The notes under the pieces: model-generated
Databases searched by the model: none
Seen by the model: the letters and a program-made list of their open reading frames with translations, nothing else
Told to the model about the DNA's origin: nothing
Made by a program: the position numbers and the translations under genes
Part shown: positions 1 to 47,032 of the stretch, piece after piece
How positions within the stretch are numbered: the stretch's first letter is position 1
How the letters are laid out: every line of letters starts with the position of its first letter
Assembly: GCF_026586625.1 (NCBI RefSeq)
Contig: NZ_JAODIW010000008.1
Span: forward strand, 157,332-204,363
Reading direction: 5' to 3'
Source: Halobium salinum
GTDB lineage: Archaea; Halobacteriota; Halobacteria; Halobacteriales; Haloferacaceae
Length of the DNA stretch: 47,032 nucleotides

Positions 1-93
1 GTCGACCGGCTGCGGGCCGCGGAAGAAGCCGAGACAGCCGGAGCTGAAGACGAGCAGACAGAGGGCGACGGCGGCGAGGACCTTCCGGTTCAT
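1..93 (-). CDS. N-terminus of a lipoprotein, cut by the window edge
   Basis: Only the first 31 codons are present. They read as a lipoprotein signal peptide: a short basic start (MNRK), a hydrophobic core rich in Ala, Leu and Val, and a lipobox-like SSGC with the candidate lipidated cysteine at residue 20. The ATG lies one base beyond the stop codon of the upstream DUF2110 gene, so it is almost certainly the third gene of the tfe-DUF2110 operon. From memory, haloarchaea often place a DUF5803-type lipoprotein here, but the mature sequence is outside the window and the family cannot be tested. The serine at -3 of the lipobox is less typical than leucine. Confidence 0.75.
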   Translation of the reverse strand, partial: MNRKVLAAVALCLLVFSSGCLGFFRGPQPVD

Positions 94-94
94 A

Positions 95-772
95 TCAGTC
101 GGTCACGACGCAGGACAGTTCGGCCGGGAGGTGACGCCCGATGCTGGCGAGCAGCCCCGGCGGGTCGGTGGAGTCCTTACAGACGATGCTGTGTTCGAGC
201 AGCCCCAGCCGCTCGACGGTGACGATGTCCTCGGCGTGGCCCGCTCGGTTGACGGTCGCGCGGACCTCCGCGCGCGTCGAGCTGTTGACCGTCACGCGGC
301 CGGCGCCGCGCGACCAGTCGTACAGGCGGTCGCGCTCCGTGTCGGCCAGCCGTGACGGCTCGCCGTAGACGAACCGCATCGGCAGGTGCTGGACGAGCCC
401 GAAGCGCTCCTTGACCTGCGTGGCGCTACCGGGGCCCAGCCCCAGTTCCTCGCTCGGAATCCGGACCTCCCGGCCCACGTCGAGGGTGAACCCCTCGTCG
501 TCCCAGGACTCGAGGGTGCCGACGTACGCCTCGCCGGGGACGAGGTCCTCGTCGGCGGCCGGGAGTTCGCCCCAGCGTTCGCGCAGGAGGTTGCGCGCGA
601 CGGCGGCGTCGTCGCCCTCGACGGTGACGATGACGAAGTCGTCGTGGCGAACGCCGACCTCGAAGTCGACGTCCAGGTCGCCGAGTTCGTTGTCGACGAT
701 GGAGCGCAGGCCGTCGAGCGCCCGGTCGCGGGCGTCGCCGGTCACGTAACACTTGGTTGCGAGGACGACCAT
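95..772 (-). CDS. DUF2110 family protein, translationally coupled to tfe
   Basis: A 225-residue acidic protein of the archaeal DUF2110 family; biochemical function is unknown. The N-terminal half (about residues 1-75) looks like a small alpha/beta domain. Residues 80-115 (GEAYVGTL, then FTLDVG and VRIPSEELG) resemble an S1/OB-like beta barrel, and the C-terminal part (150-225) is another alpha/beta region. The ATG overlaps the tfe stop in an ATGA arrangement, so translation is probably coupled. Constant pairing with the transcription factor gene suggests a role in transcription or RNA binding; that is inference from context and the barrel-like stretch. The lipoprotein gene follows one base after the stop. 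Confidence 0.85.
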   Translation of the reverse strand: MVVLATKCYVTGDARDRALDGLRSIVDNELGDLDVDFEVGVRHDDFVIVTVEGDDAAVARNLLRERWGELPAADEDLVPGEAYVGTLESWDDEGFTLDVGREVRIPSEELGLGPGSATQVKERFGLVQHLPMRFVYGEPSRLADTERDRLYDWSRGAGRVTVNSSTRAEVRATVNRAGHAEDIVTVERLGLLEHSIVCKDSTDPPGLLASIGRHLPAELSCVVTD

Positions 773-1305
773 CAGGCGGCGTCGACGTTGGCGTCGACGT
801 TCAGTTCGTCACGCAACTCGTTCAACCGGCGCTCCATCGAACCGACGAGTCGGTTGTTCTCCATCGCTTCGAGGGGGGAGCCACACTCGGGACACTCGAA
901 GCCGAAGTCCATCGCCTCGCCGAACTCGAAGCGGATTGAGTCCACCTCACAGAGGTAGAACTCGTGGGTCCGCTCGTACTCCTCGCGGTCCTCCAGCGCC
1001 TCGAGCAGGCGGTACATCTCCTCCTCCAGGTTCTCCGGGATGTTCTCGTACTCGAAGGTCCACAGATAGGTGAGCCAGCCGGAGTCCTCGTCGCGAACCC
1101 GCCGGTAGGAGGCGAGGTCGTTCTCGTACAGGATGAACAGCGCGCGGCGGACGTCGTTGAGTTCGAGCTGGAGTTCCTCGGCCAGCTCCTCGTCAGTCAC
1201 CTCACCGTCCGGCGGCGCGGCGGCGACCGGCATCCCCGTCGGCCCTACCAGTTCGTGCAGGTACTTCTGGATGACAGGGTCGTTCAGCAGCTCCTCAAAA
1301 GCCAT
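772..1305 (-). CDS. tfe: Transcription initiation factor TFE (TFIIE alpha homologue)
   Basis: A 177-residue archaeal TFE, which stabilises the open promoter complex with RNA polymerase, TBP and TFB. Residues 1-90 form the winged-helix domain (starting MAFEELLNDP), followed by a helical linker and a C-terminal zinc-ribbon region with CPECG. The first half of the ribbon reads YLCEVD, so one of the usual paired cysteines is missing and only three ribbon cysteines are visible; I believe this is common in haloarchaeal TFE but could not check. I chose the ATG at 1305 because a TATA element (TTTAAAA, 1331-1337) lies 26-32 nt upstream, giving a leaderless transcript. An upstream in-frame start would place the TATA inside the gene. 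It heads an overlapping operon with DUF2110 and a lipoprotein. Confidence 0.96.
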   Translation of the reverse strand: MAFEELLNDPVIQKYLHELVGPTGMPVAAAPPDGEVTDEELAEELQLELNDVRRALFILYENDLASYRRVRDEDSGWLTYLWTFEYENIPENLEEEMYRLLEALEDREEYERTHEFYLCEVDSIRFEFGEAMDFGFECPECGSPLEAMENNRLVGSMERRLNELRDELNVDANVDAA

Positions 1306-1330
1306 TGGGAGTATCTGCGGCCGAGAGGCG

Positions 1331-1337
1331 TTTAAAA
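1331..1337 (-). promoter_or_regulatory. TATA element of the tfe operon
   Basis: TTTAAAA on the minus strand, 26-32 nt before the tfe ATG, as expected for a leaderless haloarchaeal transcript. It is the only A/T-rich run in the gap. Confidence 0.7.
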
Positions 1338-1463
1338 GCACCGGAACTGCCGCTCAACGGACGGTTCGCGCCGGCCTCGGCGTCTCGGCGAGGGCCAGCC
1401 CTCCCGGCTCGGGCCCGCCCCGCCGCCAACGGGGTCTTGCCCGTCGAGTACCTACCCCGGCCC

Positions 1464-1736
1464 ATGGCGCCCGACTCGGAGACCGAGAGCGAAGCCGGAG
1501 AGGAGACCGAGATGGAAGACGGGACGGAGACCGGAAACCCGACCACGGACGCCGCGCCGACCCCGCCCGAGCCGGTGCGCGAGTTCGTCTCCCGCGTGCT
1601 GTCCGAGGACGAGGTGCGCGAAACGTTCGAGGACACCGTGGTCGACGTGCCCTCGCGGTTCGACCGGCCCTCACCGACGGCGCGCTGGCGGTTCGACGGG
1701 ACGCTCACCGTCCGCGTCGCCGACGCCGGAGAGTAG
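1464..1736 (+). CDS. Small acidic haloarchaeal protein of unknown function
   Basis: A 90-residue protein. The first 35 residues are low-complexity and very rich in Glu, Asp and Thr, and probably disordered. The last 55 residues (from PVREFVSRVLSEDEV) look folded, with one helix followed by a short beta region (ARWRFDGTLTVRVADAG). I do not recognise a family. It diverges from tfe and converges on the PhzF-like gene. The ATG at 1464 was chosen because the reading frame upstream is Arg/Pro/Ala-rich and unlike a haloarchaeal protein. Composition and wobble-position GC support coding; no strong promoter is visible, only a weak CTTG-type element near 1438. Confidence 0.65.
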   Translation: MAPDSETESEAGEETEMEDGTETGNPTTDAAPTPPEPVREFVSRVLSEDEVRETFEDTVVDVPSRFDRPSPTARWRFDGTLTVRVADAGE

Positions 1737-1819
1737 TCGCGAGAGCGGTTGCCCGGACCCGCCGTCGCGAAGAGCCGTGGAACGCCGCCGAGCGACGGCT
1801 CGACGACTTCGTCGTCGTC

Positions 1820-2794
1820 CTACGCCTCGATGATGTCGTCGCCGCCGTCGTCGGGTGCGGGCACCGTCACCTCGCCGTCCAACGCGGTGACCGCCCTGCC
1901 GCCGACTCGAAGCCCGTGGTCGCGGTCGCCCGCCGCGCCGGCCGCTCCCTCGGCGTCCGCGTCGTCGACGAACTCGACGTCGACGTAGCCCGGCCGGTCG
2001 ACGAAGTGGCCCTGCTCGAAGCGGAGCGTCGACGGCGTCTCCCCCTCGAAGGCGTCGACGTACCGGAGGTACGCCGCACACGCCCCGCTCGCGGTGCCGG
2101 TCACGGGGTCCTCCGGGATGCCCGCGGCCGGCGCGAACATCCGCCCGTGGAGCGTCGACTCGGATTCGAGCGTGTCGAAGGTGAACGCGTAGACGCCCGT
2201 GAGGTCGAACTCCTCGGAGAGGGCCTCGATGGCCTCGTGGTCCGGGTCGGCTCCCGAGAGATGTTCGAGAAAGTTCACCGGGAGGAGCAGGTAGCGGAGG
2301 CCCGTCGAGGCCACTGCTGGCGCGAGGTCGGCGCCCACGTCCTTCAGCGCCTCCGGGTCGATGCCGAGCGCCCCGCCGAGTCGGTCGTAGTCGGGTGTCA
2401 CCGGCTCGACGCTCTCGAAGGTCTGGTGCATCCAGACGGTGCCGTCGGACTCGACATCCACGTCGACCGCCCCGGCGTTCGTCGCCGTCGTGGTCGTGTC
2501 GGCGTCGAGGTCGCCGACCTCGTGGAGGTGCGCGTGGGCCGCCACCGTGGCGTGTCCACAGAGGTCGATTTCGCGCGTCGGCGTGAAGAAGCGTAGGCGG
2601 CGGTCGGCGTCCTCGTCCTGATTTTCGACCGGGAGGACGAACGCCGTCTCGCTCGCGCCGAGTTCGCGGGCGATCGCCTGCATCGACGCCTCGGAGAGTC
2701 CGGCGGCGTCGGGGACGACACCGGCGGCGTTGCCGGCGAGGGGCTCGTCCGTGAACGCGTCGACGAGAAGGACGCGGCGCGTGTCCGTGTTCAT
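1820..2794 (-). CDS. PhzF family isomerase-like protein
   Basis: A 324-residue member of the PhzF/diaminopimelate-epimerase-fold family, the size of a normal two-lobed member. Signatures visible are the N-terminal GNAAGVV, ASETAFV carrying the candidate catalytic Glu49, the FTPTREIDLCGHAT motif near residue 90, and EDPVTGTASG in the second lobe. PhzF in phenazine synthesis isomerises a dihydro-hydroxyanthranilate, but haloarchaea do not make phenazines and the substrate here is unknown. The ATG at 2794 has a TATA-like TTTCATA about 26 nt upstream. The C-terminus has a short acidic tail (APDDGGDD). The gene stands alone on the minus strand. Confidence 0.9.
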   Translation of the reverse strand: MNTDTRRVLLVDAFTDEPLAGNAAGVVPDAAGLSEASMQAIARELGASETAFVLPVENQDEDADRRLRFFTPTREIDLCGHATVAAHAHLHEVGDLDADTTTTATNAGAVDVDVESDGTVWMHQTFESVEPVTPDYDRLGGALGIDPEALKDVGADLAPAVASTGLRYLLLPVNFLEHLSGADPDHEAIEALSEEFDLTGVYAFTFDTLESESTLHGRMFAPAAGIPEDPVTGTASGACAAYLRYVDAFEGETPSTLRFEQGHFVDRPGYVDVEFVDDADAEGAAGAAGDRDHGLRVGGRAVTALDGEVTVPAPDDGGDDIIEA

Positions 2795-3101
2795 ACCCGG
2801 CGGTTGCGGGGCGGAGGTATGAAAGTTCGTGGGCCGTACGTCGAAGCAGTCGAGACGTGCGGTCCCCCCGAACCGGTTCTCGTCAGGACGACTCCCGGAA
2901 GCCCCCGCCCGCTCGCCGCCGCTCGACTCGCTGCGCGCTTCCCTCGCTCCCTTCGGTCGCTCGGTCCAGTGCTTACGTCGCGAGCGACGGCGACCGGCCG
3001 GCCCCTTCCGGAACCCCACCCTGCGGATAGCCGGTCGGTCGCCGCTCGTCCCGAACCGTCGGTCGTCGCTCGTCCCAGCGACGATTCGCTCCGCTGTCGC
3101 C
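2795..3101. other. Intergenic stretch with no supported gene
   Basis: About 300 bases between the PhzF start and the deaminase stop. Apart from the PhzF promoter at its left end I see no start codon with a promoter, no tRNA-like B box and no convincing hairpin-plus-T-run. It contains the CG-rich degenerate runs (CGCTCG/TCGCTC type) common in haloarchaeal intergenic DNA. Open frames here have arginine/proline-rich translations and are not supported. Confidence 0.5.
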
Positions 3102-3545
3102 CTACCAGTACGCTTCGTGGACCGCGAGACCCTCGTCGAGCAGTACCGGCCCCTCGACCCTGTCGTCGCCGAGTACCGTGGCGGCGCGGGTGTGCGGCTC
3201 GGTCCCGCGGAGGTCCGCGAGTGCGGGGTGCGAGACGCTGTAGACCACCCCACCGAGCCCGGCGAGGCGCATCCCGCCGGAACACATCGGACACGGTTCG
3301 GTGCTCGTGTACATCGTCGTCTCGGCGCGGGCGTCGGCGTCGAGTTCGCGGGCGGCCCACCGGGCGAGTTCGAGCTCCGGGTGGGCGCGGATGTCGTCCT
3401 CGGTGTGGACCCGGTTCAGTGCCTCGCGAATCACCTCGCCGTCGCGGACGAGCAGGGAACCGAACGGCTCGTCGCCGGCGGCGGCCGCCTCCCGGGCGAG
3501 GTCGAGACAGCGCCGGAGGTGGCGCTCTGTCGCGGCGTCTTCCAT
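3102..3545 (-). CDS. Nucleoside/nucleobase deaminase (CDA-like zinc fold)
   Basis: A 147-residue zinc-dependent deaminase of the TadA/guanine-deaminase superfamily. The zinc and catalytic motifs are intact: His55-Pro-Glu57 (HxE) and Pro84-Cys85-Pro-Met-Cys88 (PCxxC). The GDEPFGSLLV stretch near residue 25 is typical of free-base or nucleoside deaminases rather than dCMP deaminase. Whether it acts on guanine, cytosine, adenosine or a tRNA base cannot be decided by eye. The ATG at 3545 starts the conserved region; longer in-frame starts add a segment not typical of the family. It diverges from ppsA across a 129-bp promoter region. Confidence 0.88.
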   Translation of the reverse strand: MEDAATERHLRRCLDLAREAAAAGDEPFGSLLVRDGEVIREALNRVHTEDDIRAHPELELARWAARELDADARAETTMYTSTEPCPMCSGGMRLAGLGGVVYSVSHPALADLRGTEPHTRAATVLGDDRVEGPVLLDEGLAVHEAYW

Positions 3546-3639
3546 GCCCTCCCCGACGTGCCACGCCGACCAATAAGTTCCGCCCAAACCGTACTCGTAA
3601 CCGAGTGAGGATATTTTCACACTCGCACCTGTCGGAAGC

Positions 3640-3647
3640 TACTTAAC
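3640..3647 (+). promoter_or_regulatory. TATA element of ppsA
   Basis: TACTTAAC lies 28-35 nt before the ppsA ATG, predicting a leaderless mRNA. No other A/T-rich run sits at a suitable distance. Confidence 0.6.
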
Positions 3648-3674
3648 GTCGTTCGCCGACGGTTCAGGTGCGAA

Positions 3675-6017
3675 ATGGCTGTACTCTGGCTGGACGAAAT
3701 CAGGGCTTCGGACCTGGAAACGGTCGGTGGCAAAGCCGCGTCTCTCGGTGAACTGACCGCCGCCGGACTCCCGGTTCCGCCGGGGTTCGTGGTGACCGCC
3801 GGGACGTACCGTGCGTTCATCGAGGACGCCGGCATCGACGACGAGCTCTTCGAGGCGGTCGACGTCGACCCCGAGGACTCGAAGGCGCTCTCGAACGCGC
3901 AGGAGCGCGCCCACGAACTCATCATGGGCACCGAGATGCCCGAGTCCGTGCGCGAGGAGATTCTGGAGTCCTACCGTACCGTGGGCGAGGACGGCGAGAA
4001 GGCGTTCGTCGCCGTCCGCTCCTCCGCGACCGCCGAGGACCTTCCCGACGCCTCCTTCGCCGGCCAACAGGAGACGTTCCTCAACGTCCGCGAAGAAGCC
4101 CTCCTCGAACGCATCAAGGAGTGCTGGGCCTCGCTGTTCTCCCAGCGCGCCATCTACTACCGGAACCAGAAGGGGTTCCCCCACGAGAACGTCGACATCG
4201 CCGTCGTCGTCCAGCGGATGGTCGACGCCGAGAAGTCCGGCGTGATGTTCACGAGCCACCCCTCTACCGGCGAGCCCCGCATCATCATCGAGTCGGCGTG
4301 GGGCCTCGGCGAGGCCGTCGTCTCCGGCGCCGTCTCCCCCGACAACTACGTCGTCGACCGCGACTCCGGCGAGGTCGAGGAGTTGACCGTCGCCGACAAG
4401 AAGCTGATGCACGTCAAGGACCCCGACACCGGCGAGACCGTCGAGGTCGACGTGCCCGACGAGAAACGGGAGGCCCGCGTCCTGAGCGACGAGGAAATCT
4501 CGAAGCTCGTCGAACTCGGCGTCAAGGTCGAGGAGCACTACGAGACGCCCCAGGACGTGGAGTGGGCCGTCTACGACGGCGAGATATACATGCTCCAGTC
4601 CCGACCCATCACCACCATCCGCGAGGGCGGCATCGAGGACGCCTCCACCGACTCGCCGGAGGCGACTGCCCAGGCCAACGGCGGGTCGGAGGCGGCCGCC
4701 AACGGCGGCTCCGTCTCGAAAGGGAAAGGCAAGGGCGACGAGGTCATCATGCGCGGCCTGGGTGCGAGCCCCGGCATCGCCTCCGGCCCCGTCCGCATCA
4801 TCTCGAAGCTCGACCAGCTCGACAAGGTGAGCGATGGCGACATCATGGTCACCGAGATGACCATGCCCGACATGGTGCCCGCGATGAAACGCGCCGCCGG
4901 CATCATCACCGACGAGGGTGGCATGACCAGCCACGCCGCCATCGTCTCCCGCGAACTCGGCGTCCCCGCCGTCGTCGGCACCGGCTCCGCGACCCGCCAG
5001 TTGGAGGACGGTCAGACCGTCACGCTCGACGGCGACAAGGGGACCATCCGCGAGGGCGAAGCCGACACCTCGACCGGCGAGGAGCAGCGCGAGCCCGTCG
5101 AGGAGGTGCGCCCGAAGACGCCCGTCAAGCCGATGACGGCCACCGAGGTGAAGGTGAACGTCTCCATCCCGGAGGCCGCAGAGCGTGCGGCGGCGACCGG
5201 CGCCGACGGCGTCGGCCTGCTCCGCATGGAGCACATGGTGCTCTCGCTGAGCAAGACGCCCGAACGGTTCATCCGCGACGAGGGTGAGGAGGCGTACGTC
5301 CAGGAGATCGTCGAGGGCATCCGCCACGTCGCCGAGGAGTTCTACCCCCGTGCCGTGCGCGTCCGGACCCTCGACGCCCCGACCGACGAGTTCCGCGAGA
5401 TGGAGGGCGGGGAGGACGAACCCCACGAGCACAACCCGATGCTCGGCTACCGCGGCATCCGCCGCAGCCTCGACCGGCCCGACGTGTTCGCCCACGAGTT
5501 GGAGGCGTTCCGCCGCCTCTACGAGATGGGGTACGACAACGTCGAGGTCATGTTCCCGCTCGTCAACGACGCCGAGGACGTCTACCGCGCCAAGAAGCTC
5601 ATGCAGGAGGCCGGCATCGACCCCGAGAAGCGCGAGTGGGGCGTGATGATAGAGACGCCCGCCTCCGCGCTCTCCATCGAGTCGATGGCCGAGGCCGGCA
5701 TCACGTTCGCCTCCTTCGGGACGAACGACCTCACCCAGTACACCCTCGCGGTGGACCGCAACAACCCGAACGTCGCCGACCGCTTCGACGAACTCCACCC
5801 GGCCGTCCTGGAGCTCATCGGCTCGACCATCGAGACCTGCCGCGAACACGACGTGAAGACCAGCATCTGTGGGCAGGCCGGCTCGAAGCCGAAGATGGTG
5901 CAGTTCCTCGTCGACGCCGGCATCTCCTCCATCTCGGCGAACATCGACGCCGTCCGCGACGTGCAACACGAGGTCAAGCGCGTCGAACAGAAGCTCGTCC
6001 TCGAGTCGGTGCGGTAG
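3675..6017 (+). CDS. ppsA: Phosphoenolpyruvate synthase
   Basis: A 780-residue PEP synthase (pyruvate, water dikinase), which makes PEP from pyruvate with ATP to AMP plus phosphate and so feeds gluconeogenesis. Three domains are clear. The N-terminal ATP-grasp domain starts VGGKAASLGELTAAGLPVPPG. The central phosphohistidine domain carries GGMTSHAAI with His420. The C-terminal PEP-binding barrel includes EWGVMIETPA, GTNDLTQYTLAVDRNN and the catalytic Cys732 in SICGQAG. A low-complexity linker (about residues 320-355, rich in Ala, Gly, Ser and Lys) separates ATP-grasp from the swivelling His domain. Length is normal and no intein is present. It has its own promoter and stands alone. Confidence 0.97.
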   Translation: MAVLWLDEIRASDLETVGGKAASLGELTAAGLPVPPGFVVTAGTYRAFIEDAGIDDELFEAVDVDPEDSKALSNAQERAHELIMGTEMPESVREEILESYRTVGEDGEKAFVAVRSSATAEDLPDASFAGQQETFLNVREEALLERIKECWASLFSQRAIYYRNQKGFPHENVDIAVVVQRMVDAEKSGVMFTSHPSTGEPRIIIESAWGLGEAVVSGAVSPDNYVVDRDSGEVEELTVADKKLMHVKDPDTGETVEVDVPDEKREARVLSDEEISKLVELGVKVEEHYETPQDVEWAVYDGEIYMLQSRPITTIREGGIEDASTDSPEATAQANGGSEAAANGGSVSKGKGKGDEVIMRGLGASPGIASGPVRIISKLDQLDKVSDGDIMVTEMTMPDMVPAMKRAAGIITDEGGMTSHAAIVSRELGVPAVVGTGSATRQLEDGQTVTLDGDKGTIREGEADTSTGEEQREPVEEVRPKTPVKPMTATEVKVNVSIPEAAERAAATGADGVGLLRMEHMVLSLSKTPERFIRDEGEEAYVQEIVEGIRHVAEEFYPRAVRVRTLDAPTDEFREMEGGEDEPHEHNPMLGYRGIRRSLDRPDVFAHELEAFRRLYEMGYDNVEVMFPLVNDAEDVYRAKKLMQEAGIDPEKREWGVMIETPASALSIESMAEAGITFASFGTNDLTQYTLAVDRNNPNVADRFDELHPAVLELIGSTIETCREHDVKTSICGQAGSKPKMVQFLVDAGISSISANIDAVRDVQHEVKRVEQKLVLESVR

Positions 6018-6118
6018 TCCGGCGACGGCGCCCCGGCCGCTCGATTCGACGGCCCCACCGGCATCGTCCCCCGCCCACACCCGACTTCGCCGTTCTCGGA
6101 CACCGAGAGTCGCAGTCT

Positions 6119-6126
6119 CGTTTATG
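6119..6126 (+). promoter_or_regulatory. TATA element of the first CPBP gene
   Basis: CGTTTATG, about 60 nt before the ATG at 6186. Because the distance is twice the usual value, the transcript should carry a leader of roughly 35 nt, unlike its mostly leaderless neighbours. Confidence 0.5.
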
Positions 6127-6156
6127 CTCTGAGCGACCGTACACTGAACTGTCCCT

Positions 6157-6174
6157 CCCGAGCCGCCGCTCGGG
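6157..6174 (+). promoter_or_regulatory. 5'-leader hairpin abutting the Shine-Dalgarno of the first CPBP gene
   Basis: CCCGAG - CCGCCG - CTCGGG is a perfect 6-bp stem with a 6-nt loop. The purine tract GGGGAG (6172-6177), correctly spaced 8 nt before the ATG, overlaps its 3' arm. One-nucleotide register shifts pair CTCCC with GGGAG and cover the whole tract. The second CPBP gene has the same arrangement. Confidence 0.5.
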
Positions 6175-6185
6175 GAGTTACCATC

Positions 6186-6947
6186 ATGTCGACGTACACC
6201 CCTACCCCAGACCCGGCCGCCGGTGGCGCCGGGAGCCGCCGAGTAACCACTCGTGACCAGCTACTCGCGATTCTCGTCGGCGTCGGACTCGTCGTCCTCG
6301 CGCTGGCCGCGAACGTCGTCTTCACCATCCCGGTCTTCCTCACGGTTCCGGACTTCGACTCCACGACGTTCCTCCTCGCGGGCCTCGTCGCCGGCCAACT
6401 GGCCTTCCTCGTGGTCGGCCTCGGCTACGTCCTGTGGCGCCTCGGTCGCGAGGCGGTCCCGTTCCGGACCCCCAGCCGCCGCGAACTCCGCTGGATAGTC
6501 GGCGGGCTGGTCGGCGCGCTCGCCGTCGCCTTCGGCGCCGGCGCGCTCGGGCAGTTCCTCGGCGTCGAGACGACGACGAGCGTGCTCGAACCCTACATCG
6601 TCGCCGACCCGGTCGTCCTGCTCGTGCTCGGCGTCCTCTCGGTGTTCCTCGTCGCCCCCGCCGAGGAGATGCTGTTCCGCGGCGCCATCCAGACCCGGCT
6701 CGGACGGACGTTCGGGCCGGTCGTGACCGTCGGGCTGTCGAGCCTGCTGTTCGCCTCGCTGCACGTGTTCAACTTCGTCAGCGGCCTCTCGGGCGTGCTG
6801 TTCGCCACGGCGACCATCTTCGCCGTCGGCCTCGTGCTCGGGACGGTGTACGAACGCACCGGGAACCTCGCGGTCCCCGTCATCGTCCACGGCATCTATA
6901 ACCTCATCCTGTTCGGAGTGTCGTACGTCGCGCTGACGATGTTCTGA
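6186..6947 (+). CDS. CPBP family intramembrane glutamic endopeptidase
   Basis: A 253-residue membrane protease of the CPBP/Abi family (relatives of Rce1, which cleaves CAAX proteins). About seven or eight membrane segments are visible. The active-site motifs are complete: Glu160-Glu161-x3-Arg165 (EEMLFR), His193 in the next segment (ASLHVF), and His235-x3-Asn239 (HGIYN) near the C-terminus. Substrate is unknown; archaeal members are often annotated only as CAAX proteases. The ATG at 6186 is supported by a Shine-Dalgarno-like GGGGAG 8 nt upstream. A paralogue follows 152 bp downstream, separately promoted. Confidence 0.92.
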   Translation: MSTYTPTPDPAAGGAGSRRVTTRDQLLAILVGVGLVVLALAANVVFTIPVFLTVPDFDSTTFLLAGLVAGQLAFLVVGLGYVLWRLGREAVPFRTPSRRELRWIVGGLVGALAVAFGAGALGQFLGVETTTSVLEPYIVADPVVLLVLGVLSVFLVAPAEEMLFRGAIQTRLGRTFGPVVTVGLSSLLFASLHVFNFVSGLSGVLFATATIFAVGLVLGTVYERTGNLAVPVIVHGIYNLILFGVSYVALTMF

Positions 6948-7037
6948 CCGGGGGCGGGATTCGCCTCTCACCGAGTCGGTGACGACGGCGACGGTGATTA
7001 CCTCGCAGTCGCGTCCCAACCGACGCCTCACGTTCCG

Positions 7038-7046
7038 ACTTATTTC
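7038..7046 (+). promoter_or_regulatory. TATA element of the second CPBP gene
   Basis: ACTTATTTC, roughly 55-60 nt before the ATG at 7100, predicting a leader of about 30-35 nt, as for the first paralogue. Confidence 0.5.
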
Positions 7047-7070
7047 CACGAACCGCCTACGTTCCGCCGT

Positions 7071-7092
7071 CCTCCGAGCAGTCGCCCGGAGG
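7071..7092 (+). promoter_or_regulatory. 5'-leader hairpin sequestering the Shine-Dalgarno of the second CPBP gene
   Basis: CCTCCG (7071-7076) and CGGAGG (7087-7092) form a perfect 6-bp stem around a 10-nt loop. The 3' arm contains GGAGG, the core complementary to the archaeal 16S 3' end, 7 nt from the ATG. Opening the stem would be needed to expose the ribosome binding site. Confidence 0.55.
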
Positions 7093-7099
7093 GGTCACT

Positions 7100-7954
7100 A
7101 TGAGCACCGAATCCACGTCGTCGGCCGCGAGCACCGAACCCGTGTCGTCGGAGTCGAGCGGGCGCCCACTGGGCGACGAGACCGAGATGAGGTCCGCGAC
7201 CGAGACCCGTCGGCCGCCGGGGTCGCTCTCGCCCGCTCGGCCATCCCTCTCAGGCCGGTCGCGGACCGTCCTCGGCCGCGGGGTCGCGCTCCTCGTCGCC
7301 GTCTCGCTCGTCGTCGTCGCGGCCGGATTGGGTGCCGCCGTCGTCGCCGGCCTCGTCCTCGCGGAACTCGTCCCGATGGACGCGTCTGCGGTCGTCTACG
7401 CCGCCGTCGTGACCCGACTGGCCTTCTTCGGCGTCGCCTTCGCCTACGTCGTCCGCCGGCTCGACGGGGTCGACCTCCGGCTCCCCACCCGGGCCGAGCG
7501 GCGCTGGACCCTCGGCGGCCTCCTCGCCGCGCTCGTCCTCGTCTTCGGCGCGCTCACGGTCGGCCGGTTCACCGGCGTCGACACGGCCACGACCCTGCTC
7601 CGCCCGTTCGTCGTCGCCGACCCCTTCATACTCCTGTTGCTGGGCGTCGCCTCGGTGTTCGTCGTCGCCCCCGCCGAGGAGCTTCTCTTCCGCGGGGCGG
7701 TGCAGGGACGGCTCGGCCGCTCGTTCGGCCCGACGACCCGAATCGTCCTCGCGAGCGCGCTGTTCGCGGCCGTCCACGCGCTCGGGTTCGGCTTCGACCC
7801 CGCGACGGCGGCGTTCGGCCTCGCGGTCGTCTTCGCCGTCGGGGTCGTGCTCGGCACCGTCTACGAGGGGACCGAGAACCTCGCCGTCCCGGTGTTGGTC
7901 CACGGGCTGTACCAGGCGGCGCTGTTCGCGGTCGCCGTCCTCGTCGTGGTGTGA
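7100..7954 (+). CDS. CPBP family intramembrane protease, paralogue of the upstream gene
   Basis: A 284-residue paralogue with a longer, Ser/Thr/Glu-rich cytoplasmic N-terminus (about 50 residues) before the membrane core. The core keeps Glu193-Glu194-x3-Arg198 (EELLFR) and His226, and the third motif is His268-Gly-Leu-Tyr-Gln272. The usual asparagine, present in the upstream paralogue, is Gln here, so activity or specificity may differ. Similar layout and the conserved phrases VAPAEE and VLGTVYE show that the pair arose by duplication. The start is fixed by GGAGG 7 nt upstream. Confidence 0.9.
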   Translation: MSTESTSSAASTEPVSSESSGRPLGDETEMRSATETRRPPGSLSPARPSLSGRSRTVLGRGVALLVAVSLVVVAAGLGAAVVAGLVLAELVPMDASAVVYAAVVTRLAFFGVAFAYVVRRLDGVDLRLPTRAERRWTLGGLLAALVLVFGALTVGRFTGVDTATTLLRPFVVADPFILLLLGVASVFVVAPAEELLFRGAVQGRLGRSFGPTTRIVLASALFAAVHALGFGFDPATAAFGLAVVFAVGVVLGTVYEGTENLAVPVLVHGLYQAALFAVAVLVVV

Positions 7955-8071
7955 GCGACGACTGCGGGCGCCGTTCTCGACGCGGCGCGAGCGACGACCG
8001 AGAGCGTCGCGGCGCCGGCGACGGCGGGGAATCCAGAACCGATAAACGGCGGCCGTCGGTAGATGTCGGCG

Positions 8072-9175
8072 ATGCAGCAGGCCGTCCCGGAGCCGCAATC
8101 GTTCCGCCGCGTCCTCTCGTCGATGTGTACGGAGCCCCACCCGGCGGCGCGTGAGGCCGCGGTTCGCTTCCTCGCGACGAACCCCGGCGACCCTGGGACC
8201 TACGGCGCCGCCGCCGAACTCGAGGCGCGCGCCGTCGACGCGCTCGGGGAACTGGCCGGGCTCGCGGACCCTCACGGGTACGTCACGAGCGGCGGGACGG
8301 AGGCGAACATCCAGGCGGTCAGGGCGGCCCGGAACCGCGCCCGCGACGAGTGGACGTCGCCGCCCGAGAGCCCGAACGTCGTCGCCCCCGAGAGCGCGCA
8401 CTTCAGCTTCGCCAAGGCCGCAGACGTGCTCGGCGTCGACCTCCTCACCGTCCCGACCGACGGCGACGGGCGGGCCGACGTGGACGCCGTCCGCGCCGCC
8501 GTCGGCGACGACACCGTCGCCGTCGTCGGCGTCGCCGGGTCGACGGAGTACGGCCGCGTCGACCCGATTCCGGACCTCGCCGGGGTCGTCGAGGCCGCCG
8601 GGGAGTCGACCCCGGGCGGCGACCGACCGCTCCTCCACGTCGACGCCGCGTGGGGCGGCTTCTACCTCCCCTTCACCGACCACGAGTGGTGCTTCGAGCA
8701 CGCCCCGGTCGACACGCTCACCGTCGACCCCCACAAACTCGGCCAGGCGCCGGTGCCCGCCGGCGGACTCCTCGCCCGGGACCGGGCGACGCTCGACGCG
8801 CTCGCAGTCGAGACGCCGTATCTGGAGTCGACCTCGCAGGCGACCCTGACCGGGACGCGCTCGGGCGCCGGGGTGGCGGGCACCGTGGCCGCGTTCGACG
8901 AACTGTGGCCCGCGGGGTACCGTGAGGCCTACGAGACGGCGACGGCGAACGCGTCGTGGCTCGCCGACGCCCTCGACGACCGCGGGTTCGACGTGGTCGA
9001 GCCCGACCTGCCGCTCGTCGCCGCCGACGTTCCCGAGTCGGTGTTCGAGGCGCTCCGCAAGCGGGAGTGGCGAATCTCCCGGACCGGCCGCGACGAGCTG
9101 CGGGTCGTCTGTATGCCCCACGTCACGCGGCGGATGCTCCGCGAGTTCGTCGCGGACGTGGACGACCTGCGCTGA
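8072..9175 (+). CDS. mfnA: L-tyrosine/L-aspartate decarboxylase MfnA
   Basis: A 367-residue PLP-dependent group II decarboxylase of the archaeal MfnA family. These decarboxylate tyrosine (methanofuran) or aspartate; in non-methanogens the accepted role is making beta-alanine for coenzyme A. Seen in the sequence are the N-terminal [16 protein letters not shown] binding the cofactor phosphate, HVDAAWGG with the PLP-contacting Asp, and the Schiff-base Lys222 in DPHKLGQ. An in-frame ATG three codons upstream (8063) is possible. I chose 8072 because the TATA-like CGATAAAC centred near 8045 fits a leaderless start there. The gene is monocistronic by spacing. Confidence 0.92.
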
Positions 9176-9210
9176 GCCGACCCCGACGACCGGCCAGATG
9201 TCAAACCGTC

Positions 9211-9222
9211 GATAGAGCTATC
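9211..9222 (+). promoter_or_regulatory. Inverted repeat in the promoter of the GIDE-domain gene
   Basis: GATAG-AG-CTATC is an inverted repeat at the position where the TATA element for the gene at 9251 is expected. It may simply be the TATA region or may be a regulator site; no second copy was seen. Confidence 0.3.
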
Positions 9223-9250
9223 TCCCGGCTTCGAGAACGACGGTCCAGCG

Positions 9251-10147
9251 ATGGACACGGAACTCGTCCTCGGGGGCCTCGGCGGCTGCCTCTTCGGCCT
9301 CCTGCTCCTGTGGGACGGACTGAGCCGGCGGAGACAGCATCGGCTGGTCACCCGCACCGAGACGACCGAGATACGGCAACTGACCGAGACGGGCCGCGTC
9401 GAAATCGAGGGCGAGGTCGTCGGCCCGGCGGACGGGAGCGAGACGTTCACCTCGCCCGTCGGGGAACGACCCGGGACGGTGCTCGCGGGGTGGGCGGTCG
9501 AGGAGTGGAGCGAGCGGGGGAAGCGCCAGCGGTGGACCACCCTCGCGTCGGGCGTCTACTCCCGGCCGTTCGTCGTCGACGACGGGACCGGCCGGGTTCG
9601 GGTCGCACTGGACGACCGAGTCGTCGGAGGCGAGAGCGTGCTGTCCACCCTCCGGTCGGTCGCCAGCGACGGTACGGCCAGCGGCCGGGGTGTCGCCGTC
9701 GACGGCGGGGTCACGGTCGACGGGGTCGTCTGTGAGTTCGAGTTCCTTCCGACGGTCGAGGTCGGTGCCGGGTCGACGCCGCCCGACCACATCCGGCGGT
9801 TCGTCGCGGGCGAGCGCCGGCTCTCGGAGGGGACCGACTCGCTCACGAACCTCGTCGACCTCGGCCACGCCCACGGCGACCGGCGATATCACGAGGGGAC
9901 GCTCGCCGTGGGTGACGACGTGTACGTCCTCGGCCACGCGACCGCCGACGCAAAGGCGACCACGCCGCTCCGAGCCGAAGACGTGGTCGTGACCGCGGTC
10001 GACGACGAGCCCTTCGTCGTCTCCGACCGCCCCGAGGCGGCGCTGGCCGACCGGCTCGAGGACTACGAAGGCCGGCTCTTCGTCGGCGCCGTCGTGCTCC
10101 TGTTGGGTCTCGGGTCGGTGGCCACCGGCGCGACGGACCTACTCTGA
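9251..10147 (+). CDS. Membrane protein with a GIDE-like domain
   Basis: A 298-residue protein with one N-terminal membrane segment (about residues 5-21, LGGLGGCLFGLLLLWDG), a large soluble domain and a C-terminal segment (about 278-296). The soluble part matches the domain shared with eukaryotic GIDE/MULAN ubiquitin ligases of the mitochondrial outer membrane: VEIEGEV, TSPVGERP, FVVDDGTGRVRV, and EGTLAVGDDVYVLGHA. Haloarchaeal proteins of this type lack the RING finger, and none is present here, so ligase activity is not implied. The domain has an OB-like character. It stands alone between mfnA and a VTT-type membrane gene. Confidence 0.8.
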   Translation: MDTELVLGGLGGCLFGLLLLWDGLSRRRQHRLVTRTETTEIRQLTETGRVEIEGEVVGPADGSETFTSPVGERPGTVLAGWAVEEWSERGKRQRWTTLASGVYSRPFVVDDGTGRVRVALDDRVVGGESVLSTLRSVASDGTASGRGVAVDGGVTVDGVVCEFEFLPTVEVGAGSTPPDHIRRFVAGERRLSEGTDSLTNLVDLGHAHGDRRYHEGTLAVGDDVYVLGHATADAKATTPLRAEDVVVTAVDDEPFVVSDRPEAALADRLEDYEGRLFVGAVVLLLGLGSVATGATDLL

Positions 10148-10225
10148 CCGCCGACCGACTATCGACCTGCCATCCCGCCGACGGAAAACTCAAAGCTTAC
10201 AACACGGGACGGCCGAGGGGCGGAC

Positions 10226-10885
10226 GTGCCAGTGGCCTCCTCGCTCCCCGGCGTCGCAGGCGCGGCCCTCGGGGCGACGACCGGCGTCGGCGTCTCGCCC
10301 GCCGAGTTCGTCGAGTTCGCCCGGCTCGCCGCGACGTTCCTCGCGGAGGGCGGCGACGGCGGCGGCGTGTTCCCGTGGCTCGAACGGCTCGTCAAGACCG
10401 CGTCGGGCTGGTGGGGGCTCGTTCTCATCTGGATATACTCCTTTCTCATCGCCTTCGCGCTCCCGGGCGTGAGCGAGGTCGTCCTGCTGGCGGAGCTCAA
10501 CCTCGGCCTCTCGGCGGCGACGACGACGGCGCTCATCGTCTTCGTCAGCGCCTTCGGGAAGTCCGCCGGCAGCGTCTTCGCGTTTCACATCGGCCAGGAG
10601 GCCAAGGAGTCCGGCCCCGTCATCCGCTTCCTGCGGAACTCCCGCTTCGACGTCATCGAGTGGTCCGAGAAGAAGACCGTCACCATCGCCCAGAAGTGGG
10701 GGTACGCGGGGCTCGCGGCCGCGCTCTGTGTCCCGGGGTTCCCCGACACGCTCTCTATCTACGCCTTCTCCGTCCTGGAGGAGGACTACGTCAAGTTCGC
10801 GCTCGCGACGTTCGTCGGGAGCGCGGGTCGACTCATCCTCTGGCTCGCCGGCGGGCACGCGATTACGTCCGCGTTCGGGCTCTGA
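10226..10885 (+). CDS. YqaA/VTT (SNARE-associated, DedA-like) membrane protein
   Basis: A 219-residue integral membrane protein of the VTT superfamily, related to YqaA and DedA. A short, weakly hydrophobic N-terminus precedes the core. The core phrases ALPGVSEVVLLAE, VSAFGKSAGSVFAF and CVPGFPDTLSIYAF match the re-entrant-loop regions with conserved Gly/Pro. Members are thought to move lipids or protons; the substrate here is unknown. The GTG at 10226 is favoured because AAGCTTAC (10193-10200) sits 26-33 nt upstream, fitting a leaderless start; a second GTG lies two codons later. A true DedA homologue is encoded at 36.6-37.2 kb. Confidence 0.85.
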   Translation: MPVASSLPGVAGAALGATTGVGVSPAEFVEFARLAATFLAEGGDGGGVFPWLERLVKTASGWWGLVLIWIYSFLIAFALPGVSEVVLLAELNLGLSAATTTALIVFVSAFGKSAGSVFAFHIGQEAKESGPVIRFLRNSRFDVIEWSEKKTVTIAQKWGYAGLAAALCVPGFPDTLSIYAFSVLEEDYVKFALATFVGSAGRLILWLAGGHAITSAFGL

Positions 10886-10973
10886 CTCCGGAGCGGAGCA
10901 TCCCCTGGCTCGGACTCTCACCGGCTGAGAACCATCGTATCTCGATTTTCGTCTCCCCGCCGTACTAGCTACC

Positions 10974-11651
10974 ATGGCCTACAGACGCATCTCGAATCAG
11001 ACCCTACTCGGGGGTGTCGTCGCCCTCGTCGGCCTCGTACTGCTCGCGAACACCACCGGTCTCTACGACACCGGGGCGCTCCTCCGGTACGTCCCGTCGC
11101 TGTTCGTCCTCGTCGGCCTCTACGCCATCGTCGCCAGCGGCTTCCGCAACGTCGCGGGACCGCTAGTCGTCGTCGCGCTGGCCGGAGCGTCCCAGCTAAT
11201 CGCGCTCGACCTCGTCGCCGCCGAGGAGTTGGTCGTCCTCTGGCCGGTGGTCGTCGTCGCCTTCGGCGCGGCGCTGGTCGCCGGCCGCGTCCGGTCGCGG
11301 GTCCGCGACGTCGACGCCGACCGCGTCGACCTCGTGGCCGTCTTCGGTGGACGGAACGACCGCGTCACGTCCTCGTCGTTCGTCGGCGGGGACGTGACGG
11401 CCATGTTCGGCGGCGCCGAACTCGACCTGCGGGACGCGACGGTGCCGGTCAAGCCCGCCCGCGTGAACGCCACCGCGCTGTTCGGCGGCGTCGAGGTCGT
11501 CGTCCCGCGCGACTGGCGCGTCGAGGTCGACGTCCTCCCCGTCTTCGGCGCCGCCGAGGACGACCGGCCGCGGCGTGCGGAGGAACACGAGGAAGTGGAC
11601 CTCGTCGTCACCGGCTTCTGTGCGTTCGGCGCGGTCGAAGTGACGGACTGA
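10974..11651 (+). CDS. LiaF-like membrane protein with C-terminal beta-repeat domain
   Basis: A 225-residue protein. The first 105 residues contain four hydrophobic segments (for example LLGGVVALVGLVLLA and SLFVLVGLYAIVASG). The rest is a beta-rich domain with recurring FGG or FGA turns (VFGG, MFGGAELDL, LFGGVEVVV, VFGAAED), the hallmark of the LiaF C-terminal/DUF2154-type fold. In Firmicutes LiaF inhibits an envelope-stress histidine kinase; no kinase is encoded nearby, so that role cannot be transferred. The TATA-like GATTTTC near 10944 supports a leaderless ATG at 10974. Confidence 0.85.
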   Translation: MAYRRISNQTLLGGVVALVGLVLLANTTGLYDTGALLRYVPSLFVLVGLYAIVASGFRNVAGPLVVVALAGASQLIALDLVAAEELVVLWPVVVVAFGAALVAGRVRSRVRDVDADRVDLVAVFGGRNDRVTSSSFVGGDVTAMFGGAELDLRDATVPVKPARVNATALFGGVEVVVPRDWRVEVDVLPVFGAAEDDRPRRAEEHEEVDLVVTGFCAFGAVEVTD

Positions 11652-11827
11652 CGGCCTCCCGTCCTCCGTTCTGGACATGGTGAAGGCGGCCGCAACTCCT
11701 CCCGTAACCCGCGACCGTCCGACGCCGGCGGACACGGCTCGGCTAGCCAACCCGCCATTGGGAACCGAACTGACACCCTCCCTGTAGGGTAGGTCGTTCA
11801 ATGCCGTAGCGACTATTGTACTATCCG

Positions 11828-12670
11828 ATGGTAGAAAGAAACCGCCGAAGTTTCGTGAAAGCGACAGGCTCCGCCCTCCTCATCAGCGCCCTCGCCGGCT
11901 GTGGCGGCCAGAACGGCGAAGGGACGGAGACCACCGCGTCGGAGACGACGATGGGCAACGAGACCACGTCGATGGGTAACGAGACGACGATGGGCAACGA
12001 GACGACCACCGAGGGCAACGAAACCACGGACGGGACGACGACGGACGGCGACGGGGAGGCGAACCTCCGCGTCGTCCACGCCTCGCCCGACGCCCCGAAC
12101 GTGGACGTGTACGTCGACGACGCGGAGGCGCTGACGGACGTGCCGTTCGGCACGGTGAGCGACTACCTCCCGCTCTCGACGGGGAGCCACGCGGTCCGAA
12201 TCACCGCCGCCGGCGACCCGGACACGGTCGTCTTCGACGAAGAGGTCGAACTGATGGCCGCGGACTACACCGCGGTCGCGCAGGGCGAACTCGAAGAGGG
12301 CGCCGAGAACGCCTTCTCCGTGCAGGTGCTCGAAGACGACGCCGAGGCGCCCGGGAGCGACACGGCCGCCGTCCGACTGGTCCACCTCTCGCCCGACGCC
12401 CCGGCGGTCGACGTGACCGTCGAGAGTAGCGGCGACGCCATCTTCGACGGCGTCGCGTTCGGCGAGACGGCGACGGCGGAGGTCCCCGCCGGGGACTACA
12501 CCCTCCAAGTCCGCGGGGACACCGATGGCAACGACGGCGACGTGGCCGCCTCCTTCGACGTGACCGTCGAGGGCGGGAGCGAGTACACCGCCTTCGCCGT
12601 CGGCTACCTCACTCCCGACGACGAGCCGGCCGACGCCGGATTCGACCTGCTGGTCGCCGAGGGCGCCTGA
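11828..12670 (+). CDS. Tat-exported lipoprotein with two DUF4397 units
   Basis: A 280-residue cell-surface protein. The N-terminus has a twin-arginine motif (Arg6-Arg7-Ser-Phe-Val-Lys), a hydrophobic stretch and a lipobox LAGC with Cys25 as lipid anchor. Residues 33-75 are a Thr/Glu/Gly/Asn-rich stalk holding four MGNETT-type repeats, each with an N-glycosylation sequon (Asn44, 51, 57 and 64). The remainder has two DUF4397 copies, marked by HASPDAPNVDV near residue 85 and HLSPDAPAVDV near 195, likely beta sandwiches. The start at 11828 puts the twin arginines at the normal place; an in-frame ATG four codons earlier is less likely. Function is unknown, probably surface binding. Confidence 0.9.
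   Translation: MVERNRRSFVKATGSALLISALAGCGGQNGEGTETTASETTMGNETTSMGNETTMGNETTTEGNETTDGTTTDGDGEANLRVVHASPDAPNVDVYVDDAEALTDVPFGTVSDYLPLSTGSHAVRITAAGDPDTVVFDEEVELMAADYTAVAQGELEEGAENAFSVQVLEDDAEAPGSDTAAVRLVHLSPDAPAVDVTVESSGDAIFDGVAFGETATAEVPAGDYTLQVRGDTDGNDGDVAASFDVTVEGGSEYTAFAVGYLTPDDEPADAGFDLLVAEGA
11948..12028 (+). repeat. Degenerate coding repeat for four NETT sequons
   Basis: About four imperfect copies, 18-21 nt each, of a unit like ATGGGCAACGAGACC, all in frame in the DUF4397 lipoprotein. They encode the MGNETT stalk and could expand or contract by slippage without a frameshift. Confidence 0.7.
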
Positions 12671-12701
12671 GACGGCCGACCGGCCCCACACCGGCGAACC
12701 T

Positions 12702-12711
12702 TTTTTATATC
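12702..12711 (+). promoter_or_regulatory. Strong TATA element with no assigned gene
   Basis: TTTTTATATC, preceded by CGAAC, is one of the most A/T-rich runs in the window and resembles haloarchaeal stable-RNA promoters. Predicted transcription start is near 12732-12735. It lies 250 nt before metG, which has its own TATA. The T-run could also end transcription of the DUF4397 gene. Confidence 0.55.
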
Positions 12712-12731
12712 GCAGTCGACTCCGTACGAGC

Positions 12732-12823
12732 GTGAACTCGGTCCACCCGCCGCTTCGTCGCGGCCCGCCGCACGACCGCGGCACCACGATGCGCACGCGC
12801 ACCTAGTGAGCGATGGGTGGACC
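12732..12823 (+). ncRNA. Candidate structured small RNA upstream of metG
   Basis: Downstream of the strong TATA, a 9-bp perfect inverted repeat (GGTCCACCC at 12740-12748, GGGTGGACC at 12815-12823) encloses three small hairpins. The first two share the same stem: GCCGC-N6-GCGGC at 12749-12764 and again at 12767-12782. The third is TGCG-N4-CGCA at 12790-12801. Together they make a cloverleaf-like multibranch fold of 84 nt. It is not a tRNA: there is no TTCGA T-loop. Alternatively the transcript encodes a 24-residue leaderless peptide (GTG at 12732, stop at 12806), but its Arg-rich basic composition is unlike haloarchaeal proteins. High GC makes chance folding possible, so confidence is low. Confidence 0.3.
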
Positions 12824-12928
12824 CCGCGTCGCGGCCCGGGTCGATAGGACGGCCCCGCCGCGTCGCGAGCGAACCTCGACGCGCCCTTCTTCGGCTGACG
12901 TACCGTGGAGACGACCGAGACCGGCGGG

Positions 12929-12935
12929 CTTTAGG
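12929..12935 (+). promoter_or_regulatory. TATA element of metG
   Basis: CTTTAGG lies 26-32 nt before the metG ATG, predicting a leaderless mRNA independent of the strong promoter further upstream. Confidence 0.6.
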
Positions 12936-12960
12936 CCCGCATCCGAGAACCCAAAACAGA

Positions 12961-15102
12961 ATGAGCCACGAGGAGTTCCCCACCGAGAACCCGGCGGTGG
13001 TGACCTGTGGGCTGCCGTACGCCAACGGCGACCTGCACGTCGGCCACCTCCGAACCTACGTCGGCGGCGACGCCTACGCCCGCTCGCTCAGGAAACTGGG
13101 CCAGCAGACCGCGTTCGTCTCCGGCTCAGACATGCACGGCACCCCCGTCGCGGTGAACGCCGAGAAGGAGGGCGTCGACCCCGAGGAGTTCGCCCTGCGC
13201 TGGCACGACCAGTACGAGGCGACGTTCCCCCGGTTCAACGTCGACTTCGACAACTACGGCCACACCCACGACGAGACGAACACCGAACTCACCCAGGACA
13301 TCGTCCGCACCCTCGACCAGGAGGGCCACGTCTACGAGAAGGTCATCAAGGTCGCCTACGACCCGGACGCCGACCAGTACCTCCCCGACCGCTACGTCGA
13401 GGGCACGTGTCCCTACTGCGGCGAGAAGGCCCGCGGCGACGAGTGCGACGAGGGGTGTCAGCGCCACCTCGAACCCGGCGAGGTCGAGGACCCCGTCTCG
13501 ACGATTACGGGGAACCCCGCGCAGTACCGCGAGCGCACCCACAAGTTCTTCCGCGTCTCCGCGTTCCAGGAGTACCTCCAGGAGTTCATCGACCGGTTGG
13601 AGGGCACCTCGAACGCCCAGAACCAGCCCCGCGAGTGGATAGAGGGCGACCTGCAGGACTGGTGTATCACACGCGACCTCGACTGGGGTATCGACTACCC
13701 CGAGGTCGAGGGGGGCCAGAGCGAGGGGGAGGCCGAGGACGACCTGGTGCTCTACGTCTGGGTCGACGCCCCCATCGAGTACGTCGCCTCCACGAAGCAG
13801 TACTCCGAGCGCGTCGGGAGCGAGGCGTACGACTGGGAGCAGGTGTGGAAGGAGGCGGGCGAAATCGTCCACGTCATCGGCCGCGACATCATCCAGCACC
13901 ACACTGTCTTCTGGCCGGCGATGCTGAACGGGGCCGGCTACGAGGAGCCCCGCGCCGTCATGGCGAGCGGGTTCGTCACCCTCGGCGGCAAGGGGTTCTC
14001 GACCTCGCGTAACCGCGCCGTGTGGGCCGACGAGTACCTCGACGAGGGGTTCCACCCCGACCTCCTGCGCTACTACATCACGACCAACGGCGGGTTCCAG
14101 CAGGACGTGGACTTCTCGTGGGCGAAGTTCCGCGAGCGCGTGAACGGCGAACTCGTCGGCACCGTCGGCAACTTCGTCTACCGTTCCCTCCTCTTTGCCT
14201 ACCGGAACTACGAGGGGACGCCGGACGGCGAGGTCAGCGCCGAGGTCGAGGAGCGAATCGAGGCCGCCGTCGCCGACTTCGGCGAGGCCGTCAACGAGTA
14301 CGACCCGAAGGCGCTCGGCGAGGCCGCGGTGTCGCTGGCGCGCTTCGGCAACGAGTACATCCAGCGTAACGAGCCCTGGAAGCTCACCGACGACGAGCCC
14401 GACCGGGCCGCGCAGGTCATCTACGACTGCGTCCAACTCGCGAAGGCCGTCGCCGTCCTCCTCTACCCCATCGCGCCCGAGAAGTCGGCACAGCTGTGGG
14501 GCGACGTTGGACCCGCGGACGAGGACCTCGCCGAGGTCACCACCGACGCCGCGCTCACCCCGCCCGCGACGACGTTCGAGGAGCCGACGGAGCTGTTCGA
14601 GAAGATCGAGGAAGAACGCGTCGAGGCGCTGAACGAGAAGCTGGAGGCGCGCGTCGCCGAGGCGACCGCCGACGAGGGAGAAGCGGAGGGCGAAGGCGAC
14701 GGGTCGGACGCGGAAACCGAAAGCGACGACACCGACGCCGCCGAGGACTCGGACGTGAGCGACGAGTTCGAACCCATCGTCGAAGAGCGCATCGGCTTCG
14801 AGGAGTTCCAGGACGTCGACCTCCGGGTCGGCCGGGTCGAGAGCGCGGAGGGCATCGAGGGCGCCGACAAGCTCGCGAAGCTCACCGTCGACATCGGCGT
14901 CGAGACGCGCCAAATCGTCGCCGGCATCAAACAGCTCCACGACCTCGGCGAACTGCCGGGGAAGAAGGTCGTCGTCGTGGCCAACCTCGAAGGGGCCGAA
15001 CTGTTCGGCGTCGAGTCGAACGGGATGGTGCTCGCCGCCGGCGACGAGGCCGACCTGCTGACGACACACGGCGACGCGGAGCCGGGGACGCGCGTTCGGT
15101 AG
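12961..15102 (+). CDS. metG: Methionyl-tRNA synthetase with fused C-terminal tRNA-binding domain
   Basis: A 713-residue class I synthetase that charges tRNA-Met. The HIGH motif is His26-Val-Gly-His29; the KMSKS loop is variant, around residues 344-350 (KGFSTSR), as seen in many MetRS. The zinc knuckle is Cys150-x2-Cys153 plus Cys162 and Cys166. An anticodon-binding helical domain follows. A very acidic linker (about residues 570-605) then leads to a C-terminal EMAP/Arc1-type OB domain (about 610-713, with DVDLRVGRV and GVESNGMVLAA). In some archaea and bacteria this domain is absent or separate; here it is fused. The start at 12961 is fixed by the TATA element; longer in-frame starts are Arg-rich. 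Confidence 0.97.
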   Translation: MSHEEFPTENPAVVTCGLPYANGDLHVGHLRTYVGGDAYARSLRKLGQQTAFVSGSDMHGTPVAVNAEKEGVDPEEFALRWHDQYEATFPRFNVDFDNYGHTHDETNTELTQDIVRTLDQEGHVYEKVIKVAYDPDADQYLPDRYVEGTCPYCGEKARGDECDEGCQRHLEPGEVEDPVSTITGNPAQYRERTHKFFRVSAFQEYLQEFIDRLEGTSNAQNQPREWIEGDLQDWCITRDLDWGIDYPEVEGGQSEGEAEDDLVLYVWVDAPIEYVASTKQYSERVGSEAYDWEQVWKEAGEIVHVIGRDIIQHHTVFWPAMLNGAGYEEPRAVMASGFVTLGGKGFSTSRNRAVWADEYLDEGFHPDLLRYYITTNGGFQQDVDFSWAKFRERVNGELVGTVGNFVYRSLLFAYRNYEGTPDGEVSAEVEERIEAAVADFGEAVNEYDPKALGEAAVSLARFGNEYIQRNEPWKLTDDEPDRAAQVIYDCVQLAKAVAVLLYPIAPEKSAQLWGDVGPADEDLAEVTTDAALTPPATTFEEPTELFEKIEEERVEALNEKLEARVAEATADEGEAEGEGDGSDAETESDDTDAAEDSDVSDEFEPIVEERIGFEEFQDVDLRVGRVESAEGIEGADKLAKLTVDIGVETRQIVAGIKQLHDLGELPGKKVVVVANLEGAELFGVESNGMVLAAGDEADLLTTHGDAEPGTRVR

Positions 15103-15259
15103 GCGGCTCGGGTCTGCGGTTTTCGAGCGTCGATTCGACTACTTTTCACGAGGTGTCGGCAGATTACGACGCCAACGCTGTGACAGGAGAGGTGTTCGAG
15201 GCTTCCATGTCTGAGTGGATTTCCACCGCGTCGACGAGTCGGCCGGCGACAAGCGCCGA

Positions 15260-15341
15260 CCGTCGTGGCGCCTACGCGTAACACTCCGGCGTCAGCGAGT
15301 AAGGTGCGCACGAGGCGTGCCCGTCGTGGCGTCTACGCGTA
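15260..15341. repeat. 21-bp direct repeat at the 3' end of the DUF2267 gene
   Basis: CCGTCGTGGCG-CTACGCGTA occurs at 15260-15280 and again at 15321-15341 with one mismatch, 61 bp apart. The second copy contains the last codons and stop of the DUF2267 gene; the first is outside it. This looks like a partial duplication of the gene end. Each copy contains the 8-base palindrome TACGCGTA. Confidence 0.6.
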
Positions 15342-15719
15342 CAACTCCCCGTACTCGGGCGGCAACTGTGATACGGCGTCGGTCCACTCCTCGTGCTGTA
15401 GTTCGTCACTCAGCGCCGAGAGGACGGCGCGGACGTGCGTCGGCGCCTGCGACGGGTCGAGGTCGCCCATCGACTCCTCGCGGTCCGATACGCGGTCGAC
15501 GAACGTTCCCACGCCGAACCCGTCGGCGTCGCCGTCGGCCCGCGTGACCGCCGAACCGAGTGCTTCGGGGAGTTGGTCGGCGAGGGTCGCCGCCTGACCC
15601 TCGGTGATTCGGTGGCTCAACACCGATAGCACCGCCTCGGACGCCGAGAACACCTTGGCCTCCGAGTCGAGGTCGACGCTCGCCTCCTGAACTTTGCGTA
15701 CGTACGAATCCGTGTTCAT
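15333..15719 (-). CDS. DUF2267 family protein
   Basis: A 128-residue, all-helical protein of the DUF2267 family. Recognisable stretches are the start MNTDSYVRKVQEA, the ITEGQAATLADQLPEAL helix pair, FVDRVSDRE, and the C-terminal VRAVLSALSDEL. Function is unknown; in haloarchaea such genes often sit near general stress or CBS-domain genes. A TATA-like CATAAC around 15740 supports a leaderless start at 15719. It is followed by duplicated 3' sequence. Confidence 0.85.
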   Translation of the reverse strand: MNTDSYVRKVQEASVDLDSEAKVFSASEAVLSVLSHRITEGQAATLADQLPEALGSAVTRADGDADGFGVGTFVDRVSDREESMGDLDPSQAPTHVRAVLSALSDELQHEEWTDAVSQLPPEYGELYA

Positions 15720-15784
15720 CGTGTGTGTCGTTGGGCGGGTTATGGGGTCGGCCTTCGGGTTGTAAATACAGGTCCGCTGCGGCC

Positions 15785-16018
15785 TCAGAAGTCGGCGTTG
15801 AGCCGGACGGTCTCGTCGTCGACCGCGGCGATCTGCTCGGCTTCGAGCGTGAGCCGGTCGTCGTCGTCCTTGCTGATTCCGGACTCGATTTCGGCGGAGA
15901 CGCCGGTCTTCGCCTTCAGGATGGCCTTCCCGCCGTCGACGGCGGTAATCTTCCCGAGGTCCTCGCCGTTCGGTCCCTCGACGTGCTTTCCGACGACCTC
16001 CTCCGTGATGTGCTCCAT
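15785..16018 (-). CDS. PRC-barrel-like small protein
   Basis: A 77-residue small beta-rich protein resembling a PRC-barrel: GKHVEGPNGEDLGKI is the typical entry motif, followed by short strands (KAILKAKTG, RLTLEAEQIAAVDDETVRL). PRC-barrels occur in RimM, photosynthetic reaction centres and many short archaeal proteins of unknown role. The ATG at 16018 is chosen because a TATA-like CATTTGAC (16042-16049) lies 25-30 nt upstream; an in-frame TTG would overlap it. Confidence 0.82.
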   Translation of the reverse strand: MEHITEEVVGKHVEGPNGEDLGKITAVDGGKAILKAKTGVSAEIESGISKDDDDRLTLEAEQIAAVDDETVRLNADF

Positions 16019-16103
16019 ACCCGGCAGGAGGGCGTCGTTCGTCAAATGCCTGCGGGCCGACGCCGTCCTCGGGAGACGAGGTCGACGTCGGCCCCCCGCC
16101 GTC

Positions 16104-16352
16104 TCATCCGGCGGGGTCGGACGGCAACCACCAGAGGTGGCCGACGCCCCGTATCTCCAGATGTTCGACGGCTCCCTCGTCGGCGAGACGGTCGAGCAGG
16201 GCGAACACCTCGCCGTGGGGACGGTCGATTCGTTTCACGAGGTACCCGGTGTTGACGGCGGGCTTCGGGGCGGTTCGGAGTGCTTCGACGACTCGGGCCT
16301 TCCCCTCCCTGTCGTCTCCCCGTTCGTCGTCTGTCGGGCGGGCAGGCGTCAT
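16104..16352 (-). CDS. Small winged-helix DNA-binding protein
   Basis: An 82-residue protein. After a charged 20-residue N-terminus it reads as one winged helix: ARVVEALRTAPKPAVNTGYLVKRI, then the recognition region HGEVFALLDRLADEGAVEHLEI, and a wing ending HLWWLPSD. Haloarchaea encode many one-domain regulators of this kind, and its target is unknown. It lies back to back with the PfkB kinase gene (16453), so it might regulate that promoter; this is inference from position only. Confidence 0.8.
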   Translation of the reverse strand: MTPARPTDDERGDDREGKARVVEALRTAPKPAVNTGYLVKRIDRPHGEVFALLDRLADEGAVEHLEIRGVGHLWWLPSDPAG

Positions 16353-16452
16353 CGGAGAACGTTGTTCCTGCGCGAACTTGTACTGTCAGGCGGTGACCGA
16401 CAGATTGCCACCGACCACGGGAGTTTTGCCCCCCGTGTCCGACCACACGGCC

Positions 16453-17415
16453 ATGACGGACATTCTCGTGGCCGGCGAGACGCTCGTCGACTTCATCCCC
16501 GACGCGGCCGGCCCGCTCGCCTCGGTCGAATCGTTCTCGCGGCGCGCCGGCGGTGCGCCGGCCAACGTCGCGGTCGGCCTCGCCCACCTCGACGCCGACG
16601 TCGGGTTCTGGACGCGACTCGGCGGCGACCCGTTCGCCGAGTTCCTCGCAGAGACGCTCGACGACCACGGCCTCCCCGAACGGTTCGTCGAGCGCGACCC
16701 CGAGGCGAAGACGACGCTCGCGTTCGTCAGCCTCGGCGAGGACGCGGACCGGGAGTTCAGTTTCTACCGCGAGGACGCCGCGGACGCGCGGATGGAGGTC
16801 GGCGGCGTCTCCGACGACGAGTTGGCCGACGCCTCGTGGGTCCACTTCGACGCGCTGTCGATGGACGCCGAACCCTCCCGGAGCGCAGTCGTCGACTTCG
16901 CCGAGCGGGCGGGCGACGCCGGGGCCGTCGTCTCCTTCGACCCCAACGCCCGCCCCGAGCGATGGGGGGAGTTCACCTACGCCGACTCCGTCGAGCGCGG
17001 CTTCGGCCTCGCGGACGTGGTGAAGGCGACCCCCGAGGACCTCGCGGAGATGGGCGTCGAGGGCGACGCGCCGGAACTCGCGCGGGAAATCTGCGAGCAC
17101 GGCCCGCACACGGTCATCGTCACCCTCGGCGGCGAGGGCGCCTACGCCTACGCGACCGCCGACGCGCCGTGGAGCGAGGGGCGGGAGACCGAGGTGCGCC
17201 ACGACGGGTACGCGGTCGACCCCGTCGACACCACCGGCGCGGGCGACGCGTTCACCGCCGGCGCGGTGCGCGCCCTCTCGAACGGTGTGGGCTTGGAGGA
17301 GGCCCTCGCCTTCGGCAACGCGGTGGCGGCGACGACGACGACCGCCGAAGGCGCGATGACGGCGCTCCCGACGCTGTCGGCGGTCGAGTCCTTCAGAGCG
17401 GAGCGGGAGAACTGA
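16453..17415 (+). CDS. PfkB family carbohydrate kinase
   Basis: A 320-residue sugar kinase of the ribokinase/PfkB family. The N-terminal sugar-binding motif is RRAGGAPANVAVGLAHL, and the C-terminal ATP/anion-hole signature DTTGAGDAF places the catalytic base at Asp265. Similarity in layout is closest to fructokinases and 2-keto-3-deoxygluconate kinases; the sugar cannot be decided here. The ATG at 16453 follows a TTTTG-type element about 28 nt upstream, fitting a leaderless mRNA; upstream in-frame codons overlap the opposite gene and look non-coding. No sugar transporter or dehydrogenase is adjacent. Confidence 0.9.
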   Translation: MTDILVAGETLVDFIPDAAGPLASVESFSRRAGGAPANVAVGLAHLDADVGFWTRLGGDPFAEFLAETLDDHGLPERFVERDPEAKTTLAFVSLGEDADREFSFYREDAADARMEVGGVSDDELADASWVHFDALSMDAEPSRSAVVDFAERAGDAGAVVSFDPNARPERWGEFTYADSVERGFGLADVVKATPEDLAEMGVEGDAPELAREICEHGPHTVIVTLGGEGAYAYATADAPWSEGRETEVRHDGYAVDPVDTTGAGDAFTAGAVRALSNGVGLEEALAFGNAVAATTTTAEGAMTALPTLSAVESFRAEREN

Positions 17416-17472
17416 ATTCGGCGGCCGGGAGCGGAGCCCGAGAGCCGTCGGGCGAGGGCGGGCGTCGGCGAG

Positions 17473-18834
17473 TCAGTCCGCGGTTTCGGTCCCCTCACAC
17501 TGGGACGGTGCGGCGTTCTCCGCCCGACTGTCGGACGCGACCAGCCCCGCCGCCGCCAACACGAGGAGCGCCGCGGCGACGAACGCGCCGAGGTAGCCGA
17601 CGCCCTCGGCCGCGACGCCGCCGAGTGCGCTCCCGACCCCGCCGCCGACGCCGCCGACGGCGGTGTACGCGCCGAGAGCCTCTCCGCGGGTGTCGGCGGG
17701 TGCGAGTCGGCTCACCAGGCCGGTGCCCGTCACGGCGATGACGGCCCACGTGACGCCGACGACGGCGAACAGGGCGCCGACGCCGACGAGGCCAGCCGTC
17801 CCGAGTCCCATGGCGCCGACGACCGCGACCAGCGGGAACGCGGCGGTTCGGACGACGAGCGCGGCGGTCTGGAGCCAGCGTGGGTCCCGACGGGAGGCGA
17901 GGTCGCCCGCGACGCCGTAGGCGACGGCCGACCCGGCACTGGAGAGGACGAAGAGCGCGAACACCTCGCCGGTGGCGTAGCCCGCGTCGGCGAGGTACGC
18001 CGGGAGCGGGCCGAAGAACGCGGAGAACCCGACGAAGAAGAGCGTCGCGGCGAGGAGGTAGCGCCCGAGCGGGCCGGCGAGTCGCTCGCGGACTGCGGCG
18101 AGCGGGGGTCGGTCAGCCGACCCGTCTCGAGGCCGAGACGACCGGAGCGACCGGAGCGCCCAGTAGACGCGCCCGGGTCCGAACGGAATCGTGCGGACGT
18201 ACCGTCCCGCGCCCCAGGGACGACGGTGGAGCTCTCGGCTGACCCGGGCGAACCGCTCGGGGTCGGTGGTCGGCGACGGCGGGTACCGGGCGCGGACGAC
18301 GACCAGCCCGGCGGCCGCGGCGGCGGCGATGAGGTAGAAGAACAGTCGCTGAGCGGCCGCGGCGCCGAAGACACCGGGCGCGAGGGCGTTCCAGACGGCG
18401 CCGGCGAGCAGGCCGCCGAGCCACCCGTACCCCTGATAGCTGTTCAGACGGGCGAACTGTCGGTCCCAGCCGTCGCTCGGGACGCCCTCCACGACGACGA
18501 GGTTCAGTACGGGTGCGGCGGCGCTCACCACGAACCAGAGCGCGGCGTTGGCGACGAGCAGCGGCCACGGCGACGCGATGGCGGGCACGACGGCGAGCAC
18601 GCCCGCCGTGGCGCCGAGCGCGACGAGGACCAGTGGTCGGCGGCGGTGTGTCGCGGCCGCGAGCTTCCCCCACAGAATCGCGCCGGGGACGCCAGCAAAC
18701 GCGGCCGTGGAGGCCATGAGTCCGACGAGCAACGGGCCGGCACCCAGCGAGAGCGCGTAGAGCGGGAGGAGCAGCGACGCCGCGCCGACGGCGGCGTACC
18801 CCAGCCCCCACCCCACGAGCCAGCGGTCTTTCAT
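17473..18834 (-). CDS. MFS transporter
   Basis: A 453-residue major facilitator superfamily permease with about 12 membrane segments. The first six run from about residues 8-190; a basic, Pro-rich central loop (about 205-265, with PPSPTTDPERFARV) separates them from the second six. MKDRWLVGWGLGYAAVG begins the first segment, and the typical charged loop after segment 2 (KLAAATHRRRPLV) is present. The substrate is unknown; efflux of a drug or metabolite is the common assignment. The ATG at 18834 has a strong T-rich element (AGTTTTTTCG) about 25 nt upstream. It diverges from the nucleobase permease at 19035. Confidence 0.9.
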   Translation of the reverse strand: MKDRWLVGWGLGYAAVGAASLLLPLYALSLGAGPLLVGLMASTAAFAGVPGAILWGKLAAATHRRRPLVLVALGATAGVLAVVPAIASPWPLLVANAALWFVVSAAAPVLNLVVVEGVPSDGWDRQFARLNSYQGYGWLGGLLAGAVWNALAPGVFGAAAAQRLFFYLIAAAAAAGLVVVRARYPPSPTTDPERFARVSRELHRRPWGAGRYVRTIPFGPGRVYWALRSLRSSRPRDGSADRPPLAAVRERLAGPLGRYLLAATLFFVGFSAFFGPLPAYLADAGYATGEVFALFVLSSAGSAVAYGVAGDLASRRDPRWLQTAALVVRTAAFPLVAVVGAMGLGTAGLVGVGALFAVVGVTWAVIAVTGTGLVSRLAPADTRGEALGAYTAVGGVGGGVGSALGGVAAEGVGYLGAFVAAALLVLAAAGLVASDSRAENAAPSQCEGTETAD

Positions 18835-19034
18835 ATCGACGGAGTGAACGGTCGTCGAAAAAACTGTTTCGTCGCGGTCCGTCACGTGTCTCGTCGTCCC
18901 ACCTGAGTCGGCGTCGGACCGTGTCGACGGGCCTTTGGAGCGCTTCCGTCGACGTGGCCCCGCTTTCGACCCCCAGTTCGCGCCGGCGGACCGAGAGCGA
19001 TAAGTAGCGCAACGGGGGATGCTCTCCACAAGCA

Positions 19035-20666
19035 ATGGGTCAGGCCGAGTCGGACACCGATGCTGATTCTCGTGGGGCCTCGGACTTCGTCGAGTACGGT
19101 GTCGAGGACCGCCCGCCGTTGGGGACCGCGGCGCTCCTCGGCGTGCAACACTATCTGACGATGGTCGGGGCGAACATCGCGGTGCCGCTCATCCTCGCCG
19201 GGGCGCTGGGGATGCCCTCGGAGGTGATTCCTCGGTTCGTGGGGACGTTCTTCGTCGTCTCCGGGGTCGCGACGCTCGCCCAGACGACGTTCGGGAACCG
19301 TTACCCCATCGTGCAGGGGGCGCCGTTCTCGATGCTCGCCTCGGCGCTGGCGGTGGTGGGTGTGGTTACGGCCAGCAACCCGGCCGGTCCGGACTGGCAG
19401 GCGGCCCTGCTTCAGTTACAGGGAGCCATCGTCGTCGCCGCGCTGGTGGAGGTGCTCGTCGGATACTTCGGCCTGTTCGGTCGGCTCCGGGGGTTCGTCT
19501 CGCCGGTCGTCATCGCGCCGACCATCGCGCTCATCGGGCTCTCGCTGTTCTCGACGCCGCAGGTGACCGCGGCGACGAACAACTGGCCCCTCCTCCTCCT
19601 CACCGTGCTCCTCGTCGTCCTCTTCTCACAGTACCTCGACACGCGCTCGCGGGCAGCGCGGCTCTTCCCGGTCCTGCTCGGCGTCGTCGGCGCCTACCTC
19701 GTCGCGGTCGCGCTGTCGCTCTCGGGCGTGTACGCCCCCGGTTCGCCCGGCTACGTCGACGTGTTCTCCGTCTTCGACGCGCCGCTGTTCGTCGCCATCT
19801 ACCCGCTCCAGTGGGGGGTCGCCGGCGGCGCGAACACCGTCTCGGTGGCGCTCCCGCTCGTCGGCGACGTGCTCTTCGGCGTCCCGCAGGTGACGACCCC
19901 GTTCGTCGTCGGGATGCTCGCCGGCGTCGCCGCCTCGATGGTCGAGAGCTTCGGCGACTACCACGCCGTCGCCCGGCTCTCCGGCATGGGCGCCCCCAGC
20001 GAGAAGCGCATCGACCACGGCATCGGGATGGAGGGCGCGATGAACGTCTTCGCGGGGCTGATGGGCGCCGGCGGTTCCACCTCCTACTCCGAGAACATCG
20101 GCGCCATCGGCATCACCGGCGTCGCCTCGCGCTACGTGGTGCAGGTCGGCGCCGCCATCATGCTCGTCGTCGGCTTCGTCGGCTGGTTCGGCCAGTTGGT
20201 CGCCACCGTCCCGGACCCCATCGTCGGCGGGCTGTTCGTCGCCATGTTCGGCCAAATCGTCGCCGTCGGGCTCTCTCAACTGGAGTACGTCGACCTCGAC
20301 TCCTCCCGGAACACCTTCGTCGTCGGCTTCGCGCTGTTCGCCGGGCTCGCGATTCCGGCCTACATGGGAAACGTCGGCGACGCCGCGACGTTCCGCCAGG
20401 GGATGGCCGGAGTCTGGCTGCTCGGTCCGGTACTCGGCTCGAAGCTCGTCGCGGACGTGGTATTCGTCATCGGCTCGACCGGGATGGCCGTCGGCGGGCT
20501 GTGTGCGTTCGTCCTCGACAACACCATCGCGGGGACGCGGGCGGAGCGCGGACTCGACGAGTGGGAGGCGTCCGCCGAGGAGAACGAGGAGTTCGTCTCG
20601 TTCTACGACCGGGTCGTTCGCGGGCGCGACGACGGGTCGGGGTCGTCCGGGTCGCGGGCGGATTAG
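19035..20666 (+). CDS. NCS2 family xanthine/uracil permease
   Basis: A 543-residue nucleobase transporter of the NCS2 (UraA/UapA) family with about 14 membrane segments. The motif YPIVQGAPFSML near residue 97 and the signature region GGSTSYSENIGAIGITGV near residue 350 (matching the family E/Q-N-x-G pattern) form the substrate site. It imports a purine or uracil with a cation; which base is not evident. Both ends are hydrophilic, and the tail ends in a Gly/Ser/Asp-rich stretch. A TATA-like GATAAGTA lies about 30 nt upstream. No purine or pyrimidine catabolic gene is adjacent. Confidence 0.93.
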   Translation: MGQAESDTDADSRGASDFVEYGVEDRPPLGTAALLGVQHYLTMVGANIAVPLILAGALGMPSEVIPRFVGTFFVVSGVATLAQTTFGNRYPIVQGAPFSMLASALAVVGVVTASNPAGPDWQAALLQLQGAIVVAALVEVLVGYFGLFGRLRGFVSPVVIAPTIALIGLSLFSTPQVTAATNNWPLLLLTVLLVVLFSQYLDTRSRAARLFPVLLGVVGAYLVAVALSLSGVYAPGSPGYVDVFSVFDAPLFVAIYPLQWGVAGGANTVSVALPLVGDVLFGVPQVTTPFVVGMLAGVAASMVESFGDYHAVARLSGMGAPSEKRIDHGIGMEGAMNVFAGLMGAGGSTSYSENIGAIGITGVASRYVVQVGAAIMLVVGFVGWFGQLVATVPDPIVGGLFVAMFGQIVAVGLSQLEYVDLDSSRNTFVVGFALFAGLAIPAYMGNVGDAATFRQGMAGVWLLGPVLGSKLVADVVFVIGSTGMAVGGLCAFVLDNTIAGTRAERGLDEWEASAEENEEFVSFYDRVVRGRDDGSGSSGSRAD

Positions 20667-20929
20667 GCCCGGTTCTGAGTCCCGTTTACCCCGATTCGGG
20701 AGCCGGACGGAGGCTCCTACGGGGATGCTTCCGAAACCTTACCCGACTGCACGGCATCCGCGACCTCCCCAGCCGGCTCCGGTGCTCGGCCCGTCCCACT
20801 CGTTGTGGCCCCACCCCTCGCACGGGGACTTACGACCACGAGGGCCGCTCGGCGCCCGCCGGTACGACAGCCCCCGGAAACGGCCGTCCCACTCGGCAGG
20901 AAACAACCAGTGTTCACGACCCGGGCGAC
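20667..20929. other. Intergenic region with an orphan promoter-like element
   Basis: No supported gene. The sequence CCGAAACCTTA at 20731-20741 looks like a BRE plus TATA on the plus strand, with a predicted start near 20765. Downstream frames are Arg/Pro-rich and run antisense into the next minus-strand gene. It may be chance or an antisense transcript. Confidence 0.3.
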
Positions 20930-21250
20930 TCACTCCGCGACGGCGACGAGCCCCCACTCCGCGTCCGACACCCGCACGCTCGCCACCTCCTCGCGGTCGC
21001 CGAGGAAGCGGAACTCGAACCCGTCGTCGAGGCGTTCGAACTGGAGGGCCGTGTCTATCACGTCCGCCGTGACCTCGCACTCGACAGGGTCGGGACCGCT
21101 CTCGCCGCTTCCCTTCCGTGCCAACCCGTAGTCGTCGTAGGAGAGCCGCGTCGTCTCCACTATCGACCCCGACTCGTCGAGCACGTCGGCCGCGAGCCCC
21201 TCGTGAGCCTCGTTCTCCGCGACCCGGAGCGTATAGGTCTCCATAGACAT
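20930..21250 (-). CDS. Small acidic haloarchaeal protein, unknown function
   Basis: A 106-residue acidic protein with an alternating beta pattern: METYTLRVAENEA, LSYDDYGLARKG, VECEVTADVIDTALQFERL, and a C-terminal VASVRVSDAEWGLVAVAE. I do not recognise a named family, but composition and the antiparallel beta layout look like a real globular protein. There are two in-frame ATG codons, 21250 and 21244, and the shorter start is equally possible. An AATCTCAAA element about 25 nt upstream may be the promoter. Confidence 0.7.
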   Translation of the reverse strand: MSMETYTLRVAENEAHEGLAADVLDESGSIVETTRLSYDDYGLARKGSGESGPDPVECEVTADVIDTALQFERLDDGFEFRFLGDREEVASVRVSDAEWGLVAVAE

Positions 21251-21409
21251 ACCGAGACGGTTCGCCCGGGCCCCGTTTGAGATTACGGGCCGAGGTCACG
21301 GGGGCGACAGTCGCCGACGGCGCGACTCCGCATCGCGACCGGTCACGACCCGACGCGAACCCTGCCGAGGGCGTCGGGGTTCAAGTCCACACGCCCCGCA
21401 GAACGACAC

Positions 21410-21781
21410 ATGCGAATCGCGCTAATCGCCCACGACGAGAAGAAGCCGACGCTCATCGAGTTCGCACAGGAGCACGTCGAGGACCTCGAACGCTGGGAGT
21501 TGGTGGCGACGGGGACGACCGGGAAACGCCTCCGGGAAGAGACCGGTCTCGACGTGGAACGCAAGGCCTCCGGGCCGCTCGGCGGCGACATGCAGATCGG
21601 CGCCGAGGTCGCGTCGGGCGACTGTGAGGCCATCGTCTTCCTGCGGGACCCGCTCACCGCACAACCCCACGAGCCGGACATCTCGGCGCTGATGCGTATC
21701 TGTGACGTCCACGACGTGCCGCTGGCGACGAACCTCGCGACGGCGGACGCGCTACTCGAGAGCGTTACCGGCGACGGTTAG
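21410..21781 (+). CDS. mgsA: Methylglyoxal synthase
   Basis: A 123-residue methylglyoxal synthase, converting dihydroxyacetone phosphate to methylglyoxal plus phosphate. Active-site residues align by motif with the E. coli enzyme: GTTGKRL for phosphate binding, Asp60 in [11 protein letters not shown] as the catalytic acid/base, and Asp80, His87 and Asp90 in [12 protein letters not shown]. Length is slightly shorter than in bacteria because the C-terminus is compact. In haloarchaea it would offer a bypass of lower glycolysis when phosphate is short. The GTTCAAG element 25-31 nt upstream suggests a leaderless transcript. Confidence 0.93.
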
Positions 21782-21832
21782 TAGTAAATATAGAATTTCT
21801 GGGAAACAGTTATGTCTGCCCCCTGAGTGGAG

Positions 21833-22228
21833 ATGTCCATGCGACTCGTTCGGGGGTTCTTCGCGTGGGTGGTGGTCGTCTCGACGCTCGTCACCGGCGG
21901 CGCCGCCATCACGCCGGCGGAGGAGCGCAGTTGCCTCCCGGCCGGCGGTCACGCGTTCACCCTCGAGTCGGACACCTCGACGCTCACGGTCACGGCCCAC
22001 GCCTCGCTGTACACGCGGGACGGGGCACCGGGCGCACTCGGCCTCGGCGTCGACGGCGTCTCTCACGACCAGACGACGCTCGTCTACCGCACCGGAGTCG
22101 TCCGCGACCCGGGGACGGGGTTCTCGTTCGCGTTCGACGCCGGGGCGCGCTTCCCGACGAAGGGGTCCGAGCGCGCCATCGACGTCGACCACGGGCGCGT
22201 GGACGGGACCATCGATCCGGCGTGTTGA
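21833..22228 (+). CDS. Small secreted protein with Sec signal
   Basis: A 131-residue exported protein of unknown function. The N-terminus has a basic pair of arginines, a hydrophobic core (GFFAWVVVVSTLVTGGAA) and a likely signal-peptidase site after the alanines. The mature part is beta-rich (HAFTLESDTSTLTVTAHASLY, FSFAFDAGARF) with just two cysteines, one near the mature N-terminus (RSCLP) and one as the final residue (DPAC), which could form a disulphide tying the ends. In-frame starts exist at GTG 21827, ATG 21833 and ATG 21839. A very A/T-rich promoter (TAAATATAGAATTT, 21785-21798) precedes it, with a further TTATG element near 21810. Confidence 0.7.
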   Translation: MSMRLVRGFFAWVVVVSTLVTGGAAITPAEERSCLPAGGHAFTLESDTSTLTVTAHASLYTRDGAPGALGLGVDGVSHDQTTLVYRTGVVRDPGTGFSFAFDAGARFPTKGSERAIDVDHGRVDGTIDPAC

Positions 22229-22261
22229 CGACGGTCGGAAGTTGCCCGTAACACCCGAGAC

Positions 22262-23068
22262 TCAGTCCGCCGCCTCCGCCGGGTCGACGACGCTCTCAGC
22301 CACCTCGTCCACGCCGACCCGGTCGCACAACTCGTACAGCGGGCACGCCTCCGGCCCGTCGAGGCAGGCGGGTTTCCGCGCCGAGCAGTACTCCCGGCCG
22401 AACTGAATCATCGCGGTGTGGCCGAAGCCGCACTTCTCGGCGGGCACGTCGCGTTCGAGATGCTCCCGGACCGCCTCGTGGTCGGCGTCGGGCGGCGCCA
22501 GCCCCATCCGCCGGGCGATGCGGTGGACGTGGGTGTCGACGGGGAAGACGCCGCCCCGGCCACCGGAGAAGAGGAGCACGCAGTCGGCGGTCTTCGGGCC
22601 GACACCGTGAATCTCCAGCAGGCGCTCGCGAACCTCGTCGGGTTCCCCATCGCGGACGAACTCGTCGAACCCCGCTTCGCTCCCGAACTCCGCCAGAATC
22701 TCCGCTGCGGCGCCGACGATCATCTCGGACTTCTGGTTGTAGAGGCCGGCAGATTGGATGGTCTCGGCGAGTTCGGACTGCTCGGCGTCCGCGAGGGTCG
22801 CGGCGAGGTCCACGTCGTCGCCGCCGTAGCGGGTCATCAACTCGTCGTGAGCCGGCTGGCTGGCCACGTCGCTCGTGTTCTGGCTCAGGATGGTGCGGAC
22901 GAGACACTCGAATGCGTCCTGCCCGCCGTAGGCCTTCCGCCAGTAGCGCTCGCCGAGGGCGTCGACGACGGCTTCGGCGCGGGTGTCGGCCTCGGCAGGG
23001 TCGAAGTCGAGTGCCTCGCCGGCGCCCGAACTGATGTTGTCCGCGGGCTCCTCGGGCTGGTCGGACAT
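22262..23068 (-). CDS. nth: Endonuclease III (HhH-GPD DNA glycosylase/AP lyase)
   Basis: A 268-residue base-excision repair glycosylase. The helix-hairpin-helix (EIHGVGPKTADCVL) carries catalytic Lys159, and the GPD aspartate is Asp178 in PVDTHVHRI. The 4Fe-4S loop has four cysteines, 228, 235, 242 and 248, spaced x6-x6-x5, so the middle gap is four residues longer than the x2 of E. coli Nth. A 40-residue acidic N-terminal extension precedes the fold. A TATA-like TTCTTATG about 27 nt upstream supports a leaderless ATG at 23068. It removes oxidised pyrimidines; MutY-type activity is unlikely without a C-terminal NUDIX-like domain. Confidence 0.94.
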   Translation of the reverse strand: MSDQPEEPADNISSGAGEALDFDPAEADTRAEAVVDALGERYWRKAYGGQDAFECLVRTILSQNTSDVASQPAHDELMTRYGGDDVDLAATLADAEQSELAETIQSAGLYNQKSEMIVGAAAEILAEFGSEAGFDEFVRDGEPDEVRERLLEIHGVGPKTADCVLLFSGGRGGVFPVDTHVHRIARRMGLAPPDADHEAVREHLERDVPAEKCGFGHTAMIQFGREYCSARKPACLDGPEACPLYELCDRVGVDEVAESVVDPAEAAD

Positions 23069-23143
23069 TCGGTTCGAACTAGGGACCGTCCCCGCATAAG
23101 AACTCTCGCCGTCCCCGGGGTGCCCACGTGGGCCGACGGCCCC

Positions 23144-23557
23144 TCACTCCACCCGGAACGTCACCGTCACCTCGGCGCCGTCGGCGAGGTCGGCGACGAG
23201 GTCGCGGTCGAACTCCCCGGCGGCTCTGTCCGCGCCGACGACGACGGTCCGCTCGTCGACGTAGTCGCTCGTCCGGCCGACGGCGCTCCGGTCCCCGTCG
23301 AACGTCAGGTCGGGGTGGCCGTGACCCGTGACGACCTCCTCGTGGTCGTCGGTCGCGACGGTAATCGTGATTTCGGCGTCCTCGTCCCGACAGGCGTCGA
23401 CGAACGCGGGGTCGAAGTCGGCGGGAACGCGGTCGGCGTCGACGGCGAGGATGCAGTCCCCGGCGGGGGTGAGCCAGTCGTCGCTCGTGACCTCGAACGT
23501 GCTCGCGTGCTCGGCGGACACGTGTTCGTGCCCGCGGGCGTGGACGACCTCTTCCAT
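23144..23557 (-). CDS. DUF371 family protein
   Basis: A 137-residue protein matching the archaeal DUF371 family: MEEVVHARGHEHVSAEHASTFEVT, then LTPAGDCILAVDAD, and a beta-rich C-terminus. The family is nearly confined to archaea, and its function is unknown. Glycine and histidine residues at the N-terminus (RGHEHV) are well conserved as I recall. The ATG at 23557 has CCTTATGC about 26 nt upstream, so the transcript should be leaderless. The next gene, nth, lies 75 bp downstream with its own promoter. Confidence 0.88.
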   Translation of the reverse strand: MEEVVHARGHEHVSAEHASTFEVTSDDWLTPAGDCILAVDADRVPADFDPAFVDACRDEDAEITITVATDDHEEVVTGHGHPDLTFDGDRSAVGRTSDYVDERTVVVGADRAAGEFDRDLVADLADGAEVTVTFRVE

Positions 23558-23627
23558 GTGGTGACGGGGACGACCCACGCATAAGGGGCTACCCATCCCG
23601 GCTGGAGGACTCCAGCCGTTTATATAC

Positions 23628-23637
23628 GGGGAGCTAC
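23628..23637 (+). promoter_or_regulatory. Distal TATA-like element before the coiled-coil gene
   Basis: GTTTATATAC, about 240 nt upstream of the coiled-coil ATG, on a stretch with no other gene. It would give a leader of over 200 nt. Confidence 0.4.
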
Positions 23638-23714
23638 CGCTCGGTAACCCGGTTTCGTCCGCGCGCCGGTGATTCGGGTGGTGTGGTAGCTATTTTCACA
23701 TCCCCTCTCACCGA

Positions 23715-23726
23715 AGTATTTATATG
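23715..23726 (+). promoter_or_regulatory. Main TATA element of the coiled-coil gene
   Basis: AGTATTTATATG, preceded by CACCGA, is a near-ideal archaeal TATA. The predicted start near 23748 leaves a leader of about 130 nt. A perfect hairpin begins five nt later. Confidence 0.6.
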
Positions 23727-23752
23727 CGTAAGGGAATTAGATGGGAGCACCA

Positions 23753-23769
23753 GGACGCCACCGGCGTCC
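23753..23769 (+). promoter_or_regulatory. Leader hairpin near the 5' end of the coiled-coil mRNA
   Basis: GGACGCC - ACC - GGCGTCC is a perfect 7-bp stem with a 3-nt loop. A second hairpin, CACAC-CCG-GTGTG (23838-23850), stands 27 nt before the ATG. Confidence 0.45.
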
Positions 23770-23876
23770 GGCGGCATCGCACGTAGAATGATCGGGAATT
23801 CTTATCCACGGCCGGTCGGACGACGACGAGCAGCCGCCACACCCGGTGTGCAGATGGTATCGAGGACTGATTACGT

Positions 23877-24788
23877 ATGGCAGTAGCGAAAGAACACGAC
23901 GTCGAGGAACTCGACGAGAGCGACAACGTAGAGCTCACAGACGACAAACTCGAGAACGGCTCCAAGGGCCAGCTCATCAAGCTCGCCGGTCAACTCCGTG
24001 ACCGACGAAACGAGCTGAACCAGATGGCCTCCGAGCGCGCCTCCAAGCGCGACGACCTCAACGCGAAGACCCGCGAGAAGGTCGACGAGGCCCAGGAGCA
24101 CCGCGAGAAGCGCGACGAGCTCAACGAACAGGTCCAGGAACACAAGAACAAGCGCAACGAGCTCAACGCGAAGGCCAACGAGCTGTTCGACGAGGTCGAC
24201 GAGATGAAGGAGGACCTCGAGCTCGACGACGGGAAGGACCTCGAGGAGCTCAAAGAGGAGATCGAGCAGCTCGAGTTCCGCCAGCAGACCGAGGTGCTCT
24301 CGACCGAGGACGAGCGCGAACTCATCGAGAAGATCGAGGACAAGCGCGAGCAGTACCGCAAGAAGAAGGACAAGGTCGAGGACTCCGGCGAGCTCGAAGG
24401 GCTCGTCGAGGAGGCCGAGGAGGTCCGTTCCGAGGCGTCCCAGCACCACCAGAAGGTGACGGAGCTCGCGGACGAGGCTCAGGAGCACCACAACGAGATG
24501 ATCCAGGCCTACCGCGAGGCCGACGACATCCGTGACGAGGCCGACGCCATGCACGAGCTGTTCGTCGAGGCCCAGGAGGCGGCCGACCGCCACCACGAGG
24601 ACTTCGTCCGCGTCCAGAAGCGTCTGCGCGAGCTCGACAAGAAAGAAGAGGAGAGCCGCAAGGACCAGCGCGAAGCGAAGCGCGAGGAGGCCAAGGCGGA
24701 GGCCGAGGAGATATACCAGAAGTTCAAGGAAGGCGAGACCCTCGATACCGAGGACCTGATGAAGCTCCAGAAGACGGGGCTGCTCTAA
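23877..24788 (+). CDS. Archaeal coiled-coil protein (COG1340-like)
   Basis: A 303-residue protein that is almost entirely charged alpha helix: long heptad-like runs rich in Glu, Lys, Arg, Asp and Leu (RDRRNELNQM, KRDELNEQVQEHKNKRNELN, EEIEQLEFRQQTEVLS). It resembles the uncharacterised archaeal coiled-coil family COG1340, sometimes misnamed phosphoserine phosphatase. The C-terminus narrows to a conserved-looking FKEGETLDTEDLMKLQKTGLL-like end. Lysine is more frequent than in neighbouring proteins, suggesting a different selective pressure. The leader has several promoter elements and hairpins. GAGG about 11 nt before the ATG is a weak Shine-Dalgarno. A structural or ribosome-related role is possible but not shown. 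Confidence 0.85.
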   Translation: MAVAKEHDVEELDESDNVELTDDKLENGSKGQLIKLAGQLRDRRNELNQMASERASKRDDLNAKTREKVDEAQEHREKRDELNEQVQEHKNKRNELNAKANELFDEVDEMKEDLELDDGKDLEELKEEIEQLEFRQQTEVLSTEDERELIEKIEDKREQYRKKKDKVEDSGELEGLVEEAEEVRSEASQHHQKVTELADEAQEHHNEMIQAYREADDIRDEADAMHELFVEAQEAADRHHEDFVRVQKRLRELDKKEEESRKDQREAKREEAKAEAEEIYQKFKEGETLDTEDLMKLQKTGLL

Positions 24789-24817
24789 GCCGAACGTTCT
24801 CTCTCTTCGGGGCGGCG

Positions 24818-24825
24818 CTTTATCA
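24818..24825 (+). promoter_or_regulatory. TATA element of sppA
   Basis: CTTTATCA lies 24-31 nt before the ATG at 24849, predicting a leaderless transcript. The preceding CGTTCTCTCTCTTCGG may end the coiled-coil transcript. Confidence 0.6.
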
Positions 24826-24848
24826 CGTTTCCACCCCGAGCCACGGCT

Positions 24849-26111
24849 ATGGCTGACGACCGACCGCGGGACGGGAGCGATTCGGACGCCTCCGACGACC
24901 GGGGCTCCTCCGAGCCGAGGCGAGATGTCGGGGACGGCTCCGCCGCGACCGACGACGGGAGCGACCGCGAGTGGAAACCGCGACGCGAGCGCGACGAGTA
25001 CGACGAGGTGAGCGCGCCGGGGGCGAGAGGTGTCGGCGCCGACGGCGACGTGACACAGGAAGCGACGACCGCGTCCGCCGGAGACGGCCGGTCGCCGAAA
25101 CGCGGTGGCGGCGACGACACGGACGGGGGCCGGGCGGTTCGCGTCCTCACCGTCCTCGGGTCCGGACTGCTCGCCGCCGCGGCCGCGTGGCTCCTGTTCG
25201 TGCTCCTCTCGGGCACCCTCGCGGACGTGGTCGGCTGGCTGTTGGTGCTGGTCGCCGCCGTCGTCGGCGGCCGAATCGGGCGGCGAGTCGTGGCGTCGCG
25301 CTTCCCGGACTACAACGTCGCCGAGGTGGCCGTCGAGGGCCCCATCTCGCGCGACGGCGGGCCGGGTCGGTTCCCCACCGGCGGGCTGGGCGCCGGCGCC
25401 GACGACATCGTCGACCTCGTCGAGGCGGCCGACGAGGACCCCCACAGCGAGGCGCTCCTCCTCCGGCTCAACACCCCCGGCGGCGAGGTGGTGCCGAGCG
25501 ACGACATCCGGCGGGCCGCCCTGGCCTTCGACGGCCCGACCGTCGCCTACGCGACCGACACCTGCGCCAGCGGCGGCTACTGGATCGCCAGCGGCTGTGA
25601 CGAGCTGTGGGCCCACGACGCCACCGTGGTCGGGAGCATCGGCGTCATCGGCTCGTCGGTGAACGTCCACGAACTCGCCGAGGAGCTCGGCATCACGTAC
25701 GAGCGCTACGCCGCGGGCAAGTACAAGGACGCCGGCCTCTCGCTGAAGGAGACGACCGACGACGAGCGCGCCTACCTCCAGGGAATCATCGACGACCTCT
25801 ACGACGACTTCGTCGAGCGCGTGGCCGAGGGCCGCGACCTCGACCCCGAGTTCGTCCGCGACACCGAGGCGCGGGTGTACCTCGGCGACCGCGCGCTCGA
25901 CCTCGGGCTGGTCGACGAGTTGGGCGCCCGTGACGACGTGGAAGCACGCCTGGAGGAGCTCATCGGCGCGGAGGCGTCGGTCGCCGAGTTCGAGCCCCAG
26001 CGGTCGATGCTGACGCGACTCCGCGGCGGCGCGAGCACCGTGGCATACGCCTTCGGCGCCGGCGTGGGGAGCGCCGTCGCACCCGAAGACGGGTTCGAGC
26101 TGAAGTTCTGA
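24849..26111 (+). CDS. sppA: Signal peptide peptidase SppA, S49 family
   Basis: A 420-residue membrane serine protease that degrades cleaved signal peptides. Residues 1-95 are a disordered, acidic cytoplasmic tail. Two membrane segments follow (about 98-120 and 126-140), then the S49 domain. The Ser/Lys dyad is Ser241 in ASGGYW and Lys293 in GKYKDAG; the 52-residue spacing equals that of B. subtilis SppA (Ser147/Lys199). LRLNTPGGEV and GSIGVIG are also typical. The long N-terminal tail is larger than in bacteria. The gene is monocistronic by its own promoter. Confidence 0.94.
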   Translation: MADDRPRDGSDSDASDDRGSSEPRRDVGDGSAATDDGSDREWKPRRERDEYDEVSAPGARGVGADGDVTQEATTASAGDGRSPKRGGGDDTDGGRAVRVLTVLGSGLLAAAAAWLLFVLLSGTLADVVGWLLVLVAAVVGGRIGRRVVASRFPDYNVAEVAVEGPISRDGGPGRFPTGGLGAGADDIVDLVEAADEDPHSEALLLRLNTPGGEVVPSDDIRRAALAFDGPTVAYATDTCASGGYWIASGCDELWAHDATVVGSIGVIGSSVNVHELAEELGITYERYAAGKYKDAGLSLKETTDDERAYLQGIIDDLYDDFVERVAEGRDLDPEFVRDTEARVYLGDRALDLGLVDELGARDDVEARLEELIGAEASVAEFEPQRSMLTRLRGGASTVAYAFGAGVGSAVAPEDGFELKF

Positions 26112-26217
26112 ACACGGCGGGCCGGCGGCGACCGTTCGGTGTCGTTCCAGCCGGACCGCCGTCTCACGTCCCGGCTCCGGGCTCCAGTCGTGTGAGTCGA
26201 CCGTATCGACCGGGAGG

Positions 26218-26225
26218 GTTTTACC
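26218..26225 (+). promoter_or_regulatory. TATA element of the DUF373 gene
   Basis: GTTTTACC, 23-30 nt before the GTG at 26248. It decides for the GTG start. Confidence 0.55.
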
Positions 26226-26247
26226 GGGCGGCGTACTCGCTTCGACC

Positions 26248-27381
26248 GTGACGACGCTGGTCCTCTGTGTCGACCGCTCGAACGACATCGGGCGCAAGAC
26301 CGGCATCCGAGCGCCGGTGGCCGGCTGGGAGGCCGTCCGGTCGCTCGTCACCGAGGTCGGACTCGCCGACCCGGAGGACTCCGGCGTCAACTCCCTCCTC
26401 GAAGCCCTCCGAGTCGCCCGAGAGCTACAGGACGAGGGCGAGGAGGCGGTCGTCGCCGTGGTCTCGGGGGCGACGGACTCGCAGGTCGGCGCCGACCGCG
26501 CCGTCGCGGGTCAGTTGGACGAGCTGATCGCCGAGTACGCCCCGGAGTCGGCCGTCGTCGTCGTCGACAGCGCGACCGACGAGCGGGTCGTCCCCATCGT
26601 CGAGTCCCGGCTCCGGGTGGACTCCGTCGACCGCGTCGTCGTCCGACAGGCCCGCGACATCGAGTCGACCTACTACCTCCTCAAGCAGTTCCTCGGCGAC
26701 GAGGAGCTCCGCACGACCGTCCTGGTCCCCCTCGGGGTCGCATTGCTGCTGTTTCCCGCGCTGCTGTATCGGTTCTCGGCGGCGGTGGCGTTCGCCGGGC
26801 TCGCCGCGCTCCTCGGCATCGCCCTGCTGTACAAAGGGCTCGCCGTCGACGAGCGCCTCTCGGGGGTCGCAGAACGCGTCCGAACCGGACTCTACTCCGG
26901 GCAGGTGTCGGTCGTCACCTACGTCGTCGCCGCCGGGCTGACGCTCGTCGGCGTCTTTCTCGGCGTCCTCGCGGTGTCGGAGGCGACGCCGACCGAGCCG
27001 CTGCTCGTGCGCTCCGCGCGGTTCACCTACCGGAGCGTCCCGTGGTTGGCGCTCGCGGCGTTGACGGCGAGCACCGGCCGACTCGTCGACGAACTCATCC
27101 GAGCCGAGGGGGCCCGCCGGCCCTACCTCAACCTCCCCTTCGGCGTCGTCGCCACCGGACTGGTCGTGCGGGGGTTCTCCGGCTGGTTCCTCGAACGTGA
27201 GGCCGGGCTCCCTCACCTCGAGCTGTTCGAGGGGGTGCCCCTCCTCTACGTCGAGTTCACTCCCACCCAGCGCCTGGCGCTGTTCGTCGTCTCCGGACTC
27301 CTCGTCTCGCTCGTCGGCGTCCGCGTCGCTGCCGCGATGAGCCGGGAGACGGAGACGCTCGAAGAGCCCGTCGAGCAGTAG
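26248..27381 (+). CDS. DUF373 family membrane protein
   Basis: A 377-residue archaeal DUF373 protein. The N-terminal 150 residues form a Rossmann-like soluble domain beginning LVLCVDRSNDIGRKTG, with acidic metal-binding-like residues, then VAVVSGATDSQVGADRAVAGQLDEL. The rest is membrane-embedded, with about six or seven segments (for example VLVPLGVALLLFPALLY and LFVVSGLLVSLVGVRVAA). Function is unknown. The GTG start is supported by the TATA element and by the conserved beginning. It is followed after 69 bp by a small membrane protein with its own TATA. Confidence 0.9.
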   Translation: MTTLVLCVDRSNDIGRKTGIRAPVAGWEAVRSLVTEVGLADPEDSGVNSLLEALRVARELQDEGEEAVVAVVSGATDSQVGADRAVAGQLDELIAEYAPESAVVVVDSATDERVVPIVESRLRVDSVDRVVVRQARDIESTYYLLKQFLGDEELRTTVLVPLGVALLLFPALLYRFSAAVAFAGLAALLGIALLYKGLAVDERLSGVAERVRTGLYSGQVSVVTYVVAAGLTLVGVFLGVLAVSEATPTEPLLVRSARFTYRSVPWLALAALTASTGRLVDELIRAEGARRPYLNLPFGVVATGLVVRGFSGWFLEREAGLPHLELFEGVPLLYVEFTPTQRLALFVVSGLLVSLVGVRVAAAMSRETETLEEPVEQ

Positions 27382-27450
27382 GGCATCGGAGCCATCCCCG
27401 GGCCGTGGTGCGCCGAACGGGTTTTGTCGTGCCGAGACGTACGTTACCGT

Positions 27451-28041
27451 ATGTCTAGCGACGCCCCCTTCCGGGAGGTGCAGCAAGCCCGGCGGCCGCG
27501 GTGGCTCGCGACCGTCGCCGGGACGACGGCCAGCCTACTCCTGGTCGCGTACGAGGCGGAGTCGGCGCTCTTCGGTGCGTTCGTGCTGCTGCCGGGTAGT
27601 GGATTCTTCGCCACGCTCCTGTACCTCCGCCTGACCGTCGAGGTCCGACCGGAGGGACTGTTCGTCGAGTACCGCCCCTTCCACCGGGGACGGTTGATTC
27701 CGTACGCCCGCATCGAGTCGGTCGAGGTCCGCGAGTACCGACCCGCGACCGGGTTCGGACGCCGGGGGCTCCAACTCGGCTTCGACCGGCCGGTGTACAA
27801 CGTCTCCGGCGACGATGGCGTACTTCTCCGCTACGAGGGAGACGACGGCACGAACCGGGAGATGGTCGTCGGGTCGAACCGGGCGAGCGCGCTGGCCCAC
27901 GAGATCAGGGTGGCCCGTCGGTCGTGGCGCCGCGCCCGAGAGACGGACGGGGAACCGGACGCCACTCGGGACCCACCCCTGGGGCGCGAGCTGTTCGACC
28001 CTCGCGAGCACGAGCCCGGTCGGCGGACGCAGTCGGCGTGA
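27451..28041 (+). CDS. Membrane protein with PH-like domain
   Basis: A 196-residue protein with two membrane segments near residues 18-35 and 40-55, then a beta-rich cytoplasmic domain (LTVEVRPEGLFVEYRPFHRG, RIESVEVREYRP, VLLRYEG) resembling bacterial PH-like domains. The last 45 residues are charged and probably disordered. I cannot name the family securely; small two-helix proteins with such domains are common in haloarchaea. The ATG at 27451 follows TTTTGTC at about -27; an in-frame upstream start lacks support. Role unknown. Confidence 0.75.
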   Translation: MSSDAPFREVQQARRPRWLATVAGTTASLLLVAYEAESALFGAFVLLPGSGFFATLLYLRLTVEVRPEGLFVEYRPFHRGRLIPYARIESVEVREYRPATGFGRRGLQLGFDRPVYNVSGDDGVLLRYEGDDGTNREMVVGSNRASALAHEIRVARRSWRRARETDGEPDATRDPPLGRELFDPREHEPGRRTQSA

Positions 28042-28159
28042 GCGCTTCGGCGGTGCGAGAGTCGGTCACGCGACGCGAGGCGACAGACCGGTCCGGGGCG
28101 GTCGCTTCCGACGGAGTAGGAGTGAGAACGGGGGTTCGAACGCGAGGTTCGGGCGCGAC

Positions 28160-28921
28160 TCAGTCGTCCGATTTCGGCCGAATCACGTCCGCCAACGTGA
28201 CGACCAGGCCGAGCGCCCAGCCGACGGGGACGGCGATGCCGAACCACATGCCGACGTAGGCGAACCCTTTGAGGTCGAACTGCGCGCGGAGGATTTCGGC
28301 GATGCCACCGACCGACAGGACGTTGTCGAGGAGCCAGATGGCCAGCGAGACGCTGTTGGGGAAGATGATTCCGGCGAGCGTCTGTGAGTAGAGCGCGGCG
28401 ACGACGGGCGGCAGGAACAGTGCCGTCACGCCGGCGGGGTACGCAAAGAGGACGCTGACGCCGCGACCGCCGACCCGAGAGAACGCCACCGCGAGGACGG
28501 CGGCGAGCGTGGCGACGACGCTGGCGGCGAGCACGGCCAGGACCCCCTCTATCGAGAACGACCCCTGGAGCTGTCGGAGGTACGTGACTGCGGTGAGCGC
28601 CCCCCAGACGACGACCGAGGCGAGGACGACGCCGACCGTCCCCAGTCGCGCCGTGGCCGTGTTCAGCTTCTCGGCGTAGAACCGCGTCATGAAACCGAGC
28701 AAGAGGAGCGGGTAGCCGACCAGCACGAGCGGGAGCCCGAGCGCCGCCCAGAGGTAGTAGCCGACCTTCTGCGGGGCCGTCTCCGGTTGCCAGCGACCGA
28801 GCACACGACTCGGGTTCAGCTGTCGCGGGAAGAGGAGCTCCATCCAGGTAGCGTGTAGACGCCCGATATCGACGCGGACGCCCCCGAGCACCCCCGGACT
28901 CGTCCGTGAGCTATATGCCAT
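28160..28921 (-). CDS. Polytopic membrane protein of unknown function
   Basis: A 253-residue integral membrane protein with about six segments: near residues 55-78, 92-115, 122-145, 150-178, 185-200 and 222-245. The N-terminus (about 45 residues) includes WMELLFPRQLNPSRVLGRW, a soluble amphipathic stretch. I do not recognise catalytic residues or a family; the long hydrophobic tract may point to a YIP1-like or transport-associated scaffold, but I would not assign it. The ATG at 28921 has CTTTACG about 27 nt upstream. It converges on the PH-like gene. Confidence 0.75.
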   Translation of the reverse strand: MAYSSRTSPGVLGGVRVDIGRLHATWMELLFPRQLNPSRVLGRWQPETAPQKVGYYLWAALGLPLVLVGYPLLLLGFMTRFYAEKLNTATARLGTVGVVLASVVVWGALTAVTYLRQLQGSFSIEGVLAVLAASVVATLAAVLAVAFSRVGGRGVSVLFAYPAGVTALFLPPVVAALYSQTLAGIIFPNSVSLAIWLLDNVLSVGGIAEILRAQFDLKGFAYVGMWFGIAVPVGWALGLVVTLADVIRPKSDD

Positions 28922-29013
28922 TGACCGTGACTGTCACGTCGACTACCGTAAAGCTGTGGTATCCGGGGGGAAAGGGCGGACGGTGACCCGACGGTGAGCG
29001 GGTAGTGAACGAA

Positions 29014-29077
29014 GAGTGAGTGGAGGGAAGCGAGTGGGCGAGGAGTGAGTGGAGGGAAGCGAGTAGACGAGGAGTGA
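29014..29077. repeat. 29-bp tandem repeat, about 2.2 copies
   Basis: Copies at 29014-29042 and 29043-29071 share 27 of 29 bases (core GAGTGAGTGGAGGGAAGCGA) and a third partial copy starts at 29072. It sits between two minus-strand genes, just after the aldo/keto reductase stop. Confidence 0.75.
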
Positions 29078-29082
29078 CGCCC

Positions 29083-29913
29083 CTACCAGGGGGCGAAGTC
29101 CGGGTCGACGCGGCGGTCGTGTTTCTCGATGTCGTCGATGCGCTGAATCTCCTCGTCGGAGAGGTCGAGCGCGACCGACCGCCAGTTGTCCTCGATGTGG
29201 TCCTCGCTGGAGGCTTTCGGGATGGTGGTGACGCCCTTCTCGCGGAGCCACGAGAGGCTCACCTGCGCCGCGCTGGCGCCGTGGTCGTCGGCGATGTCGG
29301 TGAGCGTCTCGTCGTCGAACACTTCCCCTCTCGCGAGCGGCGAGTACGCGACCGGCTGGATGTCGTGTTCGTCGAGGGTCGAACGGAGCTCCTCCTGGGG
29401 GAGGAACGGGTGCATCTCGACCTGGTTGGCGAAGATGGGCGCGTCGCTGACCTCGACGGCCTCCTCGACGTGCTCGGGTTCGAAGTTGCTGACGCCGATA
29501 CGCTCGATGAGACCCTCGTCGTACAGCTCGTTGAACGCGCCGAGGGTCTCCTCGGCGTCGTACTCGCGGGCCGGCCAGTGGACGTAGAGGAGGTCCACCG
29601 AGTCGACGCCGAGCTTGTCGAGGCTCTCCTTCGTCGTCTCGACGACGTCGTCGTGGGCGAGGTTGTCGATCCACACCTTCGTCGCGAGGAAGACCTCCTC
29701 CCGGTCGACGTCGGCCTCGGCGATGCCCTCGCCGACGTACTCCTCGTTGTCGTAGGCCTGTGCCGTGTCGACGTGTCGATACCCCATCTCGAGGGCCGTG
29801 CTCACGGTGTCGACACACTGGCTCGCGTCCGTGTTCTGCCACGTCCCGAGTCCGAGCATCGGCATGCCGTTCGCGCGGGGCACGTCGTCGGGTGAGAGAG
29901 ACTGCTGACTCAT
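29083..29913 (-). CDS. Aldo/keto reductase
   Basis: A 276-residue NADPH-dependent aldo/keto reductase with the (beta/alpha)8 fold. The catalytic tetrad is complete: Asp49 and Tyr54 in VDTAQAYDNE, Lys79 in ATKVW, and His112 in YVHWP. The C-terminal cofactor site is recognisable as TTIPKASSEDHIEDN. It belongs to the group of 2,5-diketo-gluconate-reductase-like enzymes; the substrate is unknown. The ATG at 29913 lies 26 nt from GTTTACC. It is monocistronic, with a tandem repeat right behind the stop. Confidence 0.93.
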   Translation of the reverse strand: MSQQSLSPDDVPRANGMPMLGLGTWQNTDASQCVDTVSTALEMGYRHVDTAQAYDNEEYVGEGIAEADVDREEVFLATKVWIDNLAHDDVVETTKESLDKLGVDSVDLLYVHWPAREYDAEETLGAFNELYDEGLIERIGVSNFEPEHVEEAVEVSDAPIFANQVEMHPFLPQEELRSTLDEHDIQPVAYSPLARGEVFDDETLTDIADDHGASAAQVSLSWLREKGVTTIPKASSEDHIEDNWRSVALDLSDEEIQRIDDIEKHDRRVDPDFAPW

Positions 29914-30119
29914 TGCACTCGCCGGTAGGAGCGTCACGGGTAAACGCGTTGGGAAAGGGGGGACGGAATTGCCGTTTCCCGGTCCGCTAACGTACGTTTC
30001 GTGGGAACGAGGGCCACGGGAGGCCGTCATCTCCGAACGACTCTCGCTGTCAGCAGTCGGAAGCCGAGGGAGCTTCGACTGGCCGAACCGCTTTGTCACC
30101 GGCAGTTCCATATCACGAC

Positions 30120-30629
30120 ATGAAGTTTACCCTCGTCCAGGGTGACATCGCCGCACAGTCCGCGGACGCCCTCGTGAACGCGGCTGGAACGTCGCTCCGG
30201 ATGGGTTCGGGCGTCGCCGGCGCGCTCAGGCGAGCCGCGGGCGGCCCGATCAACGAGGCGGCGATGGAGCAGGGACCGGTCGACCTCGGCGAGGTCGCCG
30301 TCACGGACGCGTACGAGCTCGACGCCGACTACGTCGTCCACGCCGCAGCGATGCCGCACTACGGCGACGGAGCGGCGACGGAGGAGAGTATCCGCGACGC
30401 GACGCGAAACGCCCTCGTCGCCGCCGACCGACGCGGCTGTGAGTCGCTCGTCCTCCCGGCGCTCGGCTGTGGCGTCGCCGGGTTCGACCTCGAGGCTGGT
30501 GCTCGACTCGTCTGCGAGACGATTCGTGACTACGAGCCCGACCGTCTGCGGGACGTGCGCTTCGTCGCCTACTCCGACGAGGAGTACGAGACGGTCACGC
30601 GGGTCGCCGACGAGGTACAGGCCGGCTGA
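30120..30629 (+). CDS. Macro-domain ADP-ribose-binding protein
   Basis: A 169-residue stand-alone macro domain, which binds ADP-ribose and often removes it from proteins or acetyl-ADP-ribose. Seen are the start KFTLVQGDIAAQSADALVNAAG with Asp9 as adenine contact, the GSGVAGAL phosphate loop, and LPALGCGVAG. In the usual NAAN motif the last Asn is Gly (Asn20-Ala-Ala-Gly), so the MacroD-type catalytic asparagine is missing. The protein may bind only, or use another residue. A CTTTGTC element about 28 nt upstream suggests a leaderless ATG at 30120. A small membrane gene follows after 48 bp. Confidence 0.9.
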   Translation: MKFTLVQGDIAAQSADALVNAAGTSLRMGSGVAGALRRAAGGPINEAAMEQGPVDLGEVAVTDAYELDADYVVHAAAMPHYGDGAATEESIRDATRNALVAADRRGCESLVLPALGCGVAGFDLEAGARLVCETIRDYEPDRLRDVRFVAYSDEEYETVTRVADEVQAG

Positions 30630-30677
30630 CACGTCCCACACGAGCGTTATCGGCGCTGACGACCTACCTCCCACATC

Positions 30678-31127
30678 ATGGCAACGTCCACGTCCGTCAG
30701 TCGAAGCCGAGCGCGTGTCCCCCGGACCCGGCTGGTTCGCGCCGGGGTCGCCGCCACGCTCGCGGCGCTCGTCGCGGTCCTCGCCGCCCGCAGTCTCGTC
30801 GGTGCGCTGTACGCGGTCGACCCGACGCTCGACCCCTTCCGGTGGGCGCCGATTATCGGCAGCACGGTCGCCTCCGGCGTCGGTGCGACCGTCGTCTACG
30901 CCCTGCTCGACCGCTATACGGAGCGTCCGGTGCGGAACTTCCTCGCGGTCGCGGGAGCGGTGCTGCTGGCCATGTTCGTCCCGCTCGTGACGGTCGCGCC
31001 GGCACTCGGCGTCGACCCGACGGGGCAGATTCTGCTCGGCGTCCTCCACGTGGTCGTCGCGGCCACCGTCGTCGCCGTGCTCCTCCGGCTGGCCGTGCCG
31101 GGGGCGACCGGCTCGGAGTACTCGTAG
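30678..31127 (+). CDS. DUF6069-type four-helix membrane protein
   Basis: A 149-residue protein with a basic N-terminus (SRSRARVPRTR) and four membrane segments, near residues 22-40, 60-80, 92-112 and 120-140. Its size and layout fit the DUF6069 family as I remember it. Function is unknown. It starts 48 bp after the macro-domain stop, with a TTATCGG element in that gap, so it may be separately transcribed. A zinc-finger gene follows 38 bp downstream. Confidence 0.8.
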   Translation: MATSTSVSRSRARVPRTRLVRAGVAATLAALVAVLAARSLVGALYAVDPTLDPFRWAPIIGSTVASGVGATVVYALLDRYTERPVRNFLAVAGAVLLAMFVPLVTVAPALGVDPTGQILLGVLHVVVAATVVAVLLRLAVPGATGSEYS

Positions 31128-31165
31128 CCGAAGGGTTCAGTCGCCTGTAGCTCCTCCGTTCGTCT

Positions 31166-31477
31166 GTGGCTCCCGACGACTCACGAGCGGCCCGTTGTCC
31201 GGTCTGTGACCGCGCGTACGACTCGCTCTCGGAGCACACGGGCGGCTTGATGGTGAACCTCCTCGCGAACGCCCGCTACCGACGGGTCTGTTTCGACCCG
31301 GCGCTCGTCGAGGGGGAGGCCCGAGTCCGCTTCTACCACCATACCCACGACCAGGCGGGGACGGAACCGGAGGCGCCGGCGGGACGAGACGAGCCGGTCA
31401 GCAGAGAACCGGCCGGTGAGGCGCCACGAAGACGCTCGAGCCCAGAATCCTCCAGTCCGACCGACGGCGGGCGGTGA
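31166..31477 (+). CDS. Small zinc-finger protein with GTG start
   Basis: A 103-residue protein. Residues 11-42 hold a probable zinc site: Cys11-x2-Cys14, His24 and Cys42, in CPVCDRAYDSLSEH and YRRVC. RVRFYHHTHDQ follows. The tail (about 65-103) is low-complexity. The first 60 residues look like a haloarchaeal one-domain protein of unknown function; such genes are often short and easily missed. The GTG at 31166 gives the conserved start just before CPVC; no ATG is available. No strong TATA is seen, so it may be co-transcribed with the gene before. Confidence 0.7.
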   Translation: MAPDDSRAARCPVCDRAYDSLSEHTGGLMVNLLANARYRRVCFDPALVEGEARVRFYHHTHDQAGTEPEAPAGRDEPVSREPAGEAPRRRSSPESSSPTDGGR

Positions 31478-31770
31478 CCGTCCGGGGATGCACAGTCCCC
31501 ACAGTCGCCCGGTTCGGGCGACGGTGGAAGTGACTCGTAGCGCGGATACCGCACCTCGCCGAGAGCGACCTCCGCGTCGGAACGGAACAGCTCCGGCCTC
31601 GACCGACGTTCGAGCGCCGAATCGGACTCGAGCGGCGGTTTCGAGGCCCTCCCCGAGACGCTCCCGTCGTGGTGAACGTCCGGAGAATCGAGACTGATAA
31701 ATCGCATCCCGCGATATAGAATCGTGCCGACGGCGGTAGCGGTAAGTTCGGTGGCTCCTACGGGCACGCC
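31478..31770. other. Intergenic region before the OYE gene
   Basis: No supported gene. It contains two promoter-like runs, TGATAAATC (31695-31703) and CGATATAGAAT (31712-31722), and an inverted repeat ATCGC-ATCCC-GCGAT at 31701-31715. The OYE start at 31771 is more closely served by GGTAAGTTC (31741-31749). Frames on either strand here are low in acidic residues. Confidence 0.4.
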
Positions 31771-33129
31771 ATGCCGCGACTGGAGGACTCCCTGGAGCTT
31801 GGCGGGCTGACGGTTCCGAACCGCCTCTACCGGGCGCCGTTACTGGAGTGTGCCGGCACTGGCCCCGACGCCGCCGACCGACTCGTCGCGGACCTCGAAC
31901 CCGCGGCCGAGGCGGGGGCCGGCCTGCTGTGTCAAGGGGCGACCATCGTCCGCGAGGGACCGGGTGGCTGTGCCGCCCCGAACATGACCTACGTCGACGA
32001 CCCCGATTTCGTCTCGTCGCTCTCGGCGCTGACGGAACGGGTCCACGACCACGGCTCACGCGTCGCCATCCAGCTCGAACACGGCGGCCTCCGGAGCATG
32101 GAGACGTGGAACGCCGCCTACCGGGCCGAACACCCCGGAATCGAACAACTCGCCGTCTCCGACCCGCCGCTTCCCCTCCGGCTCGCCGACCGGGTCGGGC
32201 TCCTCTCGCTCTCGCCGCACGTGATGACCACCGCGGAGGTGTACGAACTCGCCGCCGACTTCGGCCGCGCGGCGGAGCGGGCGGTCGACGCCGGCTACGA
32301 CGTGATTCACCTCGCAGGGGCGAACATGGGCATCGTCCACCAGTTCCTCTCGCCCTTCTACAACCGTCGCGACGACGAGTTCGCCGACGGCGTGCGCTTT
32401 CTCGAACTCGTCCACGACGAGGTGCGCGAGCGCGCCGGCGACGTCCCGCTGGTGACTAAAGTTCCGGCCGAGACGGAGGTCCCTCCGGTGATTCGCCGAC
32501 GCCTCACACACCGGGACGCCGTCGGCGTCTGCCGGCGACTCGCGGACTACGGGTACGACGCGCTGGTGCCGGTCAACGGCACCGTCATCTGGGATATGAG
32601 CATCGTCCGCGGCGAGTTCCCGAGTCGGGCGTGGGACGACGAGACGTTCGAGGACGCCTACGTGGGGACGTTCGGCGGACGGCTCCGGCGGATGCTCGTC
32701 GAGTTGGGGAACCGCGCCGAGTCGTTGGTCTTCGGGTTCGAATCCACCTGGAACGCCGACCTGGCCCGAGACGTGCGGCGGGTGGTCGACGTGCCCGTAC
32801 TGCTGGAGGGCGGCGTTCGAGAGCGCGGGGAGATGGACCGACTGCTGGGCGACGCCTGCGACATGGTCGGGATGGCGCGCCCGTTCTACGCGGAGCCACG
32901 CCTCCCGGCCCGTCTGTTGGCGGCGGGAAGCGGTACCGACGACCGGGACGCCGACGCGAGCACGAGGGTCGACCCGGGCACGCGGACCGTCTGTGAGAGC
33001 TGTAACAACTGCACGGTTCCGCAGGCGGTCGGAGCGCCGGGCGTCTGTCGGACACCGTCGGTACTCAGACGTGCGGGAGAGCTCCGTCGGCGAGGCGCGT
33101 ACGAGACCGCCGGACGCAACCCGGACTGA
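31771..33129 (+). CDS. Old-yellow-enzyme family FMN oxidoreductase with C-terminal cysteine cluster
   Basis: A 452-residue TIM-barrel flavoenzyme of the NADH:flavin oxidoreductase family. FMN-binding and barrel features include VPNRLYRAPLLE at the N-terminus, QLEHGGLRS, and a late LLEGGVRERGEMDRLL. The C-terminus carries CESCNNCTVPQAVGAPGVCR, a CxxCxxC...C cluster as in the 4Fe-4S-bearing 2,4-dienoyl-CoA reductases. The FAD- and NADH-binding domains of those enzymes are absent, so electrons may come from ferredoxin or a partner. The final 25 residues are basic. Substrate unknown. Confidence 0.87.
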   Translation: MPRLEDSLELGGLTVPNRLYRAPLLECAGTGPDAADRLVADLEPAAEAGAGLLCQGATIVREGPGGCAAPNMTYVDDPDFVSSLSALTERVHDHGSRVAIQLEHGGLRSMETWNAAYRAEHPGIEQLAVSDPPLPLRLADRVGLLSLSPHVMTTAEVYELAADFGRAAERAVDAGYDVIHLAGANMGIVHQFLSPFYNRRDDEFADGVRFLELVHDEVRERAGDVPLVTKVPAETEVPPVIRRRLTHRDAVGVCRRLADYGYDALVPVNGTVIWDMSIVRGEFPSRAWDDETFEDAYVGTFGGRLRRMLVELGNRAESLVFGFESTWNADLARDVRRVVDVPVLLEGGVRERGEMDRLLGDACDMVGMARPFYAEPRLPARLLAAGSGTDDRDADASTRVDPGTRTVCESCNNCTVPQAVGAPGVCRTPSVLRRAGELRRRGAYETAGRNPD

Positions 33130-33191
33130 CCGCACGGACACCGACAATCTACCCCGGTAGTTTATCAGCGATGCGGGAAAACCTCGGGACG

Positions 33192-33572
33192 ATGGTGCAG
33201 GAGTGGTCGCCGCGAGAGGAGATCGACCTCCAAGTGGTCCTCGACGCGCTCGACGACGAGAGCGCCCGCCACATCGTCCTGACACTCACCGAACCGATGA
33301 CTGCCAGTGAACTCTCCGAGGCCTGTGACATCCCGCTGTCGACGACGTACCGAAAGCTCGACCTCCTGACGGAGGCGAAACTGCTCGACGAACGGACCGA
33401 AATCCGGTCGGACGGTCACCACACCACGCGATACGTCGTCGACTTCGAGGCGGTGACCGTGGCGTTGAACGGGAGCGAGTCCCGCGAGTTCGACGTGGAG
33501 ATCAGTCGACCGCCGAAGTCCCCGGACGAGCGCCTCGCGTCCATCTGGGAGCAGGTCCGGAGGGAGACCTGA
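33192..33572 (+). CDS. ArsR-like helix-turn-helix regulator
   Basis: A 126-residue winged-helix regulator. The core is DLQVVLDALDDESARHIVLTL, then TASELSEACDIPLSTTYRKLDLL as helix-turn-helix, with the wing at ERTEIRSDGHHTTRYVVD. I chose ATG 33192 over an in-frame ATG at 33171 because AGTTTATCAG (33158-33167) lies 25-34 nt upstream of it, which fits a leaderless start. The stop overlaps the start of a three-helix membrane gene (TGATG), so both are translated together. This pairing suggests a membrane-linked sensing or self-controlled module; target genes are unknown. Confidence 0.85.
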   Translation: MVQEWSPREEIDLQVVLDALDDESARHIVLTLTEPMTASELSEACDIPLSTTYRKLDLLTEAKLLDERTEIRSDGHHTTRYVVDFEAVTVALNGSESREFDVEISRPPKSPDERLASIWEQVRRET

Positions 33573-33880
33573 TGGTCCACGACAGCGGCGCCGGCGTCAC
33601 GACTGCCATCGTCGTCGTCAAGACCGGCGTACTCGTGTTCGGGGGCCTGATTACGTACTTCGCGCTGAAAGCCTACCGGCGGACCGGTGCACCGGCACTC
33701 CGGTCGCTCGCCATCGGCTTCGGCGTCATCACGTTCGGGTCGCTCGTCAGCGGCCTCCTCGACCAGATGCTCCCGCTGCTGTTCGGGATGCACTCGACGC
33801 TCGGTCTCACCGTCCTCCTCGACGGGGCGTTCACGTTGATAGGGTTCGTCGTCATCACCTACTCGCTGTACGCCGAGTGA
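33572..33880 (+). CDS. DUF7521-like three-helix membrane protein
   Basis: A 102-residue protein with three membrane segments, near residues 12-32, 42-62 and 78-98 (GVLVFGGLITYFALKAY, LRSLAIGFGVITFGSLVSGLL, LTVLLDGAFTLIGFVVITYSLY). It resembles the haloarchaeal family now called DUF7521, as I recall. A Shine-Dalgarno-like GGAGGG in the end of the upstream HTH gene plus the TGATG overlap indicates coupled translation. The segment layout resembles other HTH-partner proteins in haloarchaea. Function unknown. Confidence 0.82.
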   Translation: MVHDSGAGVTTAIVVVKTGVLVFGGLITYFALKAYRRTGAPALRSLAIGFGVITFGSLVSGLLDQMLPLLFGMHSTLGLTVLLDGAFTLIGFVVITYSLYAE

Positions 33881-34009
33881 CCACACGGCGGCGTCGTCAC
33901 GGTCCCGGATTCCCCGTTACCCGCCGCCCTCGTGCGTGCTCGTCCGCCGAGCCCGATATTGTTCGAAATCTGCAAAACTGTTAAGCACACCACGACCGTA
34001 CTCTCGCGT

Positions 34010-34459
34010 ATGAACGACGACGAACTCGCGGAGATTCGCCGACGAAAGCGCGACGAACTCGAGTCACGCCTCCGAGACGGCGAAGCCGATTCGGCGTCCG
34101 TCTCGGGCGCCGAAGACACGCCGGCTGTGGAAGAGACACCGACCGAGCCGGTTCGGGTCGCGGGACGTGACGAGCTCACCGCGCTCGTCGTGGAACACGA
34201 CGTGGTGCTCGTCGACTTCTACGCGGACTGGTGTGGACCGTGCAAGATGCTCGAACCGACAGTCGAGGCGTTGGCTCGGGAGTCGGACGCGGCCGTCGCG
34301 AAAGTCGACGTGGATGCGAACCAACCGTTGGCGGCGGAGTACGGCGTTCGGGGAGTGCCGACGCTCGTCGTCTTCGCCGGCGGGGAGGCGGTCGAGCGAG
34401 TGAGCGGCGTCCGCACGAAGGCGGAGCTCGCCGGGCTACTGGAGCGACACGGGGCCTGA
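34010..34459 (+). CDS. Thioredoxin with charged N-terminal extension
   Basis: A 149-residue thioredoxin. The active site Trp74-Cys75-Gly-Pro-Cys78 and the cis-proline region (GVRGVPTLVVF) are intact, so it should act as a disulphide reductase in the cytoplasm. The first 50 residues are a helical, charged extension (DELAEIRRRKRDELESRL) followed by an acidic linker, absent from E. coli thioredoxin. ACTGTTAAGC around 33977-33986 is the likely TATA, 24-33 nt from the ATG. The helicase gene converges 21 bp downstream. Confidence 0.93.
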   Translation: MNDDELAEIRRRKRDELESRLRDGEADSASVSGAEDTPAVEETPTEPVRVAGRDELTALVVEHDVVLVDFYADWCGPCKMLEPTVEALARESDAAVAKVDVDANQPLAAEYGVRGVPTLVVFAGGEAVERVSGVRTKAELAGLLERHGA

Positions 34460-34480
34460 CTCGGGGTCGTACTCGGGAGT

Positions 34481-36472
34481 TCAGAGTCGCGCCCGGAGCG
34501 CGCCGATTTCCGGCCGGTCGATGTCGAGGAGCGTCGCGAGCGCGTCGGTCGCCCCGAGGAGCCACTCGGCACGCTCGATGCGGGACTCGAGGTCGCCCGG
34601 CCCGATGCGGTAGCGTTCGACGAGCGTCTCCACGTCGGCTCCCTCCGTCCACTCGTAGAGGATGCGGGCCGTCTTCACCGACTCCAGCCATCGCTCGAAC
34701 TCGTCGGCCTCGCCCATCGCGGTCGTGAACTCGGCGGCGTGGCGCGTCGCGAACTGGTACATGTCGGCGCGCTCGCGGTTGCCGAGGTAGGTGTCCTGCA
34801 TATCCGGGGAGTCACAGACGAACTCGAGAATCGTGAGCCCGGTCACGTTCCCTTCGTCCATCTCGGCGGTCGCCTCCAGCCCCTCGACGAGCCGGACGCC
34901 CGTCTCGGGGGTGACGTACTGTCGCGAGACCTGCGAGCCGAGCGGCGTGGCCGCGAGTCGGTCCTGGGCGTCGTCGCCCTCCGCGTCGTCCCCCTCACTC
35001 GAATCGACCTCGACCATCCCCATGTCGGTCAACTCGGCGACGACGGCGTGGACGACCCCGGAGAGGTCGTCTTCGGGCGTCTGGTGGGCGTAGAACGTCG
35101 CCCCGAGGGCGTCGCGGACGCCGCGTCGGGTGTCCGCGAACCCCGCCGCCACGGTCGAGAGGACGTGTGTACGAAGCGCCGCCCGGTCCCGGAGTTTGGA
35201 CTCGACGGCCTCCGGGTCGGCGCCGACGTAGCGCTCCCACAGGTCGTCCTTGGTCGAACCGTCCCCGACCAGCACCGCCTCGCCGAACGGGTCGAGATGC
35301 GGTCGACCCGCGCGGCCGCACATCTGGTGGACTTCGAGGACCGGGAGGGGCGCCATCCCGCCGTCGGTGTAACGCTCCTGGTCGCGGACGACGACGCGGC
35401 GGGCGGGGACGTTGACGCCGGCCGCGAGCGTCGGGGTGGCACAGATGACCGCGAGTTCCCGGTCGCGGAAGGCGTTCTCGACGGCGACGCGGTGGTCGCT
35501 CCCGAGACCGGCGTGGTGGAAGGCGACGCCGTCCTCGACGCAGTCGGCGAGCCGTCGGCCGGTCGTCGTCCCGTCCAACTCGCGAAGCTCGTCGGCCACC
35601 CTCTCGGCGGCGCCGAACGGCTCCCGGGCGAGGCGCTCGGCCAGCGACTCCGCCTCGCGCCGCGAGCGGACGAACGCGAGCGCCTGTCCCCCGGCTTCGA
35701 CGGCGTCGACGACGAGCGCGGCGGTCGCCTCGGTGTCCGTGTCCGCGTCGGCGCCGGCAGCCGGGACGCTCCCGCCGTCCGCTCCCACGGTGTCGGCCCC
35801 ACGGTCGAGGTCGACCGGGAGCTCCGTGCCGTCGTCGAAGTCCACGACGCCGTCGGCGTACACGCCCGTCCTGAGGTCGACCGGGCGCCAGTCGGTCTCG
35901 ACGAGGTCTGCGTCGAGCCACGCCGCGACCTCGTCGGGGTTGTCGACGGTCGCGGAGAGGGCGACGAGTTGGAGTCCCGGCGCCCGCCGCCGCAGGTTCG
36001 CCAGGGTGACTTCGAGCGTGGGCCCCCGCCCCTCCGCGCCCAGCAGGTGCACCTCGTCGACGACACAGCAGGCGAGGTCGCCGACCCACGAGGCGCCGTT
36101 TCGGATGGCCGAGTCGACCTTCTCGCTGGTGGCGACGACGATGTCGTACGCCGCGAGGTCCTCCGCCGGCGAGTCGAAGTCGCCAGTGGAGATGCCGACG
36201 TCGACGCCCGGGAGTTCGGAGAACGTCTCGTACTTCTCGCGGGCGAGCGCCCGGAGCGGGACGATGTAGAGGGCGGGGCCGCCGGCGGTGAGCATCGCGA
36301 GCTCCGCGATGAGCGTCTTGCCGCTGGCGGTGGGGATGGCGGCGACGAGGTTCGCTCCCTCGGTGACGCCGGCTTCGACGGCCGCCCGCTGTGGCGGGTA
36401 CAACTCCTCGACCCCCTGTGACTCGTAGTGGTCTCGGAGCGCCGCCGACAGCGGGAGGTCCCGAACGCGCAT
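34481..36472 (-). CDS. Ski2/Hel308-like DNA helicase lacking the C-terminal HhH domain
   Basis: A 663-residue superfamily 2 helicase. RecA1 carries the Q-motif region (LYPPQRAAVE), Walker A with Lys52 in PTASGKT and the DEVH box at residues 139-142, then SAT near 173. RecA2 has GRAGRP near residue 390. A winged helix and a helical ratchet follow, with RIGPGDLESRIERAEWLLGA. In Hel308 the next part is a helix-hairpin-helix domain; here the protein stops right after the ratchet (ALRARL), so that domain is missing. Hel308 works at stalled replication forks; this shorter form may be a distinct paralogue. A GTTTTTAGG element near 36500 supports ATG 36472. Confidence 0.88.
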   Translation of the reverse strand: MRVRDLPLSAALRDHYESQGVEELYPPQRAAVEAGVTEGANLVAAIPTASGKTLIAELAMLTAGGPALYIVPLRALAREKYETFSELPGVDVGISTGDFDSPAEDLAAYDIVVATSEKVDSAIRNGASWVGDLACCVVDEVHLLGAEGRGPTLEVTLANLRRRAPGLQLVALSATVDNPDEVAAWLDADLVETDWRPVDLRTGVYADGVVDFDDGTELPVDLDRGADTVGADGGSVPAAGADADTDTEATAALVVDAVEAGGQALAFVRSRREAESLAERLAREPFGAAERVADELRELDGTTTGRRLADCVEDGVAFHHAGLGSDHRVAVENAFRDRELAVICATPTLAAGVNVPARRVVVRDQERYTDGGMAPLPVLEVHQMCGRAGRPHLDPFGEAVLVGDGSTKDDLWERYVGADPEAVESKLRDRAALRTHVLSTVAAGFADTRRGVRDALGATFYAHQTPEDDLSGVVHAVVAELTDMGMVEVDSSEGDDAEGDDAQDRLAATPLGSQVSRQYVTPETGVRLVEGLEATAEMDEGNVTGLTILEFVCDSPDMQDTYLGNRERADMYQFATRHAAEFTTAMGEADEFERWLESVKTARILYEWTEGADVETLVERYRIGPGDLESRIERAEWLLGATDALATLLDIDRPEIGALRARL

Positions 36473-36571
36473 TACCCCTCTCTGGGCCGTCGTGACCTAA
36501 AAACCCTCGCCGGGCGGTGGTACTGTGACCGACACCGCGGTCGTCGACGGAGCCGGGTCGTCCGCCCCGGC

Positions 36572-37237
36572 TCACTTCGAGACGCGCTCCTCGCCGGCCC
36601 CGTCGGCGCGCGGGTCGAGCCACGACCACGGGTCGGTGCGCTCGGCGGCGTACCAGAGCGTCAGGAGCGCGAGTGCGCCGACCCCGGCGACGACGGGGTG
36701 GTCGGTCAGGTAGGCGACGGCGACGTGGTAGACGGACTGCTGCTTGCCGTAGAAGACGACCGCGGCGACGGCCGTGTTGAAGACGAACGCGCCGACGCCG
36801 GTGTAGACGCCGAACTTCAGGCGGTCCATCCCCGCCATCCCGGCGGGAATCGAGATGACCGAGCGGAGGAAGGGGAGCAGTCGACCCCACAGCACGCTGT
36901 GTTCGCCGTACTTCTCGAACCACTTCGTCGCGCGTTCGGTCTCCGCGTCCTCGACGTGGAGGAGGCGCTTGGCGCGGTCGAGCAGGCGGCTCGTTCCCCC
37001 GCCGAAGGCGTAGTAGGCGACGTAGCCGCCGACGACGGCGCCGGCTCCCGCGGCGACGCCGAAGCCGAGCATCGAGGTGACGCCGGTGACGACCACCCCG
37101 GCGGCGAACGGGACGACGAGTTCGCTCGGGAGGAACGGAAACAGCATCGAGGTCTCGAGAAAGAGGAAGACGAACACCGCGATGTAGCCGTACTGGCGCA
37201 CGAGACCGTACGTGACGTCGAGCAGTCCTTCGAACAC
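36572..37237 (-). CDS. DedA family membrane protein
   Basis: A 221-residue DedA/VTT-superfamily protein. Motifs are FLFLETSMLFPFLPSELVVPFAAG near the N-terminus, the acidic/basic stretch before segment 3, and GRLLPFLRSVISIPAGMAGM in the second re-entrant region, with the conserved arginines. About five membrane segments are visible. DedA proteins help keep proton-motive force and may flip lipid carriers. The start is GTG at 37237; no ATG is near. The tail is hydrophilic (WLDPRADGAGEE). Confidence 0.9.
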   Translation of the reverse strand: MFEGLLDVTYGLVRQYGYIAVFVFLFLETSMLFPFLPSELVVPFAAGVVVTGVTSMLGFGVAAGAGAVVGGYVAYYAFGGGTSRLLDRAKRLLHVEDAETERATKWFEKYGEHSVLWGRLLPFLRSVISIPAGMAGMDRLKFGVYTGVGAFVFNTAVAAVVFYGKQQSVYHVAVAYLTDHPVVAGVGALALLTLWYAAERTDPWSWLDPRADGAGEERVSK

Positions 37238-37354
37238 GGGTGTCGGTCTGTCGCGGGTGTAGGGGCTCGGTCCTCTCAGTGCTTCCGGCCGGCGGGAGAG
37301 GAACTAAATTCACGCCCGGCCGGGCCGCCCGACGACGTCGCGTCCGGTCCCCGC

Positions 37355-38773
37355 TCAGTACTTCGGGTCGGCGCCGGAGATGGCGTACACGTCCTCGAGG
37401 ATGCCGTCACGGACCTCGGCCCAGGCGTCGAACGCCTCGGGGGACTGCGGGTAGCGGTCGTAGTGGTCGCGTATCTCCGCCGCCTTGCGCTGGACGCGGT
37501 ACAGCTCCGAGAGGGTGTCCCAGTGGCCGACCGTCTTCAGCGCCGTCTTCAGTTTCAGCCCGAGCTTCATCGAGGAGCCGGTGCCGCGGCCGAGCGCGTC
37601 GGCGAGTTGTTGGCCCGGGACGGCGGTGACGACGCCCGTGAGGTCCTCGACGTCGTGGGCGCTCCCCCAGATGTTGTAGAGGTCGATGCCGGCGAACTTC
37701 TTCCCGAAGTCGGTCATCACGTCGTGGTTGTACGACCAGAGCGCCTCCTCGGTCGCCCCGCCGTCGGAGAGCGCTTCGACGACGCGCTCCATCGCCCAGT
37801 GGGCGGACTTGGCGGCGCCGGGGATGCCGCCGCCGGTGGTCGGGTTGACGTGGCCCGCCGCGTCGCCGACGGCGACGAAGCCGTCCGCGACGGCGGAGTC
37901 GTAGGGGCGGCGGGTCGGGAGCGCCCCGCCGAGTTTGTCGACGACGGTCGCGCCCGCGAACTCCGCGCGGCTCTTCACGTCGCGTCTGAGCGCCTCGACG
38001 AGCTTCATCGGCGGCTTGTCCATCTGGAAGCCGAGGCCGACGTTGATGCGGGTCGGAGAGCGCGGGAAGTACCAGAGGTACCCCAGTTCTTCGGTGGGTT
38101 TGAACACCAGCGCGTCGTCCCAGTCGACCGGCTCCTCGACGTCGATGACCTCCCGGTACGCCGAACAGAACTGCGAGTAGGAGACGTTCGTGTCGAAGCG
38201 GGAGCGGGAGAAGTCCGCCTTGTCCTGCAGAATCGACAGGGAGCCGGCGGCGTCGACCGTCACCTCGGCCTCGTAGGTCACGGCGTCGCCGTCGTGTGTC
38301 GCGCGGACGCCGGTGACAGTGCCGTCCGCTTCCTGTACCACGTCCTGGACGACGGTGTCGAAGTGGAGGTCGACGCCGAGGCGGTCGACCTCCTCCAAGA
38401 GCACCTCGCCGTAGCGCTTGCGGTCGAGCACCGCGCCGGTCGTCCCGAGCGGGATGTCGACGGTTTCGCCGTCGGCGGGGTTCTCGAACACGGCGCGGGT
38501 GATGCGCTGGTTGGTGAACGACTCCTCGCGCAGGTAGTCGAGGTCGACGACGTCCGGGAAGGCGTTCTTCCCCTTGATGGCGTCGCCACAGGCGATGTGA
38601 CCGGCGTCTTCGGCGGACTTGCGCTCGACGAGTACCGTGTCGAGTCCCGCCTCTGCCGCCGTCGCCGCGGCGAAGGCCCCGCCCGTCCCCCCACCGACGA
38701 CGACGACGTCGTAAGACCGTGTCCCCCTCCTCGACGCACCCCGCGTCCCGTCGTCGTACGACTCCGCTGACAT
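37355..38773 (-). CDS. Geranylgeranyl reductase family flavoprotein
   Basis: A 472-residue FAD-dependent reductase of the geranylgeranyl reductase family, which in archaea saturates the isoprenoid chains of archaeol lipids. The dinucleotide-binding motif GGGTGG is at residues 27-32, CGDAIKG is the family's active-site region near 60, and the second FAD motif is GDAAGHVNPTTGGGIPGA. The C-terminus (about 400-472) is helical. A 20-residue Arg/Ser-rich leader precedes the fold. The promoter TTTTTATG (38797-38804) fits a leaderless ATG at 38773. Family members also act on quinone or other prenyl groups, so the exact substrate is open. Confidence 0.91.
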   Translation of the reverse strand: MSAESYDDGTRGASRRGTRSYDVVVVGGGTGGAFAAATAAEAGLDTVLVERKSAEDAGHIACGDAIKGKNAFPDVVDLDYLREESFTNQRITRAVFENPADGETVDIPLGTTGAVLDRKRYGEVLLEEVDRLGVDLHFDTVVQDVVQEADGTVTGVRATHDGDAVTYEAEVTVDAAGSLSILQDKADFSRSRFDTNVSYSQFCSAYREVIDVEEPVDWDDALVFKPTEELGYLWYFPRSPTRINVGLGFQMDKPPMKLVEALRRDVKSRAEFAGATVVDKLGGALPTRRPYDSAVADGFVAVGDAAGHVNPTTGGGIPGAAKSAHWAMERVVEALSDGGATEEALWSYNHDVMTDFGKKFAGIDLYNIWGSAHDVEDLTGVVTAVPGQQLADALGRGTGSSMKLGLKLKTALKTVGHWDTLSELYRVQRKAAEIRDHYDRYPQSPEAFDAWAEVRDGILEDVYAISGADPKY

Positions 38774-38796
38774 AGTACGGGCTATCTCGGGGACTT

Positions 38797-38804
38797 CATA
38801 AAAA
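38797..38804 (-). promoter_or_regulatory. TATA element of the geranylgeranyl reductase gene
   Basis: TTTTTATG on the minus strand, 24-31 nt before the ATG at 38773. Confidence 0.65.
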
Positions 38805-38917
38805 CCTCCCACATCGCCGGCTCGGGGGCGCGACGGGGGAACACGGGTCACGGCGGACGGTCCGTCGCTCGTCGCGGCCGACGAAACGGTCATCGTATCA
38901 GCGCGCGTGTCTCTCTC

Positions 38918-39589
38918 ATGTACGCGACCCGTCCGGGAGCCGCGGCGCTCCTCTTCGCCGCCCTCGTCGTCCTCGCCGGCTGTACCGGCACGCTCGTGAA
39001 CGCCGAGGCGTCGCCGGCGACGATACCGACCGAGGCCCACGAGGCCGTCGGCTACGTCCACGGGAACACGACCGCCGTCCCGCTCACCTACCCCATCGGC
39101 GTCGCCGGCGTCAGCCGCGACGTGACGGTCACGAGCTACGTCTCCGGCTACTCGAAGACCGTCGGCGCGACCGAGGGGTCGCCGGGAGACGTCGCCGCGC
39201 TCCTCGTCGTCAGTACGCCGAACGCCCGTGTCGCCGGCCAATCCGCGAACCCGTTCGCCCACGCGACCAACGCCGAACTCACCGAGCGCGCCTTCGCGCT
39301 CCTCGACCGCGCGAAGGCGCTCGGCGGGACCGAGTACGAGGACCTCGGCGACGTCCGCGAACTCGCCCGCGAGGAGCGGACGGTGCTCGGCGGGTCGGCC
39401 GAGGTCGTCAGCTTCGCCGCGACGGCGACCGTCGACGGAAACCCCACCGAGGTGCGCCTCCACGTCGTCAGCGTCGAACACGGTGACGACGTGGTCGTCG
39501 CCCTCGGCGTCCACGAAGTGGGCTTCGACGAGTCCGCGGCGCTCGCCGGGATGATGGAGCGAATCGAGCACGCCGCCGGGGAGAACTGA
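38918..39589 (+). CDS. DUF6517-like lipoprotein
   Basis: A 223-residue exported protein with a short signal peptide and lipobox LAGC, Cys22 being the lipid anchor. The mature domain begins VNAEASPATIPTEAHEAVGYVHG and alternates beta strands and helices, with VTVTSYVSGYSKTV and a C-terminal VHEVGFDESAALAGMMERIEHA. It matches my recollection of the haloarchaeal DUF6517 family; function unknown. The promoter CATCGTATCA, preceded by CGAAACGG, lies 19-28 nt upstream. A small membrane gene follows after 42 bp. Confidence 0.85.
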   Translation: MYATRPGAAALLFAALVVLAGCTGTLVNAEASPATIPTEAHEAVGYVHGNTTAVPLTYPIGVAGVSRDVTVTSYVSGYSKTVGATEGSPGDVAALLVVSTPNARVAGQSANPFAHATNAELTERAFALLDRAKALGGTEYEDLGDVRELAREERTVLGGSAEVVSFAATATVDGNPTEVRLHVVSVEHGDDVVVALGVHEVGFDESAALAGMMERIEHAAGEN

Positions 39590-39631
39590 AGAAAAAACCT
39601 ACAACCGGACGCGCAGGACGGCCTGTATCAG

Positions 39632-39928
39632 ATGTCGATTCCGCCGGGACCCGGGTTCGGGTCGATACTCGCGGTCGTGCTCCTCCTCGCGGTGCCGGTT
39701 GCTCTCTTCCGTCGCCAGCAGGGGCAGTCCGTCGGCCACAGGTGGCTCGTCCTCGGTTTCACCACCGCAGCCGTCGCGTTCGTCTCGTCGGCGTTCCACT
39801 TCGGGTTCGTGTTCGGTGCAGAACTCGGAGACGGGGTCGGTGAGGGGTACTATCGGGCGCTCCCGCTGCTCGGCGTCGAGGCCGCTATCGTCGGGGTGTT
39901 TCTCGTGCTGCTGTGGCTGGAGCAGTAG
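39632..39928 (+). CDS. Small three-helix membrane protein
   Basis: A 98-residue hydrophobic protein with three membrane segments, near residues 10-27, 38-60 and 78-96. It starts MSIPPGPGFGSILAVVLL and ends VFLVLLWLEQ. No family is recognised. The last codons and stop lie inside a 25-bp tandem repeat, so the end of the gene has been copied downstream. It has no close partner; korB converges from the other strand. Confidence 0.65.
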   Translation: MSIPPGPGFGSILAVVLLLAVPVALFRRQQGQSVGHRWLVLGFTTAAVAFVSSAFHFGFVFGAELGDGVGEGYYRALPLLGVEAAIVGVFLVLLWLEQ

Positions 39929-39971
39929 AACGGTGCTGTGGCCGGAGCGGTAGAACGGTGCTGTAGCTGGG
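39910..39971. repeat. 25-bp tandem repeat across the stop of a small membrane gene
   Basis: Copies at 39910-39934 and 39935-39959 differ at two bases (core GCTGTGGC-GGAGC-GTAGAACGGT), and a third partial copy starts at 39960. The first copy includes the final codons and TAG stop of the 98-residue gene. Confidence 0.75.
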
Positions 39972-40075
39972 TCGTGTGCTGTCTGGGCTGTGCGGTCAGT
40001 CCAGCGCCGTCGACCGCGAGCGAGGGCCGTCAGGCCCGAGCGAGCGGCCTTTTTGGTCGAGCTTTTTCGAGGAGA

Positions 40076-40100
40076 GGTGCGCGAGCGAAGCGAGCGCACC
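40076..40100. repeat. Inverted repeat of the haloarchaeal GCGAGCGAAGCGAGC type
   Basis: GGTGCGC (40076-40082) and GCGCACC (40094-40100) flank GAGCGAAGCGA, giving a 7-bp stem. Similar elements are widespread between haloarchaeal genes. T-runs at 40050-40054 and 40063-40067 lie just before it. Confidence 0.55.
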
Positions 40101-40120
40101 CGACGAAGAAAAAGGTCGGG
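40099..40120 (-). terminator. Likely terminator of korA-korB
   Basis: Beginning 3 nt past the korB stop, the minus strand reads CCCGACC-TTTTTC-TTCGTCGGG: a T-run within a 6-bp inverted repeat. Haloarchaeal termination uses T-runs, so this is probably functional. The converging strand has its own T-runs at 40050-40067. Confidence 0.5.
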
Positions 40121-40122
40121 GT

Positions 40123-40989
40123 TCAGTAGAACTCGCGGACCAGGTCCGTCGCGTTCTCGGGGGCGCCGTCCGGAATCTCGGACATGTTCGTGTCGAGACC
40201 GTGCTTCTGGCCGTACGGTACGGAGTCGGGGTTCTGGTAGATGACGCCCTGGTACTCCTTCGAGGCGTCCAGAATCTTGTCCTTCGCGGCGTCGTAGTCG
40301 GCGGGGTCGTGGTCCTCCTCGTCGCCGAGGTCCACGAGGTTGTCGCGGAAGTAGTCGTAGGTGTCGACGTCGTTGAACGTCACACACGGACTGAAGGTGT
40401 TGACGAAGCCGAACCCATCGTGTTCGATGGCCTTCTGGACGATCTCCTGATGGCGCAGCGCGTCACTGGAGAACGACTGGGCGATGAACGTCGCGCCCGA
40501 GGCGAGCGCGAGCGCCATGGGGTTGACGGGCGGCTGCTTCGGCCCCTCGGGCGTCGTCGATGTCTCGAAGTCCTCGCGCGAGGTGGGCGAGGCCTGTCCC
40601 TTCGTGAGGCCGTAGATGCGGTTGTCCATGACGACGTAGGACATGTCGACGTTGCGGCGAACGGCGTGGACGAAGTGGCCCGCGCCGATGGAGTAGCCGT
40701 CGCCGTCGCCGCCAGCGACCATCACTTCCAGGTCGGGGTTCGCCATCTTCACGCCGGCGCCGACGGGGAGCGCGCGCCCGTGGACGCCGTGGATGGCGTA
40801 GCTGTGCATGTACGTGCCGATTTTGCCGGAACAGCCGATGCCGGCGACGACGAAGGTGTTGTCGGGGTCGTTGCCCGTCTCTGCCAGCGCCTTCATCATC
40901 CCGTTCATCGTCCCGAAGTCGCCGCATCCGGGACACCAGGTCGGCTGCTTGTCCGACTTGAAGTCGGTGAATCTAACTTCCGAGCTCAT
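40123..40989 (-). CDS. korB: 2-oxoacid:ferredoxin oxidoreductase, beta subunit
   Basis: A 288-residue thiamine-diphosphate-binding beta subunit of a 2-oxoacid:ferredoxin oxidoreductase. TWCPGCGDFG at the N-terminus and GIGCSGK supply iron-sulphur cysteines. The ThDP motif GDGDGYSIG...N is at about residues 94-122, with VVMDNRIYGLTKGQ as the following strand. With korA it oxidatively decarboxylates 2-oxoglutarate or pyruvate and reduces ferredoxin; haloarchaea use such complexes in place of dehydrogenase complexes. The ATG is 3 nt after the korA stop, with a GGAGG Shine-Dalgarno in the korA end. I use korB as the closest name; porB is the alternative. Confidence 0.93.
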   Translation of the reverse strand: MSSEVRFTDFKSDKQPTWCPGCGDFGTMNGMMKALAETGNDPDNTFVVAGIGCSGKIGTYMHSYAIHGVHGRALPVGAGVKMANPDLEVMVAGGDGDGYSIGAGHFVHAVRRNVDMSYVVMDNRIYGLTKGQASPTSREDFETSTTPEGPKQPPVNPMALALASGATFIAQSFSSDALRHQEIVQKAIEHDGFGFVNTFSPCVTFNDVDTYDYFRDNLVDLGDEEDHDPADYDAAKDKILDASKEYQGVIYQNPDSVPYGQKHGLDTNMSEIPDGAPENATDLVREFY

Positions 40990-40992
40990 GAT

Positions 40993-42753
40993 TTAGGCCT
41001 CCGCCTCCGCGGCGAGAGTCTCCTTGATATCGTCTGCGAGTTCGTCGGCCTTGAACCGCACGCCGTTGTACTTATTCACACGCTTGACACGACGCAGGGC
41101 GTCGTGTTCGAGCACGTCCGCGAACTGACCGGTCTGGTTGCACTCGACGACGATGACGTCGTCGGCGTCGTTTATCTCCTCGCTCAGGTCGGGACGCGGG
41201 AAGATGTAGGGCACGGAGAGGAAGCGCACGTCGATGCCGTCCTCCTCGAGGAAGCGGACGGCTTCGACGAGCGCGCCCTCGTTCGACCCCCACGAGAGCA
41301 CGAGCGTGTCGGAGTCGGGGTCGCCGAACTCGCGGGGCGACCAGTCCTCTCGTTCCGTCGCGGTCTCGACCTTCCGGTTGCGCTTGTCGACCTGTTCGAT
41401 GCGCATGTCGGTGTCCTCGGTCCGGCGGCCCATCTCGTCGTGTTCCAGGCCGGTAGACATGTGGGCGCCGCCGTCCGTGCCGGGGAACGCGCGCGGACTG
41501 ACGCCGTCCTCGGTGAGTTCGTGGGGCTTGAACTGGCCCTTCTCGGTCTGGTGCTCGCCGATGTCGTTCTCGTCGACGACGAAGCCGCGGTCGATCTCGA
41601 CGGCGTCCATGTCGAACGCCTCGGGCGAGAACGTCTGCTCGGTGACCGCCATCGCGAGGTCCGCGAGCAGGAACACGGGCGTCTGGTACTTCTCGGCGAG
41701 GTTGAACGCCTCGACGGTCTTCCAGAAGCACTCCGAGACGGTGGTCGGCGCGAGCACGAAGCGGGGTATCTCGCCGTGCCCGCCGTAGAGGGCCATGTTG
41801 AGGTCGCCCTGCTCCTGCTTGGTCGGCATCCCCGTCGATGGGCCCGAGCGCATCACGTCGGCGATGACCAGCGGCGTCTCGCTGGTGGCAACGAGCCCGA
41901 ACGTCTCGGTCATCAGGTCGATGCCGGGACCGGAGGTGGCCGTCATCGACCGGGCGCCGGCGCGGGCGGCGCCGAGCGCGAGGTTGATGGCGGATAACTC
42001 GTCCTCCGCCTGCACGACGTGGCCGCCCCAGTTCTCGATGCGGCCGGTCAGGTACTGCATCACGTCCGTCGCGGGCGTGATGGGGTAGCCGGCGTAGTAG
42101 CGACAGCCGGCGGCGATGGCGCCCATGCCGATGGCCTCGTCGCCGTTGAGGAGGACGTAGTCCTCGTCGGTGGTCTCGAGGTCGTAGTCGTCGAAGTCGT
42201 GGTCGTACTCCTCCTTGACGTAGTCCTGGCCGGCGCGGGCGGCCTCCATGTTGTTCTCGACGAGCTGCTGGCCCTTGCTCTTGAAGCGCTTCTCGAGGGC
42301 GGAGTCGAGGTTCTCGATGGGGAAGGAGCCGACCTCGCAGGCGGCCCCGAGCGCGACGACGTTCGCCATGATGGCGCCCCCGGCGTCCTCGGCGAGGCGC
42401 TTCAGGGGGACGGAGAGGCCGACCATCCCGTCGGGAATCTCGACGTCCTGCATCTGCGTGCGCTCGCCGTCGTAGATGATGACGCTCCCCTCGTGGAGTT
42501 CGTCGAGGTTCTCGTCGATGGTGCGCTGAGTGAGTGCGATGAGCACGTCGAGTCGGTCCACGACGCTCTGGACCTGGTCGACGGACGTGCGGACCTTGTA
42601 CGCGGTGTACCCGCCGCGGATACGCGACGCGAAGTCCTTCGAGGTGAACACGTGTCGACCGGCTCGCGAGAGCGCCTGAGCGAAGATCTTCCCGGTGGAG
42701 TCGATTCCATCGCCGGCTTCGCCGCCGATGGCCCAGTTGAAGTCCGCAGGCAT
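40993..42753 (-). CDS. korA: 2-oxoacid:ferredoxin oxidoreductase, fused gamma-alpha subunit
   Basis: A 586-residue fusion. Residues 1-190 are the gamma domain (WAIGGEAGDGIDSTGKIFAQALSRAG), and from about 200 onward the alpha domain (YAGYPITPATDVMQYL, then TATSGPGIDLMTETFGL, which contacts the cofactor and substrate). The C-terminal domain includes VLSWGSNEGALVEAVRFL. Such two-subunit enzymes are usual in haloarchaea for 2-oxoglutarate and pyruvate. An inverted repeat CCTT-N5-AAGG (42788-42800) sits by the GCTTTTGA TATA element. A flavin reductase-like gene diverges upstream. Confidence 0.94.
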   Translation of the reverse strand: MPADFNWAIGGEAGDGIDSTGKIFAQALSRAGRHVFTSKDFASRIRGGYTAYKVRTSVDQVQSVVDRLDVLIALTQRTIDENLDELHEGSVIIYDGERTQMQDVEIPDGMVGLSVPLKRLAEDAGGAIMANVVALGAACEVGSFPIENLDSALEKRFKSKGQQLVENNMEAARAGQDYVKEEYDHDFDDYDLETTDEDYVLLNGDEAIGMGAIAAGCRYYAGYPITPATDVMQYLTGRIENWGGHVVQAEDELSAINLALGAARAGARSMTATSGPGIDLMTETFGLVATSETPLVIADVMRSGPSTGMPTKQEQGDLNMALYGGHGEIPRFVLAPTTVSECFWKTVEAFNLAEKYQTPVFLLADLAMAVTEQTFSPEAFDMDAVEIDRGFVVDENDIGEHQTEKGQFKPHELTEDGVSPRAFPGTDGGAHMSTGLEHDEMGRRTEDTDMRIEQVDKRNRKVETATEREDWSPREFGDPDSDTLVLSWGSNEGALVEAVRFLEEDGIDVRFLSVPYIFPRPDLSEEINDADDVIVVECNQTGQFADVLEHDALRRVKRVNKYNGVRFKADELADDIKETLAAEAEA

Positions 42754-42781
42754 ACTGTTTCGCAGATTCCGCTGGCCGCAT

Positions 42782-42800
42782 CAAAAGCCTTCTGAAAAGG
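42782..42800 (-). promoter_or_regulatory. korA promoter with adjacent inverted repeat
   Basis: On the minus strand GCTTTTGA (42782-42789) is 29-36 nt before the korA ATG. CCTT-TTCAG-AAGG (42788-42800) lies directly upstream of it, over the BRE position, as a possible operator. Confidence 0.45.
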
Positions 42801-42883
42801 GGGACCGGAGGGAACTGGACGAACGTCTACCCCGGCGCGACGGGATGGGAAAGCCCTTGAGACCGACCCCCCAACGGCGGTGC

Positions 42884-43531
42884 ATGGAGACAACCCTCAC
42901 GGTGACCGCCGCCGAATCGGTCGGTCCCGACACGGTCGCACTCACTTTTCAGTCGCCCGAGACGTTCGACGCCCAGCCCGGTCAGTTCGTGAAACTGTCC
43001 GCGACGGTCGACGGCGAGGGGTACGCCCGGTTCTACACCCTCTCCTCGCCGAACGTCACGGACACCTTCGAGGTGACCGTCGGCGTCAGCGAGGACGGCG
43101 GGCCGTTCAGCCGGCACCTCGCTCAACTCGAACCCGGCGACGAACTCGAGGTCGACGGGCCGTACGGCTCGGACCACTACGAGGGCGAGGCCCGCGTCGT
43201 CGTCCTCGCCGGCGGCCCGGGCGTCGGCCCCGCGGTCGGCATCGCCGAGCGCGCGCTGGACGACGGCAACGAAGCCGCCGTGGTGTACCGTTACGACGGC
43301 GACGCCCCGGCCCACGAGGCGCGCCTCGACGCCCTCCGTGAGCAGGGTGCCGACGTGACGGTCGTCGGCCCCGACGGGGACCTGACGGACGCCGTCGCCG
43401 ACGCCCTCACCGGCGACGACGGCGAGCAGACCTTCGTCTACGGCTTCGCCCCCTTCGTCGACGAGGCGCTCGAAGCGGTGCGCGAGGCCGGCGGCGCGGA
43501 CGAGACCGCGAAGGTCGAGAACTTCGGCTGA
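42884..43531 (+). CDS. FAD-dependent ferredoxin-reductase-like protein
   Basis: A 215-residue flavin reductase of the ferredoxin-NADP reductase superfamily. The FAD-binding barrel has RFYTLSSP at residues 49-56 (the RxYS/T motif); the NAD-binding half has the loop LAGGPGVGPAVGIAERAL near 108. The usual CGP motif at the C-terminal side is replaced by YGFAPF. It might pass electrons between NAD(P)H and ferredoxin, which korAB also reduces; that link is inferred from position only. The start at 42884 follows CCCTTGAG about 28 nt upstream, matching a leaderless mRNA. Confidence 0.88.
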   Translation: METTLTVTAAESVGPDTVALTFQSPETFDAQPGQFVKLSATVDGEGYARFYTLSSPNVTDTFEVTVGVSEDGGPFSRHLAQLEPGDELEVDGPYGSDHYEGEARVVVLAGGPGVGPAVGIAERALDDGNEAAVVYRYDGDAPAHEARLDALREQGADVTVVGPDGDLTDAVADALTGDDGEQTFVYGFAPFVDEALEAVREAGGADETAKVENFG

Positions 43532-43623
43532 GCCGGAGCGAGCGCGAGCGCGGCGTGGTTGGCGACCGGGGGCCGCCCCGGACAGACGACACGCCTAAAC
43601 CCCTGCCTTCTGACCTCCCACCC

Positions 43624-44121
43624 ATGACCGACATTCACCCGGGTCAGCGCGTCGCGGTGCTCGCGGACGCGCAGAACCTCTATCACTCCGCGCAGTCGCT
43701 GTACTCGCGGAACGTCGACTACTCCTCCCTGCTGGAGAAGGCCGTCCAGGACCGTACCCTCGTTCGGGCCATCTCCTACGTCATCCGGGCCGACTCCCCG
43801 GAGGAGGAGACCTTCTTCGAGGCGCTCCAGGACATCGGCTTCGAGACGAAAATCAAGGACATCAAGACGTTCGGCGACGGGTCGAAGAAGGCCGACTGGG
43901 ACGTCGGGATGAGCCTCGACGCCGTCACCCTCGCCGACCACGTCGACGTGGTCGTGCTCTGTACCGGCGACGGCGACTTCGCGCGTCTCTGCTCGCACCT
44001 GCGTCACGAGGGCGTCCGCGTCGAGGTGATGGCCTTCGAGAGCTCGACGGCCGAGGAGCTGGTCGAGGCGACGGACACCTTCCTCGACCTCGGCGGGCGC
44101 GAGGACACGTTCCTGCTCTGA
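43624..44121 (+). CDS. NYN domain (LabA/DUF88-like) protein
   Basis: A 165-residue PIN-like NYN-domain protein, probably a metal-dependent RNA-cleaving or RNA-binding enzyme. The acidic sites are Asp15 in VLADAQNLYHS, the middle KKADWDVGMSLDA, and CTGDGDFARL near residue 117, with a fourth acidic residue late in VEVMAFESSTAEEL. A CCTAAAC element is 24-30 nt from the ATG at 43624, which supports that start. It is flanked by a reductase and an unrelated membrane gene; RNA targets are unknown. Confidence 0.9.
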   Translation: MTDIHPGQRVAVLADAQNLYHSAQSLYSRNVDYSSLLEKAVQDRTLVRAISYVIRADSPEEETFFEALQDIGFETKIKDIKTFGDGSKKADWDVGMSLDAVTLADHVDVVVLCTGDGDFARLCSHLRHEGVRVEVMAFESSTAEELVEATDTFLDLGGREDTFLL

Positions 44122-44164
44122 GCGGGTCGCTCTGCTCTTCGAGTCGCGAGAGACGCCCAGAGAG

Positions 44165-45085
44165 TCAGTCGTCCAGCGACGCCGACCCGCCGCTCGCGGG
44201 TGCCGACGACGCGGCGCCGTCCACGCCCGCGTCCGACCGCCGGTGGTCGACGAAGAACGCCGTCGCGAACGCCCGCTGGAACGGGTAGACGACCGTCGTC
44301 CACAGGACGGCGTACGCGCCGAACGCGAGGGCGGTCGTCGCGTCGACGTCGAACGGGTTCGCCGCCGCGCCGGACCCGGGTGCGGGACTGGTCGCCGGGT
44401 CGACCCCGCCGCCGGCGAACAGCAACCCGACGGTCGGCACCCAGTTCAACAGTCCGACGAGGAACAGGAGCACCGAGTAGCCGAGCGTCGGGAGGAGGTT
44501 CTTCCGAACGAACCCGACACTCCGTCGGAGGCTGCCGACCGCGCCGGTGTCCTCGACGACGGCCGCGACGCCGTAGAACTGGAGGAACATCCCGACGAGG
44601 AGGACGACGAGGAGGAACAGCAGATACACCCCAACCATCAGCACCAGCATGCCGACGCCGAGTGCGGAGCCGAACCCGTCGCCGCCGGTTCCGGACGCCA
44701 CTCCGAGGACGCCGACGCCGACCACGGCGGTGGCGACGAACGTCGCGATCATCCCGGCGACCACGACGGTGGCCATCACCGCGACCTGACCGATTTCCGC
44801 GAGGAGGACGGTGACGTACTTGTGCCGACCGACGCGCCCGAACTCCCCGAGCGACGTGTGTCCGGTTCGCAACGCTTCGTACGCCATCCCGACCGTTCCG
44901 GCCAGGAACAGCGGGGCGACGAGCAGGGTGACGATCTGGTAGCCGTTCGACAGCAGCGTCCGGCCGGTGAACAGGAGCGCTATCGGTGGGAGACCCAGTA
45001 GTGCGAACAGCAGCGCCGGGACGAACATGGAGGGGTTGCCGACGACGGCACCGACGCCGCGCCGGAGGGAGCGGAGGACTGACAC
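44165..45085 (-). CDS. Large haloarchaeal membrane protein (DUF7847-like)
   Basis: A 306-residue protein with six or so hydrophobic segments, and a glycine- and valine-rich core (VVAGMIATFVATAVVGVGVLG, VGVYLLFLLVVLLVGMFLQF). The first soluble turn is VLRSLRRGVGAVVGNPSM; the amphipathic stretch GSLRRSVGFVRKNLLPTLGY recurs in similar haloarchaeal proteins, where it is annotated as DUF7847 or glycerophosphoryl-diester-phosphodiesterase membrane-like. No catalytic residues are visible. I use the GTG at 45085 because a TATA-like ATACTTGTTC lies about 25 nt upstream; an ATG at 45124 is the alternative, 13 residues longer. The tail is Ala/Ser/Asp-rich. Confidence 0.78.
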   Translation of the reverse strand: MSVLRSLRRGVGAVVGNPSMFVPALLFALLGLPPIALLFTGRTLLSNGYQIVTLLVAPLFLAGTVGMAYEALRTGHTSLGEFGRVGRHKYVTVLLAEIGQVAVMATVVVAGMIATFVATAVVGVGVLGVASGTGGDGFGSALGVGMLVLMVGVYLLFLLVVLLVGMFLQFYGVAAVVEDTGAVGSLRRSVGFVRKNLLPTLGYSVLLFLVGLLNWVPTVGLLFAGGGVDPATSPAPGSGAAANPFDVDATTALAFGAYAVLWTTVVYPFQRAFATAFFVDHRRSDAGVDGAASSAPASGGSASLDD

Positions 45086-45174
45086 GTTGGTCCGTCGCCA
45101 GCGTACGAACAAGTATCTGACCATTCAGTTCGAAAACCATTCTCGCAGACAGTGGGTAGGGAGACGACGAAGTG

Positions 45175-45252
45175 GAGTCCGAATCGGAATCCCGAGTTGA
45201 ATCCGTATCCGAAGTCGAATCCGGACTCGAACCCGAAACGGAAGCCGAAGCC
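45175..45252 (+). repeat. Hexanucleotide-like repeat of CGAATC type before the PUA gene
   Basis: About 13 degenerate 6-nt units (CGAATC, GGAATC, CGAAGT, CGAACC). In one frame they read as alternating Glu/Ser pairs in a 37-residue open frame (GTG 45172 to TGA 45285) overlapping the next ATG. Confidence 0.6.
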
Positions 45253-45281
45253 CTTTCGCTCCTCGACCGAAACCCCGGAGC

Positions 45282-45809
45282 ATGAGCGACAACGCGGAAC
45301 TCCCCGACCTGCGGACGGTCGCGGACTACCAGTTCGGCGCCGGCGCCGGGGTGGCGCTGTTCCCGGCGGACGAGGACGTGCGCATCTCCCGGTCGACGAG
45401 CGGTCGCCCGCGGCAGATTCACGCCGAGGGTGCGCCCGTCACCGGCGCCGAGCAGGCCGACGACCGGGTCGTCTCCTACAGCACCGACGGCCGGTTCACG
45501 CTGGGTCTCGCCGGCGGGCGGCGACTCGCCGCGGCGCTCGACGCACCGGCGGGCCGGGTCGTCGTCGGCGACGAGAGCGAACCGTTCGTCCGCGAGGGGA
45601 AGAACGTCTTCGCGAAGTTCGTTCGCGCGGTCGACCCCGACGTGCGGCCGGGCGACGAGGTGGCCGTCGTCCGCGGCGGGGCGGCGAGCGACGAGGGTCG
45701 GGAGGAATCGGTGCTCGGCGTCGGTCGGGCGGAACTGTCGGCCTCGGGGATGCTCGACTTCGAGACGGGGATGGCGGTGAAGACTCGGCAGGGCGCCGGC
45801 GACGACTGA
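45282..45809 (+). CDS. PUA domain protein
   Basis: A 175-residue RNA-binding protein. The C-terminal half is a PUA domain: GRVVVGDESEPFVREGKNVF, then FVRAVDPDVRPGDEVAVV and ELSASGMLDFETGMAVK, as in archaeosine transglycosylases and pseudouridine synthases. The N-terminal half (DLRTVADYQFGAGAGVALFP) is the accessory domain seen in tgtA2-related and stand-alone archaeal PUA proteins. It lacks a catalytic domain. The CCCTTTCG element about 27 nt upstream supports a leaderless ATG at 45282. The presenilin-like gene converges 30 bp downstream. Confidence 0.88.
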   Translation: MSDNAELPDLRTVADYQFGAGAGVALFPADEDVRISRSTSGRPRQIHAEGAPVTGAEQADDRVVSYSTDGRFTLGLAGGRRLAAALDAPAGRVVVGDESEPFVREGKNVFAKFVRAVDPDVRPGDEVAVVRGGAASDEGREESVLGVGRAELSASGMLDFETGMAVKTRQGAGDD

Positions 45810-45839
45810 CGAGCGGCGGGGGTCTTCTCGGTTCCGCGT

Positions 45840-46922
45840 TCAGAGGTACGGTGCGAGCCCCAGCGCCGTCAGCAGCGGGACGCCCGCCAGGGTGGAGCCG
45901 ACGAGGTAGCCGGCGATGGTGCCGCCGTTCAGGAGCGGGAGGCCGGCGTGGGCGGCCCCTTTGAGCACCATCCGGAGGAGGATGACCAGGCCGACGAAGG
46001 TGCCGACCATCGCGAGCAGAGCCGGGAGGTTGAGCGCGGCGAGCCCCGGAACGCCGAGACTGGCGGCCGGCGAGAAAAACGCCGCGCTGGCGACGAGGAC
46101 GGTCGGCATCACGGCGTCGCCGAGCCCGACGAAGAACACGTCGCGGTCGACGACGACCTCCCGGTCCCCCTCGCCGGCGTCCTCGCTCCCGGCGTGGTCG
46201 GTGTCCGTATCGGTGTCGGCCCGTTCGCTCTCCACGCCCTCTTCGCCTTCGGTCGGCTCGCCCCCATCGGCGGTCGCGGCCTCGCTCTCTCCGGCGTCGT
46301 CGCCGTCGCCGTCACCGTCGTCCGCGCTCCCGACCCCGACGAAGTCGTCGTCGAGCAGGGAGTACGACAGCGTGAGCGGGATGACGAGCACGACCGGGAT
46401 GCGGAGGTCCATCACGCCCTCGGCGAGGTCGAGCATGTGTTCGGTGCCGTAGACGGAGATGGCGTCGTAGACGGCGAGGACGGTCAGGAGGACCAGTGCG
46501 GGGAGGATGCCGAAGCTGATGCCGAACAGGCCCGCCGCGCCGGCGCCCATCACCACCCCGGCGGTGTCGATGACGTACCACTCCGGGTACGCGAGCAGGG
46601 CGACCGCCACGGCGCCGGCCGCGACGAGGCCGAACGGCGACGGGAGGACGGCGGAGAAGACGTACCACGCGAGCATCCCACCGGTGCCGACGACGACGTA
46701 GCGCACGACGAAGTCGAGGTCGAACTTGAACGCCGCGAGCATCAACACGGTCATCACGAGGATGGCTCCCACGTACAGCAGGCTGTTCGCCGGGTCGCTC
46801 GGGTCTTCGACGGTCTGGTACCCCTCGCTGTAGAACGTCGGCACGAGCGCGAGCGCGCCGAGTTGCACGAGGAGGAATATCAGGACGGCGAAGGCACCAC
46901 CCCAGTACGCGCGGGTTCGCAT
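45840..46922 (-). CDS. Presenilin-like intramembrane aspartyl protease
   Basis: A 360-residue protein of the archaeal presenilin homologue (PSH) family with about nine membrane segments. The catalytic aspartates are Asp153 in AVYDAIS and Asp269 in FVGLGDAV. The C-terminal PAL region reads GLPLLNGGT, so the middle Ala is Leu. A cytoplasmic loop of about 65 acidic residues (195-260) splits the two halves. Archaeal members cleave within membrane segments; natural targets are unknown. From memory, gar1 and srp19 are frequent neighbours; they would be to the right, outside the window. Confidence 0.92.
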   Translation of the reverse strand: MRTRAYWGGAFAVLIFLLVQLGALALVPTFYSEGYQTVEDPSDPANSLLYVGAILVMTVLMLAAFKFDLDFVVRYVVVGTGGMLAWYVFSAVLPSPFGLVAAGAVAVALLAYPEWYVIDTAGVVMGAGAAGLFGISFGILPALVLLTVLAVYDAISVYGTEHMLDLAEGVMDLRIPVVLVIPLTLSYSLLDDDFVGVGSADDGDGDGDDAGESEAATADGGEPTEGEEGVESERADTDTDTDHAGSEDAGEGDREVVVDRDVFFVGLGDAVMPTVLVASAAFFSPAASLGVPGLAALNLPALLAMVGTFVGLVILLRMVLKGAAHAGLPLLNGGTIAGYLVGSTLAGVPLLTALGLAPYL

Positions 46923-47032
46923 TGGCGTTGCTTTCGGCCCCGGGGGTTTGGCCGTTGCGCTCTAGTTCGTATTCGTCTCCGGGACTGTGGCTTCGAGAGT
47001 GAGAGGAGGGACGACCTTTGAAAGCCCCCGGG
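46923..47032. other. Right-end intergenic sequence with promoter-like element
   Basis: No gene in the last 110 bases. CCTTTGAAAG (about 47016-47025) resembles a plus-strand TATA for a gene beginning just beyond the edge. Confidence 0.35.

Follow-up and report, generated by a model that had tools for sequence, protein, structure and literature searches.

Bacteria provide the textbook cases of gene control through leader peptides, such as the ribosome-mediated attenuators trpL, pheL and hisL and the pheST leader of E. coli. Here we describe a region upstream of metG, the methionyl-tRNA synthetase (MetRS) gene, in the haloarchaeon Halobium salinum. As in the bacterial attenuators, a short 5′ open reading frame (ORF) with cognate codons precedes a gene that serves that amino acid, RNA structures would overlap the ribosome footprint and aminoacyl-tRNA synthetase (aaRS) genes are among the targets. 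The metG leader differs from them in being archaeal, in that its upstream ORF (uORF) is leaderless and methionine would be the amino acid sensed, in having another promoter immediately next to the main gene, and in a hairpin with a GGA/GAA loop that is unlike a terminator. Because the terminator hairpin with its U-tract, one of the features that define attenuators, was looked for in 98 metG leaders and seen in none of them, we class the region as a variant that works like bacterial leader-peptide attenuators rather than as a member of that group. T-box riboswitches, which occur in bacterial aaRS genes, are aaRS leader RNAs that respond to tRNA charging, as the metG leader is proposed to do; in the metG leader, by contrast, sensing would occur through translation of cognate codons, and Rfam 15 scans of the window gave no covariance-model match to a T-box. 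The open full-text literature (subscription papers and preprints lay outside the scope of the search) yielded no description of archaeal leader-peptide control or of the metG element.

Layout of the metG leader

The window, which is the whole 47,032-nucleotide stretch of DNA analysed, encodes a MetRS of 713 amino acids (metG, 12961–15102, plus strand; Pfam tRNA-synt_1g, Anticodon_3 and tRNA_bind). The leader region (12700–12830) lies between the end of a gene for a DUF4397 protein (12670) and metG. An initial annotation of the sequence had described an A/T-rich TATA region here, followed by a cloverleaf-like fold that might be a stable RNA linked to MetRS or, alternatively, a short leaderless peptide. 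The box is present at 12701–12710, preceded by GAACC, and forms part of a BRE/TATA-like element (promoter P1; 12696–12711, GAACCTTTTTTATATC); nearly all of the leaders compared have such an A/T-rich box about 30 nt 5′ of the uORF start. In the window, a leaderless uORF of 24 codons runs from GTG at 12732, about 26 nt 3′ of the TATA box, to TAG at 12804–12806 and would encode VNSVHPPLRRGPPHDRGTTMRTRT*, with one internal Met codon. Comparison of 98 leaders identifies this ORF as a conserved Met-codon leader in front of metG, which bears out both the peptide alternative and the suspected link to MetRS. The downstream promoter that had been attributed to metG itself also exists, with TTTA at 12930–12933.

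The proposed cloverleaf fared differently. Its closing stem, a perfect 9-bp inverted repeat, is real (GGTCCACCC at 12740–12748 and GGGTGGACC at 12815–12823), as are the hairpins between the two arms. Repeats of this length arise in about 10% of shuffles of the 141-nt stretch that holds the stem and in 21% when the whole intergenic region is shuffled, and the fold of 12725–12835 has a z-score of −1.2, so that the stem and the fold, judged alone, are near chance; the longer segment 12732–12890 folds better (z = −2.1). The inner hairpins are peculiar to this genome; the GCCGC hairpins belong to an insertion in the uORF that is missing from relatives. ARAGORN found no tRNA and the Rfam search of the segment gave no family at gathering score, in agreement with the earlier statement that the segment is not a tRNA. 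The main proposal of the initial annotation, a stable small RNA of tRNA-like form with the 9-bp stem at its base, is therefore highly improbable: stem and inner hairpins exist, but the former is close to chance, the latter are not conserved, and neither a tRNA fold with a T-loop nor a conserved cloverleaf was found. What is conserved is the uORF together with one long hairpin, which starts at the 3′ arm of the stem.

A conserved hairpin upstream of metG

The comparison drew on 80 haloarchaeal metG loci, which were picked for the similarity of their MetRS and not as a sample of prevalence; sequences are related throughout, and counts do not represent independent events. A sequence profile recovered a conserved block in 39 of 81 upstream regions. 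Its order is a TATA box, a short ORF about 30 nt later, ATGCGNATG near the end of the ORF, the stop codon and then GGGNGGA ... CGGTMAYRCG ... GAAACCC. The 3′ arm of the 9-bp repeat is the GGGTGGACC of this block, and the 5′ arm lies inside the ORF and recurs only in Halogranum and a small number of other genomes. The element is missing from about half of the 80 loci and is hence dispensable.

The block folds as a single long hairpin, in which helix P1 (CCGGG/CCCGG) is followed by an internal loop (GGA/GAA), helices P2 and P3 and a six-base loop. When all elements were aligned together with MAFFT, two structural types were merged and only 4 pairs emerged, and we therefore modelled type A (Natrialbaceae and others; model R1) and type B (Haloferacaceae; model R2) separately. 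R1 matched 84 of 392 genomes of the order, a tally that includes weak matches and some noise, and R2 matched 54 of 170 genomes of the family, including that of H. salinum itself. All of the best 60 R1 and R2 matches fetched (60/60) lie directly upstream of metG. Among 39 further regions, every match above about 41 bits is at metG, as are many weaker ones; the single exception, a strong-looking match at 40 bits (L199), is antisense within a putative transporter gene and was set aside as chance. Other weak matches (25–32 bits; L175, L181 and others) have no metG downstream and were treated as noise. The match in L181 (about 1492–1552; G198:C2:311849–311909, minus strand; R1, 30.8 bits) precedes a protein-coding gene and has a TATA box and a GTG upstream, which may be chance. 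A DNA search of the family with a 161-nt segment returned mostly short chance matches beyond the locus itself; the match in L003 is a true homologue, not recognisable as such from that search.

The covariation check that had been suggested for metG upstream regions supports the hairpin; the 9-bp closing stem persists only in the window, in Halogranum and in a small number of other leaders. In the enlarged alignments (A4 and A5), the proportions of paired cells are 94.3% and 90.5%, both sides have changed in 13 of 16 pairs (A4) and 10 of 18 pairs (A5), and the covariation score was reached by 0 of 500 shuffles; as these alignments were fitted to the structure and contain related sequences, the seed alignment A2 gives the more cautious figure (6 of 16 pairs with changes on both sides; 0 of 500 shuffles). 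Because the window was part of the R2 seed, we tested it with models that lacked it. A sequence-only profile matched 12784–12885 (E = 4.6 × 10−4), and model R3 matched 12811–12881 (E = 1.9 × 10−5), the best match in the window (next best, 0.067), placing the conserved hairpin, with its NGGA/GAA internal loop between P1 and P2, at these positions.

The strong covariation, together with conserved unpaired letters in the GGA/GAA internal loop and in the GUCAUA or GUAACR terminal loop, would also fit a hairpin that is itself the sensor, either as a riboswitch or as a binding site for MetRS or another protein, with the uORF keeping it open or being a side feature. The CAU of the type A loop resembles the Met anticodon; we rejected the GUCAUA loop as an anticodon mimic because CAU is missing from type B, the window included. 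Given also that leaders with cognate codons exist for Phe and Trp too (see below), which a single ligand would not explain, we consider a sensing hairpin unlikely.

At the P1/P2 junction of the metG hairpin in L070 (2869–2932), three sheared G–A pairs in a row could arise in the UGGA/GAAA internal loop. Sheared G–A pairing of loops of this type may make the metG hairpin one continuous rod.

Methionine codons in the leader ORF

Of the 98 leaders, 96 have a short ORF whose start is preceded by an A/T-rich box and which ends between −26 and +6 nt from the element. The exceptional leaders are L039, whose frame does not close as expected, L198, which has no ORF by our criteria, and L166, for which an unrelated ORF was picked. 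The uORFs, which were selected by their TATA box and not by Met content, are 12–28 codons long across haloarchaea. At least one internal Met codon is present in 95 of 96 and at least two in 65 of 96, usually as the motif MRMR shortly 5′ of the stop; the uORF of the window has one Met codon, in MRTRT. Other TATA-preceded short ORFs of the same loci, used as a control, have at least one internal Met codon in 9 of 57 cases and at least two in none (0/57). Met accounts for 169 of 1,481 internal codons, compared with 12 expected from composition, and of the AUG triplets 169 are in frame and 1 is not. Two Mets are separated by CGG, CGC, CGT or CGA in 59 of 65 cases, so that Arg is kept while the third base drifts. 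The Met enrichment, the in-frame bias of AUG and the synonymous Arg changes together indicate that the uORFs are under selection on the reading frame.

The position of the Met codons appears to be constrained as well. In type A, the last Met codon lies at −20 ± 3 nt from the hairpin (s.d. 3.2), compared with an s.d. of 5.9 nt for the stop codon, which points to a maintained Met-codon-to-hairpin distance, as a need for the stalled ribosome to reach the hairpin would predict; the two positions are equally constant in type B. The predicted sensor codon of the window (12789–12791) is 22 nt 5′ of the hairpin.

Could the uORF instead be a gene in its own right, encoding a functional small protein rich in Met and Arg, with the hairpin as its 3′ untranslated region and the adjacency to metG an old linkage without regulation? 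A transcription start site study of Haloferax volcanii (PMC4983044) offers a stand-alone small-gene reading for such cases, and metG has its own promoter. Outside the Met–Arg core, however, the peptide varies freely in length and sequence; all strong cases are linked to metG, also where a different gene lies 5′ of the leader; and parallel leaders at pheS and trpS2 carry the cognate codon of the enzyme downstream. We therefore judge an independent small-protein gene to be quite unlikely.

The reading that we favour, and consider likely from sequence comparison, is that the region is a cis-acting metG leader, a ribosome-stalling leader-peptide switch that reads the supply of charged tRNA-Met. 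To judge from the TATA spacing, promoter P1 would start the transcript at or beside GTG 12732, and ribosomes would translate the leaderless uORF. With the Met codon about 20–25 nt 5′ of the hairpin, a ribosome awaiting Met-tRNA would reach or cover the start of the hairpin and, where the long-range helix P0 described below is present, its 3′ arm as well. Stalling or completion would then select P0, P1 or neither, and the selected state would set the share of the P1 transcript that becomes functional metG mRNA.

Possible alternative pairing of the hairpin strand

Helix P0 is the 9-bp stem discussed above and pairs the first codons of the uORF (12740–12748) with the strand 3′ of its stop codon (12815–12823); its 5′ arm is common to the window and to Halogranum L032, L168 and L034. 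The 3′ arm is also the 5′ strand of helix P1, so the two helices, which share GGGUGGACC in the window, would be mutually exclusive. The minimum-energy fold of the window retains P0 together with P2 and P3 and drops P1, so that P0 and P1 are predicted as two exclusive states there. The P0 pairing of the window is matched by 0.7% of 300 shuffles.

Across type A, uORFs pair better with the downstream strand of their own leader (−23.2 kcal/mol) than with that of leaders from other genomes (−19.8 kcal/mol; 0 of 5,000 permutations as good), as in the helix UGACGACAC/GUGUCGUCA of L056. Type B as a whole gave no support for P0 (4,434 of 5,000 permutations as good), although 9 of 40 type B leaders, including those of the window and Halogranum, pair with GGGUGGAC better than 95% of shuffles. 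These comparisons strongly support a helix equivalent to P0 in one large haloarchaeal group (type A) but do so only patchily in the group of the window.

A second promoter and the output step

Promoter P2, next to metG, has a palindrome (GCGGGCTTTAGGCCCGC, 12924–12940) over the TATA position. Inverted repeats of at least 5 bp occur at this position in 98 of 138 haloarchaeal metG promoters and in 0 of 137 control stretches. The palindrome has a single copy in the H. salinum genome, and palindromes at P2 are present both with and without the leader; it looks like a candidate operator of a dedicated regulator. P2 would yield a separate leaderless metG mRNA, and because of it the target of the leader would be an additional transcript of greater length.

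None of the 98 leaders (0/98) has a run of at least four T between the hairpin and the metG promoter, so a classical terminator is missing. As there is no U-tract terminator between the hairpin and P2, the output step would need factor-dependent termination, RNA decay or an effect on translation.

Leaders of pheS and trpS2

Two other aaRS genes are preceded by uORFs with cognate codons. Those of pheS end in GFGFFF (26 codons in a Haloferax species), and those of the accessory trpS gene (trpS2) contain WRWW or WRW (23 codons in a Haloferax species). Both peptides are conserved across genera and occur in the H. salinum genome as MTSEPGVQRTVRETTTDGFGLFFGA and MQSAPWRWRSHASGADSPVAVVAAA, upstream of pheS (L226, G000:C11:9320–10228) and of the accessory trpS (L252, G000:C11:541376–542275), respectively. 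Phe makes up 68 of 473 codons in the pheS uORFs (8 expected), which lack Trp and Met, and Trp makes up 30 of 277 in the trpS2 uORFs (6 expected), which lack Phe and Met, counts that overstate the case since these ORFs were chosen by cognate codons among TATA-preceded ORFs. The scan covered seven aaRS genes, and the same procedure gave no cognate-codon series at leuS, hisS, thrS or the housekeeping trpS (trpS1); short ORFs at −278 of thrS proved to be the translated promoter region of thrS itself.

In the pheS and trpS2 leaders, the cognate codons are enclosed by helices or overlap with them, and compensatory differences were seen by eye (CCGAACCC/GGGUUCGG versus CUCGAACGCG/CGCGUUCGAG, and CCGCUCCC/GGGAGCGG versus GUCCACUUCCC/GGGAAGUGGAC). 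A GGNGGAC ... GAAACC motif after the cognate codons was also noted by eye; model R1 gave no significant match to these leaders, and we do not assign them to the RNA family of the metG hairpin.

The H. volcanii study (PMC4983044) reports 16 uORFs in long 5′ untranslated regions, two of which precede aaRS genes (its Table 2: HVO_2948, pheS, 26 codons; HVO_A0127, TrpRS, 23 codons). These lengths equal those found here in other Haloferax species. In the sections consulted, nothing is said of cognate codons, RNA structure or regulation by these uORFs, and metG is absent from its uORF table. According to its authors, a low isoelectric point is common to all of the peptides in that table; the metG peptide described here is basic.

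The architecture, the in-frame Met codons, the covarying hairpin, the metG linkage and the cognate-codon leaders of pheS and trpS2 can all be read from the genomes, and they suggest that archaea probably sense amino-acid shortage by ribosome stalling. We put forward more tentatively, as a possibility somewhat short of even, a general haloarchaeal stalling attenuation for aaRS genes (Met, Phe and accessory Trp), in which leaderless peptides and a common GGA/GAA-loop hairpin would feed a new archaeal read-out, such as FttA/aCPSF1 termination or RNA decay, rather than an intrinsic terminator. With three cognate amino acids, the scheme is directly testable in H. volcanii, a genetic model, and it bears on transcription–translation coupling in archaea and on the regulation of leaderless mRNAs.

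The gene 5′ of the leader varies. In the window, a gene for a putative DUF4397 lipoprotein (11816–12670; listed start TTG, with an ATG just downstream) lies between a LiaF-like gene and the metG leader. It looks inserted, because in relatives a VTT or LiaF-like gene stands immediately 5′ of the leader.
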